Of a stretch of 61,564 nucleotides of DNA, positions 1-61,564 are shown piece after piece. The notes under the pieces are model-generated. The model saw only the letters and a program-made list of their open reading frames with translations, did no database searches and was not told where the DNA came from. Numbering within the stretch: position 1 is the stretch's first letter; every line of letters starts with the position of its first letter. This DNA comes from an uncultured delta proteobacterium (GTDB taxonomy: Bacteria > Myxococcota_A > UBA9160 > JAFDET01), in contig CAMYLJ010000032.1 in NCBI GenBank assembly GCA_947259215.1, forward strand, positions 1-61,564, in the 5' to 3' direction. A program made the position numbers and the translations under genes.

Positions 1-218
1 GGCGGGCCACGTTATCTATAGACGGATTCCGCTGGCTCGATCTTGCTAGTACTCGGGTGGGACCTATTGGGGGGGCCTCCTTCTCCGTGTATCGCGGCGC
101 TCTGCCAACAGAAACCCGCGAACCGGCGGCACTCGTCCGTCTCACAGCGGAAAGCAAGCGGTGCGAGCACCGGATCGGTGCCCGCCGCACAAAGGACATA
201 CGACGGAAAGGGCGTGGA
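1..218. other. Left-edge stretch, no gene recognised
   Basis: No gene is recognised here. Reading frames are open through it, but third codon positions are mixed and the GC content is visibly lower than in the rest of the window, so it does not look coding in the style of its neighbours. I see no tRNA, repeat or terminator. It may be the boundary of a transferred or rearranged segment, but only its right side is visible. Confidence 0.5.
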
Positions 219-353
219 GTTGATGAGAATAGCCCGGGCGGCCAGCCGGTCGGCGTGGACGGCTGCACCGGCGCCCAGTCGGCCCCCTCGGCCCGCGCCC
301 AGCGGCTGAACTTCTACCAGAGCGCCCTGGTCGGCCCGCCGGTCATCGATTAG
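219..353 (+). pseudogene. 3' tail of a coding sequence, probable remnant
   Basis: A frame open from the window edge ends at TAG 351-353. Only this last part looks coding: codons from about 219 onward end mostly in G or C, unlike the bases before it. The peptide contains DENSPGGQPVGVDGC, which loosely resembles the end of a thrombospondin type-3 / OmpA-linker calcium repeat (D..CP..G..VD..GC) with the first Cys changed to Ser. A neighbouring frame just upstream reads DGKGVE, as if the repeat were split by a frameshift. No start or domain can be assigned, and chance similarity cannot be excluded. Confidence 0.25.
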
Positions 354-379
354 GCGCGCGGCCTCGCGGGGGTGCGCGG

Positions 380-2305
380 CTACTTCTCGTCGTAGCGGAC
401 GGTGCCGTCCCAGTCGGCGTCGGGGGGCTCAGCGTGGAAGCGCCGGCTGCGCTCCACGTAGAGTTCGTACAGGAGCAGCGAGCCGGCCGGGGAGGCGAGC
501 TCGTGGAAGGCCCGCGCGGCGGCCTCGAAACGGCGCGCCCGGAAGAACTCGAGCGCCTGGGTGTGGCGCTCGAGCTCGGCGGCCCGCGCCGCCGAGAGCT
601 CCTCGGCGGCGCCCAGCGGCTCGAAGATCCCCACCGGCGCCACGCGGCCCTTCACCCGGACCCGGTCGAGCTCCCGGAACACCAGGCCGGGACAGGCGAA
701 GGCCGTGGACTGGCTCACGATCACGCTCACCCCGTAGCGCTTGGTGAGACCCTCGAGACGCGAGGCCAGGTTGACGCCGTCGCCGACGACCGTGTAGTTG
801 AGGCGCGTCTTCGAGCCCATGTTGCCGGCCACCACGACGTCGGTGTTGACGCCCACGCCGATCGACAGGGGCTGGTGACCCTGCTGCGCGATCCGCTGGT
901 TGATGACGGCCAGCGACTTGGACATGCCCAGGGCCGTGCGCACCGCGCGCAGCGCGTCGTCCGGATGGGCCAGCGGAGCGCCGAAGAGCGCCATCACGGC
1001 GTCGCCGATGTACTTGTCCACCACGCCCCCGTGCTGCTCGACGATCGCGCTCACGCCGGTCAGGTAGGCGTTCAGCAGCCCCACCAGGGCCTGGGGGTCG
1101 AGGCGCTCGGAGAGTGCCGTGAAGTTGCGGATGTCCGAGAAGAGCACCGAGACCAGGCGCTCCTCCCCGCCGAGCTCGATCTCCTTGCGCAGCAGCTCGT
1201 CGGCCACCGCCGGTGACACCACCTTGCCGAGCAGGCTCCGCACACGGTCGCGCTCGGCCAGGCCCCGGGTCATGTCGTTGAAGGAGTCCGCCAGCAGCCC
1301 GAGCTCGTCGCGCCCGGCCACCTCCACCGGCTTCGTGTAGTCACCTTCGCCCACCCGCCGGGCTCCCTCGGCCAGGGCCGCCACCGGCCGGGTCACCCGG
1401 CTGGCCAGCAGGAACCCGCCCAGCAGCGAGACCGACAGGCCCAGACCGAAGACAGCGACCAGGATCCGCCGCAGCCGCAGGTACGGTCCCAGGGCCTCGT
1501 CCAACGAGCGCTGAAGGACCGTCACCACCCGCACGGTGCCGATCGAGGCGGCGGGCGCGATCCAGGACACGAACTCGCGGCCGCCCATGTCCAGCGAGAG
1601 GCTGCGCTCGGCCTCGTCCAGGCCCGCGGACAGGCTCTGCGACAGGAAGGGCCGCAGATCGTCCGGCAGCGTCGAAGCGAACGGCTCCCAGCGTCCGGCG
1701 TCCACGCGCTGGAGCAGCGAGACGTGGGTCCCCGTTCCCTCCTGGAGCTCCCGCGCCAGGCGATCGTCCACGACGAACCCGATCACGATCCAGGCCGCGG
1801 GGTCCGGCGTGAACAGCGGCACCACCACCAGCTGGTACGGCCGTCCGTCGATGAACTCGATCGACGAGGCCTCGCCGAACTCGTCGGCCGCCGCCGCCAC
1901 CACCAGCTCCGGCAGCACGAAGTCGACCCCGTACACGTCCGGATGCAGGGTGTCGGCCTCGACCTCGCCGTCCATGGAGATGGTCAGCATCACGTCGGCG
2001 CCGACACGGGCGCGGTGGTTCTCCAGGGCCGAGAGCAGGGTGGCGTGATCGCCGTCGGCGCAGGCCTGCTTGAAGGCGAAGTCCGAGGACAGCAGCCGCA
2101 CCTTCTCCAGCAGGATCTGCTCGCGGATCGCGAGCGCGCGCTCGAAGGTTCCCGCCGTGAGCGCCAGGGCCTCGTCGATGTGCTGGCGCGCGTTGCTCTC
2201 GTTGGCGCGGCTCACCGCCAGCAGCACCGCCGCCTGCACCACGAGCAGCAGGCCCAACACGAAGGTGAGGAGCCGGGCCCGGAAGCTTCGGAAGGAGAGT
2301 CTCAT
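380..2305 (-). CDS. Transmembrane adenylate/guanylate cyclase (Cache-like sensor, HAMP, class III cyclase)
   Basis: This is a membrane-bound class III nucleotidyl cyclase that makes cAMP or cGMP in response to a periplasmic signal. The 641 residues comprise a first membrane segment (~10-32), a periplasmic sensor region of Cache-like size (~33-275), a second membrane segment (~280-302), HAMP (~303-356) and a cyclase domain (~380-560). Catalytic-domain signatures are FSDIRNF (~388, first metal Asp), YIGDAVMALFG (second metal Asp) and VVGDGVNLASRLE. About 80 helical residues follow the cyclase and look like a TPR-type fragment. It is the last gene of a three-gene operon, starting 19 bases after the cupredoxin-like gene. 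Substrate choice (ATP or GTP) cannot be settled by eye. Confidence 0.93.
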   Translation of the reverse strand: MRLSFRSFRARLLTFVLGLLLVVQAAVLLAVSRANESNARQHIDEALALTAGTFERALAIREQILLEKVRLLSSDFAFKQACADGDHATLLSALENHRARVGADVMLTISMDGEVEADTLHPDVYGVDFVLPELVVAAAADEFGEASSIEFIDGRPYQLVVVPLFTPDPAAWIVIGFVVDDRLARELQEGTGTHVSLLQRVDAGRWEPFASTLPDDLRPFLSQSLSAGLDEAERSLSLDMGGREFVSWIAPAASIGTVRVVTVLQRSLDEALGPYLRLRRILVAVFGLGLSVSLLGGFLLASRVTRPVAALAEGARRVGEGDYTKPVEVAGRDELGLLADSFNDMTRGLAERDRVRSLLGKVVSPAVADELLRKEIELGGEERLVSVLFSDIRNFTALSERLDPQALVGLLNAYLTGVSAIVEQHGGVVDKYIGDAVMALFGAPLAHPDDALRAVRTALGMSKSLAVINQRIAQQGHQPLSIGVGVNTDVVVAGNMGSKTRLNYTVVGDGVNLASRLEGLTKRYGVSVIVSQSTAFACPGLVFRELDRVRVKGRVAPVGIFEPLGAAEELSAARAAELERHTQALEFFRARRFEAAARAFHELASPAGSLLLYELYVERSRRFHAEPPDADWDGTVRYDEK

Positions 2306-2324
2306 GGCCGCCGCGGGCGGTCTG

Positions 2325-2990
2325 CTAGTAGCTGGCTCCGCCCGAGCCAGGCGCGCGGCGGGGACGCCACACGCGCTTCTGCTCGATCACGAAGGTAGCG
2401 GAGCCCGCGTCCCGCAGGCGCTGGGCGGTGGAGTCCGTCTCGCCCTTCAGGCGCGGGTGCCAGACCTGGACCTGGTACTCGCCCCCCGACACCTCGGGCA
2501 GGCTCGCGCGTCCCGCATCGTCGGTGACGGCGAAGTGCGGCGTGTCGGTCACGAAGACGTAGGCACCCATCCAGTCGTGGATGTTGCAGCCGAGCGCCAC
2601 GACTCCCGGCGTGTCGAACAGGATCGGCTCCGCCGGGGTTCCCTTGTAGAGCGGAATCTCGAAGGTCTTGGCGTCGGAAAAGGAGTAGACGTGATGCCGG
2701 ATCGGGTCCCGGTTGGGGAAGCTCACCGGGGTTCCCGCGCGCACGGCAGTGACGTAGGGCACGTACTCCTTGTCGATCTGATTGATCTGCGCCGGCTCGG
2801 GCGAGCGCACGGGCTTGCCGTTCGCGCCGAGCGCCATGGCGTAGACCACCGCGTCGGCCACCGGCTTGCCGCCGGGCTCTTGCACGGAAATCTCGAGCTG
2901 ACCCGCCGCCGGGCCGGCCCATGCCAGGAGGCTGACCACGGCCAGCGTCCACGATCCAAGCGATGTGCGCGTCATCTTCGGAAACCCCAT
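2325..2990 (-). CDS. Exported cupredoxin-like / methylamine-utilization-type protein
   Basis: A 221-residue secreted protein with an N-terminal signal peptide (hydrophobic stretch ending near AGPAAGQ). The body contains a cupredoxin-like core: a His-rich strand with FPNRDPIRHHVYSF, then GVVALGCNIHDWMGAYVFV. This matches the His/Cys pattern of plastocyanin-like proteins often annotated as methylamine utilization protein. The C-terminal part (TDDAGRASLPEVSGGEYQV) is like a carboxypeptidase-regulatory beta-sandwich. Copper binding is probable from His-His and Cys-x-x-His but not certain. The start lies 3 bases after the beta-barrel gene's stop; an internal ATG five codons later is a possible alternative. 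A redox or ligand-binding partner for the sensor cyclase downstream is inference. Confidence 0.8.
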   Translation of the reverse strand: MGFPKMTRTSLGSWTLAVVSLLAWAGPAAGQLEISVQEPGGKPVADAVVYAMALGANGKPVRSPEPAQINQIDKEYVPYVTAVRAGTPVSFPNRDPIRHHVYSFSDAKTFEIPLYKGTPAEPILFDTPGVVALGCNIHDWMGAYVFVTDTPHFAVTDDAGRASLPEVSGGEYQVQVWHPRLKGETDSTAQRLRDAGSATFVIEQKRVWRPRRAPGSGGASY

Positions 2991-2993
2991 GAC

Positions 2994-3890
2994 TCAGTAC
3001 CGGAAGAGCACCGAGAGGCTGGCGATGTTGGTCTTGTAGTTCAGCTCGTCCGCCTTGCCGCCGTGGAAGCGGTAGCCGGCCTCGATCGCCCAGCGTTCCC
3101 CGATGCCGTAGTTCAGGGCCACCGCCGCCGAGTTCACGTGGCCTCCCAGGCGGTACACGCAGCCTCCGAAGACGTTGTTCACGGTGATGGCCTTCACGTT
3201 GTCGCCCTCCCGGCGCAGCACCGTCCCGACATTGCCCACCGTGCAGGACGAGTCGAACTCGCCGTCGCGGTACGTGTAGGCCGCGCTCAGGAGCAGCTGG
3301 TCCCAGACCAGGAAGTTCAGCTTGGCGGTGACCTGGTGGTTCTGCTGGTCCCAGACGTTGGTGGGGATCGTCGGAACCACGACACCGCCGTCGCGGCCAT
3401 CCCGGTACGAGTAGAGGTAGGCGATGCTGCCGTCCAAGCGCGGGTGGAAGCGCTTGCCCACCTCCAGACCCGTATCGACCACGATGCTGCTGCGCACGAT
3501 GTCCTGGATGCTGCGGTAGCCGCTGGCGACGTGGCCCCGGACCCAGGGCTGGTTGGCTCCGACGCCGAACTTGTGGGTGAGCGCGAGCTCGCCCCGCATC
3601 TTGGCCTCGGACAGCAGGTCGAAGTCCATGTAGGCCGCACCGTCCACGACGGCAGCCATGCTCAGGCGGGTGTTGTCGGCGAGCTGGTAGACGCGGCCGA
3701 GGCGGATGCCCGGGCGCCAGATCACGTCCCACTCGGTGTCCGAGTCGAACGACGAGACGTTGACGTTGTCGTTGAACTCGACCCGGACGGCCCCCTCGGC
3801 GATCCAGTCGACCCACTCGGCGGCGGCCGGCCCCGCCAGCAGCACGAGCGCCGCCAGCGTGAGCCCGGCCGCCCGGCATGCGTTCCCCAT
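2994..3890 (-). CDS. Outer-membrane beta-barrel protein
   Basis: A 298-residue exported protein. From the ATG at 3888-3890 it has a clean signal peptide (hydrophobic core ending LAGPAAAEW). The mature part is made of alternating strands such as GAVRVEFNDNVNVSS, TRLSMAAVVDGAAYMDFD and WAIEAGYRFHGG, and it ends in SVLFRY. A C-terminal aromatic residue after an amphipathic strand is the hallmark of BAM-inserted outer-membrane proteins. An in-frame upstream start exists at 3926, but the 3890 start places the signal peptide correctly. It is the first gene of the operon with the cupredoxin-like protein and cyclase. Function is unknown; porin-like or structural. Confidence 0.85.
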   Translation of the reverse strand: MGNACRAAGLTLAALVLLAGPAAAEWVDWIAEGAVRVEFNDNVNVSSFDSDTEWDVIWRPGIRLGRVYQLADNTRLSMAAVVDGAAYMDFDLLSEAKMRGELALTHKFGVGANQPWVRGHVASGYRSIQDIVRSSIVVDTGLEVGKRFHPRLDGSIAYLYSYRDGRDGGVVVPTIPTNVWDQQNHQVTAKLNFLVWDQLLLSAAYTYRDGEFDSSCTVGNVGTVLRREGDNVKAITVNNVFGGCVYRLGGHVNSAAVALNYGIGERWAIEAGYRFHGGKADELNYKTNIASLSVLFRY

Positions 3891-4059
3891 GGCTGCCCCC
3901 TGACGCGCTGCTGCGCGACAGGCCATTTTAGGCCGGAATTGGGGTGTTTGGCAGCGGAATTGCGAGTCTCGCGAGAGTTGGTCTGCCGGAGTGCCGCCAG
4001 CGCGTCCGCGCAGGCAGAAAAATGCGATTCATTTCAACGGGTTATGGGCTCCGGCGTCG
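3891..4059. promoter_or_regulatory. Likely promoter region of the beta-barrel operon
   Basis: This 169-base gap lies upstream of the minus-strand operon and downstream of the convergent-facing SDR gene end. It is less GC-rich than its surroundings. On the minus strand it holds a TAAAAT hexamer at about 3925-3930, a plausible -10, without a convincing -35. A perfect 10-base palindrome, TCTCGCGAGA, is at 3967-3976. Promoter use is inference. Confidence 0.3.
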
Positions 4060-4788
4060 CTACCAGCGCTCGGCGTAGGGCCGGAGATCCAGCTCGAACG
4101 TCCAGGCGCTGCGGGGCTGGTGGTGGAGGAGCCAGTAGTTCTCCGCGATCGCCTCGGGCGCCAGCAGCCCGTCGGGCGGGCTCGCCGCCACCATCTCAGG
4201 GAAGTTCTCGCGGATCCAGGGCGTGTCGATGGCGCCGTCGATCACGACGTGGGCCACGTGGACGCCCTGGGGGCCGAGCTCGCGCGCCATGCTCTGCGCC
4301 AGCGCCCGCAGGGCGTGCTTGGCGCCCGCGAAGGCCGCGAAGCCCGCGCCGCCGCGCACGCTGGCCGTCGCCCCGGTGAAGAGCAGGGTGCCCCGCCCGC
4401 GAGGGACCATGCGCCGTGCGGCCTCGCGCCCGACCAGGAAGCCCGCGAAGCACGCCATCTCCCACACCTTGCGGTAGACGCGGGCCGTCAGCTCGCGGAT
4501 CGGGAAGTTCACGTTGGCGCCGGGGTTGAAGACCGCCACCTCGACGGGGCCCACCTCGCGTTCGATCTGGTCGAAGAGCGTCACCACGGCGTCTTCCTGG
4601 CGCGCGTCGCAGCCGAAGGCACGCGCCGCCCCACCCTGCTTCTCGATCTCCTCCACCAGCGGCGCGAGCTGGTCAGCGTGGCGACGCACGAGGCAGGCAG
4701 TGAGGCCCCCGCGGGCGAATCGCTTCGCGATCGCCCCACCGGTGCTCTCCCCGGCGCCCACCACCAGCGCAACCGGTGAGTCGCTCAT
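4060..4788 (-). CDS. SDR-family oxidoreductase lacking the catalytic Tyr
   Basis: A 242-residue cytosolic short-chain dehydrogenase/reductase-like protein. The Rossmann glycine motif is VVGAGESTGGAI (residues 9-20) and the loop equivalent to NNAG reads FNPGAN (87-92). Ser143 sits in the expected TGATAS segment, but the usual YxxxK reads FAGAK (Phe153, Lys157), so the catalytic Tyr is missing. The C-terminal part (ARELGPQGVHVAHVVIDG) is typical of the family. Start chosen at ATG 4786-4788. The longer frame running upstream has no family similarity. It may be a non-catalytic or altered-chemistry member. Substrate unknown; it stands alone on this strand. Confidence 0.88.
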   Translation of the reverse strand: MSDSPVALVVGAGESTGGAIAKRFARGGLTACLVRRHADQLAPLVEEIEKQGGAARAFGCDARQEDAVVTLFDQIEREVGPVEVAVFNPGANVNFPIRELTARVYRKVWEMACFAGFLVGREAARRMVPRGRGTLLFTGATASVRGGAGFAAFAGAKHALRALAQSMARELGPQGVHVAHVVIDGAIDTPWIRENFPEMVAASPPDGLLAPEAIAENYWLLHHQPRSAWTFELDLRPYAERW

Positions 4789-4932
4789 GCGCGAAGCCTC
4801 CTCGCGGGCATGGTCCGGTCTGGGCCGCGTGCCCGCAAGCGCCGTCCCGAGGCCGTCGGCGTCCGGCTTACCTCGCGCATCATGGCGCCGCGACCTCGGG
4901 AGCCCGAGACTTCCGAGGCAAGGAGGAAGCCC

Positions 4933-5250
4933 ATGAAGTCCCCCCTCGTCCTGCTGGTGGTCGTGCTGACCGCCTTCAGCCTCTACACGCTCGGCGTCGT
5001 GGTGAACCACGGCTACACCGGGTTCCTGGTGCTGGCGGCGTCCGAGCCCTGGGGCGGCCAGATGTTCGTGGATCTGGTGATCGCCCTGACCCTCTTCCTG
5101 ATCTGGATGCTGCGCGACGCGCGCCAGCAGGGGATCACGCCCTGGCTGTACGTGGCGCTCCTCCTGACAACGGGGTCGATCGGCGCGCTGGCCTACCTGG
5201 TCCACCGCACGGCCCGCAGCAGCGGAGCGGGAGCCGTGGCAGCCTCCTGA
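4933..5250 (+). CDS. Small membrane protein, DUF2834-like
   Basis: A 105-residue integral membrane protein with three predicted helices (about 5-25, 45-64 and 72-92). The pattern FVDL..AL.LF.IWM.RDAR..G..PW is that of DUF2834 proteins, whose role is unknown. The start is fixed by an exact AGGAGG at 4921-4926, six bases before ATG 4933; the frame also opens upstream but without a ribosome site. It is transcribed away from the SDR gene and converges on the sugar isomerase gene, with a hairpin between the two. Confidence 0.78.
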   Translation: MKSPLVLLVVVLTAFSLYTLGVVVNHGYTGFLVLAASEPWGGQMFVDLVIALTLFLIWMLRDARQQGITPWLYVALLLTTGSIGALAYLVHRTARSSGAGAVAAS

Positions 5251-5255
5251 GCCTC

Positions 5256-5277
5256 GCCGCCGCTCGGCGCCGGCGGC
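5256..5277. terminator. Candidate bidirectional terminator hairpin
   Basis: A 7-base-pair perfect GC stem (GCCGCCG / CGGCGGC) with an 8-base loop fills the 32-base gap between two convergent genes. No T-tract follows on either side, so intrinsic termination would be weak; position is the main support. Confidence 0.4.
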
Positions 5278-5282
5278 TCCCG

Positions 5283-6113
5283 CTAGCCGTCGTAGGTTTC
5301 GCGCAGGAAGGACAGCACCCGCGCCAGCTCGCCCAGGGTCGGCCGCTCCGCGGCGTGTCTCATCTCGACCGAGACGAATCCCGCGTAGCCCAGGTCGCGC
5401 AGGGCGTCGGCGCAGCTCGCGTGATCGACGGCAGGCCCGCCTGCCGGCGGATCGCCCACCGGCGCCAGGAACGCCTCGCTGGCGTGGAAGTGCCGGAGCC
5501 AGGGCCCAGCCGACCGGATCGACTCCGCCACCGGATCTCCGGCGAGGCGCATGCCGGCGGCGTCCAGGTGCAGGCCGAAGCCCGGATGGTCGACGCGGCG
5601 CACCAGCTCGAGCGCCGAGGCGGCGTCGGTGGCGAAATCGCACTCGTACTGGGGTGGATTCGGCTCCAGGCACAGGCAGGTGCCCTGCTCGAGCGCCGCC
5701 TCGCCGGCGGCGCGGAAGAAGCGCTCCGCGATCTCCATGGCGCGCCCGGGCGCCAGCTCTCCCCGGCGGCGGTTCTTCGGAGAGCCGAAGACGAGCGGCC
5801 CGGCGCCCAGCAGACCGGCCACGCGGGCGATCCCGCGCAGGTGGGCCAGGGTGGCCTCGCGTCGCGCGTCGTCCTCGAACAGGGTCAGCTCGGGGTGCCC
5901 GAAGAGGAGCGCCTGCATCGCCACGACCGCGATCCCCCGCTCCTCCCAGCCCGCGCGATAGGCCCGGATCTCCTCGTCCGAGGCCGCCAGGGGATCCGGC
6001 CAGATCTTCGTCGGCGCGACCTCGACGCCGTCGATGCCCTGCTCCGCCATCAGCGCGCGAACCCCGGCTTCCTCCTCCTGGGGCCAGGCGATGTTCGAGA
6101 TCGCCAGCTTCAC
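5283..6113 (-). CDS. TIM-barrel sugar-phosphate isomerase/epimerase
   Basis: A 276-residue protein of the xylose-isomerase-like TIM-barrel superfamily (AP endonuclease 2 fold). It begins KLAISNIAWPQEEE, and metal-ligand blocks are visible: CLEPNPPQYECDF (Glu), GFGLHLDAAGM (His/Asp), LRHFHASE (His) and VSVEMRH (Glu). Members isomerise or epimerise sugars, keto-inositols or related acids. The start is GTG 6111-6113, overlapping the TGA of the epimerase gene by four bases (GTGA), so translation is coupled. It is the last gene of the five-gene minus-strand glycan operon. A role in making an unusual sugar for that operon is inference. Confidence 0.9.
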   Translation of the reverse strand: MKLAISNIAWPQEEEAGVRALMAEQGIDGVEVAPTKIWPDPLAASDEEIRAYRAGWEERGIAVVAMQALLFGHPELTLFEDDARREATLAHLRGIARVAGLLGAGPLVFGSPKNRRRGELAPGRAMEIAERFFRAAGEAALEQGTCLCLEPNPPQYECDFATDAASALELVRRVDHPGFGLHLDAAGMRLAGDPVAESIRSAGPWLRHFHASEAFLAPVGDPPAGGPAVDHASCADALRDLGYAGFVSVEMRHAAERPTLGELARVLSFLRETYDG

Positions 6114-6880
6114 GGACGAACCCAGCCCTCCGATTCGACGTACGCGCGCAGCGCCGCCAGCACCTCGTCGCGCGCCAGGATGTAGCGGCCGTGGCCGCCG
6201 AAGATCGGCGCGTGCAGGGTGTGGAAGTCGTAGCGCGGGGCCGCCGTCACAGCCGGGTTCTCGAACTCGATGCCGAAGGCCTCGCTCGCGATCTCGCGCA
6301 CGGAGACGGGCTCGGTGGCCAGGTTCGCGAGTGCCAGGCGCGCCCCGCGCGCCCGTTCGACGTCCGACCACAGGCGCGAGAGCGGGTAGAACTGGAACAC
6401 TCCCCCTGCCGGGATGCGGTCCAGCTGGTTGTCGTGGAGGAAGTCGTAGATCACGTTCTTCTTCAGGCCCGGACCGAAGAGCGCGGGAAGCCGCAGGACG
6501 GTGGCGTCGAAGCGCTCTGCCAGGCGGCGCTCGATCCAGAGCCGGTTGCGACCGTAGGCGTGGCCCGCGTCGGGATCGATCGGCGTATCCTCGTCGACCC
6601 CGACGGGATCCGGGTAGACGTCGACCGTGGAGATCAGCACCAGCTGGTCGATCCGGGCCCGCTCCACCGCCGTCAGCATGCGCTCGATGTTTGCCCGGTC
6701 GGCTTCGGGCTCCTGGTTGGCCCTCCACTTCTCGGCGGGCGCCGCCGCGCACACGGCCAGCCCGTAGTGGCGGCCCGCGATCTCCTCGACGTTCTTGCTG
6801 TGGTAGCAGTCGTCGAAGGCGGCCTGACGCAGCAGAGTCGAGCCGACGAATCCCGTGTGCCCGATCAGGGCGGTCTTCAC
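6110..6880 (-). CDS. NAD-dependent epimerase/dehydratase-like protein
   Basis: A 256-residue extended-SDR-type protein. The N-terminal nucleotide motif is TALIGHTGFVGSTLLRQ, followed by a short Rossmann core with VLISTVDVYPDP and YGRNRLWIE (Tyr in the place of YxxxK, with Arg/Asn in between and no clear Lys). Such short epimerases act on nucleotide sugars or keto sugars. The start is GTG 6878-6880, overlapping the stop of the GT2 gene before it (GTGA), and its own TGA overlaps the next GTG. The four-base overlaps on both sides mark a fixed operon order. Confidence 0.87.
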   Translation of the reverse strand: MKTALIGHTGFVGSTLLRQAAFDDCYHSKNVEEIAGRHYGLAVCAAAPAEKWRANQEPEADRANIERMLTAVERARIDQLVLISTVDVYPDPVGVDEDTPIDPDAGHAYGRNRLWIERRLAERFDATVLRLPALFGPGLKKNVIYDFLHDNQLDRIPAGGVFQFYPLSRLWSDVERARGARLALANLATEPVSVREIASEAFGIEFENPAVTAAPRYDFHTLHAPIFGGHGRYILARDEVLAALRAYVESEGWVRP

Positions 6881-7674
6881 GATCGCGAGCCCGCGGGGTC
6901 GTAGCGGCCGAGGCAGGCGTCGACCAGGTTGCGCAGCACGAGCCAGTTGCCGCGCAGCGGGCTGATCTTGGTCGGAGTCGGCCCCTTCTCCGGATAGGCG
7001 CGGGTCACCGGCAGCTCGCGCACGACGAATCCCAGCTTCGCCGCCCGGATCGCGAGGTAGTAGTGCAGCTCGTAGTGGGTGAAACAGTCGCGAAACGGAG
7101 CCACGCGTGGATCGAGCAGCAGGCGCCGCGAGTAGGCGCGGAACCCGTTGGTCGTGTCCGTGTAACGGTGGCCGGCCGCCAGGCTCAAGAGCGGCGCGTG
7201 CAGCAGCCGCAGCCCCAGCAGCCGACTCGGCGGCGTGCGCAGCGCCCGGCCCCCGGGCAGGAAGCGCGAACCCTGCACGTGATCGACCCCGTCGTCGAGC
7301 GCGGCCACGAAGCCCGGGATCGCCGAGGGATCGTCCTTGCCGTTGCCGTCGATCATGATGACGCCCTCGTACCCCCGCCGCATGCACCACGCCAGTGCCA
7401 TGCGGATCTGGGCCGAGAGCCTTCCAGGACCGGTCTTCACGAGCAGCGCGTTCACGCCCCGCGGCTCGAGCTCGCCGCTCTCGGTGGAGCCGTCGCTGCT
7501 GCCGCCATCGGCCACGATCAGGTCGACTTCGCCGCAGTGCGCACGCATGCGTTCCAGCTGGTCGAGGAACTTCTGCCCCTCGTCGATCACGAAAACCGCG
7601 ACGGCGTAGCGGGCGCTGCGCGGGGCGAATTCCAGCACCCGATGCTCGGGGATCTGCCAGTCGGCGTCGTCCAC
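6877..7674 (-). CDS. Family 2 glycosyltransferase (DPM1-type)
   Basis: A 265-residue GT-A glycosyltransferase. Signatures are VDLIVADGGSSDGST for nucleotide binding and VIMIDGNGKDDPSAIPGF, which carries the metal-binding Asp residues, plus DTTNGFRAYSRRLL as the family's third block. There are no clear membrane helices. Likely donors are nucleotide sugars and likely acceptors are lipid-linked or polyprenol phosphate. The start is GTG 7672-7674, one base after the stop of the upstream GT2 gene. It is the third gene of the five-gene operon. Confidence 0.92.
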   Translation of the reverse strand: MDDADWQIPEHRVLEFAPRSARYAVAVFVIDEGQKFLDQLERMRAHCGEVDLIVADGGSSDGSTESGELEPRGVNALLVKTGPGRLSAQIRMALAWCMRRGYEGVIMIDGNGKDDPSAIPGFVAALDDGVDHVQGSRFLPGGRALRTPPSRLLGLRLLHAPLLSLAAGHRYTDTTNGFRAYSRRLLLDPRVAPFRDCFTHYELHYYLAIRAAKLGFVVRELPVTRAYPEKGPTPTKISPLRGNWLVLRNLVDACLGRYDPAGSRS

Positions 7675-7675
7675 C

Positions 7676-8665
7676 TCAGCGACGCTCCGAGGCGGTCACG
7701 ACGTTGCGCTGCTCGTCCGACCCCGCTACCGAGCTCTGGCGCTCCTCCGCCACGTAGTAGAGGGGCCGGCCCTTCACCTCGTCGAGCACGCGACCGACGT
7801 ATTCGCACAGCACGGTGAGAATCAGGAACAGGCACAGGTACATCACGGCGTTCTGCATGGACTGGGTGACCCAGCCCTCGGCCACCTGCTCCTTCAGCAC
7901 GAAGATCGCCACGATGTAGCCCATGTAGAGCAGGTTCAGCAGCGCCACGGAGAGCCCGAACAGGCTCATCAGCCGCAGGGGCTGGTTCGAGTTCGTGACG
8001 ACGATGTTGACCGCCAGCCGCACGCCCTCCCGCAGCGTGCGTTGCCGCGCGCGATCGCGCCGGATGGCCGGATCGTACTCGACGGCTTCCGTGTCCAGGC
8101 CGACGGACGCGGACAGGGTGCGCAGGAAGCGCGCGCGATCACGCAGCTGCACCAGCGCATTCACCGCGCGCCGGCTCATGACCCGGAAGTGCGTGGCGTT
8201 CTGCTTGATCCCGAGCTGGAGCACGCGGTTCGCGAGGCCGTAGAACAGCCGCGCCCCGAGTCGGCTCGACCACGGCTCACCGACCCGAGTGCGGCGCACG
8301 CCGTACACGATGTCGGCGCCGCCGCGGCAGCGCTCGACCAGCTCCGGCACCAGCGCCGGCGGATCGACGCCGGGAAGCATCACCACCACGAAGTCACCGA
8401 TCACCGTATCGAGCCCCGCCGAGATCGCGACCTCCTGACCGAACGATCGCGTCAGGCGGATGAGACGCACGTGGCGCTGCTCGCCGAGCAGCTCGTTCAC
8501 GCGCCGCACGGTCTCGTCGCGCGAGCCGTCGTCCACCAGCACGATCTCGTAGTGGGTGTAGTGGTCTTCGAGGAGCTGCCCGACCTCTTCCACGAAGGGC
8601 CGGACGAGGGCCGCATCGTCCTGGAGCGGTGCGATCAGCGAAACGAAGCAGTCGGACCTGGCCAT
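7676..8665 (-). CDS. Membrane-anchored family 2 glycosyltransferase (GtrB/ArnC-like), altered DxD
   Basis: A 329-residue GT2 with a catalytic N-domain (VSLIAPLQDDA, IVLVDDGSRDET, RSFGQEVAISAGLD) and two C-terminal membrane helices (about 232-258 and 270-295), the layout of GtrB/ArnC/DPMS enzymes that charge polyprenyl phosphate. Where these enzymes read MDADLQ-type residues, this one reads VMLPGVDPP, so the first metal Asp is lost. Activity may be reduced or metal use changed. The start ATG 8663-8665 lies nine bases after the FAD oxidoreductase stop. Confidence 0.9.
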   Translation of the reverse strand: MARSDCFVSLIAPLQDDAALVRPFVEEVGQLLEDHYTHYEIVLVDDGSRDETVRRVNELLGEQRHVRLIRLTRSFGQEVAISAGLDTVIGDFVVVMLPGVDPPALVPELVERCRGGADIVYGVRRTRVGEPWSSRLGARLFYGLANRVLQLGIKQNATHFRVMSRRAVNALVQLRDRARFLRTLSASVGLDTEAVEYDPAIRRDRARQRTLREGVRLAVNIVVTNSNQPLRLMSLFGLSVALLNLLYMGYIVAIFVLKEQVAEGWVTQSMQNAVMYLCLFLILTVLCEYVGRVLDEVKGRPLYYVAEERQSSVAGSDEQRNVVTASERR

Positions 8666-8674
8666 GCTCCTCCC

Positions 8675-9835
8675 TCAGGCCCGCGCGGAGACGTCCAGAC
8701 AGTCGAGCACGTCGTACACGTTGTCGATCTTCGAGCCCATCACGCACGAGAGCCCGGGCAGCCCGCAGTCCTCCTGGAGCAGGATCGGCCGGCCGTCGTC
8801 CACCTCGTTGCGTGGCAGCACCGTCTTGACCTCCCAGAGCGAGTCCACGTGGCGCGCGTCCGCGATGGCCGGAAGATAGCGCTGGGCGTCCCGCAGCATG
8901 CGGGGGAACGCCGTCTCGCGGGAAGCCCGCTCGAGCATCGCGTAGGCGTCGCGGTGCGGGAAGCCCTCCCCCTCCTGCCACTCCGCGTGGGGGGTGTAGC
9001 GCACGTGGCTCAGGGTCTGGAGGCCCCGGTCCGGGAAGGGCATGCACGAGAAGAAGGGGCCGCACATGACGGTGATCCCCAGCCCGCGCAGGGGCTCGGG
9101 CACCTCGACGAGACACAGCTCGGTCAGCTCCTGCTTGAGCTCGATGCGCGGCAGGCCGGAGTCCGTGAGGAGCTGGTTCAGCCGGGAGTAGGTGCAGTTG
9201 AGGACGCGCTGCGCGCTGAACTCCCCCTGCTCGGGCTCCGCGTCGCCTGCGCGCCGCACGCGCACGCGTAGCCCCCCTCCTTCCCGCGCCTCGATCCGGG
9301 TCGCCTCGACGCCCAGGTGGACCTCGACGCCCGCCGCGTCCAGGTCGCTCGCCAGCCGGTCGCGGAGCTTGCCCGCGTCGAAGGCCGTCTCCTGCACGCG
9401 AAACACCCCCTCGACGAGCCGCGGCTCGAAGAGGTCGCGGATCGCCTCGGGCGCGGGCTCCACCGGCGCTTCGATCAGGTGGCAGAAGCGCTCGAACTGC
9501 GCGGCGGTCACCTTCGAGCCCACGCGCGCGACCGCGTAGATCTTCTCGAAGGCGTCGTCGATGCACTCGCGGTACTCCTCGGTGAAGCGCGGGAAGTTCA
9601 CCCGCGAGCGCCGGGCCGTGACCACGCTGCGGGGGTAGTGGTAGCCGTTGTGGACGCGCGCCTGGTTGGCGTAGGAGGCGCGGCGCAGCAGCTCGCGCTC
9701 GCGCTCGAGCAGCACCACGTCGAGCCCGCGTTCGCGCCGCAGCAGCAGGGCGAGCACGCAGCCGTAGAATCCGCCCCCGACGACCACGGCCCCGTGCTCG
9801 GGCCGGCGGGGTGCGGGCGGGGAAGCGGCGGCCAT
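8675..9835 (-). CDS. FAD-dependent oxidoreductase (DAO-like)
   Basis: A 386-residue flavoprotein of the D-amino-acid-oxidase / glycerol-3-phosphate-dehydrogenase fold. The FAD dinucleotide motif AVVVGGGFYGCVLALLLRRE is near the N-terminus, followed by LLERE. Distinctive blocks are NQARVHNGYHYPRS and the C-terminal GLPGLSCVMGSKIDNVYD. Start taken at ATG 9833-9835, just before the Rossmann motif; an upstream start at 9925 would add about 30 low-complexity residues. It leads the five-gene glycan operon and is divergent from a GT-C gene. Oxidation of a sugar or polyol precursor is inferred from context. Confidence 0.9.
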   Translation of the reverse strand: MAAASPPAPRRPEHGAVVVGGGFYGCVLALLLRRERGLDVVLLERERELLRRASYANQARVHNGYHYPRSVVTARRSRVNFPRFTEEYRECIDDAFEKIYAVARVGSKVTAAQFERFCHLIEAPVEPAPEAIRDLFEPRLVEGVFRVQETAFDAGKLRDRLASDLDAAGVEVHLGVEATRIEAREGGGLRVRVRRAGDAEPEQGEFSAQRVLNCTYSRLNQLLTDSGLPRIELKQELTELCLVEVPEPLRGLGITVMCGPFFSCMPFPDRGLQTLSHVRYTPHAEWQEGEGFPHRDAYAMLERASRETAFPRMLRDAQRYLPAIADARHVDSLWEVKTVLPRNEVDDGRPILLQEDCGLPGLSCVMGSKIDNVYDVLDCLDVSARA

Positions 9836-9944
9836 GCCGGTAGGATCGGACGACCGCGCCCCCCGCGGTAGCCCTGCGGCCAGCCGCAGCCCCCGTGGGG
9901 CGCCCCTCGATCCGAGTCCCGTCATCGGCTAGGAATTGCGCCCG

Positions 9945-11897
9945 ATGCCCGCTCGGGTAGGCCCGGCCCCCCCGGTCCCTCCGCTCGCCGTGGGGCTGGC
10001 GTGGCTGGCGGGGTACATCCTCCTGCTGGTCCTCGTCCCGCGCCACGTCCCGGTGGCCCCCGACGTGGCGAGCGCCTCGGCGCTGGCGGGCTACCACACC
10101 GGCGCCGCCTACTTCGCCGTCGCGGCGTGGACCGTCCTGGGCGTGCTCGCCTGCGCGCTGCTGGCGCGCAGCGGCCGCCTGCCCGCACCGGCGCCGGAGC
10201 CGGCCCCCGGGATCACCGAGACGGCCCGGCCGCGGGCCGCCCTGGAGCTCGGCCTGCTCTTCGCGCTGTTCGCCCTGGCCTACTTCCCGCCCTTCCTCGC
10301 GCGCTACGGGCCGTACTCCGAGGACCACATCTACCTCACCATGCTCCACCGCATGGCCGCGGGCCAGCGCCCGTACGTGGACTTCGAGTTCCTCTACGGA
10401 CCGCTCCTGATCCTGCCGGTGCACGCCTGGGTGCAGACCGTGGGCTTCTCGATGAAGGCCTACTACGCCCTCACGGCGCTGATGGAGGGCGCCCAGGCGA
10501 CGCTCCTGATGGGCGTGCTGCGTCGCTTCCTGCCGCGTCCGCGCGAGCGCTGGCTGGCCTTCCTGCTGCTTCAGCCCTTCCTCCTGAACACGCTGCTGGG
10601 CGTGAACTGGAACGGCCTGCGACGCCTGGTGCCCGTCTTCGTGCTGCTGCTGCTGGCCCGGCGTCCCACGCAGCCGGCCGTCATCGCGGGCGCCGGGGCG
10701 CTGCTCGGGCTCCAGCTCGCCTACTCGCACGACTACGGGGTCGCCTGCCTGGCTGCGGCGCTGGCCGTGTTCGGCTTCGAGGTGCTCCAGGGCCGGCTCC
10801 GCGCGCTGCCAGCGGCGCTCGCGTTCGTGGCGGTGTCGGGAGCGGTGGGCGTCGGCGTCGCCGCGCTCCTGCTGGGCCACGATCTCCCGACCTGGCTCGC
10901 GCTCGCCCGCGAGCTGGTGGCACGCTACGACGCCGGCGAGGCGGGCTTCGCCTTCCGCTGGACCCTCAACTCGCTCGCCGCCTTCACCCTGCTGACCGTC
11001 GCGGGCCTGGGCGTCGCCCGGGGCCTCTTCCCGCGCTCGCCGCGCCCTGCGACCGCTGGAGACCGGCTGCTCCTCGCCGGCCTCGCCTACGCGTTCGTGA
11101 CGCTCAAGAGCGGGCTCAACCGCAGCGACTTCTGGCACCTGGACGCGGCCTTCCTGCCGCTGGCCGTCGCGGTGCTGCTCCCGCTTCCGCGGGCCGCGTT
11201 CGCGCTGGAGCCCGGCGCCCGCAAGCTGGCGCGCGCGGCGCTGGCGATCGTGGCCGTCACCGCCCTGATCGGGATCCTCCCCATCGGCAGCCACGTGGCG
11301 CGCGGCTGGCTGGCGGGCGCGGTCGACGTCGTGGCGGGACGGCCGGCCGGCGTCGCGGACCCGCCGCGCCTGCGCGCCGCCTCGCTGGCGCTCGAGAACA
11401 GCCACCCCGACGCGGCCAGCCTCGAGCTGGGCGCCTGGCTGGCCGAGGATGCGCGGGCTGCGCGGCCGGTCCTCTTCTACGGCCTGGCCTGGTCGCTGGG
11501 CAAGCAGGTGGGCGTGCCGAAGTCGGACTTCCAGAACGACGAGTTCGTGTACTCCGACGAGCGGGCGCTCGGGCTGCGGCGCTTCCTCGAGGAGCGACCC
11601 AACGCGCTGGTGGTGATGCACCGCTTCCAGTACGAGCGCCTCTTCGGCCTCTCCGCGGCGGACCGGTTTCCGGAGCTCGACTTCCTGGCTCGGCCCTCTG
11701 CGCTCAAGCGGATCGCGCGCTGGACGACGAGCGTCCACTACGACGGCGTACCCCTGGAGGTGAGGGCGCGGGATGCCCGCCTCGCGCGGAGCGCGGGCGC
11801 GCTGCTGGTCGAGCGGTTCGCCGAGACCGCCCGCTTCGGCGACTGGGTGGTGCTCGAACGGGCGGGGAGCGCGGGATCGCTGCCCGGAGGAGAATGA
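9945..11897 (+). CDS. Polytopic membrane protein, GT-C glycosyltransferase-like
   Basis: A 650-residue protein with about ten or more membrane helices and a soluble C-terminal third. The first periplasmic loop carries an acidic pair in PYSEDHIYLTMLHRMAAG followed by VDFEFLYGPL. This is the arrangement of GT-C glycosyltransferases, which use polyprenyl-phosphate sugars and an acidic motif in that loop. The ATG at 9945 is preferred over a TTG nine bases earlier. It overlaps the next gene by four bases (ATGA). Specific donor and acceptor are unknown; the GT-C call rests on topology and the loop motif. Confidence 0.75.
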   Translation: MPARVGPAPPVPPLAVGLAWLAGYILLLVLVPRHVPVAPDVASASALAGYHTGAAYFAVAAWTVLGVLACALLARSGRLPAPAPEPAPGITETARPRAALELGLLFALFALAYFPPFLARYGPYSEDHIYLTMLHRMAAGQRPYVDFEFLYGPLLILPVHAWVQTVGFSMKAYYALTALMEGAQATLLMGVLRRFLPRPRERWLAFLLLQPFLLNTLLGVNWNGLRRLVPVFVLLLLARRPTQPAVIAGAGALLGLQLAYSHDYGVACLAAALAVFGFEVLQGRLRALPAALAFVAVSGAVGVGVAALLLGHDLPTWLALARELVARYDAGEAGFAFRWTLNSLAAFTLLTVAGLGVARGLFPRSPRPATAGDRLLLAGLAYAFVTLKSGLNRSDFWHLDAAFLPLAVAVLLPLPRAAFALEPGARKLARAALAIVAVTALIGILPIGSHVARGWLAGAVDVVAGRPAGVADPPRLRAASLALENSHPDAASLELGAWLAEDARAARPVLFYGLAWSLGKQVGVPKSDFQNDEFVYSDERALGLRRFLEERPNALVVMHRFQYERLFGLSAADRFPELDFLARPSALKRIARWTTSVHYDGVPLEVRARDARLARSAGALLVERFAETARFGDWVVLERAGSAGSLPGGE

Positions 11898-13720
11898 CCG
11901 ACGTGCTCGCCAACGCCACAGACGCTCCCAGCGCCCGGAGCGCCGCCCTGCCCGGCTCCCGGGCGCTCTCGGCGCTGCTCGTGCTGGGCGGGATCGCGGC
12001 CGTGGCCTGGCGCTGGGCGCGCTTCGGCGGCTATTACCCCGACGACACCTACATCACCTTCCGCTTCGCCAAGCACCTGGCGGACGGCGCGGGCCTGGTC
12101 TGGAATCTCGGCGGCGAGCGGGTCGAGGGCTTCACCTCGCCGCTTCACGTCTGGCTCCTCGCGCTCGGGCGGCTGGCCGGGCTGCCGCTGGGCACGGCTT
12201 CCGCGCTGGTGAGCGGCGCCGCGCTGCTCGTCCTGATCGGGCTGTTCGTCGCCTGCGTGCGGCGCGGCGCGGGGCGCTTCGGGCCGGAAGCGGCGCTCCT
12301 GCTCTCGCTCTACCTGGTGGCGGGCCATCTCTCGGTGCACGTCGGCAGCGGCATCGACACCCTGCTCTTCATGGGCCTCGCCGCCGGGAGCTTCGCCACG
12401 AGCCTGGGGCTCGCGGCGAGCCCGACGGCCGCCCGGGCCGCGGGTCTCGCGGGGATCAACCTGCTGGCGCTGCTCGGCCGGCCCGACGCGGCGCCGTTCC
12501 TCGCGGGCCAGGGGCTGGTCCTCGGGCTCTTCGGGATCCAGCGCTGGCGGAGGGACGCCGACGTGCGCCTGCTGCGGGCGGCGTGCGCCTCGTTCGGGGG
12601 GGTGGCCGTGGTGGGCGCGCTCTACCTGAGCTGGAAGCTGAGCTACTTCGGCTACCTCCTGCCCAACTCGTTCTACGTGAAGGCCAGCGCCCCCGGAACC
12701 TTCGCCGGCGTTCGTCACGTCACGCGCTTCCTCGAGGACGCGGGCGTACGCTACCTGCTCTGGCTGGTACCGCTGTTCGCGCTGCTGGACGGGCGGCAGC
12801 TGCGGGCAGCCGCCCGCCGGCCACGGACGCGCGAGACGGCCGCCCTGCTCGCCGTCCCGGTCGCGTGCTTCCTGGTCTTCTACACGACCACACTCCACGC
12901 CGTCTGCTACCGCTTCCGCTTCGAGTATCCGATGGCCTTCTTCCTGGCCCTGGTCCCCGCGCTGGTGCTCGGCGTGGGCGCACCGCTCGATCGCAGCTAC
13001 GCCTGGCTGGCGCGCCGGCTGCCCGCCGCAGCCGCCCTGGCGGCGATCGTGCTGCCGCTGCTGGCGCTTCCGACCTGGGCGTTCTGGCGCGACGTGCGCG
13101 ACGAGGACTTCGGCTTCCGCGACATGCAGGTGCTGCACTACGAGCCCATCGCCGACGCCCTGCGGCGCAGCGGCGCCGGCTCCCGCGGCACGGTCGTGTT
13201 CGACTCCGCGGGCTTCATCCCGTTCGCGAGCGGCTTCAGTCACATCGACCCCATCGGGCTCACCGACAACACGCTCTCGGGCCGCGAGCCCATCACCGCC
13301 GTCGAGCGCGAGGAGTACATCTGGGGCAAGCGACCCGACGTCTACCTCGGCCCGGTACCCCCGGCCAGCGCGGGAGCCGGCAGCGCGGCGCAAGACCCGA
13401 GGATCGAGAGCACCTACGTGGACACGGTGCTGCTGCAGCGGGCGCCGTTTGCGGAGTACCGACGCATCTTCGAGCCCCTGTCGCCCGAAGAGCGCCGGGA
13501 GGTTCTCCACCAGCGCATGCGCGAGCTGCGCGATCACTGGGTGGCGGTCGGCGAGATCCCCTACCCGTTCCCCCATCCCCCGGAGTACACGCATTTCATC
13601 TACGTGCGGCGCGACTCGCCCTTCGCCGCGGAGCTGATCCGCGAGCTCGAGCCGCTCGTGCACCGGCGGCTCCAGGATTTCGACTTCGCGGATCCGCTGC
13701 CCGGGGCGAAGCCCCGCTGA
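11894..13720 (+). CDS. Polytopic GT-C glycosyltransferase (DD-x-YI motif family)
   Basis: A 608-residue membrane protein with about nine or ten helices and a C-terminal soluble domain. The first periplasmic loop has YYPDDTYITFRFAKHLADG then VWNLGGERVEGFTSPLHVW, a conserved block of a GT-C family that includes AftB-like arabinosyltransferases and many uncharacterised proteins. The Asp pair is the likely catalytic site. The start ATG overlaps the preceding TGA (ATGA) with a GGAGG-type site in the upstream gene, so both GT-C proteins are co-translated. Likely role: adding a sugar from a polyprenyl-phosphate donor on the periplasmic side. Confidence 0.85.
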   Translation: MTDVLANATDAPSARSAALPGSRALSALLVLGGIAAVAWRWARFGGYYPDDTYITFRFAKHLADGAGLVWNLGGERVEGFTSPLHVWLLALGRLAGLPLGTASALVSGAALLVLIGLFVACVRRGAGRFGPEAALLLSLYLVAGHLSVHVGSGIDTLLFMGLAAGSFATSLGLAASPTAARAAGLAGINLLALLGRPDAAPFLAGQGLVLGLFGIQRWRRDADVRLLRAACASFGGVAVVGALYLSWKLSYFGYLLPNSFYVKASAPGTFAGVRHVTRFLEDAGVRYLLWLVPLFALLDGRQLRAAARRPRTRETAALLAVPVACFLVFYTTTLHAVCYRFRFEYPMAFFLALVPALVLGVGAPLDRSYAWLARRLPAAAALAAIVLPLLALPTWAFWRDVRDEDFGFRDMQVLHYEPIADALRRSGAGSRGTVVFDSAGFIPFASGFSHIDPIGLTDNTLSGREPITAVEREEYIWGKRPDVYLGPVPPASAGAGSAAQDPRIESTYVDTVLLQRAPFAEYRRIFEPLSPEERREVLHQRMRELRDHWVAVGEIPYPFPHPPEYTHFIYVRRDSPFAAELIRELEPLVHRRLQDFDFADPLPGAKPR

Positions 13721-13741
13721 CGCGCGCGAAACCCGCCCGGG

Positions 13742-15646
13742 CTAGAGGTACCCGAGGGCCTCGAGCTGGCGCCGCGTCTCGTCGTCGAGCGGCGCCGTCC
13801 CGCCCTCGCCGTCCGGGCCGGCGCGCAGGGCGGGCCGCGCCGCACTCCAGGCGTCCAGCCGCTCGCGCAGGATCCGGGCGCGATCACCCCGCTCGCGGGT
13901 CCGATCGCGCTCCTCGGGCGGGTCCGCCGACAGGTCGTAGAGCCGGCTCGGCCCCCCGTCCCAGACCACGAGCTTCTCGCCGCCGCCGCGGATCGCGCGC
14001 ATGGGCCAGCGGAAGTCGCCCATCCCCCGCTGCATGGGCAGGCTCAAGCGCACGAGACGGAAGTAGTCCGGGTAGACCTCCGCAAACGTCTCTTCCCGCG
14101 CCTGCCGCGCTCCGTCGGCGTCCGGAAGCAGGCTCCGGCCCTCTCCCAGGCTCGGGTCGAGTCCCGCGAGCGCCAGCAAGGTCGGTCCCACGTCGAGCGT
14201 CTGGTACGCGCCCGCCACCCGCTCTCCGGCCGGCATCCGTCCCGGCGCCCGGATCACCAGGGGCACGTGGAGCAGGGCGTCGTTCAGCGCGAAGATGTGA
14301 CCCCAGCGGCCGTCCTCGCCGAGGTTCTCGCCGTGATCCGACGTCACCGCGATGGCGAGGTCGTCGAGGCGCACGTGTGCGCCCAGCACGGCGAGCAGTT
14401 CCCCCAGCAGGCGATCCTGGTAGGCCACCTCGGAGCCGTAGAGCGACCGCACGACGTCTGCCTGGGGCCCCTTCCGAATGCGCAACGAATGCCAGCGCGT
14501 CGACTCGAAGCGCCGGGTGACGCGGATGGCGTCGAGGTTGTCCACGCGGCGATCCGCCAGCGGCGGGTGGTAGGCCTCGTGCGCCTCGAACAGGTTGACG
14601 AACAGGAAGAACGGACGCTGGGGGTCGCGCTCGCGCAGCCAGGCGTCGACCCCGACGACCGCCTCGGCGGCGCCCTGGTCGATCCAGCGTTCGAAGCCGA
14701 CGCCCGTGAAGCGCATGAGCCGCGCGAGGACGAGCCGATCCTCCTGACCGAAGGCGGCCCGGGTGACGGCGAACCCCTGCAGCACGTTGGTCAGGAACAG
14801 GTATCCGTTGGACACGAAGGCCGCGCAGTCGTAGCCCGCGTCGGCGAATCGCTCGGCCAGGGTGGAGAACCCGTCGTCCAGCCAGCGGCGATTGCCGAAC
14901 CAGGCGCCGTGGCTGCGCGGGTAGAGGCCGGTGAAGAGCGACGCGTGGGAGGGAATGGTCCACGGAGACGGGCTGATCACCTCTTCGAACACGGTTCCCT
15001 CGGCCGCCAGGCGCTCCACCACGGGGGTGGATCCGGCGGGCGCGCCGTAGGGCGAGAGGGCGTCGGCGCGCTGGGTGTCGAGCACGACCACCACGACCGA
15101 GCCCGGCGCCGCGGCCGGCGGGCCCGGCGCCGGATCCGGCCTCGGCGCGGGCCAGGTGCCCGCGGCGGCGATCCAGGTGCCGGCCAGCAGCAGCGTCCCG
15201 GGGATCGCGAGCATTCGCGAGCCGGGATCCGCCAGCCGCAGGAGCCCGTCCGGAAGGCAGCGGGCCACGAACCCTCCCAGCGCGGCGGCGGCACCCAACG
15301 TGGCGACGAGAGCCACCGCGGTGGCGGAGGTGAGCCCTTCCACAGGCTCGAGCGCCACGGCACGCCAGGCGATCCCGGCGGCGGCGAAGAGCGTGAAGGT
15401 TCCCGCCGCAGCTCCCAGCAGCCAGGCTCCCTGCCCCGCTCGCTTCCCCGCGCCCGCCAGGCGCGCAGCGAGCCACGCCGGCACGAACAGGGCGAGCATG
15501 CAGCCGGCGCCCAGCACGGCCGCCAGCGACATCGCGGCCACGGCGTCGCGCATCGGCAGCGCGTCGGTCACCCAGGCGATCTCGAGCGCCTGTGCGGCCG
15601 CGCCTGCCAACGCACCCCCTCCGGCGAACGTCAGCGCCGCTCTCAT
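13742..15646 (-). CDS. Membrane sulfatase-fold enzyme with Thr nucleophile (phosphotransferase-like)
   Basis: A 634-residue protein with about five or six N-terminal membrane helices (to ~residue 180) and a C-terminal alkaline-phosphatase/sulfatase-superfamily domain. Metal-site blocks are VVVLDTQRADALSPYG and TSDHGENLGEDG. At the position of the sulfatase C/S-x-P-S-R motif it reads PWTIPSHASLFTG, so the nucleophile position is Thr230 and the Arg is His. Formylglycine sulfatases need Cys or Ser, whereas LtaS-type phosphoglycerol transferases use Thr. Transfer of a phospho-group onto a glycan or lipid is therefore as likely as sulfate hydrolysis. ATG 15644-15646 chosen because the membrane region starts there. 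Confidence 0.88.
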   Translation of the reverse strand: MRAALTFAGGGALAGAAAQALEIAWVTDALPMRDAVAAMSLAAVLGAGCMLALFVPAWLAARLAGAGKRAGQGAWLLGAAAGTFTLFAAAGIAWRAVALEPVEGLTSATAVALVATLGAAAALGGFVARCLPDGLLRLADPGSRMLAIPGTLLLAGTWIAAAGTWPAPRPDPAPGPPAAAPGSVVVVVLDTQRADALSPYGAPAGSTPVVERLAAEGTVFEEVISPSPWTIPSHASLFTGLYPRSHGAWFGNRRWLDDGFSTLAERFADAGYDCAAFVSNGYLFLTNVLQGFAVTRAAFGQEDRLVLARLMRFTGVGFERWIDQGAAEAVVGVDAWLRERDPQRPFFLFVNLFEAHEAYHPPLADRRVDNLDAIRVTRRFESTRWHSLRIRKGPQADVVRSLYGSEVAYQDRLLGELLAVLGAHVRLDDLAIAVTSDHGENLGEDGRWGHIFALNDALLHVPLVIRAPGRMPAGERVAGAYQTLDVGPTLLALAGLDPSLGEGRSLLPDADGARQAREETFAEVYPDYFRLVRLSLPMQRGMGDFRWPMRAIRGGGEKLVVWDGGPSRLYDLSADPPEERDRTRERGDRARILRERLDAWSAARPALRAGPDGEGGTAPLDDETRRQLEALGYL

Positions 15647-15748
15647 TTCCACCGCATCGGCACGGATCGGACTTCCTGGAGTCGCCGCCGGGATTCCACG
15701 TCTCGGAGGCGATACTCTCTCCATGGTAGTGGATTCGCGTCCGAACCG

Positions 15749-15799
15749 ATGAACGAGCCGCCCTTCCCGGCCGGGCGAAGCGCGGGAGACCCGACCTGA
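15749..15799 (+). other. Short leader frame before the GT2 gene
   Basis: ATG 15749 opens a 16-codon frame that ends at TGA 15797-15799, exactly where the GT2 reading frame has its only near-start codon (CTG 15796). It could be a real leader peptide. It could also be the true N-terminus of the GT2 separated from it by a one-base error or mutation. Confidence 0.3.
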
Positions 15800-16770
15800 A
15801 CGCCATCGCCGAATCCGCCGCCGCCCGCGAGCCCACGGTCAGCGTCGCTGTCGTCTGCATCTGCAGCCCCGCCCATCTCGAGCGCTGCCTGGACGCCCTC
15901 GCCTGCCAGCGAGACGCGCCGGAGTTCGAGGTGGTCGTCTGCCACGACCCGAACATCCAGGGGCTCCAGCCGGTCGCGCAACGACACCCGGGGGTGCGGC
16001 TCTTCGCCAACGCGGGCCAACGCACCCCCCTGGAGCTGGCGTCGGCCGCCCTGGCGGCCGCACGCGGCGACGTGATCCTGCTTACCGAGGACCACTGCGT
16101 TCCCCGCGCCGATTGGGTACGCCGGATGCTGGAGGCATGCGGCGAGGGGCGCGCCGCCGTAGGCGGACGGGTCGAGATCCGCAGCGACGCCTCCCCGGTG
16201 GACTGGGCCTTCTACTTCGTGGACTTCTTCCGCTACGCCGCACCCGTGCGCGAGGGCGGCTCCCCGAGCCTCACGGTCTGCAACGTCGCCTACGAGCGCG
16301 ACAAGCTCGAGGCCGTTCGCGCGCTGTGGGAAGGCTCCTTCCACGAAACGGCCATCAACGGCGCGCTGGCCGAGCGCTTCGGCAGCCTCTGGCTCGCGCC
16401 GGAGAGCGAAGTGACGATGCGGCGCGAGGTCACCCTGGGAGACGCGCTCTACGAGCGCTACGCCTTCGGACGCCTCTTCGGCTGCACGCGCATCGCCTAC
16501 GTGTCGGGCGCCAGGCGGCTCTTCTACGCGCTGACGGCGCCCGCGTTGCCGCTGCTGCTCTTCGGCCGCATGCTACGCAAGGCCCTGCGCTCGCGCGCGC
16601 TGCTGCGCGGCTTCACGCGCGCGGCCGTGCCGCTGGCGGGAATGGTCCTGTGGTGGTCGTGGGGCGAGTGGCTCGGGTACCTGAGCGGCCGGCAGCCAGG
16701 CTCCCTCGTCGTCGCGCCCGAGATCCGGGCCGCGCAGCGGGAGATCGGCTCCGCATCCGGCGGCGGTTGA
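15796..16770 (+). CDS. Family 2 glycosyltransferase, start codon uncertain
   Basis: A GT2 enzyme whose N-terminal strand is intact: VSVAVVCICSPAH, then a segment leading to ILLTEDHCVPRADWVRRML (acidic EDH in place of DxD), a conserved His/Glu acceptor block (FHETAINGALAERFG) and two C-terminal hydrophobic helices (~215-265). The frame is open upstream to TAG 15727-15729 but contains no ATG, GTG or TTG before GTG 15931, which would delete the first Rossmann strand. The best in-frame candidate is CTG 15796; alternatively the gene begins at ATG 15749 in another frame and a base is missing. It is divergent from the Thr-sulfatase gene and likely acts on the same surface glycan. Confidence 0.78.
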   Translation: MNAIAESAAAREPTVSVAVVCICSPAHLERCLDALACQRDAPEFEVVVCHDPNIQGLQPVAQRHPGVRLFANAGQRTPLELASAALAAARGDVILLTEDHCVPRADWVRRMLEACGEGRAAVGGRVEIRSDASPVDWAFYFVDFFRYAAPVREGGSPSLTVCNVAYERDKLEAVRALWEGSFHETAINGALAERFGSLWLAPESEVTMRREVTLGDALYERYAFGRLFGCTRIAYVSGARRLFYALTAPALPLLLFGRMLRKALRSRALLRGFTRAAVPLAGMVLWWSWGEWLGYLSGRQPGSLVVAPEIRAAQREIGSASGGG

Positions 16771-16812
16771 CCCTCGGCCGCGCCCGGCGTCGCGAGTGCG
16801 GAACGGGCCCGC

Positions 16813-17667
16813 TCAGCCGAGGCGCTTCGCGATGCGGCGCAGCAGCCGCTGAACCGGGTAGCGTTCCGGATCCGCCTCCCGGACCTCCCGCAGCTGCGCG
16901 ATGCCGCTCTCGATGGCGGCCTGCACCTCGCTGCGCAGGGCGAAGCAAGCCTCCCGATCCCCATCCCGGCCCGCGTAGGCCTCGGTCCCGATCGGCTCCC
17001 CGAAGAGGAAGTACTGGCGTTCGAGCCGCGGCACACCGCCGGGCCCGGTGCCCCGCGCCAGCGGGGGAATGATCTCCCCGTGACGGAACCACGGCTGCTC
17101 CGAGATGCGGAGCGCCCGCAGCAGATCGCCCACCGGGGAGCCGAGGACGTCCTCGGCGTCGAGGACGATCTCGAACATGTCCTCCACGCCCACCGATGCG
17201 AAGGGCACGATGGGCACGCCGTGCTCGATCGCCAGGCGCGCGAACCCCACGCGCTCCTTCCACACGAGCCGGTACTTCTCGCCCTTGCGCTTCAAGACTT
17301 CGCGCCCACCGCCGGGAAAGACGAGCACGGCCTCGCCGGCCTCCAGCAGGCGGCCGCAGTTCTCCCGCGTCCCCCGCACGGCTCCGATGCGCCGCAGCAG
17401 GTCGCGCCAGATTGGCAGCGCAAAATGGTTGTGGTCTCCGAGCCCGCGAACCACGCGGCCGGTGTGCTCGAAGATCTCGAGACCGAGCATTGGAATGTCC
17501 AGCAGGCCGTAGATCGTGTGGTTGCCGGCCAGCAGGACTGCGCCCTCGCGAGGGACGTGGTCCAGGCCCAGTGCGACGGGGCTCAAGATCCGCTTGAGCG
17601 GCGCCAGCACGCGGTCGAGCTCGGCGACCAGAGAAGGCTCGAAGGCCAGTTCGTCGGCTTGCGGCAT
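16813..17667 (-). CDS. PlsC-like lysophospholipid acyltransferase-family protein
   Basis: A 284-residue acyltransferase of the LPLAT superfamily. Block I reads AGNHTIYGLLDIPML: the His is followed by Asp after six residues rather than the standard four, a spacing seen in divergent TMEM68/DGAT-like members. Block III is VFPGGGREVLKRKGEKYRL and block IV is GVPIVPFASVG. Start chosen at ATG 17665-17667, close to the family's usual N-terminus; the upstream extension is low-complexity. It probably transfers an acyl group to a glycerolipid or similar acceptor at the inner membrane. It converges with the GT2 gene and is divergent from the lipoprotein gene. Confidence 0.85.
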   Translation of the reverse strand: MPQADELAFEPSLVAELDRVLAPLKRILSPVALGLDHVPREGAVLLAGNHTIYGLLDIPMLGLEIFEHTGRVVRGLGDHNHFALPIWRDLLRRIGAVRGTRENCGRLLEAGEAVLVFPGGGREVLKRKGEKYRLVWKERVGFARLAIEHGVPIVPFASVGVEDMFEIVLDAEDVLGSPVGDLLRALRISEQPWFRHGEIIPPLARGTGPGGVPRLERQYFLFGEPIGTEAYAGRDGDREACFALRSEVQAAIESGIAQLREVREADPERYPVQRLLRRIAKRLG

Positions 17668-17791
17668 GGGTCCGGGCCCGAGGTTACTCCACCGGGATGG
17701 GCTCGCGCGCCGCGGGCGCGTCACAACCGCTGCGGGCCCCTGTCAGAGAGCCGACGGCATGGGGGCTGGATCCTGTGCTACTGGAAACAGG

Positions 17792-18313
17792 ATGAGAACT
17801 GTCATGCTCGTCTTGGCGGCGGCGCTCGTCGCCGCGTGTGGGGGGGCGGAGCAGGCCGCGAGCCCGGATTCGGCTCCGGTGCAGATCGGCGGCCTGTATC
17901 AGGTCACGGGGGTGACCATCGATCAGGCCGACGACAGCCAGCGGCAGATCGAGGGGCGGGTGCGGCTGGTGGTGGAGAGTGACCAGTACACCACCCACTT
18001 CGAGCTGAACACGGTCTTCCCGGGCACGGAGAAGGTATCGGCCCGGGTCGTCGGCACCGGCGCGGGAACCGTCGAAGGCAACGTGCTCGAGGGCACCTCC
18101 GAGCTCCAGATCGTCATGGCCAAGGTCCCGGGCGTCGACGTCGGGTTCGCCTACCTGCCCCGCGACGTGGGTCCCCGGGTCACGTCCACCTCGCTGGCAG
18201 AGTTCTTCGGCGACGGCAGCGTGCGGGTCGAACTCGAGAACCAGCCCATGGAGGGCGTCGACTACCGACCGACGAAGACCATCCTGGTCGGCTACCGGGT
18301 CGAAGACATCTAG
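17792..18313 (+). CDS. Putative lipoprotein of unknown function
   Basis: A 173-residue exported protein with a short signal peptide and a good lipobox, ALVAAC, placing the lipidated Cys at residue 16. The mature domain looks all-beta, with strands such as YQVTGVTID, EGRVRLVVESDQYTTHFELN and SVRVELENQ, but I do not recognise the family. The stop TAG 18311-18313 and the acyltransferase stop on the other strand share the same CTAG, so the two genes are convergent and overlap by four bases. Function unknown. Confidence 0.8.
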   Translation: MRTVMLVLAAALVAACGGAEQAASPDSAPVQIGGLYQVTGVTIDQADDSQRQIEGRVRLVVESDQYTTHFELNTVFPGTEKVSARVVGTGAGTVEGNVLEGTSELQIVMAKVPGVDVGFAYLPRDVGPRVTSTSLAEFFGDGSVRVELENQPMEGVDYRPTKTILVGYRVEDI

Positions 18314-19746
18314 CCACGCCGGAGGGGGCGAGGCCGGGTGCCCTGGTCGCCGAGGGCGGCGTCCACGAGCTCTTCGAACGCGCCCGCCAGCATGACCCGG
18401 AAGGGATCGAGGTCCGGCACGGCCGCCGCGTCCGCATCGATGCCCACGAACAAGCGACCGCGATATCCGTAGAGGGCCACGCTGATCGGGCAACGGGGCG
18501 CCACCGGCGCGAACGGGTAGGCGGCGGTGATCTCGGCGCCGGCCACGTAGCGCGGCATGGGAACGCCCGGCACGTTCGTCACGATCAGGTCGATCTGCTG
18601 GGACGAGGCGTAGGCCAGGCGGCGGTAGAGCGGGCGCGGCAGGGCCGCCAGCGCGCCGGCCAGCTCCGGGGCCAGCGCCGCGGAGGCGCTCCGCTTGCGC
18701 GCCTCGACCCGCTTGCGAATCTCGCGGAAGCGCGAGAGCGGCTGGCGACGGCCGATGGGCAGGCGCACGAGGATCCCGGTGGCCCGGTTGCCGACGCCCG
18801 CGTCGAGACCCCGCTCCTCGGGCGGCCGAAGGTTGATGGGGACGAGCGTCAGCAGCTCCCGAACGCTCCGGTGGCCCCGATCGCGGTGCCACTCGCCCAT
18901 GGCCCCGGCCACGGCGGCGAGGAGGACGTCGATCATCCTGCCGTCGAGGACCCGACGGGTCTGGCGCAGGCGTTCGAAGTCCATCTCGATTCCGGAGAGG
19001 CGTCGAGCGCGGCCCGACACGTCCAGGGGCGACGGGCTCCGGTAGCGCAGGTCGTCCACCAGGTCGCCGACGGCGCGGACCGCCTGCACGACGCCCCCGG
19101 GCTCGCGGAGCGTCCGCCAGGCCGCGCCGGCCAGGGCGCGTCCGCGTCCCGCCGCCTGCGCCAGCCGATCGCCGACGGCGGCCGCGAGCCGCGAGGCGAA
19201 CGCCGGCTCGTCCCAGCCACCCGGCGCCTTGTGAGGGACCGGCGCTACGGGAGGGCCACGCCGATCGGCGTCGGTCAGGGCCGCCAGGATAGCGTTGCCG
19301 CCGACACCGTCCGCCACCGCGTGGTGGAGCCGGAAGAAGATGGCGGAGCCGTGCGGATGATCGATCTCGATCAGCTCCCACAGCGGGCGCGTGCGGTCGA
19401 AGGGCCGCTCGTAGATCGGGCCGATCGTCTGGAACAGCCCGTCCAGGTCGCTGGCCCGACCGGTGTCCGCGGCCAGGGAGTAGCGGCGCACGTGGAAGTC
19501 CAGGTCGAATGTGGGGTCGTCCTCCCAGCGCGGGAGGGCGATCGCCAGCGGCGCGTCCACCACCCGCTGGCGCAGGCGCGGGACCGCCTCCACGGCCCGG
19601 GCAGCGGCCGCGCGCAGCCGCTCCGGCTCCGGTGCGCAATCCAGCAGCATCAGCATCGCCATGGTGGTCCGCTGCCGCGGCTGGTCCGCGTACCAGAAGG
19701 TCAGGTCCTCGGGGCTGAGCGGCGCGCTCTCGGCGCTGGGGGGCAT
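18310..19746 (-). CDS. WS/DGAT-type O-acyltransferase (wax ester synthase family)
   Basis: A 478-residue member of the wax ester synthase / diacylglycerol acyltransferase family, which esterifies acyl-CoA with fatty alcohols or diacylglycerol to make storage lipids. The catalytic motif HHAVADG is at residues 141-147, preceded by PLWELIEID. The later family block around DLIVTNVPGVPMPRYVAG is also present. The start is ATG 19744-19746, and the protein begins PLSPEDLTFWY as in relatives. It sits near a PlsC-like acyltransferase and a lipoprotein, consistent with lipid metabolism, although related proteins in other bacteria acylate other alcohols. Confidence 0.93.
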   Translation of the reverse strand: MPPSAESAPLSPEDLTFWYADQPRQRTTMAMLMLLDCAPEPERLRAAAARAVEAVPRLRQRVVDAPLAIALPRWEDDPTFDLDFHVRRYSLAADTGRASDLDGLFQTIGPIYERPFDRTRPLWELIEIDHPHGSAIFFRLHHAVADGVGGNAILAALTDADRRGPPVAPVPHKAPGGWDEPAFASRLAAAVGDRLAQAAGRGRALAGAAWRTLREPGGVVQAVRAVGDLVDDLRYRSPSPLDVSGRARRLSGIEMDFERLRQTRRVLDGRMIDVLLAAVAGAMGEWHRDRGHRSVRELLTLVPINLRPPEERGLDAGVGNRATGILVRLPIGRRQPLSRFREIRKRVEARKRSASAALAPELAGALAALPRPLYRRLAYASSQQIDLIVTNVPGVPMPRYVAGAEITAAYPFAPVAPRCPISVALYGYRGRLFVGIDADAAAVPDLDPFRVMLAGAFEELVDAALGDQGTRPRPLRRG

Positions 19747-19871
19747 GGCGAAGGCCTCTCTGCCGCAGGATACCGCGACCGGCGGTCGCCCGGGCGACCG
19801 CTCCAGTGAGGGCTCAACCGGGACCGGGCGCGCGCCGAAGACATGGAGAGGACGCGCGTGGAGGACCGGCC

Positions 19872-20357
19872 ATGAGCCTGCGGGCCAGCGACGTGATGCG
19901 GCGGAGCCTGGGAATCATCGACGCCTCGGCCAGCCTGGCCGACCTGGAGCGAGCCTTCGCCGACGCAGAGGTCAGCGGCTTCCCGGTGGTGCAGCACGGG
20001 CGGGTCGTCGGTGTGGTGTCGCACACCGATGTCGTGCGTCACCTCGCCGCCAAGGAAGAGCCGCCGCGTCTGTCGTCCTTCTATGCGGACCTGGACGACT
20101 TCTCGAGCGAGGACGCCTCCGAGCACCTCGCCGATCTCGCCGCGCGCCGCGGTCGCACCCTGGACGCGCTGCGGGTCTCCGACGTGATGACCCCGTCGGT
20201 GGTGAGCGTGCCCCCGGACGCCGGGATCGCCGAGGTGGCGAAGATCCTAACCGAGCACGCCATCCATCGGGTGCTCGTGATCGACTCCGACACCCTGGTG
20301 GGTGTGATCTCCGCCCTCGACCTGGCTCGCCTGGTCGCCGAGGGGACGTTGGTTTAG
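19872..20357 (+). CDS. Tandem CBS-domain protein
   Basis: A 161-residue stand-alone protein with two CBS motifs: residues ~5-62 (VSGFPVVQHGRVVGVVSHTDVV) and ~97-158 (HRVLVIDSDTLVGVISALDLA), separated by a linker. CBS pairs bind adenine nucleotides and regulate partner proteins; no catalytic domain is attached. Start at ATG 19872 (MSLRASDVM), directly before the first CBS domain. The last five residues, EGTLV, and the stop are encoded inside a 51-base perfect palindrome shared with the convergent gene. Confidence 0.9.
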   Translation: MSLRASDVMRRSLGIIDASASLADLERAFADAEVSGFPVVQHGRVVGVVSHTDVVRHLAAKEEPPRLSSFYADLDDFSSEDASEHLADLAARRGRTLDALRVSDVMTPSVVSVPPDAGIAEVAKILTEHAIHRVLVIDSDTLVGVISALDLARLVAEGTLV

Positions 20358-20390
20358 AAGTTCAGTGAACTTCTAAACCAACGTCCCCTC
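20340..20390. repeat. Perfect 51-base palindrome spanning two gene ends
   Basis: Bases 20340-20364 are the exact reverse complement of 20366-20390, with a single central G at 20365. The arms encode the final EGTLV and stop of both flanking convergent genes. This is far longer than a normal terminator stem, has almost no loop and no T-tract. It could be a REP/BIME-like mobile palindrome inserted at the gene junction, a cruciform-forming site or a bidirectional terminator. Confidence 0.95.
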
Positions 20391-21359
20391 CTGCCGCAAG
20401 AACGCGAGCGTGCGCCGCACGCCGGTCTCGATGTCGGTCCCGGGCAGCCAGCCGAGCACCTGCCGCAGCCGGACCACGCTTACGGCGGCGTGCGCCATCT
20501 CCTCGGGGCGCGTCGCCAGGGCACCGAAGTCCAGGCGCTCGGGCGCGATGCCCAGGATCGGCGCAGCGATCTCCACGAACGCCCGCACGCGCTGCAGCAC
20601 CCCCGTCGCCAGATTGAGGACCGGCCCAGGCTCCCCGTCGCAGAGGCCCAGGCGCAGCAGACCCTCGGCCACGTCCTCGACGTAGACGAAATCGCGTTCC
20701 TGGAGACCCGCGGAGAGGGCCAGGGGCTCGCTCTCGCCTGCGGCCTGCAGCAGCGAGGGCAGCAGGCGGCCGGAGTGCTCGCCGGCACCATACACCGTGA
20801 AGAGTCGCGCGGTGGACGCCCGCAGGCCGAGCCGCTCGCGGCTCCGGGTGACGGCGCGGGTGCCCGCCAGCTTCGTGCGTCCGTAGACGGTGGTCGGATC
20901 GGGCTCCGATTCCTCGGCCAGGTCGCCGCCCAGGGCGCCGTACTCGAGCGCCGACCCCGCGTGCACCAGCGCGAGTCCGGCCCAGCCCGGGTTCCGGGCG
21001 GCCGCTACGGCGTGGACCAGCTCTTCGACCAGGGCGGCGTTGATGCGCTCGGCGAGCGCGACGTCGCGCTCGTCCCGCTCCACGCCGTAGCCGGCCAGGT
21101 TGAAGGTGATGCTCGGACGGATCGCCGCCAGGACTCCAGCGAGCTCGCCGGGACGCGCGAGATCCGCCGACACGATCTCGCCGCGAACCCCCCAGCGGCG
21201 GAACACCGGCGCGGCGGCCGTGGGATCCCGGACCACCAGGTGGAGGCGCGCCCCCGCCGCGCCCAGCGCACGGGCCACCCAACGCCCGATGAAGCCGCTG
21301 GCCCCGAGCACCACGGCCCCGACCCCCGCGTAGTCCACCGGCGCCTTCGGCACGGGCAC
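20373..21359 (-). CDS. NAD-dependent nucleotide-sugar epimerase/dehydratase or reductase
   Basis: A 328-residue extended SDR. The NAD motif is VVLGASGFIGRWVARAL, the Ser/Tyr/Lys triad is in HAGSALEYG and VYGRTKLAGT (YxxxK intact), and FVYVEDVAEGLL is the typical substrate-side block. Start taken at GTG 21357-21359; another GTG two codons on is possible. It is divergent from the cytidylyltransferase/dehydratase/C-methyltransferase genes, so it is the likely last enzyme (4-keto reductase or epimerase) for a CDP-deoxysugar. Its C-terminal EGTLV is encoded in the palindrome. Confidence 0.88.
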   Translation of the reverse strand: MPVPKAPVDYAGVGAVVLGASGFIGRWVARALGAAGARLHLVVRDPTAAAPVFRRWGVRGEIVSADLARPGELAGVLAAIRPSITFNLAGYGVERDERDVALAERINAALVEELVHAVAAARNPGWAGLALVHAGSALEYGALGGDLAEESEPDPTTVYGRTKLAGTRAVTRSRERLGLRASTARLFTVYGAGEHSGRLLPSLLQAAGESEPLALSAGLQERDFVYVEDVAEGLLRLGLCDGEPGPVLNLATGVLQRVRAFVEIAAPILGIAPERLDFGALATRPEEMAHAAVSVVRLRQVLGWLPGTDIETGVRRTLAFLRQEGTLV

Positions 21360-21613
21360 ACGCTAGGGGCAAGCAGCGCCAGCGGCGAGCACGACCGAGA
21401 TTCCCCTAGGGGATTCCCCCTGGCCGTCCAGCCATTCGGGCGTCAAGACGGGCCCGCGCAGGCCGATCCGGGAAACGGCCCCCAACCGGGCCGTGGACCC
21501 TCTAGGCTACGATCCGGAGCATTCAGGTCCTTGGAAGACGGGATGACGAGCCAGGACGAAGGAGCCGCGAATCCCCCGGGTCCCCTGGTGCGGCCCCAGA
21601 GCGCTGTGCGCTG
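21360..21613. promoter_or_regulatory. Divergent control region of the CDP-sugar genes, with a 23-codon upstream frame
   Basis: This 254-base gap separates the minus-strand epimerase from the plus-strand methyltransferase operon and should hold both promoters; no convincing -35/-10 pair stands out. A 23-codon frame (ATG 21543 to TGA 21612-21614) ends with TGATG, overlapping the methyltransferase ATG, the arrangement of a translationally coupled leader peptide. Confidence 0.35.
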
Positions 21614-22864
21614 ATGGCGGCCGGCGGCGTGCACCACACGCGGACGGCGTGCCGGGCGTGCGGAGGCTCCCGGATGACCCGCTTCCTCGAGCTGGGAGAC
21701 CAGCCCCTGGCCAACGCCTTCCTTCGCTCGCAGGACGAGTTCGCGGACGAGCCGACGTTCCCGCTCGACGTGTACCTGTGCCGGGACTGCGCCCTCGTCC
21801 AGCTGCTCGACGTGATCGATCCCGAGCTGCTGTTCCGCAACTACCTCTACGTGACCGGTACCTCGGACACCATCGCGCAACACAACCAGGCGTACGCGCG
21901 CAGCGTCGGCCAGGCCCTCGAGCTCGGCAGCGACGATCTCGTGATCGAGGTGGCGAGCAACGACGGGAGCCTGCTGCGCTGCTTCCAGGAGCACGGGGTG
22001 CGAACCCTGGGAGTCGAGCCCGCCGCCAACATCGCCGAGCAGGCGCGGGCTCATGGGGTGGAGACGCTCGACGTCTTCTTCGACGAGGCGGCGGCGCAGG
22101 AGATCCGCGCCTCGCGCGGCGCGGCCCGGGCGGTGATCGGCAACAACGTGCTGGCCCACGTGGACGATCCCCAGGGCTTCCTGCGCGGCTGCAAGGCGCT
22201 GCTGGACGAGACGGGCCTGGTGATGGTGGAGGTGCCTTACCTCGGGCCCTTCCTGGAGCGCCTGGAGTACGACACCGTCTACCACGAGCACCTCTGCTAC
22301 TTCTCGGTCGGGCCCCTGGCCCGCCTGTGCGATGCGGTCGGGCTCTCGATCGTGCGGATCGACTTCGTCCCGGTCCACGGCGGATCCCTGCGCATGTACG
22401 CGGGGCATGCCGGGGTGCACGGCGGCCACGCCGCCGACGTCCTGCGGCTGGTCGAACAGGAGCGGGGTCAGGGAATGGCGTCCCTCGAGCGCTTCGAGCG
22501 CTTCGCGGAGGAGGTCGCGGAGGGTCGTCGGACGCTGCTGGAGCTGCTCGACCGCCTGAAGGCCGAGGGCCGCAGCGTCGCCGGGTACGGGGCGCCCGCC
22601 AAGGGGAACACCCTGCTCAACTACTGCGGCATCGACACCGGACGCCTGGCCTACACGGTGGACAAGAACCCGCTCAAGGTCGGCCTCTACACCCCGGGCA
22701 TGCATCTGCCGGTGCTGCCCGTCTCGACCTTGCTGGAGCGCAAGCCGGACTACGTGCTCATCCTGGCCTGGAACTTCGCCGAGGAGATCCAGCGGCAGCA
22801 GCAGGCCTATCGCGAGCAGGGCGGTCGCTTCATCGTTCCCATCCCGAGAGCCGAGGTGATCTGA
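21614..22864 (+). CDS. NDP-hexose C-methyltransferase (TylCIII-like)
   Basis: A 416-residue three-part enzyme: an N-terminal zinc domain (Cys13-x2-Cys16 and Cys56-x2-Cys59), a class I SAM-methyltransferase core (VIEVASNDGSLLRCF, GVEPAANI), and a C-terminal Rossmann-like substrate domain (GRSVAGYGAPAKGNTLLNY). The YHEHLCYFS segment holds the Tyr/His pair that deprotonates the sugar in this family. Such enzymes add a methyl branch to a 4-keto-6-deoxyhexose nucleotide, usually at C3. It lies three bases before the cytidylyltransferase gene, so its substrate is probably CDP-4-keto-6-deoxyglucose or a derivative. Confidence 0.92.
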   Translation: MAAGGVHHTRTACRACGGSRMTRFLELGDQPLANAFLRSQDEFADEPTFPLDVYLCRDCALVQLLDVIDPELLFRNYLYVTGTSDTIAQHNQAYARSVGQALELGSDDLVIEVASNDGSLLRCFQEHGVRTLGVEPAANIAEQARAHGVETLDVFFDEAAAQEIRASRGAARAVIGNNVLAHVDDPQGFLRGCKALLDETGLVMVEVPYLGPFLERLEYDTVYHEHLCYFSVGPLARLCDAVGLSIVRIDFVPVHGGSLRMYAGHAGVHGGHAADVLRLVEQERGQGMASLERFERFAEEVAEGRRTLLELLDRLKAEGRSVAGYGAPAKGNTLLNYCGIDTGRLAYTVDKNPLKVGLYTPGMHLPVLPVSTLLERKPDYVLILAWNFAEEIQRQQQAYREQGGRFIVPIPRAEVI

Positions 22865-22867
22865 GCC

Positions 22868-23638
22868 ATGCAGACGGTGATCCTGGCGGGCGGTCTGGGG
22901 ACGCGGCTGGCGGAAGAGACCGCCACGCGCCCCAAGCCGATGGTGGAGATCGGCGGCAAGCCGTTCCTCTGGCACATCATGAACATCTACGCGAGCCACG
23001 GGCACAAGGAGTTCCTGGTCGCGTGCGGCTACAAGGGCGAGATGATCAAGGAGTACTTCCACCGCTTCTTCGACCACAACAGCGACTTCGTGGTCGACCT
23101 GGGGAGCGGCTCGATCGAGACCCTGAACGCCGCTTCGATCGACTGGAAGGTCGGCGTGGTGGACACGGGGCGCGACACCCAGACCGGCGGCCGCATCCTG
23201 CGCATGCAGCGCTGGATGAAGAACGAGCGCTTCATGGCAACCTACGGCGACGGGGTCGGCGCCGTGAACATCGGCGAGCTGGTGGCGTTCCACGAGGCCC
23301 ACGGCCGGCTGGCCACCGTGACGGCCGTGCGCCCGCCCTCGCGCTTCGGCGGCCTGCTGCTCGAGGACGACGCGGTCCGGGAGTTCACCGAGAAGCCCCA
23401 GGGCGGCGAGGCGTGGATCAACGGCGGCTTCTTCGTGTTCGAGCCGGCGATCTTCGACTACCTGGACGGCGATGATGCGGTCCTGGAGGGCGAGCCCCTG
23501 GAGCGCCTGGCGGCCGATGGACAGCTGATGGCGTACCGCCACGAGGGCTTCTGGCAGCCCATGGACACCCTGCGCGAGAAGCAGCTGCTCGAGGACCTCT
23601 GGTCCAGCGGCGAGGCCCCCTGGAAGACCTGGCGATGA
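22868..23638 (+). CDS. rfbF: Glucose-1-phosphate cytidylyltransferase
   Basis: A 256-residue nucleotidyltransferase that makes CDP-glucose from CTP and glucose-1-phosphate. The N-terminus [21 protein letters not shown] contains the pyrophosphorylase loop and Lys. [27 protein letters not shown] and [14 protein letters not shown] are hallmarks of the RfbF family and distinguish it from RmlA and GalU. The length equals the family norm. The start is ATG 22868, and its TGA overlaps the dehydratase ATG (ATGA). It is the first committed step of the CDP-deoxysugar pathway here. Confidence 0.96.
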
Positions 23639-24624
23639 GCTTCTGGAGCGACCGCAACGTCTTCGTCACGGGCGCCACGGGCCTGCTGGGCTCCTGGCTG
23701 GTCGGGGACCTGCTCGGGCGCGGGGCGAACGTGGTCTGCCTCATGCGTGACTGGGTCCCCCGCAGCCTGCTGGCGAGCTCGGGCGACCTCGAGCGGGCGA
23801 ACGTCGTGCGCGGCGAGCTGGAGGACCACGCCCTGCTGCTGCGGGCGATCAACGAGTACGAGATCGACAGCGTCTTCCACCTCGGCGCCCAGACCATCGT
23901 GGGCACGGCGTCGCGCTCCGCGCTCTCGACCTTCGAAGCCAACGTCCGGGGGACCTGGAACCTGCTGGAGGCCTGCCGGACCTGTGCGAAGCGGGTGGAG
24001 CGCGTGGTGGTGGCGTCGAGCGACAAGGCCTACGGCTCCCACGAGAAGCTCCCGTACACCGAGGACGCGCCGCTCCAGGGACGCTTCCCGTACGACGCAT
24101 CCAAGTCCTGCGCGGACCTGATCTCGCTCAGCTACTTCCACACCTTCGGCGTCCCGCTGGCGGTGACCCGCTGCGGCAACCTGTACGGGGGCGGCGACCT
24201 GAACTTCAACCGCCTGATTCCGGGGACGATCCGCTCGGCCTTGCGAAACGAGCCCCCGATCGTGCGCAGCGACGGCCAGTTCGTCCGCGACTACTTCTTC
24301 GTGCGCGACGCGGTGATGGCCTACATGGAGCTGGCCGAGCGGCTGCCCGACGAGCGCTTCGTGGGCCAGGCGTTCAACTTCGGCACCGAGACGCCGCTCT
24401 CGGTCCTCGAGCTGGTCGAGCGGATCCTGGCCGTGATGGACAAGAGCCGGCTCGAGCCGGTGATCCTGAACGAGGCCAGTCACGAGATCCGGGAGCAGTA
24501 TCTGGATTGCAGCAAGGCGCGCCGCATGCTGGGCTGGAAGCCCCGCTTCGGCCTCGAGGAGAGCCTGCAGGAGACCGTGGCCTGGTACCGGGCGTGGCTC
24601 GGGCAGGAAGCCTCGCGCGACTGA
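23635..24624 (+). CDS. rfbG: CDP-glucose 4,6-dehydratase-like SDR
   Basis: A 329-residue extended SDR with NAD motif [19 protein letters not shown], catalytic VASSDKAYG (Ser plus the SDK signature of this subfamily) and YDASKS (Tyr/Lys). The [17 protein letters not shown] block is also typical of CDP-glucose 4,6-dehydratases. It converts CDP-glucose to CDP-4-keto-6-deoxyglucose. Being coupled to rfbF by a four-base overlap strongly supports the substrate. It is slightly shorter than classical RfbG (about 350-360 residues), so a related GDP/dTDP-type dehydratase cannot be fully excluded. Confidence 0.88.
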
Positions 24625-24634
24625 GCGCGCCGCC

Positions 24635-25504
24635 CTAGCCTGCCGCGGCCACGCCGCGCGCGGCGAGCGTCCGCGCGCGCATGGCTTCCTGGCAGTCGTG
24701 GCACATGCCGTGGGTGAACTCGGCTTCCGAGTGCGCCTCCACGTACGCCTCGAGCCGGTTCCAGTAGCCGCCATCGTCCCGGATCTTCTTGCAGTGGGCG
24801 CAGATCGGCAGCAGGCCCGAGAGAGCGCGCACGGTCGAGACCAGCCGCACCACCGTGATGAAGACCGCGGCCGCCAGGGCGAGACTCGTGACGAGCAGGC
24901 CCCCGAGGACCGCCGCCGCGAAGCGCTCGTCGCGGCTCGCCCGAGCGGTCGCCAGCTTGGCCGAGGCCGCGGCCTCGCCCAGCAGCGAGCCCAGCGTATG
25001 CTCCAGGTGCTCGTTCGCGGCGGAAACCGTGGGCATGCTCTCGACCGCCGCCTGGGTGCGTCCCTCCGCCAGCAGATCGAGGGTCGCCCGCACCCGCTCG
25101 GCGTAGGCGTTGTTCGCGGCATCGAGCCGCCGCACCCGATCCTGCAGGTCGGCCGCGGCGCCCCCCGACGCCTGCTGCGCCGCGCCGTCGGCCTCCTGGA
25201 GCCGGAGCCAGATCGCCGCCGCGAACTCTTCGTACTCGGACCGGGCCTTCTCGTAGGAGTCGGCCGCCCGGGCCGATTCCGAGTGATCCTGGGCGTCGTG
25301 CAGCACGCGCTCCAGCCGGTGCGTCTGCTCGATGTGGGCGGACATCACGTCCGTCGCGAGGGCCAGCAGGGGCACGTCGCTCGCCGCGACCCGCTCGAGA
25401 CCGGCGGCGGCGCGCGCCCGCACGCCCAGCGCCACCCCGGCGGCGGCTGCGAGGAACAGCATCAGCCCGGAGAGCAGCACCAGCACCTTGGTCCGAACCG
25501 CCAT
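24635..25504 (-). CDS. Membrane four-helix-bundle sensor with C-terminal Cys4 motif
   Basis: A 289-residue protein with a first membrane helix (~7-28), a long all-helical periplasmic region (~29-205) like MCP four-helix-bundle sensors, a second membrane helix (~206-230), and a short cytoplasmic tail. The tail has SGLLPICAHCKKIRDDGGYW and HGMCHDCQEA, a two-CxxC block known from the C-termini of many PAS/GAF signalling proteins. There is no kinase, cyclase or methyl-accepting domain, so it senses without a fused output. Start at ATG 25502-25504. It probably signals through a partner protein via the Cys4 tail (inference). Confidence 0.82.
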   Translation of the reverse strand: MAVRTKVLVLLSGLMLFLAAAAGVALGVRARAAAGLERVAASDVPLLALATDVMSAHIEQTHRLERVLHDAQDHSESARAADSYEKARSEYEEFAAAIWLRLQEADGAAQQASGGAAADLQDRVRRLDAANNAYAERVRATLDLLAEGRTQAAVESMPTVSAANEHLEHTLGSLLGEAAASAKLATARASRDERFAAAVLGGLLVTSLALAAAVFITVVRLVSTVRALSGLLPICAHCKKIRDDGGYWNRLEAYVEAHSEAEFTHGMCHDCQEAMRARTLAARGVAAAG

Positions 25505-25725
25505 CACACCCCCTGACGAGAAGGACAGTAGACGCGGCGCGTCATCCGTCAATGGGCGCGAATGGCTGGGAGTCCGTAACTGTCTGTAAAAACTGATAAA
25601 TTCAAATCTGCTGCTCCCCGCGGGGCTGACGCGCTGCGTGCACGCGTCAACACACCCCCTGCCCCGCTGCACCCGGATCCGTGGGATCATCATCCGCCTG
25701 ACGCCTGCCCCGACGAGGAGACCCC
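25505..25725. promoter_or_regulatory. Divergent intergenic region with an AT-rich patch
   Basis: This gap separates two divergently transcribed genes. Bases ~25575-25610 are strikingly AT-rich for this window and are the likely site of divergent promoters; I cannot name a single best -35/-10 pair. A GAGGAG ribosome site lies 6-8 bases before ATG 25726. Confidence 0.35.
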
Positions 25726-27420
25726 ATGATCCTGCTCGACCCGAAGCACCACGACCGCCCCTACGCCGACGCGCGCTCGTCCGAAATCATGCGCAAGACC
25801 ATCGGCTTCTTCGAAGCCAAGGGGAAGGCGAAGCTCCTCGAGGACTACTACGCCCGCCCCTGGTACGCGGACTTCCTCGAGTTCGTGCGCAAGGAGCGCA
25901 TCTTCGCGTCGCTGTGCACGCCCGCCGGCGAGGGCGCGCCGGACGCGCGCTGGGACACCTGGCGCATCTGCGAGTTCGCCGAGATCCTGGGCTTCTACGG
26001 GCTCCAGTACTGGTACACCTGGCAGGTCTCGGTGCTGGGCCTCGGGCCGATCTGGATGAGCGAGAACGAGGCGCTGCGCCAGCGCGCTGCGGCGGCGCTG
26101 GAGGACGGCGGCATCTTCGCCTTCGGCCTCTCCGAGAAGACCCACGGCGCGGACATCTACTCCACGGACATGGTGCTCACGCGCCACGGCGACGGCTGGC
26201 GCGCCAACGGGCGCAAGTACTACATCGGCAACGGCAACGAGGCCGCCATCGTCTCCACCTTCGGCCGCTTCGAGGACGGCGACGAGTACGTCTTCTTCGC
26301 CGCGGACCCGAGCCACCCGAACTACCACCTGGTGAAGAACGTGGTGGCGAGCCAGAACTACGTCTCCGAGTTCGAGCTGCGCGACTACCCGGTGCGCGAG
26401 GAGGACATCCTGCACCGCGGGCGTGAGGCCTGGAACGCCGCGCTCAACACCGTGAACATCGGCAAGTACAACCTCGGCTGGGCGTCGATCGGGATCTGCA
26501 CCCACGCCCTCTACGAGGCGATCAACCACGCGCACAACCGCACGCTCTACGGCATGCGCGTCACCGACATGTCGCACGTGCGCCGCATGCTGGTCGAGGC
26601 GCACGCGCGCCTGGTCGCGATGAAGCTCTTCGCCCTGCGCGCGGCCGACTACATGCGCGCAGCCTCTTCCGAGGACCGCCGCTACCTGCTCTACAACCCG
26701 ATGGTCAAGATGAAGGTCACCACCCAGGGCGAAGCCGTGATCGATCTGCTGTGGGACGCGATCGCGGCCAAGGGCTTCGAGAAGGACATGTACTTCAGCC
26801 AGGCCGCTGTCGATATCCGGGCGCTCCCCAAGCTCGAGGGCACGGTGCACGTCAACATCGCCCTGATCGCGAAGTTCATGCCCAACTTCTTCTTCAACCC
26901 CGCCGAGTACCCGGAGATCGGGCGCCAGGACCACGACCGCAACGACGACTTCCTCTTCCATCAGGGCAGCGCCCGGGGCCTGGGCCAGATCCAGTTCCAC
27001 GACTACCGGCGCGCCTTCGACGGCGTCGATCTCCAGAACGTGCGCGTCTTCTTCGAGCAGACCGAGGTCTTCCGCGAGCTGCTCCAGGCGGCGCCCCCGG
27101 GCCCTGACCAGATGAAGGACGTCGACTTCCTGCTGGCCGGCGGCGAGATCTTCGCGCTCGTGGTCTACGCCCAGCTGATCCTGGAGAACGCGGGCCGCTA
27201 CGGCGTCGACGACGACCTGCTCGACCAGATCTTCGAGTTCATGGTGCGCGACGTGTCGGAGCACGCCCTGCAGCTGCTCGGCCAGCCGAGCAGCAACGAA
27301 GTCCAGATCGCGAAGTGCCGCGAGATGCTGCGCAAGCCCGTTCACGATCCGGCCCGCTACGAGCGGGTGTGGAAGCAGCGCGTGGAGGTGTTGGACGGCG
27401 CGTACGAAATGAACCCCTGA
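25726..27420 (+). CDS. Acyl-CoA dehydrogenase-family protein
   Basis: A 564-residue flavoenzyme of the acyl-CoA dehydrogenase superfamily, longer than the classic ~380-400 residues because of an extra helical C-terminal domain (~430-564). The flavin/substrate block FGLSEKTHGADIYSTDM and NGRKYYIGNGN are clear, and KLEGTVHVN is at the position of the catalytic-base loop (YEGT-type). It likely oxidises an acyl-CoA in a specialised fatty-acid or sterol side-chain pathway; substrate not predictable. Start ATG 25726 with a GAGGAG site. The next gene starts 47 bases downstream. Confidence 0.9.
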   Translation: MILLDPKHHDRPYADARSSEIMRKTIGFFEAKGKAKLLEDYYARPWYADFLEFVRKERIFASLCTPAGEGAPDARWDTWRICEFAEILGFYGLQYWYTWQVSVLGLGPIWMSENEALRQRAAAALEDGGIFAFGLSEKTHGADIYSTDMVLTRHGDGWRANGRKYYIGNGNEAAIVSTFGRFEDGDEYVFFAADPSHPNYHLVKNVVASQNYVSEFELRDYPVREEDILHRGREAWNAALNTVNIGKYNLGWASIGICTHALYEAINHAHNRTLYGMRVTDMSHVRRMLVEAHARLVAMKLFALRAADYMRAASSEDRRYLLYNPMVKMKVTTQGEAVIDLLWDAIAAKGFEKDMYFSQAAVDIRALPKLEGTVHVNIALIAKFMPNFFFNPAEYPEIGRQDHDRNDDFLFHQGSARGLGQIQFHDYRRAFDGVDLQNVRVFFEQTEVFRELLQAAPPGPDQMKDVDFLLAGGEIFALVVYAQLILENAGRYGVDDDLLDQIFEFMVRDVSEHALQLLGQPSSNEVQIAKCREMLRKPVHDPARYERVWKQRVEVLDGAYEMNP

Positions 27421-27428
27421 GGGCGCTC

Positions 27429-27460
27429 CGGTCGGCCGACCGCGAAATCTGCCGTAGAAT
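27429..27460 (+). promoter_or_regulatory. Putative promoter/operator of the BtrH-like gene
   Basis: TAGAAT at 27455-27460 is a good -10 hexamer and ends seven bases before ATG 27468, so the transcript would be essentially leaderless. A perfect 14-base palindrome (27429-27442) covers the expected -35 position and could be an operator. No matching -35 consensus is visible. Confidence 0.35.
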
Positions 27461-27467
27461 CCCGCCC

Positions 27468-28475
27468 ATGACGGCCCTGGTGGAAAGCTATCGCCACCGC
27501 ACCGGCGAGCACTGCGCCTCGACCGCGCTGCGCAACCTGCTGGCCCACCACGGCACCGCTCTGTCCGAGGGCATGATCTTCGGGCTCGCTAGCGGGCTCG
27601 GCTTCTACTACCTGAAGAGCGACGTGACGAGCCCGACCCGCATGTTCCACGGGCGCACGGCCTCGCTCGAGAGCGACTTCGGCCGCAACACCGGCGTGCC
27701 CCTCGACGACCGGCCCGAACCCGACGACGAACGCGCCTGGCAGGCGCTGCGCGAGGGCATCGACCGGGGCCAGCCGGTCCTGATCTCGACCGACACCTTC
27801 TATCTCGGCTATCACCGGACGACGAGCCACTTCCCAGGCCACCGCTGTGTGGTCGTCGGGTACGACGACGCCTCGCGCTGCGTCCTGATCGCCGACCGCA
27901 AGTTCGAGGCCTACCAGCGCTGCTCGTTCGACGAGCTGCGGCGCGCCCGCAACGCGCCCGACTACCCGATCTCCTGCAACAACCAGTACGGCGACCTGCG
28001 TGGCGAGATGAAGCTGGGACGTCCGCTGGCGGAGGCGATCCGCGTCGCCATCGGGCGCAATGCGCGGGGCATGCTCGAGCCGGAGGAGGCCCTGCCGGCC
28101 GGGATTCCGGCGCTGCGCAGGCTGGCCGCCGAGCTCCCCGACTGGGGCGACGCCGCCGACTGGTGCTGGGCCGCGCGCTTCGGCTACCAGGTCGTGATCA
28201 AGCGCGGCGCGGCGGGCAGCTTCTTCCGCTCGCTCTACGCCGAGTTCCTGCGGGAGGCCGCGCCACGGGTGCCCGAAATCGCGCGAGTCCTGCCTGCGGA
28301 GCGCATGGACGCGATCGCCGCCGGCTGGCGCGAGCTCGCAGCCGTGCTGAAGGAGCAGAGCGAGCGCGAGGTCTGTGACCCCGGGCTCTTCGCGCGAGCC
28401 GGGTCCATGGCGAACACGTTGGCGGATGCCGAGGAGAACTTCTTCAGCGACGCGCTCGGCCTGCCCGGCGCCTGA
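27468..28475 (+). CDS. BtrH N-terminal domain protein (papain-like acyl/aminoacyl transferase)
   Basis: A 335-residue protein resembling BtrH-type proteins (BtrH_N plus a DUF4872-like C-terminal part). BtrH transfers an acyl group from a carrier protein in butirosin synthesis. Visible blocks are the N-terminal EHCASTALRNLLAHHG with Cys17 as the presumed nucleophile, FGLASGLGFYYL, and PGHRCVVVVGYDD-like GHRCVVVGYDD with the presumed catalytic His/Asp. No carrier protein or aminoglycoside cluster is nearby; neighbours are acyl-CoA enzymes, so an acyl-thioester substrate is inferred. Start ATG 27468 chosen because the first residues lead straight into the domain. Confidence 0.82.
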   Translation: MTALVESYRHRTGEHCASTALRNLLAHHGTALSEGMIFGLASGLGFYYLKSDVTSPTRMFHGRTASLESDFGRNTGVPLDDRPEPDDERAWQALREGIDRGQPVLISTDTFYLGYHRTTSHFPGHRCVVVGYDDASRCVLIADRKFEAYQRCSFDELRRARNAPDYPISCNNQYGDLRGEMKLGRPLAEAIRVAIGRNARGMLEPEEALPAGIPALRRLAAELPDWGDAADWCWAARFGYQVVIKRGAAGSFFRSLYAEFLREAAPRVPEIARVLPAERMDAIAAGWRELAAVLKEQSEREVCDPGLFARAGSMANTLADAEENFFSDALGLPGA

Positions 28476-28481
28476 GCCGGC

Positions 28482-30092
28482 CTAGCTGAGATTGCGCTTG
28501 AGGACCTTGCCCGTCGGATTGCGGGGCAGCGCGTCCAGGAACACGATGTCGCGCGGGACCTTGTAGCGCGCCAGGTTGTTCTTCACGTGGGCCTTGAGGG
28601 CCGCCTCGTCGGCGGCGGCTCCTTGCTTGAGCACCACGAACCCCTTCAGCCGCTGGCCGAACTCCGGATCGGGCACGCCGATCACCGCCGCCTCGACCAC
28701 GTCGTCATGGTCGGAGAGCAGGTCCTCCACCTCGCGCGGGAAGACGTTCTCGCCTCCGGAGACGATCATGTCGTCGTCGCGCCCGTCGACGAAGAGCAGG
28801 CCGTTCTCGTCGAGGTGGCCCACGTCGCCGCTCGACATCAGGCCGTCGATGACCTCCTTGTTGCCGCCGCCCGTGTAGCCGTCGAACTGCGTCTCGTTGG
28901 CGACGAAGATGCGCCCGGTGGTTCCCGTCGCAACCTCGCGGCCCGCCTCGTCGAGGATGCGCAGCGTGACGCCGCGGGGCGGGCGGCCGGCCGTGCCCGG
29001 GGCGGCGCGAAGCTCGTCCGGCATGGCGATCGAGGCCTGGGCGACCTCCGTGGACCCGTAGAAGTTGAAGATGTTGTCGCCGAACGTATCCATCCAGCGA
29101 AGCGCCAGCTCTCCGGGCAGGGCCGACCCGCTGGCGCAAACCATCTCGAGGGAGGACGTGTCGTAGCGACCGATCACGTCGGGCCCGAGGTCGAGGATGC
29201 GCTGCATCATCACCGGCACCACGGCCAGCACCTGGGGCTGGAACTCCTGGATCGCTGCCAGGGTTTCTTCCGGGTCGAAGCGCCGGCGCAGCCCGATCGT
29301 GCAACCGAGCTGAGCGGCCATCAGCAGGTGGAAGCCGCCCCAGGAATGAAAGGTCGGCGCCACGATGAGGTTGCGGGTGCCGGTGCGAAGCGGCATGCGC
29401 CCGAAGAGACCGACGAAGGTGTCGATGCCCTGTCGCCGCAGGGTGCGCTGCGCGCCCTTCGGCGTGCCCGTCGTACCCGAGGTCAGGATCGTGAGACGTC
29501 CCTGCTGGGCAGGCGGGTCGAGATCGGAATCGTCGTGGGACGAAGCCAGCTCGGCGAGCGTCGTCTCGGGAGCGCCGGACTCGGCCCAGGTCACGATGCG
29601 CGTGAGCTCGCCCGCGCCCCCTTCGACGATGGGGCGGAACTCCTCGTCGTAGAGGATGACCGGCGTCCCCTCCCGCGCGCAGACCTCCTTCAGCTGGGGC
29701 GCGGCGAAACCCGTGTTCAGGAGCAGCGTGTTGGCACCGAGCTTCTCCAGGGCCAGCTGCGACTGCACGAAGCCGCGGTGGTTGCGTGCGAAGAGCCCCA
29801 CACCGTCACCGGGGCCCACGCCGACCGCCGCGAGTCCGCGGGCGATGGCATTCGTCGAGCGATCGAGCTCGCGGAAGCTGAGCCGGCCCAGGTCATCGAC
29901 CAGCGCCGTGCCCTCGGGATCACGGGAGGCCGCGGCGTGGATTCCCGTCGCGGCCGTGGTGCCGAACTTCCGCATGGCAGGCGCCAGACTCGCCAGGAAG
30001 CGGGGACTCAGCAGGCCGGCGCCCCCGAGCACCTCGAAGACCTCTCTCAGGCGCCGCAACGCCCCGCCCTGACCGGTGCCTCGCAAGCTCAT
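28482..30092 (-). CDS. AMP-binding acyl-CoA synthetase
   Basis: A 536-residue ANL-superfamily adenylating enzyme that activates a carboxylic acid (probably a fatty acid) to acyl-CoA. The P-loop-like motif is LTILTSGTTGTPKGAQR, the A5 block NFYGSTEVAQ, the A7/A8 block SSGDVGHLDENG with DGRDDDMIVSGGENVFP, and the A10 Lys is in NPTGKVLKRNLS. All catalytic features are intact. Start at ATG 30090-30092; the longer upstream frame is low-complexity. It converges with the BtrH-like gene across six bases and is divergent from the kinase-like gene. Confidence 0.94.
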   Translation of the reverse strand: MSLRGTGQGGALRRLREVFEVLGGAGLLSPRFLASLAPAMRKFGTTAATGIHAAASRDPEGTALVDDLGRLSFRELDRSTNAIARGLAAVGVGPGDGVGLFARNHRGFVQSQLALEKLGANTLLLNTGFAAPQLKEVCAREGTPVILYDEEFRPIVEGGAGELTRIVTWAESGAPETTLAELASSHDDSDLDPPAQQGRLTILTSGTTGTPKGAQRTLRRQGIDTFVGLFGRMPLRTGTRNLIVAPTFHSWGGFHLLMAAQLGCTIGLRRRFDPEETLAAIQEFQPQVLAVVPVMMQRILDLGPDVIGRYDTSSLEMVCASGSALPGELALRWMDTFGDNIFNFYGSTEVAQASIAMPDELRAAPGTAGRPPRGVTLRILDEAGREVATGTTGRIFVANETQFDGYTGGGNKEVIDGLMSSGDVGHLDENGLLFVDGRDDDMIVSGGENVFPREVEDLLSDHDDVVEAAVIGVPDPEFGQRLKGFVVLKQGAAADEAALKAHVKNNLARYKVPRDIVFLDALPRNPTGKVLKRNLS

Positions 30093-30306
30093 GTCGGAGG
30101 TGTACTCCAGGCGTTCTGCCGGGTCTAGCGCCCGCGCGGGGCGCCGCGTCACGGCCGCTGGCCCTTCGATCGCACCGGGCGGGGCACTGCGCCCCATCTC
30201 GGCCGCCCACGGCGCGGAGAGCCGCGCACGCCGCTGGCACGCGGCGTGCTATTCCTTGCGACGCGCCCGATTGCACGGGGGCGGATCTGTCGAGGAGCGT
30301 TGCGGG

Positions 30307-30996
30307 ATGGCCAGCCAGAAACCGGGATCCGGGGCCTACGGGGCCCTGGCGGACCGTCAGAGCATGCGCTGGGAGATCACGAAGCGCGCAGGGGCGGCGG
30401 AACGGGTCGCGCCGTGCGTGGCCCTGTCCCGGCTGCCCGGCGCCGGCGGCGAGGAGTTGGGGCGGCTGCTGGCCGAGAAGCTCGACTACGGCTACTTCGG
30501 GCGCGAGATCGTGGAGAAGGTGGCGAAGGGCCTGGGCGTCGATCACTGGGCGGTGCGCGGCCTGGACGAGAACGCACGCAGCGGAATCGAGCGCTTCCTG
30601 CTGGATTTCTTCCGCGGCTACCCCTTCAGCGACGACCTGTTCCTGCGCAGGGTCACGCGGGCCATCGTGACCATCGGGCGTCGAGGCCGGGCCGTTCTGG
30701 TGGGCCGCGGCGCGCCCTTCATCCTGGGTCCCGAGACCGCCCTGCGCGTGCTCGTGGTCGCGCCGCGGGAGGTTCGGGTCGAGCGTTTCGCCAAGAAGAA
30801 GGACATCCCGCTCGCGGATGCCGAGCGTGAGATCGCGATCGTCGAGCAGCAGCGGGTGAAGTTCGCCGAGCAGCAGTTCCACGTGCAGCAGAACGACCCG
30901 CTGCTCTACGACCTCGTCGTCAACACCGGGACCTTCCGGGTGGAGGATGCGGCGGACCTGCTGATCGAGGCGCTCCAGCGGCGCTTCCCCGGCTGA
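30307..30996 (+). CDS. Cytidylate kinase-like protein
   Basis: A 229-residue P-loop protein of the cytidylate-kinase-like family. The nucleotide loop is ALSRLPGAGGEELGRLLAEK followed by YGYFGREIVEKVAKGLGV, the usual arrangement for this family (S-R-x-x-G-x-G-G). A conserved VLVGRGAPFIL block and Arg-rich ERFAKKKDI lid follow. These proteins are annotated from sequence only, and phospho-acceptor is unknown. Start ATG 30307, with GAGGAG at about 30292 as ribosome site. An upstream TGCTATTCC (about 30248) could be a -10. Confidence 0.85.
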   Translation: MASQKPGSGAYGALADRQSMRWEITKRAGAAERVAPCVALSRLPGAGGEELGRLLAEKLDYGYFGREIVEKVAKGLGVDHWAVRGLDENARSGIERFLLDFFRGYPFSDDLFLRRVTRAIVTIGRRGRAVLVGRGAPFILGPETALRVLVVAPREVRVERFAKKKDIPLADAEREIAIVEQQRVKFAEQQFHVQQNDPLLYDLVVNTGTFRVEDAADLLIEALQRRFPG

Positions 30997-31033
30997 CGCC
31001 GCGGAATCGACGCGCGAGCCTGCGCCGGACCCG

Positions 31034-33322
31034 CTAGCGGGTCTCCGCCGAGTCCCGCTTCAGGCCCAGGCGCGCGCACAGGGCCGGCGTGAAGGTGACG
31101 TCGACCAGCCAGGCGAAGGCCAGCATGCAGGCCGCCAGCACCCCGAACTCGACCATGTGCTTGAGCCCGCTGGCGGCGAAGACCGCGAAGCCCCCGACCA
31201 GCGCGGCCGTGGTCGAGGTCACGGGACGCACCACGTTGCCCAGCGCCATCAGCGTGGCCTTGGCCTCGTCGCCCACCTCGTCGTAGGCCTCCTTGAAGCG
31301 GACCAGGAAGTGGATGGTGTCGTCCACGGCGATGCCCAGCACGATGCACGCCACCAGGCTGGTGATGACGTTCAGGGTCACGCCGGTCAGGCCCAGCACC
31401 CCGAAGTAGACCAGCACGGGCAGCGCGTTGGGGATCAGCGCCATGGCGGCCACCCGCAAGGAGCGGAAGTAGGCCACCAGGATCAGGTAGATGATGAGCG
31501 TGGCGCCGGACAGGCTGACCGCCTGGCCCCAGGAGATCTCGTCCATCGTGCGCACGATCAACGGCGTATCCCCGGTCACGTAGGCCGTGGCGCCGCTGTC
31601 CATGCTCGCCAGCTTCGCCTCGATGCTCTGCATCAGATCGGCGATCTCGTTGGTCGGCGACGCCGGAATGCGCACCAGGATGTCGGCCGCCTCGAAGCGG
31701 CTGTCCACCAGGGACTCCAGCTGGTCGTACCACAGGAAGAAGAGGTACTGGCTCACCAGGGACCGGGTCTCGGGGATCGCGAAGTACTCCGGATCGCCCT
31801 CGTGGAAGGCGCGGTTCACGACCATCAGGTACTCGGAGATCGACGAAGTCTTGTTGACGAGAGGCTGTTCGAGGAGCCAGGCCTCGAGCTCCTGCTGCTG
31901 GCGCAGGCGAACGGGGTCCTTGAACGCGTCGCGCTCGTCGGTCTCCATCACCACGTGGAGTGTGATGGAGCCCGCCATGCTCTCGTCGAAGCGCACGATC
32001 GACTGGCGCAGCGGGTGCGAGGGCCTCAGGTTGTGGGTGAAGGACGTGGACACCTCGATGCGCGTCAGGCCCCAGGCTGCGGCGACGGCAACCAGGAAGC
32101 CCGCCATCAGCACCCAGCGACGATGGCGCACGTCGAAGGTGGCGAGGCGCTCGGCCCACGCTTCGAGGCGCCCCTCGGCTGCGGCATGCCGGGGAGGCGG
32201 ATCCGGGAGGATCGAGAGCAGTGCCGGCACGAAGGTAAGCGCCGCTACCAGCGAGCTCACGGCCCCCACCACGCTGAAGGCGCCGAACTCCTGGATCGCG
32301 ACGAGCCGGTTCAGGCACAGGGACAGCAGTCCCGCCGCGGTGGTGAAACCGGTGAGGAAGACCGGGAACGCGACCCGCCGCAGCGCCTCGCAGACCGCTT
32401 CCGGCCCCCGAAAGCCTTCGCGCAGGACCTCTTCGTGCTCGGACACCACGTGCACCGAGTACGCGAAGCCGACGGCGTTGATGAGTGGCGGCACGATGAA
32501 GGTGACCAGGTTCAGCGACTTCCCGAACAGGACCATCGTCGCCAGGGTCCAGCCCTGGGCCAGGGTCACCGCCAGCAGCGGAATCGCCACGGCCCGCACG
32601 GAGCGGAACATGACGAAGGCCACCAGCGCCATGCAGACGTAGCCGAGGGGCACCACGGTGAAGAGGTCGCGGAGCAGGATGCGCGAGGTCGTCGCCTTGA
32701 GGGGCGGCGTGCCGGCCATCAGGACCTCGGCTCCGCCGGCCTCCTCGAGCGCGATCGCGTGGACGGTCTCGTCGATCCCGCTGGCCAGGAACTCGGACTC
32801 GCTCATCTCGAGCGGGTAGAGAAGGAAGGCCGTCGCGCGTGCGTCCGCGGAGACCAGGGTTCCGACGTGAATCGGGTTTTCGAGCACTCTCTCGCGCAAG
32901 GCGCGAAGCTCGGCATCGGTCTCCGGCACCTCTTCGAAGATGCTGCGGATCGAGACGTCGCCCTCGACCGATCGCACATCCGGCGCATTCGAGAGGCTCA
33001 GTACCGCGCGGATGCCCTCGACCTGCTCGAAGCGCTTGGTCATGCGTCGGATGCGGACGAGGTTGTCCCGGGTGAAGACGTCGTCGGTCACCAGGCCGAC
33101 GAAGAGCAGCTCGTCGTTTCCGAAGCGGTCGCGGAAGGCCTGGTAGCGCTCGCGGTCCGGACCGTGGGTGGGCAGGACCTTCTCGACCGCGGTCTCGATC
33201 TTGAGGCGCACGGCCGGCGTGGTGACATCCACCAGCACCAACACCGCCCCCAGGCCCAGGGTCAGGACGACCCCCAGGACCCAGGCCGGGTGGTAGGCGA
33301 TCAGGCGGTTCAGCCGCTCCAC
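31034..33322 (-). CDS. RND/MMPL-superfamily transporter
   Basis: A 762-residue inner-membrane exporter of the MMPL/HpnN-like branch of RND proteins. Two repeats are visible, each with one N-terminal helix, a ~150-200-residue periplasmic loop and five further helices (~12 in total). Second-half blocks NVITSLVACIVLGIAVDDTIHFLVRFKEA and first-half NAVGFAYSVHVVSEHEE are the conserved loops bearing the coupling acidic residues. Such pumps move hydrophobic molecules (hopanoids, sterols, lipids). The start is GTG 33320-33322. The divergent LolA-like and START-like proteins are common partners and suggest a lipid-transport locus. Confidence 0.92.
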   Translation of the reverse strand: MERLNRLIAYHPAWVLGVVLTLGLGAVLVLVDVTTPAVRLKIETAVEKVLPTHGPDRERYQAFRDRFGNDELLFVGLVTDDVFTRDNLVRIRRMTKRFEQVEGIRAVLSLSNAPDVRSVEGDVSIRSIFEEVPETDAELRALRERVLENPIHVGTLVSADARATAFLLYPLEMSESEFLASGIDETVHAIALEEAGGAEVLMAGTPPLKATTSRILLRDLFTVVPLGYVCMALVAFVMFRSVRAVAIPLLAVTLAQGWTLATMVLFGKSLNLVTFIVPPLINAVGFAYSVHVVSEHEEVLREGFRGPEAVCEALRRVAFPVFLTGFTTAAGLLSLCLNRLVAIQEFGAFSVVGAVSSLVAALTFVPALLSILPDPPPRHAAAEGRLEAWAERLATFDVRHRRWVLMAGFLVAVAAAWGLTRIEVSTSFTHNLRPSHPLRQSIVRFDESMAGSITLHVVMETDERDAFKDPVRLRQQQELEAWLLEQPLVNKTSSISEYLMVVNRAFHEGDPEYFAIPETRSLVSQYLFFLWYDQLESLVDSRFEAADILVRIPASPTNEIADLMQSIEAKLASMDSGATAYVTGDTPLIVRTMDEISWGQAVSLSGATLIIYLILVAYFRSLRVAAMALIPNALPVLVYFGVLGLTGVTLNVITSLVACIVLGIAVDDTIHFLVRFKEAYDEVGDEAKATLMALGNVVRPVTSTTAALVGGFAVFAASGLKHMVEFGVLAACMLAFAWLVDVTFTPALCARLGLKRDSAETR

Positions 33323-33479
33323 GCGGATCCCCTACCGGGCAGCGCAGCAGCGCCCGGCTGCGTTGGTCTCGGGTGCGCGGGAAATCCGGGATCTCCCGCC
33401 CCTGGTTATATCACGCTTCCCTGGAGTGGCGAGCGGCGGTCTCGGAGCTCTGTCCCGTCCGCCCGACTGCACTTCCGTG

Positions 33480-33485
33480 TAGGAT
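33480..33485 (+). promoter_or_regulatory. Putative -10 element (leaderless-type)
   Basis: TAGGAT ends ten bases before ATG 33496, leaving room for only a few bases of untranslated leader. No -35 consensus is visible; GC-rich context makes the hexamer stand out. Confidence 0.3.
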
Positions 33486-33495
33486 AGGAAGCCCG

Positions 33496-34146
33496 ATGCC
33501 GACCTGGAAGATGCGAGTCGCTTGCCTGGCCCTCGGTCTGGCGTGCCTCCCGGCCGGCGTCGCGGGCGCCGGGCCGGGCCAACCGCGCAGCGCGGAGAGT
33601 GTGCTGGCTGAGGGGCCACCCGGACTCGGAAGCCGGCTCGAGCAGGAGCGGCTGGTGGTGCTGGAGGATGTGGGCGAAGGCAGTCCCGATTCGTTCGTCG
33701 TGGCCTACGTGCTCTTCAGCCGCGAGCGCAGCCAGGTCCTGAGCCTCCTCCGCCAGGCCGCTCGCCAGACCGAGTACCGGCCGGAGCTCGCGGAGGTCCG
33801 CACGGTCACCAGCCTGCCGGATGGGCGCGTAGATGAGCAGCAGATGAAGATCGCCTTCAAGACCCTCACCTACCGCCTGCGCTACCGTGAAGACTCCGAA
33901 ACGGGCCGCATCAGCTGGGGGCTCGATCCCGACTTCGACAACGACATCGCGCGGCTCGACGGATTCTGGGACCTGTACGAGTTCGAGAGCCGGCCGGATC
34001 GGACCCTGGGCCGCTTCGGGTCGAACGCGGACGTGGGCCGCGGCGTGCCCCGGTTCGTGCAGAGGGGGATGAGCCGGAAGACGGTCCTCCGCTACGTTCG
34101 CAACTGCCGCGAGTGGATCGATTCGAATGGAGAGTGGCGGCCATGA
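33496..34146 (+). CDS. Exported SRPBCC/START-like protein
   Basis: A 216-residue protein with a signal peptide (LALGLACLPAGVAGA) and a mature domain whose pattern (SFVVAYVLFSRERSQVLSLLRQA..., EQQMKIAFKTLTYRLRY, FWDLYEFESRPDRT) is like helix-grip SRPBCC/START proteins that hold lipids in an internal cavity. Periplasmic START-like domains are less usual than cytosolic ones. Its TGA overlaps the LolA-like ATG (ATGA). Together with the divergent MMPL pump, a role in lipid movement across the periplasm is inferred. Start ATG 33496 gives a normal signal peptide. Confidence 0.72.
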   Translation: MPTWKMRVACLALGLACLPAGVAGAGPGQPRSAESVLAEGPPGLGSRLEQERLVVLEDVGEGSPDSFVVAYVLFSRERSQVLSLLRQAARQTEYRPELAEVRTVTSLPDGRVDEQQMKIAFKTLTYRLRYREDSETGRISWGLDPDFDNDIARLDGFWDLYEFESRPDRTLGRFGSNADVGRGVPRFVQRGMSRKTVLRYVRNCREWIDSNGEWRP

Positions 34147-34949
34147 GGTTCTGGAGGCTGGCAGCGGTGCTCGTCGCGGGGCTCCCCGTCGCCGCGGGGG
34201 CGGCTGCGGGGGCGGTTCTGGACGAAGTCCGCGCGTGTGTCGAGCAGAACACGCCGCGCCGATCCCAGGTGATGACGATCGCCCTGGAGTACCGCGACCG
34301 CGCCGGTGAGGTGTCGGAGTCGCGCTTCAAGCTCTACTGGCGCCGCCTGTCGACGGACGAGCGGCGGGTGCTGATGCGCTTCTCGGCGCCGGAAGACCTG
34401 GTCGGGGCGGCGGTGCTGGTGCATGGCGTCCGGCGGGCGCGACCAAACGTCTATCTCTACCTGCCCGGCATCGGCAAGCCCCGGCGTGTGACCAGCCGCC
34501 AGCAGCTCGAGGGCTTCCTCGGGCGCGCGGACCTGGGCATCGAGGAGATCGGACTGCTGCTGGATCCGGTCGGCGCCGACGCCCTGCAGCTCGTCGGCGA
34601 CGGCGCGGACGAGCGAGGCCGCGCAACCTGGATCCTGGAGACCCGTCAGGACGTCTCCCCGGACGATCCCGGCCGCTACCCGCGCACGCGTACCCTGGTG
34701 GACCAGGAGTTCTGCATCCCGCTCGGGGCGGATTTCTACGACGCCGACGACAACGCCGCCAAGCAGCTGCGCGTCGACCCGACGCGGGTCACGCGCGAGG
34801 CGCAGAGCTGGATCCCCCGGGAGCTGGTCTTCACGGACGTCTCCGGCGAGAGCGTCACCACCCTCCGGATCGACGAGGTCGAGGTGGACATCCCGCTCGC
34901 CCCGAGCCTGCTGACGGTCCCGGCCATGGCCGGCGGCGGCGCCCGCTAG
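34143..34949 (+). CDS. LolA-like outer-membrane lipoprotein-sorting protein
   Basis: A 268-residue periplasmic protein with a signal peptide (LAAVLVAGLPVAAGA) and the LolA-like fold typically found next to MMPL pumps. Diagnostic blocks are LMRFSAPEDLVGAAVLV, YLYLPGIGKPRRVTS and PRELVFTDVSGESVTTLRI. These proteins are named after LolA but probably bind lipids or hydrophobic cargo for the RND/MMPL exporter. The start ATG overlaps the preceding stop by four bases. It is the second gene of the START-LolA pair. Confidence 0.9.
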   Translation: MRFWRLAAVLVAGLPVAAGAAAGAVLDEVRACVEQNTPRRSQVMTIALEYRDRAGEVSESRFKLYWRRLSTDERRVLMRFSAPEDLVGAAVLVHGVRRARPNVYLYLPGIGKPRRVTSRQQLEGFLGRADLGIEEIGLLLDPVGADALQLVGDGADERGRATWILETRQDVSPDDPGRYPRTRTLVDQEFCIPLGADFYDADDNAAKQLRVDPTRVTREAQSWIPRELVFTDVSGESVTTLRIDEVEVDIPLAPSLLTVPAMAGGGAR

Positions 34950-35001
34950 CAGGGCCCCACGCCGCCAGGATCCGGCTCGCGGGCGACCGGACCCGGCGTG
35001 G

Positions 35002-35007
35002 TAGACT
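35002..35007 (+). promoter_or_regulatory. Putative extended -10 element (leaderless-type)
   Basis: TAGACT, preceded by TG at the extended -10 position (TGGTAGACT), ends eight bases before ATG 35016. This predicts a very short or absent leader. Confidence 0.35.
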
Positions 35008-35015
35008 CCCGGGTC

Positions 35016-35957
35016 ATGCGCCCCCTGCGCCCCCTCATCCTGCTCGCCATGCTGGGATCGATCGGCGTCGGCACCAGCGCCGCGGACGCGCCTGGCGACG
35101 ACGAGGATCCGGCGCTCGCGCGCGCCGAGGCCTACGAAGGCCAGGGGGCGCTGCTCGAGGCGGCGGCGATCTTCGAGGCCCTCTGCCGCACCCAGGCCCG
35201 GGAATCCGACGCCTGCTGGCGGGCGGCGCGGAGCCACTGGCGCTTCGGCGAGCGGCTGTCGCTGGCGGGCCACCCCGCCAGCTTCGACTACTTCCAAGAG
35301 GCGGAGAAATGGTCGGGCGAGGGCCTGGAGCGCCACCCCCGCTGCGGCGAGTGCGCCCTGTGGAAGTACGCCTCCCTGGGCCGGCTGGTGGACAAGCACG
35401 GCAAGGTCTGGGCCGCACGCAACGCGCGTGAGATGCGCCGACTGCTGGACCTCGGGATCGAGGTCCGGCCCCAGCACGTCGATCGCAACGGGAACCACAC
35501 GCTCGCGAACCTGTACTACGCGAGCTCCATCTTCTACCGGATGGTCCCGGAGTCGCTCTGGATCCGGATCTTCTTCGGCGTCCGCGGAGACACCGACCGC
35601 GCCCTGGAGCACATCCAGCTCGCGCTCGGCTACGCGCAGGATCGCGTCGACTACCACATCGAACACGGGGCGATTCTGCTATGCCAGGGGAATCGACACC
35701 GGAGGCCGGAGAGCACGACGGAGGGCAAGGCCGCGCTGCGCCACGCCTTGTCGCTGCCGGTGAGCTCGAACTCCGACGTGGTCGATCGCGCCTTCGCGCG
35801 CCAGATGCTGCGGGAGCCGGACAAGGCCTGCGGCTTCACCCGCAAGGGGTTCATGGACCTCGAGGCCGAGAGCCGGCGCGTCCGCGCGCAACGCCAGGGC
35901 CCACGCGGCGCGGAAGCGGCCGTGAGCGCGCCCCCTCCCGCTGCTGACCCGGGCTGA
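35016..35957 (+). CDS. Exported TPR-like repeat protein
   Basis: A 313-residue protein with a signal peptide and a helical-repeat body of TPR type: ALARAEAYEGQGALLEAAAIFEALC, DACWRAARSHWRFGE, and RALEHIQLALGYAQD are helix pairs with the TPR Ala/Gly/Tyr pattern. Cys residues (Cys58, Cys67 and a CxxC in HPRCGECALW) could form disulfides in the periplasm. It is a scaffold candidate for the START/LolA/MMPL locus, but no partner is proven. Start ATG 35016 follows a -10-like TAGACT. The C-terminal ~30 residues are Arg/Pro-rich and disordered. Confidence 0.75.
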   Translation: MRPLRPLILLAMLGSIGVGTSAADAPGDDEDPALARAEAYEGQGALLEAAAIFEALCRTQARESDACWRAARSHWRFGERLSLAGHPASFDYFQEAEKWSGEGLERHPRCGECALWKYASLGRLVDKHGKVWAARNAREMRRLLDLGIEVRPQHVDRNGNHTLANLYYASSIFYRMVPESLWIRIFFGVRGDTDRALEHIQLALGYAQDRVDYHIEHGAILLCQGNRHRRPESTTEGKAALRHALSLPVSSNSDVVDRAFARQMLREPDKACGFTRKGFMDLEAESRRVRAQRQGPRGAEAAVSAPPPAADPG

Positions 35958-36000
35958 TCGGATCCGCCCGGCCTTCGACCCACGGCGGCGTGCGCCTTCT

Positions 36001-37251
36001 TCAGCGCCGGCGGCTGCGGGCGCGGCCGCGCCCCGGCCGCGGGCCGGCCCGGTTGCCGGGCGCCCGGCTGCGGCCGGTCCGCTCGCCCCGCTCCGCCTCG
36101 GGCTCGAAGCCAGGCACCGCGCGCCGCCGGATGGCAGCCCCGATCATGCGCTCCGTGGCCCGGACCCAGGCCCCGTCGTCGCTCGTGACGAAGGTGGAGG
36201 CCCGGCCCTGCCGCTCCGAGCGACCCGTACGGCCGATCCGGTGGGTGTAGGCCTCGGGTGTCATCGGGACGTCGAAGTTGATGACGTGCGAGACTCCGCT
36301 CACGTCGAGCCCGCGCGCCGCGATGTCGGTGGCCACCAGGATCTCGTAACGACCCTCGCGGAAGCCGCGCATGGCGCGGTCGCGCTGGCCCTGGCTCATG
36401 TTCCCCTGGAGCCCCACGGCGCTGCGCCCGGCCCGCCCGAGCTGCTCCGCGAGCCGGCGCGCGCGGTGCTTGGTGCGCGTGAAGACGATGGCGGACTCGC
36501 AGTCGGGCTCGCCGAGCAGGTGGTCGAGCAGCTCGCGCTTGCGCGCCTCGCTCACCGGATACAGCGCGTGCTCGATGGTGGCGGCGGGCGCCGAGCGCCC
36601 GAGCTCCACCACGTGGGCGTCCCGGAGGATCTCGTCCGCCAGGCGCCGGATCTCCCGCGGCATGGTGGCCGAGAAGAGGAGGTTCTGGCGGCGGCGCGGC
36701 AGCGCCGCCAGGATGCGCCGGACGTCGGGCAGGAAGCCCATGTCGAACATGTGGTCGGCCTCGTCGAGGACGAGGGTCTCGACCTCCGCGAGCCGCAGCG
36801 CGCCCTGGTTCATCAGGTCGAGCAGGCGGCCCGGGCAGGCCACGATCACGTCCGGGCGCCGGCGCAGGGCGGCGATCTGCGCGCGGGCCGAGGCCCCGCC
36901 GAAGATGGCGACGGTGGTGAGGCGGGTGAAGCGGGCCAGGCTGCGGATCTCCGCATCGATCTGGGTGGCCAGCTCGCGCGTGGGCGCGATCACCAGGGCG
37001 CGCGGCGCCGCGCGGCGTTCGCCGCCGAGCAGCCGCTCCAGCAGCGGCAGCGCGAAGGCCGCCGTCTTGCCCGTGCCCGTCTGGGCCAGGCCCAGGACGT
37101 CGCGACCGGCCAGCGCCGCGGGCATGGCCTCGGCCTGGATGGGACGCGGCTCGGTGAAACCGGCCTCGCGGATGCCGCGGACGAGCCGCGGGTCGAGCCG
37201 GAAGCGGTCGAATCCGGTCTCCGTGGAAGAATCAGTGTAGGAAGCAGTCAT
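36001..37251 (-). CDS. DEAD-box RNA helicase (RhlE-like)
   Basis: A 416-residue ATP-dependent RNA helicase. All motifs are present in order: Q motif (FTEPRPIQAEAMP), I (AQTGTGKT), Ia (PTRELATQ), Ib (CPGRLLDL), II (VLDEADHMFDMGF), III (FSATMP), IV (IVFTRTK), V (ATDIAARGLDV) and VI (HRIGRTGR). The basic Arg/Gly-rich tail (~385-416) probably binds RNA. Start at ATG 37249-37251. A 434-base gene-free region lies upstream, as is common for cold-regulated helicase genes with long leaders, but no cold-shock motif can be shown here. Confidence 0.96.
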   Translation of the reverse strand: MTASYTDSSTETGFDRFRLDPRLVRGIREAGFTEPRPIQAEAMPAALAGRDVLGLAQTGTGKTAAFALPLLERLLGGERRAAPRALVIAPTRELATQIDAEIRSLARFTRLTTVAIFGGASARAQIAALRRRPDVIVACPGRLLDLMNQGALRLAEVETLVLDEADHMFDMGFLPDVRRILAALPRRRQNLLFSATMPREIRRLADEILRDAHVVELGRSAPAATIEHALYPVSEARKRELLDHLLGEPDCESAIVFTRTKHRARRLAEQLGRAGRSAVGLQGNMSQGQRDRAMRGFREGRYEILVATDIAARGLDVSGVSHVINFDVPMTPEAYTHRIGRTGRSERQGRASTFVTSDDGAWVRATERMIGAAIRRRAVPGFEPEAERGERTGRSRAPGNRAGPRPGRGRARSRRR

Positions 37252-37685
37252 CGAGTTGATCTGGTCTCCGCCGCGCTCGTGCACGTTCCCATGCACGGCG
37301 CGGCCGTGGGTTTCCGACCCGTACAACAGCAGGGGCAAGAAGAAATGCTTGCGGCGCGACCCCGGTTCCGGAGAGAAGGTTCCCGGGTCCTGTTGTTCGC
37401 CGCGGCCAGGCAGACGCCCGGCTCGATGGAGCGGTATGTAGCGACTTCCCCGAAGCCGCGCCAGCGCGGGACGCGTTCGGCATTCGCTTCCGTCGTGAGG
37501 TCGGAGCTGCACAGCCAGTCGGGATCGCGCCCGCCGAGCGCGCCGCTCCCGGAAGCTTTGCGGGGTCTATCGGATGCGCGGGCGCTGGACTGAATCCGCC
37601 GATGTTGCCCCGCGGGGTGAGCTATAGTCCAAGCCTTGCAGAATCTGCTCCGTCCCAGTCGGCGAACCCTGCGCCGGGAGACCTG
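37252..37685. promoter_or_regulatory. Gene-free region between helicase and stressosome operon
   Basis: This 434-base gap separates divergent genes. I see no conserved coding frame in it. On the plus strand TATAGT at 37623-37628 is a good -10 for the stressosome operon, with start of transcription near 37635 and a ~50-base leader; the -35 is not recognisable. The minus-strand side probably holds a long helicase leader. A near-identical TATAGTC lies upstream of the SCP2-PhyH gene (42126-42132). Confidence 0.4.
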
Positions 37686-38561
37686 ATGAGCCAAGAGCAC
37701 GCCGGATCCCTGACTGCTGCGGAGCTGCTCGACCTGTACGGGATCGCGTCAGCGGACCTGGATCGCATCCGGAAGCTCGGCGAGCGGATCGTGCCGAAGC
37801 TGGAGCAGTACATCGGCCGCTTCTACGACTGGCTCGAGAAGCAGCCCGAGTACCACGAGCTCTTCAGCGATCCGGAGGTGCTCCACCGGGTGCGGTCCGC
37901 CCAGATCGTCTACTGGACCGAGTTCTTCCGGTCGCCGGTGGACGAGGCCTACGTCGCCAAGCGGCGGCGCGTGGGAGAACTCCACGCGCGGGTCGGTCTC
38001 TCGCTGCCCACCTACTTTGCCGCCATGAACCTCTGCCTCGACATGTACTCGGAGGGCATCGAAGGCGACGCCGAGACCGCGACCGCCCTCTCGCGCATGC
38101 TCCACATGGACACCGCGATCGTCGTCGAGACCTTCTCGCGGCTCATCTCCCAGACGATCGCCGAGCAGAGCCGCTCGCTCGTCGCCATGTCGACGCCCGT
38201 CACCGCCATCTGGCGGGAGATCCTGCTGCTGCCGATCGTGGGCGTGATCGACTCCCAGCGTGCCCAGGACATCACGGGCAGCATGCTCCAGCGCATCGCC
38301 GACACCAGCGCCAGGGTGATCATCCTCGACATCGGAGGCGTTGCGGTCGTCGACACGGCCGTGGCGAACCACCTGATCAAGATCACCAAGGCGACACGCC
38401 TGATGGGCTGCGAGTGCACCATCTCCGGCATCTCCCCCGCCATCTCCCAGACCATCGTCGAGCTGGGCATCGACGTCGGCTCCGTCCAGACCACCGCGAC
38501 CCTCAAGGACGCGCTGGAGAGGGCCTTCCGCAGGGTCGGCGTGCAGATCAGCGGAGACTGA
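37686..38561 (+). CDS. rsbR: Globin-coupled RsbR-like stressosome sensor (protoglobin + STAS)
   Basis: A 291-residue stressosome scaffold/sensor. Residues ~10-160 form a globin-coupled-sensor fold, with His100 in GELHARVGLSLPTYF matching the proximal heme ligand of HemAT-type globins. Residues ~165-290 are a STAS domain with VVDTAVANHL. Thr224 there matches the RsbRA site Thr205, and Ser190 in GVIDSQRA takes the place of Thr171. It is expected to sense O2, NO or redox state and release RsbT. First gene of a five-gene operon. Start ATG 37686. Confidence 0.93.
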   Translation: MSQEHAGSLTAAELLDLYGIASADLDRIRKLGERIVPKLEQYIGRFYDWLEKQPEYHELFSDPEVLHRVRSAQIVYWTEFFRSPVDEAYVAKRRRVGELHARVGLSLPTYFAAMNLCLDMYSEGIEGDAETATALSRMLHMDTAIVVETFSRLISQTIAEQSRSLVAMSTPVTAIWREILLLPIVGVIDSQRAQDITGSMLQRIADTSARVIILDIGGVAVVDTAVANHLIKITKATRLMGCECTISGISPAISQTIVELGIDVGSVQTTATLKDALERAFRRVGVQISGD

Positions 38562-38563
38562 GC

Positions 38564-39025
38564 GTGGACGTCGGTGACGAAGTCCCGCGGATTCCGATCC
38601 AGCTCGCCCGGGGCGTGCTGATCGCCTCGGTCCAGGTCGATCTGGACGACGCGGTGATGGCCGGCTTCCGGAAGGACCTGCTGGAGCGGATCCACACCTC
38701 CAGTGCCTCCGCTGTCATCCTCGACCTCTCCGGCCTCGACACCCTGGACTCCTACGAGTTCGGGGAGCTGCGACGCCTGATCGGGATGAGCCGCGTGATG
38801 GGTGCGCGAGCCGTGCTAGTCGGACTCAAGGCCGGCATCGTGGCGTCGCTCGTCATGACCGGGGTGGATGTCGACGGCCTGGAGGCCGCCCCCGACCTCG
38901 ACGACGCCTTCCGCCGGCTCGCGCCCGAGCCGGAAGCTCCGCAGCCCCCCACGCCCGACGACGAAGCGGAGGCGCTGGAAGAGGACGACGCCGAGCGCGC
39001 GCAGCGCGCTGGAGACGAGTCGTGA
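38564..39025 (+). CDS. rsbS: RsbS-like STAS stressosome protein
   Basis: A 153-residue single-STAS protein that co-assembles with RsbR. The phosphorylation site equivalent to RsbS Ser59 is Ser63 in GLDTLDSYEFGEL, so it looks phospho-competent. After the ~118-residue STAS core there is an acidic, Pro-rich tail of about 35 residues ending GDES, an unusual addition for RsbS. Start is GTG 38564, two bases after the rsbR stop; the rsbT GTG overlaps its own TGA (GTGA). Confidence 0.93.
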   Translation: MDVGDEVPRIPIQLARGVLIASVQVDLDDAVMAGFRKDLLERIHTSSASAVILDLSGLDTLDSYEFGELRRLIGMSRVMGARAVLVGLKAGIVASLVMTGVDVDGLEAAPDLDDAFRRLAPEPEAPQPPTPDDEAEALEEDDAERAQRAGDES

Positions 39026-39432
39026 CGCAGACGGAGCTGCGCGTCACGATCCGCGGCGAGATGGACGTGACGCGCGCGGTCCTCGACGCCGGGCGCTTCG
39101 CCAGGGACTTCGGCTTCGCGGAAGCGGCGAGCATGATGATCTCCACCGCGGTGTCGGAGCTGGCTCGCAACATCCTCCGCCACGGCGGCGGGCGAGGCGA
39201 GCTGCGCCTCGCGCGCGTCGAGGACGGACACCGATCCGGCGTGCGGGTGGAAGCGCGGGATTCGGGACCCGGGATCGCGGACGTGGATCGGGCGCTGGAG
39301 GATCACTTCAGCTCGGCCGGCACCTTGGGGCTCGGCCTGCCCGGCGTGAAGCGCATGATGGACGATTTCGAGATCGAGTCGGAGCCCGGCGAGGGAACGC
39401 GCGTGTGCGCGTGCAAGTGGCGGGTCGCGTGA
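39022..39432 (+). CDS. rsbT: RsbT-like serine/threonine switch kinase
   Basis: A 136-residue GHKL ATPase kinase that phosphorylates RsbR and RsbS. The N-box is SELARNILRHGGG, G1 is DSGPGI, and G2 is GLGLPGVKRMMDDFEIES, with GEGTRVCACKW at the C-terminus. Length equals that of B. subtilis RsbT. The GTG start overlaps the rsbS TGA, and its own stop overlaps the next GTG, guaranteeing stoichiometric translation. On stress it should leave the complex and activate a partner; no RsbU is encoded here, so the downstream kinase is the likely target. Confidence 0.95.
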   Translation: MTQTELRVTIRGEMDVTRAVLDAGRFARDFGFAEAASMMISTAVSELARNILRHGGGRGELRLARVEDGHRSGVRVEARDSGPGIADVDRALEDHFSSAGTLGLGLPGVKRMMDDFEIESEPGEGTRVCACKWRVA

Positions 39433-40010
39433 GCGTCGTCGAGCACTTCTCCGTGAATCGCCCCTGCCTGGGCGAGCACGTGAGCGGCGACGCGGCCGTG
39501 GTCCAGGAGCTGCCGGATGGCTGGCTGCTCGCGGTGGTCGACGTGCTCGGGCACGGCGAGGAGGCGCACCAGCTCGCCCGCGTCATCGAGGCCTGGCTCG
39601 CGGAGCACGCCAGCGGCGACGTCGCGGGCCTGATGGAGCGGCTGCATCGCCGGCTCAAGGGCACGCGCGGCGCCGCCGCGGGCTTGTGCTTCGTCGCCCA
39701 GAGCGGCAAGGCCCAGTACGTGGGCACCGGCAATACGCTGCTGCGACGCTTCGGCTCGAGCGAGACGCGCCTGGTCTCGAAGGACGGGGTACTCGGACAG
39801 GGCATGCGCACGCCCCACCTCCAGAGTCTCGAGCTGGCGCCCGAGGACCTGCTCCTGCTCCAGACCGACGGCATCAGCGAGCGCTTCGGTCTCAAGGACT
39901 ACCCGGCGCTGCAGCACCACGAGCCCCGGGTCGTGGCTCGCAGCGTGGTGAAACGCTTCGGCAAGGAATACGACGACGCCACCTGCCTGGCGCTGCGGTA
40001 TCTGCCGTGA
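39429..40010 (+). CDS. rsbX: RsbX-like PP2C/SpoIIE phosphatase
   Basis: A 193-residue PP2C-type phosphatase domain of the SpoIIE/RsbX class. The metal-binding segments are AVVDVLGHGEE, LQTDGISERF and YDDATCLALR. It should dephosphorylate RsbR and RsbS and reset the stressosome. It lacks the N-terminal RsbT-binding domain of RsbU, which favours RsbX. The GTG start overlaps the rsbT stop and its TGA overlaps the next GTG, both by four bases. Confidence 0.92.
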   Translation: MSVVEHFSVNRPCLGEHVSGDAAVVQELPDGWLLAVVDVLGHGEEAHQLARVIEAWLAEHASGDVAGLMERLHRRLKGTRGAAAGLCFVAQSGKAQYVGTGNTLLRRFGSSETRLVSKDGVLGQGMRTPHLQSLELAPEDLLLLQTDGISERFGLKDYPALQHHEPRVVARSVVKRFGKEYDDATCLALRYLP

Positions 40011-42025
40011 CGGATCTCGGACGCATCGTCCTGCGCGACCCGGCGTCGATCTTCGACGCGCGCCGCAAGATCCGGGCCCTCGCGACCGCGCTCGGCTTCA
40101 CGCCGGTGGAGGCCACGCGGCTGGGGATCGGCACCTCCGAGGCCGTGCGCGTGCTGCTCGCGGCGGGCGGGAATCCTGCGATCGAGGTGGCGCTGCTCGA
40201 CGACGGCACGGCTCCGGCGCTCCAGCTCGCGTTCACGCGGAGCGGCGCCGCGCCCGACCTCAGCGCGCTGGCCGCCTTCTTCGACCGCTGCGATACCGCG
40301 GAGAGCGACGGGCGCGCTCGCACGCGGGCGACGAAGCGGCTTCCGGGACGCTCCTTCCCCAGCGATCCCGGGTTCCTCGCCGAGCAGCGCAGCCGCATCG
40401 AGCAGCGCACGCGCGAGCAGCTGTTGGAGGAGCTCCAGGAGCACAGCGCCCGGCTCGAAGAGACCGTGGCCCAGCGCACCGCCGAGCTGAAAGGCGCCAT
40501 GGAGGCCGCCGAAGAGGCCTCCAACGCCAAGAGCTCCTTCCTCGCCAACATGAGCCACGAGCTGCGCACGCCGATGAACGCGATCATCGGCTACAGCGAG
40601 ATGCTGATGGAGGACGCCGAGGACGCCGGCAACGAGGACGCCGTCGAGGACCTGAAGAAGATCCACGCCGCCGGCAAGCACCTGCTGGCGCTGATCAACG
40701 ACGTCCTCGACCTGTCGAAGATCGAGGCCGGCCGGATGGACCTGTTCCTCGAGACCTTCGACGTGGGCACGATGATCGGCGAGGTGGTCTCGACCATCGA
40801 CGCGCTGATCGCGAAGAACGCCAACGAGCTGGTGCTCGACATCGACGCCTCGCTGACGGAGATGCACGCCGACCTCACCAAGATCCGGCAGGGGCTCTTC
40901 AACCTGCTGTCCAACGCGGCGAAGTTCACCCACGAGGGCACCGTCACGCTGCGCGTGGCGCGCGCGCAGGAGGACGGCGCAGAGTGGGCCGTCTTTTCGG
41001 TCCGGGACAGCGGCATCGGCATCCCGCCGGACAAGGTCGACCACGTCTTCGAGGAGTTCTCGCAGGCCGACGAATCCACGACGCGCAACTTCGGGGGCAC
41101 GGGCCTCGGGCTCGCCATCACCAAGCGTTTCTGCCAGATGATGGGCGGGGACGTCAGCCTGGAGAGCGAGGTCGGCGTCGGCTCCTGCTTCACGATCCGC
41201 ATCCCCGTCCGCGTGCAGACGGAAGCGACCGCGGAGGCCAGCGAGAGCGGCCCGGCGGCGGAGGTCGAGCCGCACGAGCGCAGCGTGCTGGTGATCGACG
41301 ACGACCCGAACGCCCTCGACCTCCTGGGCCGCAGCCTGGGCGGAGCCGGCTTCCACGTCGTCACCGCGTCGGCCGGCCAGGAAGCGCTGGAGCTGGCAAA
41401 GGCCCTGCGTCCCAGCGCCATCACCCTCGACGTCATCATGCCGGGCATGGACGGCTGGGCCGTGCTGCGCGACCTCAAGGCCGACCCCGACACCCGGGAC
41501 ATCCCGGTCATCATGGTCAGCATGACCGACGATCGGGAGATGGGCTACGCCCTCGGCGCCACCGATTTCCTCACCAAGCCGGTCCAGCGCGACCAGCTGG
41601 TCCGCCTGCTGGAGCGGCACCGCGCCTCGGGCGCCGAAGCGAGCGTGCTGGTGATCGACGACAGCCCGGACGTGCGCGGCATGCTGCGGCGCGCGCTTGA
41701 GCGGGAGGGCTGGCAGGTCGACGAGGCGGAGAACGGGCGCGCCGCACTCGAACGTCTGGAGCACACCGAACCCGCCCTGATCCTGCTGGACCTCATGATG
41801 CCGGTGATGGACGGCTTCGAGTTCGTGATGGAGATGCGCCGCCGCGGCCACTCGTCGAAGATCCCGATCGTGGTCGTGACCGCCAAGGATCTCAGCGACG
41901 AGGACCGCGAGCGGCTGAACGGCGACGTAGCGGGGCTGGTCCAGAAGAAGGGCTCCGACCGCGACTCCCTGCTGAACGAGATCCGGGACCTCGTCTCCTC
42001 GGTCGGCGTGCCCGGCGGGAACTGA
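40007..42025 (+). CDS. Hybrid histidine kinase with two C-terminal receivers and degenerate N-terminal ATPase-like domain
   Basis: A 672-residue cytosolic protein. Residues ~1-95 resemble an RsbT/anti-sigma GHKL domain (DARRKIRALATALGF, RLGIGTSEAVRVLL) but lack a clear G1/G2 loop. A coiled coil (~125-170) leads to HisKA with the phospho-His in ANMSHELRTPMNA (~184). HATPase follows with N-box LFNLLSNAAKFTHEG, G1 VRDSGIGIPP and G2 NFGGTGLGLAI. Receiver 1 has its Asp in TLDVIMPGMDGW (~475) and receiver 2 in LLDLMMPVMDGF (~594). No sensor domain is present, so input probably comes from RsbT through the N-terminal domain (inference). Start GTG 40007 overlaps the rsbX stop. Confidence 0.95.
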   Translation: MTDLGRIVLRDPASIFDARRKIRALATALGFTPVEATRLGIGTSEAVRVLLAAGGNPAIEVALLDDGTAPALQLAFTRSGAAPDLSALAAFFDRCDTAESDGRARTRATKRLPGRSFPSDPGFLAEQRSRIEQRTREQLLEELQEHSARLEETVAQRTAELKGAMEAAEEASNAKSSFLANMSHELRTPMNAIIGYSEMLMEDAEDAGNEDAVEDLKKIHAAGKHLLALINDVLDLSKIEAGRMDLFLETFDVGTMIGEVVSTIDALIAKNANELVLDIDASLTEMHADLTKIRQGLFNLLSNAAKFTHEGTVTLRVARAQEDGAEWAVFSVRDSGIGIPPDKVDHVFEEFSQADESTTRNFGGTGLGLAITKRFCQMMGGDVSLESEVGVGSCFTIRIPVRVQTEATAEASESGPAAEVEPHERSVLVIDDDPNALDLLGRSLGGAGFHVVTASAGQEALELAKALRPSAITLDVIMPGMDGWAVLRDLKADPDTRDIPVIMVSMTDDREMGYALGATDFLTKPVQRDQLVRLLERHRASGAEASVLVIDDSPDVRGMLRRALEREGWQVDEAENGRAALERLEHTEPALILLDLMMPVMDGFEFVMEMRRRGHSSKIPIVVVTAKDLSDEDRERLNGDVAGLVQKKGSDRDSLLNEIRDLVSSVGVPGGN

Positions 42026-42040
42026 TCGATCCCGCGTCCA

Positions 42041-42068
42041 CGAGCGACAGCGCAAGGTTCGTCGCTTG
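42041..42068 (+). terminator. Candidate hairpin after the stressosome operon
   Basis: CGAGCGAC and GTCGCTTG can pair (8 pairs, one G-T) around a 12-base loop, 15 bases after the kinase stop codon. No T-run follows, so termination is only a possibility. Confidence 0.3.
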
Positions 42069-42125
42069 ATCCACGTGGAAACCCCAGCGATTCCGATGCC
42101 GCGCGCGACCCGGGCCCCCGAGCGA

Positions 42126-42154
42126 TATAGTCTGGTGGTGTCACGCCCACCACC
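42126..42154 (+). promoter_or_regulatory. Promoter -10 and adjacent inverted repeat of the SCP2-PhyH gene
   Basis: TATAGT (42126-42131) is a likely -10. Directly downstream, GGTGGTG (42134-42140) and CACCACC (42148-42154) form a perfect 7-pair inverted repeat around the predicted start of transcription, so it could be an operator or a leader hairpin. A GAGG ribosome site is at 42161-42164. Confidence 0.4.
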
Positions 42155-42169
42155 GACCTGGAGGCCCCC

Positions 42170-43375
42170 ATGTCCGTGGATCTACGCACCCGTGTGGACG
42201 CCGAGCAGGCCCCGGTGGAGACCGGGCGCTTCTTCCGGGAGACGCTGCCCCCGCTGCTGGATGCGCACCAGGCCGACATCCAGCCGGGCGCGAGCGGGCT
42301 GCTCCTGACGGACTTCTGCATCGAGACCGAGGGCGAGCCCTGGACCCTGACCTGGCAGCAGGACCGCGTCCAGATCCGGGAGGGCCGGCACGGGCAGGCC
42401 CGCGCGCGGCTCAGCGCCGAGCAGCTCCGCGACCTCGTGAACGACCAGAGCACACCCATCGCCCTCCTGAGCAACCAGCTGCTGGACATGCCCGAGGGCG
42501 GACTTCCGGACTTCCTCAACTGGTGGCTGGTGCTGCGCGCGGCCCTCGACGGACGCCGCATCCACGCCCGCGGCGACGTGACCTTCGACCGGGAGATCCG
42601 GCACAGCTTCACGGCGGACGACTCCGACGAGGACATGCGCGCCTTCCTGGAGCAGGCGGGATACCTGCACATCCAGGGGCTCTTCCGCGAAGAGGAGATG
42701 GCGGCAGTCGAGGCCGACTACCCGAAGGCGGCCCGGCACTACCAGAAGGGCGACGAGCGGGCCTGGTTCGCCACCACCCAGGACGGCGTAGAGCACCTGG
42801 TGCGCATGGAGGGCTTCGACGGCTACTCCGAGGCGACCACGACACTCCTCGACGACGACCGATTCCTGCGCATCGGCCGCATTCCCGGGATCGGTCACGT
42901 GCAGCGCCGCAAGCCGGGCGCCCGGGCCGGTGCCCTGACCAAGCCCATCGGGGTGGTGAAGGGCATCTCCGACGTTCCCTGGCACAAGGACTGCAGCCTG
43001 GGCCGCCACTCGTACGAGTGCTGCGGGCTCACCGTCGGCATCTCGGTGACGGGTGCCGACGCCAGCTCGGGCCAGCTGCGGGTGGTGCCCGGAACCCACC
43101 GCGCGCTGGTGTGGCCGGCGCCGTGCGTGCAGCCGGGGCTGGACCTCGAGCCGATCGACCTGCCCACCCGGACCGGCGACGTGACCGTGCACCTGAGCTG
43201 CACCCAACACATGAGCCAGCCCCCGGTGAAGCGGCCGCGCAAGGTGCTCTACACGGGATTCGGCCAGAAGCCCGCCGATCCCGCGGCGGCGGAGCGGAAC
43301 CGCGAGCGGCTCAACGCGGTGCGCAGCAAGACCCACACCCGCATCTCCCAGCAGCCCGGCTACCTGGGCGATTGA
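42170..43375 (+). CDS. SCP2 sterol-carrier domain fused to phytanoyl-CoA dioxygenase-like domain
   Basis: A 401-residue two-domain protein. Residues ~15-145 look like an SCP2 sterol-binding domain (hydrophobic ligand pocket; ITF-like strand WTLTWQQDRVQI, SAEQLRDLV). Residues ~155-395 are a PhyH-type Fe(II)/2-oxoglutarate dioxygenase. The metal-binding H-x-D is in VPWHKDCSLG, the distal His probably in HLSCTQHMSQPP, and the oxoglutarate Arg region follows (KRPRKVLYTGF). The pairing suggests hydroxylation of a bound sterol, hopanoid or other lipid. Start ATG 42170 with a GAGG site. The next gene starts 13 bases downstream. Confidence 0.88.
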   Translation: MSVDLRTRVDAEQAPVETGRFFRETLPPLLDAHQADIQPGASGLLLTDFCIETEGEPWTLTWQQDRVQIREGRHGQARARLSAEQLRDLVNDQSTPIALLSNQLLDMPEGGLPDFLNWWLVLRAALDGRRIHARGDVTFDREIRHSFTADDSDEDMRAFLEQAGYLHIQGLFREEEMAAVEADYPKAARHYQKGDERAWFATTQDGVEHLVRMEGFDGYSEATTTLLDDDRFLRIGRIPGIGHVQRRKPGARAGALTKPIGVVKGISDVPWHKDCSLGRHSYECCGLTVGISVTGADASSGQLRVVPGTHRALVWPAPCVQPGLDLEPIDLPTRTGDVTVHLSCTQHMSQPPVKRPRKVLYTGFGQKPADPAAAERNRERLNAVRSKTHTRISQQPGYLGD

Positions 43376-43388
43376 GCGCCTCTGGCGG

Positions 43389-43859
43389 ATGATCGCGATC
43401 TTCGTCGACGGCGACGCCTGCCCCGTGAAGGACGAGGTCTACGTCGTGGCCACGCGCTACGGGGTGCCCGTGGCGCTGGTGGCCAACAGTCCCCTCTACG
43501 TGCCAGAGGGAATGGGCGTCGAGCTGATCCTGGTCCAGCAAGGGCCCGACGCGGCCGACGACTGGATCGCGGAACACGCCCAGCCGGGCGACGTGGTGGT
43601 CACGGCCGATCTTCCGCTGGCCGCGCGCTGTCTCGAAGCCGGCGCGCGTGCGCTGGGCACCAGCGGCCGAGAATTCGACGCCGACTCCATCGGGGGTCTA
43701 CTTGCCACGCGCGAGCTCAAGGAGCACCTGCGTGGCGCGGGCGTCGCCACCGGGGGGCCGCCGCCGCTCTCGGGCAAGGAGCGCTCGCGCTTCTCCTCGA
43801 AGCTCGACGAGCTGGTGCAGAAGTGCCTGCGCGAGTTTCCCGCCGACGCGCCTGGCTGA
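43389..43859 (+). CDS. YaiI/YqxD (DUF188) family protein
   Basis: A 156-residue protein of the DUF188 family, a PIN-like nuclease-fold group of unknown role. The N-terminal signature IFVDGDACPVKDEV is diagnostic, and VVTADLPLAARCLEAGA and FSSKLDELV match the family's other blocks. Length is normal. It lies 13 bases after the SCP2-PhyH gene and may be co-transcribed. It converges with the TraR/DksA-type gene across an 7-base gap. Confidence 0.95.
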   Translation: MIAIFVDGDACPVKDEVYVVATRYGVPVALVANSPLYVPEGMGVELILVQQGPDAADDWIAEHAQPGDVVVTADLPLAARCLEAGARALGTSGREFDADSIGGLLATRELKEHLRGAGVATGGPPPLSGKERSRFSSKLDELVQKCLREFPADAPG

Positions 43860-43866
43860 CCCGACC

Positions 43867-44238
43867 TCAGCGTTGCTCACGCCGGGTCTGGCACGCGATG
43901 CAGAAGGGCGTCTCCGGCCGCGCCTTCAGCCTCGCGTAGCCGATGCTCTCCTCGCAGGAGACGCAGGCGCCGTACGTCCCCTCGGCGCAGCGATCCAGAG
44001 CGGCGCCCACCTGCTTCGCGCGCAACGCGATGCCCTCCCGACTCGCCCGGGCCATCTCCTGCTGTTGGATCGCGTCGATGCGCGAGACGCGCCCGATGGG
44101 CTCGTCCACGTCCACCGGCTTCGCCGCGTCCCGAAAGCCGACCAACGCGCGCGAGAGCTCGTCGCGCAGAGCCACGAGCTCTTGCTGCAGCTCCTCCAAC
44201 TCGGGCGCCGTGAGATCCGGCGCGGCTTCACGCGACAT
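43867..44238 (-). CDS. TraR/DksA-family zinc-finger regulator
   Basis: A 123-residue DksA/TraR-type protein with an N-terminal coiled coil (~8-85) and a C-terminal C4 zinc finger. The finger is ACVSCEESIGYARLKARPETPFCIACQ in outline, Cys-x2-Cys-x17-Cys-x2-Cys, with the usual E-x-I-G-x-x-R-L-x-A-x-P between pairs. Such proteins bind RNA polymerase through the secondary channel. It lacks the long acidic coiled-coil tip of E. coli DksA, so targets may differ. It is last in a three-gene minus-strand set, 12 bases after the small unknown gene. Confidence 0.93.
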   Translation of the reverse strand: MSREAAPDLTAPELEELQQELVALRDELSRALVGFRDAAKPVDVDEPIGRVSRIDAIQQQEMARASREGIALRAKQVGAALDRCAEGTYGACVSCEESIGYARLKARPETPFCIACQTRREQR

Positions 44239-44250
44239 CGGTTCGCCGGT

Positions 44251-44436
44251 TCAGCGGCCCTCTTCGCACTCGCAGCGCCGCCACAGACTCGGCGAGAATG
44301 CCGTCAGCAGCGTGCGTTCCCTCTCCTGCCGCGAAGCAGACCGGTAGAAGGCAAGGACCCCCGAAGCCGTGATCTCCACGTCGTCGGCTTCGACGTGCTC
44401 CTTGCCCCCATCGAACTCGACCAGCCACTTTCTCAT
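44251..44436 (-). CDS. Small protein of unknown function
   Basis: A 61-residue protein starting at ATG 44434-44436 (MRKWLVEFDGG); a GTG eight codons earlier is possible. It has an N-terminal beta pattern (WLVEFDGGKEHVEADDVEI) and ends with CECEEGR, a possible metal-binding tail. No known domain is recognised. It sits between the zinc-ribbon gene and the TraR/DksA gene on the same strand, 12 bases from the latter, and is probably in one transcript with them. Confidence 0.65.
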   Translation of the reverse strand: MRKWLVEFDGGKEHVEADDVEITASGVLAFYRSASRQERERTLLTAFSPSLWRRCECEEGR

Positions 44437-44500
44437 GGTCTTCCTCTGCTCGTCAGCCACCGGGGATCAGACCGGTTCGTGAGGGGTCCCGGGCCGCTGC

Positions 44501-44704
44501 TCATCGGCCCGATCCTTCCTGGAGGAGTCCCTGGCCGCAATCCACACAATAGGCATTTCGGCCACGTCGCCTCCTCGCGTGAGTCTCCAGCGGGCAATTC
44601 TTTGCGAGGATGCTCTCGTTCACGACCATCCCGCAGTTCGGACAGAAGCGTACGGTCACGACCGCGCGTCCGTGATTGTCGTTGGGGCAACGCGTGCGCA
44701 GCAT
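44501..44704 (-). CDS. Small multi-Cys zinc-ribbon protein
   Basis: A 67-residue protein with CPNDNHGRAVVTVRFCPNCG near the N-terminus and YCVDCGQGLL near the C-terminus, giving three CxxC/CPxxC-type metal sites, plus NCPLETHARRRRGR between them. Small proteins with this pattern are found as conserved hypotheticals in other bacteria (from memory, not checked). Start ATG 44702-44704. Probably the first gene of the minus-strand trio with the 61-residue protein and the TraR/DksA regulator. Nucleic-acid or RNA polymerase binding is a guess from the ribbon. Confidence 0.72.
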   Translation of the reverse strand: MLRTRCPNDNHGRAVVTVRFCPNCGMVVNESILAKNCPLETHARRRRGRNAYCVDCGQGLLQEGSGR

Positions 44705-45125
44705 GGGTGGTGCTCCTCTGGCCGTGGCCTGAAGAGTCCGACGTGCCAACCCATTCGTGCGCAGTGGGTCAGCGCGATCGAGACGATTCGGATGGGGCTT
44801 TACTGGGCGATCCGGACAGCAGCGGTCCCGGGCGTCTCGCGAGCATGAGAGCGGTGGGGGTTGTCCTCTTCTCGCGGGGCCGCTTGGCAATCCTGTCTGA
44901 GTCCCTGGCTATTCAAGCCCGGTCGCTCGCCTTGATACCGCACAAGTCGTCCTCCTCCAAGATCCGGGTTCCCGCACGCGCCGGCCCGGGACGACCCGGC
45001 GCCCCCGGGGAATGAGCGGATCCTGAAACGGCTCGCTGTGCCTCGGGTAGACGACCCCTATCATCCTCGCGTCTCGCCTGGAAACGCGGCGAGGCGGCTC
45101 CCCGATCGGTGGAGGGAAACTGACG
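44705..45125. other. Gene-free region of 421 bases
   Basis: This lies between the divergent zinc-ribbon gene and an ArnT-like gene. No frame shows both coding-like codon use and recognisable similarity. It is relatively AT-richer at ~44885-44955, with TTGAAT on the minus strand at about 44910-44915 as a possible -35. It should contain both promoters; nothing more can be supported. Confidence 0.4.
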
Positions 45126-46856
45126 GTGACGTGGCGCTCGAGGCTCGCGCGACCTCCCCTTCCGGAGTTGACCGTCTTCCTGGCGGCCCTGGCCGTTTTC
45201 GCCCTCGGCGCCTCCGCCCGCGGCCTGTGGCGCAACGACGAGCATCGCTACGCCGAGGTCGCCCGGGTGATGGCGGTCGACGGCGGCAGCTGGCTCGTCC
45301 CCCACCTGAACGGCGTGGTCTACACCGCCAAGCCGCCGCTCTTCTTCTGGACGGTGGCCGGCGCGCACCGCCTCGGCCTGGACCTCGAGCCGGCGGCCAT
45401 GCTGCCCTCGGTGCTGGGAGGCGCCCTGGCCGTACTGGCCATCTTCGCGCTCGGGCGGCGGCTCTACGGGCTGGCCGCGGGGTTGGCCGCCGCGATCGTG
45501 CTGGCGTCCTCGGAGATGTTCCTGGGCCTGGCGCTGCGGGCGAACCTCGACGCGCTGCTGGTGGCCTGCACCACCGGCGCGCTCTACGCCTACTGGCGCG
45601 GGGAGGAGTCGCCCGCCGCTGCGGGTCGCTTCGCGCTGCTGGCGGGGGTGCTCACGGGGCTCGGCATCCTCGTGAAGGGACCGGTGGCGGTGGGCGTGGT
45701 GGCGGTGGTGATCGCGGGACACCGGGTGCTGGACCGCGGGCGAGAGGGGCGCCGCTGGCAGCCGCTGCTCGCGGGCCTCGCTGTCGCCGCGCTGGTTCCC
45801 CTGGCCTGGCTCGGGGCCGCGGGATGGTCGGGCGGCCTGGACTACGTGCGAGAGATCGCGCTGGGCCACGGCGTCGGCCACGCGGCCGGACGCGTCGACA
45901 AGCAGGGGCCGTTCTGGTTCTACCTCAAGGACACGCCGGCGGCGTTTTTGCCCTGGACCCTGCTGTTGCCCGCGGGCCTCTGGTCGCTGCGGCGCGTCCG
46001 CAGCAGCGGAGACGCCTTCGTGCTGGCCTGGTGCGTGGCACCCTTCCTGCTCCTGTCGCTGATGCCCCCCAAACGCCACCTCTACATGACGCCCGCCTTC
46101 CCCGGCTTCGCCCTGGTCGTGGCACGCCTCCTCGGCGGGCTGCTGGAGGAAGGCGTGGCGCGCGACCGCGTCGAGCGGCGCCTGTGGCAGGCCGGGCGCG
46201 TCGCGCTGGGCGCCGTCGCGGTCGCGGCCGGCGTGCTCGCGGCGGGCCTGGCCGGCGTCTGGATCGGCGGCTGGGAGGAAGCGCTTCCCGTGCGGTTCCG
46301 CGCCTGGGCGATCCTGGCTGCGGGGCTCGCCGTTCCGCGCTGGCTCGTACTCCCCGTCGGGGGCGCACTCTTCCTGACCGGCGTGGGCATGCTGCGCCGG
46401 CGCGATCCCGCCCTCCAGGCGCGTTTCGCACTCGGCGTGGGGGTGGCCACGTCGCTGCTGCTGGCCGGGGTCTTCCACCCCGTCGAGAGCGCCGGTCACC
46501 GCTCGCGCGCGTTCTTCGAGGAGCTCGCCGAGCGCGTCGGGGACGCACCGCTGGTGGCGTACGGGCGCTTCGTATTCGACATCAACTGGGGCACCGGGCG
46601 GACGTCGATCCCCATGCTCGTCAACACGAAGAAGCTGGCGCGCTACACGGCACGGGCCGAGGAGCCCTTCTGGCTGGTCGCCGAGGGCGACGAGCTCGAG
46701 GAGCTGGGGGAGCCGCCGGGCGGACGGGTCGTGATGCACGGGCCACGCGGCCTGAACTCGGACCTCTTCGCGTTCCTCGTGACCCCCCGGCAACGCGACG
46801 GGCGAGCGGGGGATTCCCATGGGCCACGGATCGCGGCGGAGACACCGCCCCGATGA
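45126..46856 (+). CDS. ArnT/PMT-type GT-C glycosyltransferase
   Basis: A 576-residue polytopic membrane enzyme of the GT39/GT83 (PMT/ArnT) type with about 12 helices. The first periplasmic loop, LWRNDEHRYAEVARVM, carries the catalytic acidic pair, and LNGVVYTAKPPLFFW is the family's second block. It transfers a sugar from polyprenyl phosphate to lipid A, glycan or protein on the periplasmic side. The start is GTG 45126; a GGAGGG stretch at 45112-45117 serves as ribosome site. It is followed after ten bases by a methyltransferase gene. Confidence 0.93.
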   Translation: MTWRSRLARPPLPELTVFLAALAVFALGASARGLWRNDEHRYAEVARVMAVDGGSWLVPHLNGVVYTAKPPLFFWTVAGAHRLGLDLEPAAMLPSVLGGALAVLAIFALGRRLYGLAAGLAAAIVLASSEMFLGLALRANLDALLVACTTGALYAYWRGEESPAAAGRFALLAGVLTGLGILVKGPVAVGVVAVVIAGHRVLDRGREGRRWQPLLAGLAVAALVPLAWLGAAGWSGGLDYVREIALGHGVGHAAGRVDKQGPFWFYLKDTPAAFLPWTLLLPAGLWSLRRVRSSGDAFVLAWCVAPFLLLSLMPPKRHLYMTPAFPGFALVVARLLGGLLEEGVARDRVERRLWQAGRVALGAVAVAAGVLAAGLAGVWIGGWEEALPVRFRAWAILAAGLAVPRWLVLPVGGALFLTGVGMLRRRDPALQARFALGVGVATSLLLAGVFHPVESAGHRSRAFFEELAERVGDAPLVAYGRFVFDINWGTGRTSIPMLVNTKKLARYTARAEEPFWLVAEGDELEELGEPPGGRVVMHGPRGLNSDLFAFLVTPRQRDGRAGDSHGPRIAAETPPR

Positions 46857-46866
46857 GGACGCGCGC

Positions 46867-47556
46867 GTGAGCACCCCCCCCGAGAACGAAGCCGTTCCGC
46901 GCGTGCGACCCCGGGATCCGAACCGCGCCTGGTACACCTACGCCGCGCGGCTCTTGCCGGAGAAGGGCGGGCGCTGGCTGGACCTCGGCTGCGGCCAGGC
47001 CGAGCTGCTGGAGCTCGCGGCGGGACGAGGGCTGACGGGGATGGGGCTCGACGTCGAGCCCTCGAACGCCCGCTCCTGCCTCGCCTGGGGCCGACCCGCC
47101 CTCGTGGCCGACCTGGAACGGCCGCTTCCCTTCCGCAGCGGCTCCCTCGACGGCGCGACCTTGATCGAGGTGATCGAGCACGTGTTCGAGGCCGAGGCAC
47201 TGGTGGACGAGCTGGCACGGGTGATCCGGCCCGGCGGCTGGCTCGTGATGACCACGCCGAACGTGGTGCACCTCACCTACCGTTGGCGGACGCTGACCGG
47301 GCACCCGCCGAAGCAGGAAGGCTACCACCTGCGCTTCTTCACGAAGGACGCCCTGCGCGACGTCTTCGAGCGGCGCGGCTTCCGCCTCGAGAGCCGGTCC
47401 TCCTTCGGCAAGCAGTCGCTGCTCTCGAAACTCGGCCGCCTGGCCGGGCGCGGGCGCAAGTACAAATTCCGCTACACGGTCCCCGCCGCCGCGGAGAGTC
47501 TGCTGGCCCAGCACTTCGTCTGGAAGCTCCAGCGCGTGGAGCACGGACGAGGCTGA
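46867..47556 (+). CDS. Class I SAM-dependent methyltransferase
   Basis: A 229-residue methyltransferase with motif I LDLGCGQAELLELA, then LDVEPSN, DLERPLPFRSGSLDGATLIEVIEH and VIRPGGWLVMTTPNV. The full core fold is present. The start is uncertain: GTG 46867 (10 bases after the ArnT-like stop) or ATG 46819 inside it; the GTG gives the typical N-terminal length. Substrate unknown; from position it may methylate the glycan or lipid made by the neighbouring glycosyltransferases. Confidence 0.87.
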   Translation: MSTPPENEAVPRVRPRDPNRAWYTYAARLLPEKGGRWLDLGCGQAELLELAAGRGLTGMGLDVEPSNARSCLAWGRPALVADLERPLPFRSGSLDGATLIEVIEHVFEAEALVDELARVIRPGGWLVMTTPNVVHLTYRWRTLTGHPPKQEGYHLRFFTKDALRDVFERRGFRLESRSSFGKQSLLSKLGRLAGRGRKYKFRYTVPAAAESLLAQHFVWKLQRVEHGRG

Positions 47557-47570
47557 CGGCGCCCTCGCTC

Positions 47571-47996
47571 CTAGAGGTTGAAGGGGTTGCCTTCGTGAAC
47601 CTCGCTGGCGTAGCGCTTGTCCGCGTCCTTCACGCGGACGTAGCCCGCGCCCCGCTTCAGGATCGTGTGGCAGCGGGTACGGGTCGTGCCGTCCCAGCGG
47701 AAGCAGTGGCGACCGAGGGGATCCACGAACCAGATGCCCGTCTGGGCCTCGCCGCGGTCGACACCGCTCATGCGGCCGTCCGGGTGGTAGTACGCCTTCC
47801 AGCGCTCGCGCGCGCGGTTGGCGCTGAAGACGAGCTCGCTGTTGCCCGTGTAGAGCTCCCAGACCTCGTCCACCGACAGCTGGCCGGGCGCGAGTTCCGG
47901 CTGGGGCGCCGCCGGGTCGTCCGCCCGCGCGGGGCCCGCGCCGAGCGCGAGCCCCAGGGCCAACGCGCACGCCGCTCCTCGGAAGACCCGCTTCAC
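47571..47996 (-). CDS. Exported protein, DUF995-like
   Basis: A 141-residue secreted protein with a signal peptide (ACALALGLALGAGPARA). The mature part has the layout of DUF995-type proteins: VDEVWELYTGNSELVF, YYHPDGRMSG, TGIWFVDPLGRHCFRW and RCHTILKRG, with two Cys that may pair. The start is GTG 47994-47996, preceded by a GGGAGGAG ribosome site at the right distance; the frame is open further upstream without one. Function unknown. Confidence 0.72.
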   Translation of the reverse strand: MKRVFRGAACALALGLALGAGPARADDPAAPQPELAPGQLSVDEVWELYTGNSELVFSANRARERWKAYYHPDGRMSGVDRGEAQTGIWFVDPLGRHCFRWDGTTRTRCHTILKRGAGYVRVKDADKRYASEVHEGNPFNL

Positions 47997-48175
47997 CGTG
48001 CTCCTCCCTGGCCCCCGAAAAGCCACGCCTGACACCGGGTTCTCCCCATCGGCCGTAGCGCCGGACAGGTACCACCCGCCAGATGAAGATCTCCTGAACA
48101 CAGCGCCCCCGCGGGGTGACCAGGGTTGTCTCGCCTCGCCCCAGGGCCCTACGTTGCGCCTTGGGGGACCTGACC

Positions 48176-48892
48176 ATGCCTCGGACGATCGTCGTCCTGC
48201 CCACCTACAACGAGGCCGAGAACCTTCCGCTGATCGTGCCCGAGATCCTCGACCAATCGTCGGAGGTCGAGGTCCTCGTGGTGGACGACGCTTCGCCCGA
48301 CGGCACGGGCAAGATCGCGGATCAGCTGGCCGAGGGATCCAGCCGCGTCCACGTGCTCCACCGCAGCCGCAAGCAGGGGCTCGGGCCGGCCTACCGGGCG
48401 GGCATCGCCTGCGCGCTCGACCGCGGCGCCGACCGGATCATCCAGATGGACGCGGATTTCTCCCATCCCCCGGACGCGATCCCCGCCTTGCTCGAGGCCA
48501 GCGAGGATCACGATGTCGTCCTCGGATCGCGCTATCTGGACGGCATCACGGTGGTGAACTGGTCGATCCAACGCATCCTGTTCTCCTACCTGGGCAATCA
48601 ATACGCCAAGCGCGTCACGGGCGTGCCGATCTCCGACATGACGGGGGGCTTCCGCTGCGTTCGGCGCGAGATGCTCGAGAAGATGGGATTCGAACGGATC
48701 AAGGCGAACGGCTACGCCTTCCAGATCGAGATGAACTACCGCTTCGTGCAGCACGGGGCGCGCATCCAGGAGATCCCGTTCTTCTTCCTCGACCGGAAGC
48801 GTGGCGAGTCGAAGCTCTCCTGGAGGATCGGTTTCGAGGCGCTCTGGATCGTCTGGTGGCTGCGCATCGCCGATGCCCTCGGCCGCCTCTGA
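48176..48892 (+). CDS. Polyprenol-phosphate mannosyltransferase-like GT2 (DPM1 type)
   Basis: A 238-residue soluble GT2 of the dolichol/polyprenol-phosphate mannose synthase group. Motifs are VVLPTYNEAENLP, VLVVDDASPDGTG, the DxD block IIQMDADFSHPP, and the late block SDMTGGFRCVRREML. It charges polyprenyl phosphate with a hexose (usually mannose from GDP-mannose), supplying the GT-C enzymes encoded on both sides. There are no membrane helices. Start ATG 48176; a GGGGGA site lies upstream. Confidence 0.94.
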   Translation: MPRTIVVLPTYNEAENLPLIVPEILDQSSEVEVLVVDDASPDGTGKIADQLAEGSSRVHVLHRSRKQGLGPAYRAGIACALDRGADRIIQMDADFSHPPDAIPALLEASEDHDVVLGSRYLDGITVVNWSIQRILFSYLGNQYAKRVTGVPISDMTGGFRCVRREMLEKMGFERIKANGYAFQIEMNYRFVQHGARIQEIPFFFLDRKRGESKLSWRIGFEALWIVWWLRIADALGRL

Positions 48893-48923
48893 ACGGGACG
48901 GCCCGGCGAACACCCCGCTGAGC

Positions 48924-50603
48924 TCAGGGCTCGTCGATCCGCACCGCGACGGGCGCCTCGGGCAGACCCGGGCGGTTCGAGAGGACGAGGCGATTCCCCT
49001 CCCGCTGGAGCACGTGGACCAGCGGCCAGATGTCGCTCCGCTCGCGTAGCTCCTCCTCGTGCTGGCGATCGGTGACGACGAGCACGCGATCGGGCGAGCG
49101 CAGGTAGCGTCGCAGCCGAAGCGGGCGTTGGAGCTCGAGGGCCGTGCGTCCCGTGTAGAAGAGGCCCGCGTCGAAGACCCCGGTCGCGACCTGGTAGACG
49201 GGGACGGGGGCTCCCGGCGCCAGCAGGGGGTCGACCGCGAGGGCGATGCTTCTGGAGCTGAGGTCATTGGTCCGGGGCGCCAGCACGCCCACCCACACCG
49301 CGACCAGGGCGACGGAGGTGCCGGAGAGCGCGACGACGAAGCCCCGCGGCCGGCCTCGCAGGGCGGAGGCGCCTGCCACGCCAGCCCCGGCCGCCAGCAG
49401 TCCCGCGGCCAGGCATGCCCAGCCGACGCCGAACCCGATCCGTACCTCGAGATCCGCTGGAGCGACGAGAGGCGCCACGACGAGCGCCGCCACCGCGAGC
49501 ACGGCGATCGCGAGCGCGGGCCCCGCGAGGAGCCGCCGGTGCGTCGTGTGCTGGCGGCTCCACTCCTGATCCAGGGCGTAGGCGACCAGCAGGGCGAGCG
49601 GGGGGAAGAGAGGCAGGACGTAGGTGGCGAGCTTGGCGGTGGCCAGCGTGAAGGGAACGAACACCGCGGCCACCCAGGCGAGCAGGAAGCGGGTCTCGGC
49701 GCGGAGCCCCCCGCGCAGCGACATCACGGCCGCGGGCAGGCCGACCGTCCAGGGGAGGAGGCCCACGGCGATCACGACCCCGTAGTAGTAGAGCGCCTTG
49801 GCCTTCTGGGTGCTCTCATCCGAGTGCACCACGCTGCCCGCCACCTTCCGCAGCAAGAAGGAGCTCGCGTAGTCGTCGTTGTGCAGCAGCATCAGCACGT
49901 ACCAGGGTGCGGCGACGGCCAGCATCACGGCGGCGCAGAGGAGCGGTCGCATGCGCAGAAGGAAGGCGGGTCTCCGCTCCCAGGCCAGGAAGAGCACCAC
50001 CACCAGGGGTGGAAGCAGTCCGACGGGTCCCTTGGCCAGGACGGCCAGGCCCGAGGCCACGGCGAAGCCGAGGAACGGCGCCGCACGCCGGCCGCCCTCG
50101 CGGTAGCCCAGCCAGAAGAGCGCGAGGGCCCAGGTCGAGGCGGCGCAGAGCGCGATGTCGTGCATCACGATCCGCGAGAGCACGATGTACTGGAAGGAGG
50201 TCGCCAGCACCAGCGCGCCCAGGAATCCGGCGCGCGTCCCGAAGAGCCAGCGCCCCAGCAGCCAGGTCGCCAGGACTCCGGCCAGGCCGCACAGGGCAGC
50301 CGGCAGCCGCACGGCGATCTCCGTCGGGCCCAGCAGGAGCATGCTGCCGGCCGCGAGCCAGGTGAACAGGACGGGCTTGTCGTAGAACGGCTCGCCGTTG
50401 AAGCGCGGCGTCACCCAGTCGCCGTGCTCCACCATCTCGCGGACGATGGTCGCGTGCACGCCCTCGTCCTTGTCCCAGAGGTAGCGGGCACCGAGCCCGA
50501 CGGCGAAGAGCCCGAGACAGAGGACGAGCAGCGCCAGGCCGTGCCGCGTGCGCTCGCGGGCGCGCTGCTGGGCTTCCGGGAGGCCACGCGCACTCCCAGC
50601 CAT
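48924..50603 (-). CDS. ArnT/PMT-type GT-C glycosyltransferase
   Basis: A 559-residue polytopic membrane enzyme with about 12 helices. The first periplasmic loop LWDKDEGVHATIVREMVEHG carries the acidic pair, followed by RFNGEPFYDKPVLFTW, as in ArnT. Later it has a periplasmic C-terminal domain with DRVLVVTDRQHEEELRE. The start is ATG 50601-50603 with an exact GGAGGAG site directly upstream. It converges with the DPM1-like gene, which probably makes its donor. Aminoarabinose or another sugar transfer to lipid A is possible, but the exact sugar is not predictable. Confidence 0.92.
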   Translation of the reverse strand: MAGSARGLPEAQQRARERTRHGLALLVLCLGLFAVGLGARYLWDKDEGVHATIVREMVEHGDWVTPRFNGEPFYDKPVLFTWLAAGSMLLLGPTEIAVRLPAALCGLAGVLATWLLGRWLFGTRAGFLGALVLATSFQYIVLSRIVMHDIALCAASTWALALFWLGYREGGRRAAPFLGFAVASGLAVLAKGPVGLLPPLVVVLFLAWERRPAFLLRMRPLLCAAVMLAVAAPWYVLMLLHNDDYASSFLLRKVAGSVVHSDESTQKAKALYYYGVVIAVGLLPWTVGLPAAVMSLRGGLRAETRFLLAWVAAVFVPFTLATAKLATYVLPLFPPLALLVAYALDQEWSRQHTTHRRLLAGPALAIAVLAVAALVVAPLVAPADLEVRIGFGVGWACLAAGLLAAGAGVAGASALRGRPRGFVVALSGTSVALVAVWVGVLAPRTNDLSSRSIALAVDPLLAPGAPVPVYQVATGVFDAGLFYTGRTALELQRPLRLRRYLRSPDRVLVVTDRQHEEELRERSDIWPLVHVLQREGNRLVLSNRPGLPEAPVAVRIDEP

Positions 50604-50850
50604 CTCCTCCCCCTTGCCGCATCGTCCGCGGGCCGCGGTCCGCACGAGCCAGCGGGACCCTAGCGCGGGCGCGACCCCCGGCCAGACCCACTACGCCAGC
50701 GCGCGATGCGCGCTGCGAGAGGACATCGGCGCCGTTCGGCCGCTGGCGATCGCCCCAGGGGGCCAACACGCGCCGGCTTCCTGGCCGGACGCGAAGCCGC
50801 ACGCTACATGGACCGGCGGCCGTTCGCCGGTCCGTGGTGAGGAGCGATCC

Positions 50851-51471
50851 ATGAGCATCTCCGTCGAGTTCCACTTCGACTTCGGAAGCCCCAACGCGTA
50901 CCTCAGCCACCGGGTGATCCCGGTCCTCGAAGAGCGCACCGGAGAGAAGGTGACCTACGTCCCCATCCTGCTGGGCGGCGTGTTCAAGGCCACGGGCAAC
51001 GTCTCGCCCGCCGTGTCCTTGCAGGGGATCAAGAACAAGGGCGAGTACCAGGCCCTGGAGATGCGGCGCTTCCTGCAGGCCCACGGGATCACGCGCTTCG
51101 CGCTCAACCCCTTCTTCCCGGTCAACACGCTCCAGATCATGCGCGGAGCCATCGTGGCCCGGCGCCAGGGCTGCTTCGAGCGTTACGTCGACGAGGTCTT
51201 CCGGCACATGTGGGCGGATCCCAAGAAGATGGACGACCCGCAGGTGATCGCCGCGGCCCTGGCCGAATCGGACCTGCCGGGCGCTGCGATCCTGGCGGGA
51301 ATCCAGGAGCCGGACGTGAAGGCCGAGCTGCTCGCCAACACCCAGGACTCCGTCGAGCGGGGGGTCTTCGGAGCGCCCAGCTTCTTCGTGGGGAGCGAGC
51401 TGTTCTTCGGCAAGGACCGCCTGCGGGACGTCGAGGAGGAGGTCCGTCGCCAGCAGCTCAGCGGGGAATGA
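50851..51471 (+). CDS. DsbA-fold 2-hydroxychromene-2-carboxylate isomerase / GST-kappa-like protein
   Basis: A 206-residue thioredoxin-fold protein of the DsbA/GST-kappa branch. The N-terminal FHFDFGSPNAYL has Ser where DsbA has CxxC, as in HCCA isomerases. GAPSFFVGSELFFGKDRL is the conserved cis-Pro and C-terminal block. It probably uses glutathione or a related thiol in an isomerisation of an aromatic or other metabolite. The start is ATG 50851 with an AGGAG site. The gene converges with the double-SGNH pseudogene, overlapping by 14 bases. Confidence 0.93.
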   Translation: MSISVEFHFDFGSPNAYLSHRVIPVLEERTGEKVTYVPILLGGVFKATGNVSPAVSLQGIKNKGEYQALEMRRFLQAHGITRFALNPFFPVNTLQIMRGAIVARRQGCFERYVDEVFRHMWADPKKMDDPQVIAAALAESDLPGAAILAGIQEPDVKAELLANTQDSVERGVFGAPSFFVGSELFFGKDRLRDVEEEVRRQQLSGE

Positions 51472-53500
51472 CGGACGGGCGCGGATTCGCGGCCGGCGCC
51501 GCGACGGGGCTCCACGCGAGGGCCTCCTCCACCCGGGGCTCCAGCAGCCGGGCCAGGGCCCGGTGCTTCGCGGCCGTCGGGTGCGAGCTGCAGCCCTTCT
51601 CCGATCGGCGCGTCTCCGGGTAGCTGACGAGCTCGAGACGCGGGTCGCCGGCCTCCCGCCGCTCGCGGATCGCCTGGCGGATCTGCTCCCGGAGACGCGG
51701 CTCCTCTTCGTCGGCGAAGGCGATCACGTACGCGTTCGCATAGCGCTCCCGCAGCAGCTCGAGGAGGGCGACGTACTCGGCCCGGAAGGCTGCCTCGTCG
51801 AGGGGGAGCGCGTTGCCGTAGTCGTTCTCGCCGAGATTCAGGATCACGAGGTCGGGCTGCCAGGTGCCCTTCCATTCTCCAGCTCGGCTCGAGAGCGTGC
51901 GCGCGAAGTAGACCGGGTACGGCTTTTCCGAGCGCGCCTCCGGGTCGGCGTAGTTGCGCATCACGCCGACGCCCTCCCGCGTGGTGAAGCGCACCTCCGC
52001 ACCGAAGCGGTCGGCGAGCTGGGCGCCGTAGCTGGAGCCCGCGTCGGTCAGGCGCCACTTGTCCGCGCAGCGGCGTCGCTGCGCGCCCTGGTTGCGGTAG
52101 CCGTAGAGGAACCCATCGGACCCGAGGCCGGCAGCCACCGACGCGCCCAGCACCTCGATCCTGCGCTCCGGAAGCGGAATCGGTTCCAGGATCCTGCCCT
52201 GCGGCGGGAGCTCGAGCCCGAAGAACGAGACCGGCGACGACTGGTAGCGCTTCTGCAGCTCGATCTCGTGGGGCCCGGGACCGAGCTGGCGGATCTCGAG
52301 GGGGCGCCCCTCCGCACCGGCGCGAAAGACTCAGCGCCGGGTGCCATCGACCGCCACGTTGAAGTACGCCCGGCGCCCGTCGGCCCGCAGCAGGAAGCGG
52401 CAGGCGTCGGCCGCGATCCGCACCCGCACGCTGACGCCCGGCCAATCGAAGCGGGCTTCTTCCTCGCTCGAGGTTGCGACGCGCCCGACGTACTGGACGA
52501 AGGGATCGCGAGGCCCGATGCGCACGACGTCGTGCCGCGGAAAGGCCGGCTCCGTCGCCTGAAGCATCCCCGACTCGATCAAGCCCTGGGCTGCGAGGAA
52601 GTGCGCGCGGTGGGTCCAGGTTCCAAGCCTGGCATCGAACAGCTCCAGCCCCTCCGACGCAGGTCCCGACGCGCGCAAGGCCCCGGTCGCGTCATGGAAC
52701 GCCACACCGGAGGCCAGCGCAGCCTCCGCGAGCCACCGCCGCAGCTCGCTGCCACCGCCCTCGTCCCCCGCGACGTCGGCCTCGCTCGCCGCGTACATCA
52801 CCACCAGGCGAGCGCCGCGTGCGCGCACGAGCTCGGCCATCGCCGACAGCTGCGTCTCGACTTCTTCGCCGGAGGTCTCGCTGACGCCGGGCGCTGGCCG
52901 CCCGCCGGCGAGCCGATCCCAGTGCCGGCCCAGGAACCGGACCGCGCGGCTCTTCTCCTCGGCCCACGTCCGGAGCCCGGCCGCCGCGGAGAAGGCCACC
53001 CCTCCCTCTCCCCCGCCGTCGTGCAGGTCCACGGGCGAGACCAGCAGGAGGATCTCGTCGAAGCGACGGGTCTCGAGCGCCCGCCTCAACGTCTGTCGGA
53101 TCTGCTCGAACGCGTAGCCGGGCACGGCGAGATTCCGGACCGCGACGGCGCCCGGAAGATCGCGGCGAAGCCAGTCGCTCAGCGCGTCACCCTGTCCGAC
53201 GCCCTTGCCCCAGGCCGTGGAGCCACCGAGCACCAGGATGTGATGGGTGGCCCGGGGACGCTCCGCCGAACCCGGCAGGCGATCACCGTTCTCGCCGTTG
53301 GCGACGAAGACGTCGTGCGAGCCGTTCTCGACCCACAGGGCGGCGCCCGGCCTTCCCCTCCAGCCGCGTTCGGGATCCGGGACCAGCAAGCCCCGCTGCC
53401 AATCGCGCTGTGCGATCGGCCTGCCCCGCAGACGGAGCCCGAGCTCGAGCGCCAACAGCCCCGAGAGGAGTGCGATGCCGACGTAGAGCAGAACGCGCAC
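51458..53500 (-). pseudogene. Two-SGNH-domain membrane-anchored esterase (CE2-type) split by one in-frame TGA
   Basis: Frame 53500-51458 codes for ~680 residues with a single TGA, codon 390 (52331-52333). The N-terminal part has a membrane anchor (~5-25), an SGNH-like domain (LVLGGSTAWGKGV, ~90) and the start of a CE2 N-terminal beta-sandwich (VGRVATSSEEEARFDWPG to YFNVAVDGTRR). The same frame continues after the stop with VFRAGAEGRPLEIRQLGPG, which completes the sandwich, then the second SGNH domain: GAS (Ser453), GEND (Asn559) and SSHPT (His640), so its catalytic residues are intact. Arg would fit at the TGA (CGA to TGA is one transition). Start GTG 53498-53500. Expressed as drawn it would give only the N-terminal half. 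Sequencing error, recent mutation, or readthrough are the options. Confidence 0.85.
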
Positions 53501-53576
53501 GATCGCTAGACCTCGGATCCGCTGCCGCGTACGTCGTCAGCGTCGAGGACGGGAGGCGCGGACCCACAGACCGGGG

Positions 53577-53777
53577 TCAGTCGAACCCCTCGTAGTCGAA
53601 GGGCAGCTCCTCGGGTTCGCCCGAGAGCCAGGCCGTCACCGCGATCGCCCCGAGGACGAGTGCGAAGGCCAGGCCGGCGATCTTGATCGCGGGCCCGAGG
53701 AGCGATTTCGCGCCGTTCCCGGCGGCTTCGCCCGGCTCGGGGGCAGTCGCCCGATCCTGATCGTCTGCGGTCGTCAA
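53577..53777 (-). CDS. Small single-span membrane protein
   Basis: A 66-residue protein with an acidic N-terminus (TTADDQDRATAPEPG) and one membrane helix (~31-50), ending in an acidic tail ELPFDYEGFD. The start is TTG 53775-53777, since no ATG or GTG is in place; the frame's codon use is typical. No family recognised. It lies 76 bases upstream of the split SGNH gene on the same strand and may be in its transcript. Confidence 0.55.
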   Translation of the reverse strand: MTTADDQDRATAPEPGEAAGNGAKSLLGPAIKIAGLAFALVLGAIAVTAWLSGEPEELPFDYEGFD

Positions 53778-53921
53778 CTGGAGCCCACCCGCCTCTATCC
53801 CGGCGTGAACCTACCAGCTTCTGCGGGGCTGCATCACCCGAGGGGTGGCCTGTCAAGATCCCGTGCGGCGATTCCCCTGGGGGCCAGCGGCTCGAGCGAC
53901 CCCGGGTGATCGGCGAATCCG

Positions 53922-53927
53922 TATACT
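53922..53927 (+). promoter_or_regulatory. Putative -10 element (leaderless-type)
   Basis: TATACT ends nine bases before ATG 53937, so the transcript of the SGNH/TPR gene would have almost no leader. The -35 region has no consensus match. Confidence 0.4.
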
Positions 53928-53936
53928 GGGCGCCCG

Positions 53937-55583
53937 ATGGGCGAGCACGCCTCCCGCGGGTCTTCCTGGTTCGCGAATCTGCTGCTGCTGTCCGGCTCGC
54001 TCCTCTTCGTCGCCCTGCTCTTCGCACTCCTCGAGGGGGGCTTGCGGCTCGTCGGCATCGGCGCGGCCGACGCGCAGATCTCCCGGCTCAAGTACCAGCA
54101 GATCCCGGTTCCGGTTCTCCAGCCAGGAGCCCGGCCGGACGGCAGCGCGGTGCTGCACACCTACGACGTGCGGCTGCCGTACCAGTCGATCCTGCGCAGC
54201 AAGCAGCCCGGGAGCCTGCGGGTCTTCACCTTCGGCGGGTCGGCCACCGCGGGTCTGGGGTTCAGCCCCAACGTCACCTTCGCCCGCCAGCTGTCACGCA
54301 TGCTCGCCCGGGCCTACCCGGATCGACCCATCGAAGTGATGAACCTCGGGATCGTGGCGCTCGCCTCGAGACAGGTGAAGCAGCTCGTCGCCGACGTGAT
54401 CCGCGGCTACGAGCCGGACCTGCTCGTGGTCTACTCGGGAAACAACGAGTTCCTCGAGGTCCACGCCGAGAAGTACGCGGCCGCGCACGCGACCTGGCTC
54501 TCGACCGCCGTCGGCCTGCTGCAGGGCACGAACTTCTATCGCCTGGTCAACCGGGCGATTCGCGGCGGGCGGGCCACGCGCACTCTGGCCGAGCAGAATC
54601 TCTCCCACGACGACCTGCGTCTGACCCAGGCCAGGATCATCGAGGACATCGAGATGACGCCTGACGAGGTCGCGGAGGTGGTGGACCAGTACGAGGCCAA
54701 CGTCGACGAGATCGCCGAGGCGGCGCTCGCGAGCGGCACCCCGCTCATCCTGATGACGGTGGCCTCCAACTGGGAGTGGCGGGGCCGCGAGGACCTGCCC
54801 GACGACTGGCTCAGAGAGCTCACGGGGGAGCCGGGGCCTGCAAACCCGGACCGCTACCAGCAGGCCCTCGAGCTCCTCGACGCGCGGATTCCCTCGGCGC
54901 CGCCCTCACAGCGCTACGACCTGCTCTTTCGCCGGGCGCGGGCCCGGCAGGGGCTCGGCGACCACGCGGGCGCCCGGGCAGACTACCGCGAGGCCATGAA
55001 CCAGGATCCGCACCTGCGCCGCGCCCTGGACGGCATGGCCGATCGGGTGCGCGAGGTCGCACGCCGCCGCGGCGCGCGGTTGCTCGACACGATCGAGCTG
55101 CTCTCGAGCCGGGCGCAGCACGGCATCGTCGGTTTCGACGAGTTCTACGACTACGTGCACTTCACGCCGCGTGGGGTCGTGCTCGTGGCCGGCGAGATCT
55201 TCCGGGAGATGCAGCGGATGGGCCTGGTCCCGCCGGCTGCGTTCGACGTCGATAACGACGTGGAGCGTGAGCTGGCCCGGCTTGCCGCGCTCGAGGAGGA
55301 TCCGTTCGACGTGAACGAGTGGCTGGGCTTCGGCCGGGATCCGGCCTTCATCCGCGACCGCGACCTCTGGAAGTACGATCGCATGCTGAAGGACCTCGAC
55401 GCGCGCTTGGCGGCCGACCCACGCGACCTGCACGCGCTCGTCTACCGCGCCAACGCACAGTCCTTCCGGATCGACGGGGCCGGGCCTGCGGCGCGCGACT
55501 ACCGCGCCGCGCTCGAGATCGCCGGCGACCAGCCCGTGATCGAACGCAACCTGGAGCGCCTGCTGGCGGAGCGCAGTCCCTAG
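53937..55583 (+). CDS. Membrane-anchored SGNH/GDSL hydrolase with TPR-like tail
   Basis: A 548-residue protein with an N-terminal membrane helix (~14-37) and a large periplasmic part. The SGNH domain shows FTFGGSATAGLGF (nucleophile Ser in a GGSA turn), LLVVYSGNNEFLE (Asn block) and YDYVHFTPRGVVL (catalytic Asp/His). A helical-repeat insert (SQRYDLLFRRARARQGLGDH) and C-terminal ~100 residues are TPR-like. It is probably an acyl-esterase or transferase acting on surface glycans. It is divergent from the double-SGNH gene, giving three SGNH domains in about 4 kb. Start ATG 53937 follows TATACT closely. Confidence 0.9.
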   Translation: MGEHASRGSSWFANLLLLSGSLLFVALLFALLEGGLRLVGIGAADAQISRLKYQQIPVPVLQPGARPDGSAVLHTYDVRLPYQSILRSKQPGSLRVFTFGGSATAGLGFSPNVTFARQLSRMLARAYPDRPIEVMNLGIVALASRQVKQLVADVIRGYEPDLLVVYSGNNEFLEVHAEKYAAAHATWLSTAVGLLQGTNFYRLVNRAIRGGRATRTLAEQNLSHDDLRLTQARIIEDIEMTPDEVAEVVDQYEANVDEIAEAALASGTPLILMTVASNWEWRGREDLPDDWLRELTGEPGPANPDRYQQALELLDARIPSAPPSQRYDLLFRRARARQGLGDHAGARADYREAMNQDPHLRRALDGMADRVREVARRRGARLLDTIELLSSRAQHGIVGFDEFYDYVHFTPRGVVLVAGEIFREMQRMGLVPPAAFDVDNDVERELARLAALEEDPFDVNEWLGFGRDPAFIRDRDLWKYDRMLKDLDARLAADPRDLHALVYRANAQSFRIDGAGPAARDYRAALEIAGDQPVIERNLERLLAERSP

Positions 55584-55631
55584 TCCCGGAGTGAAGGACG
55601 GGCCGGCTCCTGACGTCGGGCAGCTCCCCGC

Positions 55632-55660
55632 TTGAAATCCCGGCCGCCCCTTCTTACGCT
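55632..55660 (+). promoter_or_regulatory. Sigma-70-type promoter of the PAS3-STAS gene
   Basis: TTGAAA (55632-55637) and TACGCT (55655-55660) are separated by exactly 17 bases. Transcription would start near 55667, giving a ~60-base leader before ATG 55728. The window offers few such complete pairs. Confidence 0.5.
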
Positions 55661-55727
55661 CTGGAACACCTGCCGCGAGCCTTGCCCCTCGACCGGCTCG
55701 CGCCCCGAGACGAACGGAGCAACGACG

Positions 55728-57257
55728 ATGAGCAGATCCGCCAAGCCGACGATGACGCCCTCCGAACTGGTGGCCGTCTACCAGGCGCTCGACCGGGCGC
55801 AGGCGATCATCGAGTTCGATCTCGAGGGGAGAGTGCTCACCGCGAATGACAACTTCCTCCGCCTCTTCGGGTACGACCTGGACGAGGTCGTCGGCAAGCA
55901 CCACCGGATCTTCTGCGAGCCCAGCTATGTGCAAACGCCGGAGTACGCCCAGTTCTGGCAGAAGCTCGGCCGGGGCGAGTACCACGCGGCGGAGTTCAAG
56001 CGGCTGGCGAAGAAGGGCGACGCGATCTGGCTCCGCGCCTCCTACAACCCGGTCTTCGACGAGGACGGCAAGCCGGTCAAGGTCGTGAAGTTCGCGTCGG
56101 ACGTCACCGCGGCCACGCTCCAGAACGCCGAGTACGAAGGCAAGGTCCGGGCCATCGACCGGGTGCAAGCCGTGATCGAGTTCGATCTCGAGGGACGGGT
56201 GCTGACCGCGAACGAGAACTTCCTGAACATCTTCGGCTACGGCATCGAGGAGGTCGTCGGAAGGCACCATCGGATCTTCTGCGAGCCCGGCTATGCGAAG
56301 ACGCCGGAGTACGCCGAGTTCTGGCAGAAGCTCGGCCGGGGCGAGTACGACTCCGGCGAGTTCAAGCGGATCGGCAAGGACGGAACGGAGGTCTGGCTCC
56401 AGGCGTCCTACAACCCGATCCTGGATGCGGAAGGCAAGCCCCTCAAGGTCGTGAAGTTCGCGTCGGACGTCACCGCGGCCAAGCTCCAGAACGCCGAGTA
56501 CGAAGGCAAGGTCCGGGCCATCGACCGGGCGCAGGCCGTGATCGAGTTCGACCTCGAGGGCACGGTGCTGACCGCGAACGAGAACTTCCTGCACATCTTC
56601 GGCTACGACCTGGACGAGGTCGTCGGAAAGCACCATCGGATCTTCTGCGAGCCCAGCTACGTGGAGACGCTGGCGTACGCCGAGTTCTGGCAGAAGCTCG
56701 GCCGGGGCGAGTACGACCATGGCGAGTTCAAGCGGATCGGCAAGGATGGAACGGAGATCTGGCTCCAGGCTTCCTACAATCCGATCTTCGACGTGGAAGG
56801 GAGGCCCCTCAAGGTCGTGAAGTTCGCGTCGGACATCACCACGGAGGTCGAGAAGCGAAGCCTCGCCCTGCTGGAGATGTCCACGCCCGTGACGAAGATC
56901 TGGGAAGGCGTGCTGTTCGCGCCGATCGTGGGAATCGTCGATTCCAAACGCGCCGTCGACATCATGAGCAAGGCGCTGTCGACCATCGAGGACTCGCGCG
57001 CACAGACGCTCGTCCTCGACATCAGCGGCGTCGCCGTGGTCGATACCGCCGTCGCGAACCACCTGATCAAGATCGCGAAGGCAGCCGTCCTGATGGGGTG
57101 CAAGACGATCATCTCGGGCATGTCGCCAGCCATCGCCCAGACCATCGCGGAGCTGGGGATCGATCTCGGCTCGATCCACACGACGGCGACGATCGAAACC
57201 GCCCTGCGGGAGACCATCACCGCGTCCGCCCCGAGCGGCCGGGGCCGCGGCGCCTGA
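55728..57257 (+). CDS. RsbR-like sensor with three tandem PAS domains and STAS
   Basis: A 509-residue cytosolic protein: three PAS domains (~14-135, ~136-257, ~258-375), then a STAS domain (~380-500). Each PAS has the KHHRIFCEPSY-type block and SYNP.FD..GKP.KVVKFASD found in Aer/BdlA-like chemoreceptor PAS domains. STAS has VVDTAVANHL with Thr440 matching RsbRA Thr205 and Ser406 matching Thr171. Its STAS is very like that of the globin-RsbR 18 kb away, so it should enter the same stressosome as an alternative sensor. Single-gene unit with its own promoter. Start ATG 55728. Confidence 0.93.
   Translation: MSRSAKPTMTPSELVAVYQALDRAQAIIEFDLEGRVLTANDNFLRLFGYDLDEVVGKHHRIFCEPSYVQTPEYAQFWQKLGRGEYHAAEFKRLAKKGDAIWLRASYNPVFDEDGKPVKVVKFASDVTAATLQNAEYEGKVRAIDRVQAVIEFDLEGRVLTANENFLNIFGYGIEEVVGRHHRIFCEPGYAKTPEYAEFWQKLGRGEYDSGEFKRIGKDGTEVWLQASYNPILDAEGKPLKVVKFASDVTAAKLQNAEYEGKVRAIDRAQAVIEFDLEGTVLTANENFLHIFGYDLDEVVGKHHRIFCEPSYVETLAYAEFWQKLGRGEYDHGEFKRIGKDGTEIWLQASYNPIFDVEGRPLKVVKFASDITTEVEKRSLALLEMSTPVTKIWEGVLFAPIVGIVDSKRAVDIMSKALSTIEDSRAQTLVLDISGVAVVDTAVANHLIKIAKAAVLMGCKTIISGMSPAIAQTIAELGIDLGSIHTTATIETALRETITASAPSGRGRGA
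55790..56855 (+). repeat. Tandem 366-base coding repeat (three PAS units)
   Basis: Matching words recur at 55800, 56166 and 56532, a period of 366 bases (122 codons). Units 2 and 3 are nearly identical over long stretches, also at silent positions, which points to recent duplication or ongoing homogenisation rather than ancient divergence. Confidence 0.9.
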
Positions 57258-57420
57258 CGCCGCCGCGAGGGGCCGCGCCAGGCCGCCTCGGCCCGCGCCC
57301 ATGTGATTTCGGGGGCTCCGAATCAGATGGAGGAGCCCGGCCACCGCGACCGGCGCTCGCTGGAGCGCGATGTGCATCCCGACGGCAAGCGGGCTCGATG
57401 AGCTCGGAGGGGCCCCGCGC

Positions 57421-57426
57421 TATCCT
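57421..57426 (+). promoter_or_regulatory. Putative -10 element (leaderless-type)
   Basis: TATCCT ends eight bases before ATG 57435, predicting little or no leader. No -35 consensus visible. Confidence 0.3.
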
Positions 57427-57434
57427 CTCGGAGC

Positions 57435-58979
57435 ATGCGGAACACACGCACGCGGCGCGGCGCGCTCGCCTTCCTGGTGGCGACCAGCCTCCTCCTGCTG
57501 GGTGACGACTGCTCGGTGGACCGCGACGCCGTCCGCGAGCAGCTCGCCCGCGAAGCGGCCGAGGAGACGGACGCCGGGGCCGGCTCGGTGCCCGCGGACG
57601 CCTGCATCACGCTCCCGCAGCCGATGCCCGTGGGCCTCGCGCTTGCCCCCGCCGCCGACCGCGCGCTCGTGCCGAACTCCTCGCCGCCCGCCGTGATTCC
57701 CCTGAACCTCGCGACGCAGCCACCCTCGGTGGCGACCGCCGGGCCGGCGCCCGTCTTCCCCGCGGACAGCGATGGCGACGGCACGGCGGACGTGCCCGCG
57801 CCGGTCCTGGACGGCGTGGTCGGCATCACGATCGCCGGGACGGACGTCGCGCTCGCCACGTCCAACACGCGGGAGCAGGTGACCTTCGTCGATCCCGCCA
57901 CGGGAGGCCTCGTGACGGTGACGGTTGGCGGCCTGCCCCGGTCGGCGCTCGCGACGGCAGAGATGGTGACGCCCGACCCGGCCGCACTCGATTCGCAGGA
58001 TGCTCCCGCGGCCGCCGCGTTCACGACCAGCTTCACCTCGGGCGTGGCGGTGGTGGGCCTGCGGGCCTTCGTCTCCATGTCGAACGTGGCCGACGGGGCC
58101 GGCGGCGCCGATCCCCGCTACTTGCCCGGAACGATCCTGGTCTACGACTTCGACCTCGTCGCCGGGATCGCCGACGTGCCGCTCGTGATCTTCACCACCC
58201 GCTTCAATCCGACGGACGTGGTGCCCTACGTCTCTCCCGGCGGCCGCAGCTTCGTGCTGGTGACCTCCACCGGCGCCATCGGCGTCACGAACCTGACGCA
58301 GATCGGGTTCGCGACGTCCTCGACGCCCACCTCGCGGCCGGGAGCGATCGAGGTGATCGAGATCTTCCCCGCGGCGGATCCGCAGCTCGTGGCGGCGATC
58401 CCGCTGGGGGAGACGGCGCCCGGCTTCGGCAAGCTGGCGATCGATCCCTCGGGCCAGATCGGCACGATCGGCAGTCTGGTCGAACGCCGGGTCCTGGCCG
58501 TGGACCTGAGGACGCTCGACTCGCTGCCGCCCGGACCGCTCGCAGCGCCCGTCACGCCGGCGGTGCTGGACGGCAGCGGCGGCACCGAGAACGCCGTCAT
58601 CACATCCCCATCCCTCACGATCACGCCGCTCGGCGGCGGACCCGATCCCGCCGTCTGTGCGGGCTCGGTGGTCGCCACGGCCTGGGCAGACGACGGGCGC
58701 CTGCTCGCCCTCGAGTTCTGCGACGGGACCCTGTCGTCGTGGAGCGTCGACACGAGCGGGAGCCCCACGCCTCCGTTCCCGGCCGACCGCTTCTCGCTCC
58801 GGATCGAGCTGGCGGCCGTGGCCCCGCTGGTGGCCGCCTCCGCGGGCCAGCTCCAGGCTCCGCTCGATATGGTCGTGCGCCGCGGGACTCCGGGTGTGAC
58901 CTTCAGTGGCCCCGACGTCTTCCTGCTGGTCGGGCTGCCGGAAGGGGTCGTATGCGGACTCGCCAGCGACGCGCTCTGA
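57435..58979 (+). CDS. Exported protein of unknown function, beta-propeller-like
   Basis: A 514-residue protein with an N-terminal signal peptide (GALAFLVATSLLLL). The Cys that follows (GDDCS) lacks a proper lipobox. The body is made of repeated strand-turn patterns (GVVGITIAGTDVALATSN, GGRSFVLVTSTGAIGVTNL, GFGKLAIDPSGQIGTIGSL) like a loose beta-propeller, with a DSDGDGTAD calcium-type loop at ~112-120. I do not recognise a named family. The last 28 bases overlap the next gene's start, so the pair is co-expressed. Likely periplasmic or cell-surface. Confidence 0.78.
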   Translation: MRNTRTRRGALAFLVATSLLLLGDDCSVDRDAVREQLAREAAEETDAGAGSVPADACITLPQPMPVGLALAPAADRALVPNSSPPAVIPLNLATQPPSVATAGPAPVFPADSDGDGTADVPAPVLDGVVGITIAGTDVALATSNTREQVTFVDPATGGLVTVTVGGLPRSALATAEMVTPDPAALDSQDAPAAAAFTTSFTSGVAVVGLRAFVSMSNVADGAGGADPRYLPGTILVYDFDLVAGIADVPLVIFTTRFNPTDVVPYVSPGGRSFVLVTSTGAIGVTNLTQIGFATSSTPTSRPGAIEVIEIFPAADPQLVAAIPLGETAPGFGKLAIDPSGQIGTIGSLVERRVLAVDLRTLDSLPPGPLAAPVTPAVLDGSGGTENAVITSPSLTITPLGGGPDPAVCAGSVVATAWADDGRLLALEFCDGTLSSWSVDTSGSPTPPFPADRFSLRIELAAVAPLVAASAGQLQAPLDMVVRRGTPGVTFSGPDVFLLVGLPEGVVCGLASDAL

Positions 58980-59908
58980 GCGCGGCCTTCGTCCTGGCCG
59001 TCGCGCTGGGGGTCGGCCTCTGGCGTCTGCAGCCGAACGCACCCGCGGCGAGCATCGTCGCCGCGGCACCCGCCCAGCACCCTTCGCCCGGCGGAGGCAG
59101 CGCCGCGGCCGTCGAGCCCCACTCCGCGGATCGCACTCCGGGCGGCTCGGATCGCACTCCAGGCGCCCGCGCGCCCGCCGCCGGATGGGACGTTCCTCTC
59201 GACGAACGGGCGCTGGATTCCCCCGCCGAAGCGGCGAGCGCAGCGGAAGAGGACGGCGAAGCGGCCTCCGACGACTGGCTGGGCTCGTCGCAGACCCTGG
59301 CCGGCCCGCGCGCGATCTACCTGAATGCCTACCCGCCGCCCGAGGGGGCAGTCTCGACCCGCATCGAAGGTCTGGACACGGGCGCGCCGCGAGCGCTCGT
59401 GCTCTGGCGACTCCGGGACGGGCGCCGCATTCGCGTGGCCGCCGGCGAGAGCTCCGTGGACGGTGCGCTCCATTTTCCGGAGGTGCTGGTTCCGGACCGC
59501 CCGCTCGAGCTGGTGGTGACCGCAGCGGAGAGCGGGCCCGCCGGGCTCGACCGTTCGGCCCCGGCCGTCGTCGCAAGGGGCGCCCCCGTTCCGCCCCAGC
59601 TCCTCATCGGGCCCGCGGACGCCCGCGGCCTCGCGATCCGGGTCGCCGCAGCGGAGGGCGTGGGCAACGTCGTCCTGGCACGGGCAAACGGCCAGGAGAT
59701 CGGACGCTTCGCGCTCTCTCGCCACCCGGACCCCGCGCGGCGGGTATTCGACATCCGCGTCGACGTGGCCCCGGGCGACGGGCCTCTGCTGGTGGCCCAC
59801 GAGCTTCCCGACGGTGAGCGCTCCGCCTGGCGCGCCTATCCGATCCCTCCTCCGCCGGCGCCGCCCGCCGCCGAAGAGATCGCCGCGGAGAACGCGTCCG
59901 GAGGCTGA
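58952..59908 (+). CDS. Exported or membrane-anchored protein of unknown function
   Basis: A 318-residue protein beginning MRTRQRRALSAAFVLAVALG, a basic N-terminus and hydrophobic segment consistent with a signal anchor. A low-complexity Ala/Pro/Ser linker (~30-110) follows, then a beta-rich domain (YLNAYPPPEGAVSTRIEG to VDVAPGDGPLLVAHELPDG). No known domain recognised. It starts at ATG 58952 inside the previous gene's last 28 bases, so translation is likely coupled. It ends with a Pro/Ala-rich tail. The pair has no recognised partner among its neighbours. Confidence 0.75.
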   Translation: MRTRQRRALSAAFVLAVALGVGLWRLQPNAPAASIVAAAPAQHPSPGGGSAAAVEPHSADRTPGGSDRTPGARAPAAGWDVPLDERALDSPAEAASAAEEDGEAASDDWLGSSQTLAGPRAIYLNAYPPPEGAVSTRIEGLDTGAPRALVLWRLRDGRRIRVAAGESSVDGALHFPEVLVPDRPLELVVTAAESGPAGLDRSAPAVVARGAPVPPQLLIGPADARGLAIRVAAAEGVGNVVLARANGQEIGRFALSRHPDPARRVFDIRVDVAPGDGPLLVAHELPDGERSAWRAYPIPPPPAPPAAEEIAAENASGG

Positions 59909-59983
59909 GGCCGAGGCGCGAGAGCGCCAGAAAAGCACTCGCGAAACCGGGATGTAAGTGATGGAGGCGGCGGCAGCCGCGGA

Positions 59984-60012
59984 TTGACGAGATCGCCATC
60001 TGGCGTGATACT
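59984..60012 (+). promoter_or_regulatory. Sigma-70 promoter of the toxin-antitoxin operon
   Basis: TTGACG (59984-59989) and GATACT (60007-60012) have exact 17-base spacing. Transcription would start near 60019. The -10 is embedded in the operator palindrome, so bound antitoxin should block RNA polymerase. Confidence 0.7.
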
Positions 60013-60027
60013 CACGCCAAACGGCGT
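59994..60027. promoter_or_regulatory. Autoregulatory operator with alternating half-sites
   Basis: Core palindrome TGGCGTGA-TAC-TCACGCCA lies at 60001-60019, over the -10. Flanking inverted pairs are CGCCA (59994) with TGGCG (60001), and ACGCC (60014) with GGCGT (60023). Four alternating GGCG/CGCC half-sites suggest cooperative binding of the antitoxin or toxin-antitoxin complex. Confidence 0.65.
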
Positions 60028-60048
60028 ATCCGCTTGAGGAGGTTTCGA

Positions 60049-60492
60049 GTGAGCAATCCGCGGGAGGTCGAGGGGGTCGTGGGCGTCCTCGGGGGCGCCA
60101 GGGTGGTGGGTCGGAGCGTACGCTCGCCGGAGGATCTGGCCGAGCGCGTGCGCAAGGGTCTCCCCTTCGCCGCCCTGGTCGCCGTGATGGAGCACTACGG
60201 GATCTCCCGCGACGCCCTCTGCACCATCCTCCACCTCTCGGCGCGGAACTTCCTGCGACGCAAGGATCAGAAGCGCCTGTCAGCGGACGAGTCCGACCGG
60301 CTCTACCGGCTGGCCCGTGTGATCGCCCACGCGAACCGCGTGTTCGAGGATCCGGGCGAGTCGGCCGACTGGATCCACACCCCCAACACGTCCCTGGGGA
60401 AGCAGCAGCCGTTGACCCTCCTCGACACGGACATCGGCGTCCAGCAGGTCGACCAGGTTCTCGGCAGGATCGAGCACGGCATCATCGGCTGA
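60049..60492 (+). CDS. Xre/MbcA/ParS-family antitoxin
   Basis: A 147-residue antitoxin with an Xre-like helix-turn-helix N-terminal half (ISRDALCTILHLSARNFLRR) and the DUF2384 C-terminal half (DRLYRLARVIAHANRVFED, ADWIHTPNTSLGKQQPLTLLDT), which binds the RES toxin. The start is GTG 60049, six bases after an exact AGGAGG (60037-60042); the TTG at 60034 lacks a ribosome site and would put that AGGAGG inside the gene. Its TGA overlaps the toxin ATG (TGATG). It should repress its own promoter through the adjoining palindromes. Confidence 0.95.
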   Translation: MSNPREVEGVVGVLGGARVVGRSVRSPEDLAERVRKGLPFAALVAVMEHYGISRDALCTILHLSARNFLRRKDQKRLSADESDRLYRLARVIAHANRVFEDPGESADWIHTPNTSLGKQQPLTLLDTDIGVQQVDQVLGRIEHGIIG

Positions 60493-60977
60493 TGCGCGTC
60501 TGGCGCATCTGCAAGGCCGACCGCGCCGCAACGGCCTTCACGGGCGAAGGCGCCCTTCTCTACCCAGGCCGCTGGCATCACGCGGGAACGCCAGTCGTCT
60601 ATTGCTCGGAGAGCCGTGCGCTCGCGGCCCTGGAGCAGCTGGTCCACCTGCATCGCAACCGGCTTCCCCCGGACTTCGTCTGCTTCCCGGTGGAGATGCC
60701 GGACGGGGTAGCGATCACCGAGGTCCGGATCGAGGATCTGCCAGCCGAGTGGCGCCGGCAGCCGGGCCCGCCAGAGCTGCGCGACATCGGCACTCGTTGG
60801 GCCGAGGCGAGCGACAGCGTCGCAATGCAGGTGCCTTCGGCCGTCGTGCCCGGAGAGCACAACTTCCTTCTGAACCCGCGTCATCCGGACTTCGGCCGCC
60901 TTGCGATCGGCAATCTCGAGCCCTTCCCTTTCGACGAGCGCCTGGTGGGTCTGGCCTCGGGTGACCGGCGGAGATAG
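60492..60977 (+). CDS. RES-domain toxin
   Basis: A 161-residue RES-family toxin; characterised members degrade NAD+ (phosphorolysis or glycohydrolysis). It has the conserved N-terminal MRVWRICKADRAATAFTGEG, GRWHHAGTPVVYCSES, ALAALEQLVHL (Glu) and C-terminal PSAVVPGEHNFLLNPRHPDF, so the catalytic Arg/Tyr/Glu/Ser features appear intact. ATG 60492 overlaps the antitoxin stop by one base (TGATG), so translation is coupled. Together with the antitoxin it forms a ParST-like or Xre-RES module. Confidence 0.95.
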   Translation: MRVWRICKADRAATAFTGEGALLYPGRWHHAGTPVVYCSESRALAALEQLVHLHRNRLPPDFVCFPVEMPDGVAITEVRIEDLPAEWRRQPGPPELRDIGTRWAEASDSVAMQVPSAVVPGEHNFLLNPRHPDFGRLAIGNLEPFPFDERLVGLASGDRRR

Positions 60978-61187
60978 CGACGGCATACGCGGGTGGCGCT
61001 CCCGCGCGCTCGTCGAAACGCCAGAGCCCCACCTCCCCGGCCTCGAGCAGGAAGCGTGGGCGGCGACACGAGCGACGGGCGGATGCGACCACCAGGATCG
61101 GTCGGTTCACCGTGCCCTCGGAAAGCAGGGACCAGGTCTGTCTCCCGCGTTCGACGGATCGCCGCAAATTGGCGAGCATCGCCGGCG
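60978..61187. other. Intergenic stretch
   Basis: Between the toxin gene and the partial gene at the right edge, no coding frame or clear signal stands out. The TA operon terminator and the next promoter should be here, but no hairpin with a T-run is visible. Confidence 0.4.
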
Positions 61188-61564
61188 ATGAGAATCCGAA
61201 GCGTGGTCATCGAGGCGGGGCACGAGCCCAGGCTCGAGTCCGATCCGGATCCCTCCGGAGCGTGGCTGGACGACGGACTGATCCGCTGGGTGAACGTGGA
61301 GGGCGCGACGCGCGAGAACCTCGAGCGACTCCTCCAGCGACTCGGCCCCGAAGGATCGGTTCTCGCCAGCCACATCACCGGAGACCACTGGTTCGAGGGC
61401 CTCGACCGCGAGCAGTGCTACGTCGCTTTCCTCGCCGCGCCCAGCGCATGGCTGGAGCACGAGAGGTGGTTCCACATCGCGCTCCTCCCGGAGACCATCG
61501 TCACGCTGCACCGCGCCGAGATCCCGAGCACGGACGCCTTCATGCAGCGCTGCTGGTTCGACCG
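61188..61564 (+). CDS. 5' part of a gene, possibly CorA-like Mg2+ transporter
   Basis: A frame from ATG 61188 runs open off the window end (125 codons seen). It reads as an all-alpha/beta soluble start with WLDDGLIRWVNVEGATRENL followed by a leucine-rich helix LERLLQRLGPEG, then a later strand FHIALLPETIVTLHR. This is the order of the CorA-family N-terminal domain (W-I-D ... E-L ... L-G-L ... then I-T-V-H/R). No transmembrane GMN motif is visible because the gene is cut. Codon use is typical of the window. A CorA-family call is tentative. Confidence 0.5.
   Translation, partial: MRIRSVVIEAGHEPRLESDPDPSGAWLDDGLIRWVNVEGATRENLERLLQRLGPEGSVLASHITGDHWFEGLDREQCYVAFLAAPSAWLEHERWFHIALLPETIVTLHRAEIPSTDAFMQRCWFD

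Follow-up and report, generated by a model that had tools for sequence, protein, structure and literature searches.

Several described systems resemble the element reported here. In REPINs and BIMEs, two inverted arms form one hairpin and compensatory arm changes are already known; REP doublets are described as randomly distributed in extragenic space (Bertels and Rainey 2011, PMC3116915). Di Nocera et al. (2013, PMC3733652) described RAYTs flanked by terminal inverted repeats (TIRs) with a GGGGWSAS motif, as well as REPs that lie ≤20 bp from both convergent ORF ends and whose termini provide TAG stops. The CGTC-tagged REPs of the same paper have an 8–9 bp stem, a 4–5 nt loop, an unpaired CGTC end and no transposase. 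Most TIR-flanked RAYT-type transposases belong to TnpA-REP subclass 2.1, and no REP-like sequences were found near subclass 2.1 genes (Quentin et al., PMC6006769).

The locus studied here lies in a 61,564-nt stretch of DNA from an uncultured delta proteobacterium, referred to as the window; its genome is G000. Positions 20340–20390 form an exact inverted repeat of 25 + 1 + 25 nt (arms 20340–20364 and 20366–20390, 100% complementary, 1 nt between them), which bears out the original prediction of a 51-base perfect palindrome with a single central base, and a search of the whole window found no other perfect inverted repeat of that length. The 3' ends of the two convergent ORFs that meet here both read GAG GGG ACG TTG GTT TAG, so that both proteins end in EGTLV and each TAG sits inside one palindrome arm, again as predicted. 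The features of the locus are as follows.

19872–20357, plus strand: tandem CBS-domain protein (Pfam), 161 aa, tail LARLVAE-GTLV
20340–20341, no strand: flanking GA, pairing with TC at 20389–20390, outside the family boundary
20342–20388, no strand: mobile palindrome proper, 47 bp, GGGGACGTTGGTTTAGAAGTTCA-G-TGAACTTCTAAACCAACGTCCCC, a short form without the 16-nt inner stem tip of the 63-bp copies
20342–20364, plus strand: left arm, coding GTLV and the TAG (20355–20357) of the CBS gene
20366–20388, minus strand: right arm, coding GTLV and the TAG (20373–20375, minus strand) of the epimerase gene
20373–21359, minus strand: NAD-dependent epimerase/dehydratase (Pfam), 328 aa, tail RRTLAFLRQE-GTLV

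We place the element proper at 20342–20388 because the family boundary is GGGG...CCCC, with GGGG in all copies; the GA/TC pair outside it belongs to the flanks and matches by coincidence. The suggestion that the palindrome replaced both natural C-termini holds in that the tails are element-coded; those of CBS homologues are variable after LVAEG, ending just past the same helix, and solved homologues of the epimerase align only up to residue 322–325. The replacement is modest in extent. Since the conserved folds of both proteins stop at the element boundary, comparison with homologues suggests that the palindrome probably altered just the last 4–6 residues of each protein.

The palindrome is not locus-specific but belongs to a family of small hairpins with about 30 copies. 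A search of the 5.7-Mb genome for its arm, allowing ≤3 mismatches, gave 54 hits, against 0 in the reversed control. Reading the copies from ~3 kb extracted around each arm site gave 25 complete palindromes, a single transposase cassette and 4 partial copies, two of which lie at contig ends. The family consensus is GGGGACGTTGGTT...AACCAACGTCCCC, mostly 63 bp long; all 25 complete copies start with GGGGACGTTGG and finish with CCAACGTCCCC, and the usual 63-bp form has the inner stem GAAACTGC/GCAGTTTC. Removing 16 nt of the hairpin tip from a 63-bp family member on contig C34 gives the window copy. The AT content of the element exceeds that of the DNA around it, and an Rfam search with the palindrome matched no family.

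Three Y1 genes were found in this genome by a PF01797 profile search, and one of them is bounded by the family's own arms, in line with the expectation that a Y1/RAYT gene would accompany such a family.

C26:33759–34730: RAYT/Y1 transposase, 323 aa, exactly between GGGGACGTTGGTTAAGAAGTTCA and TGAACTTCTGAACCAACGTCCCC, with its own stop codon inside the right arm

This protein keeps the HUH motif (H60, H62) and the catalytic Y119, invariant in 15 homologues. It scores 44 bits against PF01797 (cut-off 23) and 62 bits against the NCBIfam REP_Tyr_transpos equivalog, below the curated cut-off of 80. Profile search called no C-terminal HTH or DnaA_C domain in this RAYT itself; among related RAYTs, L165 carries a C-terminal HTH_23 above cut-off and L153 a weak DnaA_C match. 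Most of the 54 named RAYT homologues with enough flank have inverted repeats starting with a (G)GGGACG-like sequence, and 22 show the full GGGGAC tag. The two further Y1 genes (L171, C26:97391–97954; L066, C58:5613–5912) are without GGGGACGTTG arms.

The relatives provide the main evidence that the RAYT may move the palindromes, namely a genome-by-genome match between RAYT ends and palindromes. The exact G000 arm was not seen in 90 class-mate genomes, three of which contain palindromes with the same outer tag and a different inner arm; in G023 and G088 a RAYT gene is flanked by the respective genome's own arm. Because an orthologue of the epimerase was found in none of 60 relatives, the window's own junction offers no empty site, and other junctions were used instead. 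Pairing of the ETF-QO gene with a convergent inositol-phosphatase-like gene is conserved in about 20 relatives; all of them lack the G000 palindrome at that junction, and the ETF-QO tail GP(D/N/S/E)YxxM is unchanged whether the palindrome is present or not. The CoA-transferase beside the C4 copy stops after RPEGL or a similar tail, at residue 489, in many relatives and ends RPEGL-GDVG here; by this comparison, insertion replaced the CoA-transferase stop codon, adding exactly four residues. The original prediction had named uniqueness to this locus and conservation at orthologous positions as the outcome that would speak for a terminator; the copies are instead dispersed, and orthologous junctions are without the palindrome.

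We propose, with high confidence, that the palindrome is a non-autonomous mobile hairpin of the REPIN/TIR-MITE or REPIN/TIRtron type, belonging to the RAYT element whose two ends carry its arms. The RAYT, a single-strand HUH/Y1 nuclease, would recognise the folded single strand, excise or copy the element and insert it into exposed single-stranded DNA. Transposition is deduced here from sequence comparison rather than observed, and the empty sites come from other species. Survival of copies would then be nearly confined to the 3' ends of genes, and chiefly to convergent junctions, since the cost there is the last residues at most and an entered gene receives an in-frame stop. As the two window genes happen to share an entry phase, both would have gained GTLV and a stop. 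As a by-product, the element probably also serves as an RNA 3'-end hairpin in both directions.

The placement of the copies agrees with the predicted gene-junction habit. By a simple codon-based gene caller, on which all our placement statistics rest, 17 of the 27 copies with both neighbours known are convergent (18 with one weak call), 8 lie at the 3' end of the upstream gene where both neighbours share a strand, and one lies between divergent genes. Background gene order, taken from 461 kb of samples (8% of the same genome) with a home-made codon model and not a standard gene finder, gave 70 convergent pairs among 421 neighbouring gene pairs (17%), the median gap being 16 bp; 0.8% of this sequence falls in convergent gaps. 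The enrichment (17–18/27 vs 70/421) has P about 1e-8 to 1e-7. The data fit both an insertion preference and survival, and either could account for convergent placement.

The element wholly or partly provides the stop codon in 29 of 45 well-supported flanking gene ends, supplying just the G of TA/G in 13 of them. Of the sixteen ORFs that read into an arm, eight enter in phase 0 and the other eight in phase 2; phase 1, which is nearly free of stops in every arm variant, is not used. In 15 of the 16, the ORF enters in the phase where its own arm stops it within ≤28 nt (8.3 expected, P=2e-4, counting the arms of one copy as independent, though they are not fully so). Unrelated proteins share GDVG tails (phase 0) or GTLV tails extended by up to four residues (phase 2) because their ORFs enter the arms in these two phases. 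L068 (C34:9641–9703) alone has an entered arm that gives no early stop: its upstream ORF continues for 51 nt inside the palindrome, with the ending ...GDVGLEVQKLRQFLNF.

A parallel case exists in the sister genus. Genome G002 holds a different, unrelated palindrome, GCAACTAAAGGGAC-N-GTCCCTTTAGTTGC, with >120 arms and absent from G000 and G001, and at G002:C66 a RAYT gene lies between arms of this family. Most of the 20 loci inspected lie between two gene 3' ends, with several tails of GN or SN before the stop; one copy occupies the same ETF-QO junction, giving SN and a stop to the phosphatase-like gene. Members of this family (L280, L334–L353) occur singly or as 92–95-bp pairs. Insertion into a pre-existing palindrome is argued against in G000, where the flanks hardly lengthen the pairing, yet 4 of 18 G002 copies (L336, L340, L342, L348) do have 8–15 bp of extra complementary flank, as if put into an existing hairpin.

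An immobile intrinsic terminator, specific to this locus, active in both directions and conserved between the two genes, would account for a very stable RNA hairpin (-46 kcal/mol, z -10) between convergent genes, and one relative does carry an ordinary T-tailed hairpin at its ETF-QO junction. We consider this origin highly improbable: about 30 copies belong to one sequence family, the window locus has no T tract and no terminator match, and the palindrome is absent at orthologous junctions. Termination as a side function of the palindrome is possible. That the host has domesticated the hairpins as a genome-wide 3'-end module, keeping them as bidirectional terminators or mRNA stabilisers, so that selection explains placement and perfect pairing, is a more serious proposal that we nonetheless judge unlikely. 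It would suit both of those properties, as well as the second, unrelated family at the same site type in the sister genus, once at the same junction. Against it, only about 30 sites are occupied compared with 70 convergent junctions in the sampled 8% of the genome, relatives manage without the palindrome, and the family changes from genus to genus, as mobile DNA would. A DNA-level function, as a cruciform or a binding site for a protein such as gyrase or a nucleoid protein, could draw on the long perfect inverted repeat and its AT-richness; the inner arm varies between copies and genomes and nothing independent speaks in favour, which leaves very little probability for it. Two contigs stop inside a copy, so hairpins do disturb this assembly, but complete copies number 25, at separate loci and with differing inner arms, which makes chance or an assembly artefact negligible as an explanation. 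Chance had originally been set aside on length, a judgement upheld here by length and recurrence together.

The arms themselves bear on how the mobile hairpin is maintained. The left and right arms of the same copy differ by a mean of 0.12 over 23 positions, and arms from different copies by a mean of 1.93; 13 distinct left arms were observed, and one-sided changes are rare (3 among 25 copies). RNA-pairing selection alone, with its G-U intermediates, would not predict this scarcity, a further point against domestication. In quasipalindromes, template switching copies one arm from the other (PMC7202029), and the rarity of one-sided changes suggests that one arm may be copied from the other here in the same manner. 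An extension that we put forward only tentatively is a mobile two-way 'stop module', in which hairpin template switching keeps the arms identical, so that a stop mutation in one arm enters the other and, as the family spreads, unrelated proteins at convergent junctions acquire matched stops and C-terminal tags (GTLV, GDVG). In one copy (L092, C5:30965–31043), 8 bp are duplicated in tandem (CAGTTGTT), and the two arms carry this duplication as mirror images.

The RAYT-linked, dispersed side of the predicted REP/BIME-type identity stands, since the family has many inverted-arm hairpins, and their arms also flank a RAYT that has the HUH motif and the catalytic tyrosine. The classical REP side does not, and the element is nearer the TIR type. 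The family tag GGGGACG is paired and a single 23-nt arm folds at 0 kcal/mol, with no hairpin of its own, which rules out a classical GTAG REP; a stem of 23–31 bp that includes CGTC and the presence of a transposase rule out a CGTC-tagged REP. The two inverted arms forming one hairpin, the compensatory changes and the RAYT in the genome recall REPINs and BIMEs, but here there is no GTAG tag or per-arm hairpin, copies number in the tens and they sit at gene 3' ends rather than at random. TIRtrons/TIRYTs are alike in having a RAYT-type Y1 transposase between long TIRs that start GGGG(A/T)(C/G) and are also dispersed through the genome; of their GGGGWSAS motif, the first six letters fit GGGGACGT (GGGGAC) and the last two differ, and the dispersed units here are perfect single hairpins on gene ends. 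C-terminal HTH domains, here in related RAYTs, recall subclass 2.1. The conv-REPs of PMC3733652 likewise have both ORF 3' ends nearby and supply stop codons from their termini, whereas here the arm itself codes GTLV or GDVG tails, in both neighbours at some loci, in a reading phase that matches the arm variant. Rickettsia palindromic elements (RPEs, named in PMC3733652 and compared by description only) are also palindromes turned protein-coding; they lie inside ORFs, whereas the G000 palindromes end them.

The element thus fits a population of REPIN-like hairpins belonging to a TIR-type RAYT. It is a variation on a known kind of element, and parts of its pattern have been published for REPs elsewhere. 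Less usual are the perfect arms that change in mirror fashion, the lack of a per-arm hairpin, the near-exclusive gene 3'-end placement and ORF entry almost only in quick-stop frames. It ties a palindrome population to a TIR-type RAYT, a group reported before without nearby REP-like sequences (PMC6006769), in uncultured relatives of Myxococcota/deltaproteobacteria. It is also a clear case of mobile DNA on gene 3' ends writing both neighbours' C-termini, with an unrelated counterpart in a sister genus, and opens to testing both how long palindromes stay perfect and whether placement at gene ends reflects a choice by RAYTs or survival of their products only there.

About 20% of G000 convergent pairs (L258–L277 and the window) overlap by exactly 4 bp, as expected because their stop codons share CTAG. 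Several palindromes read CTA/GGGG...CCCC/TAG, as though inserted into a shared CTAG.
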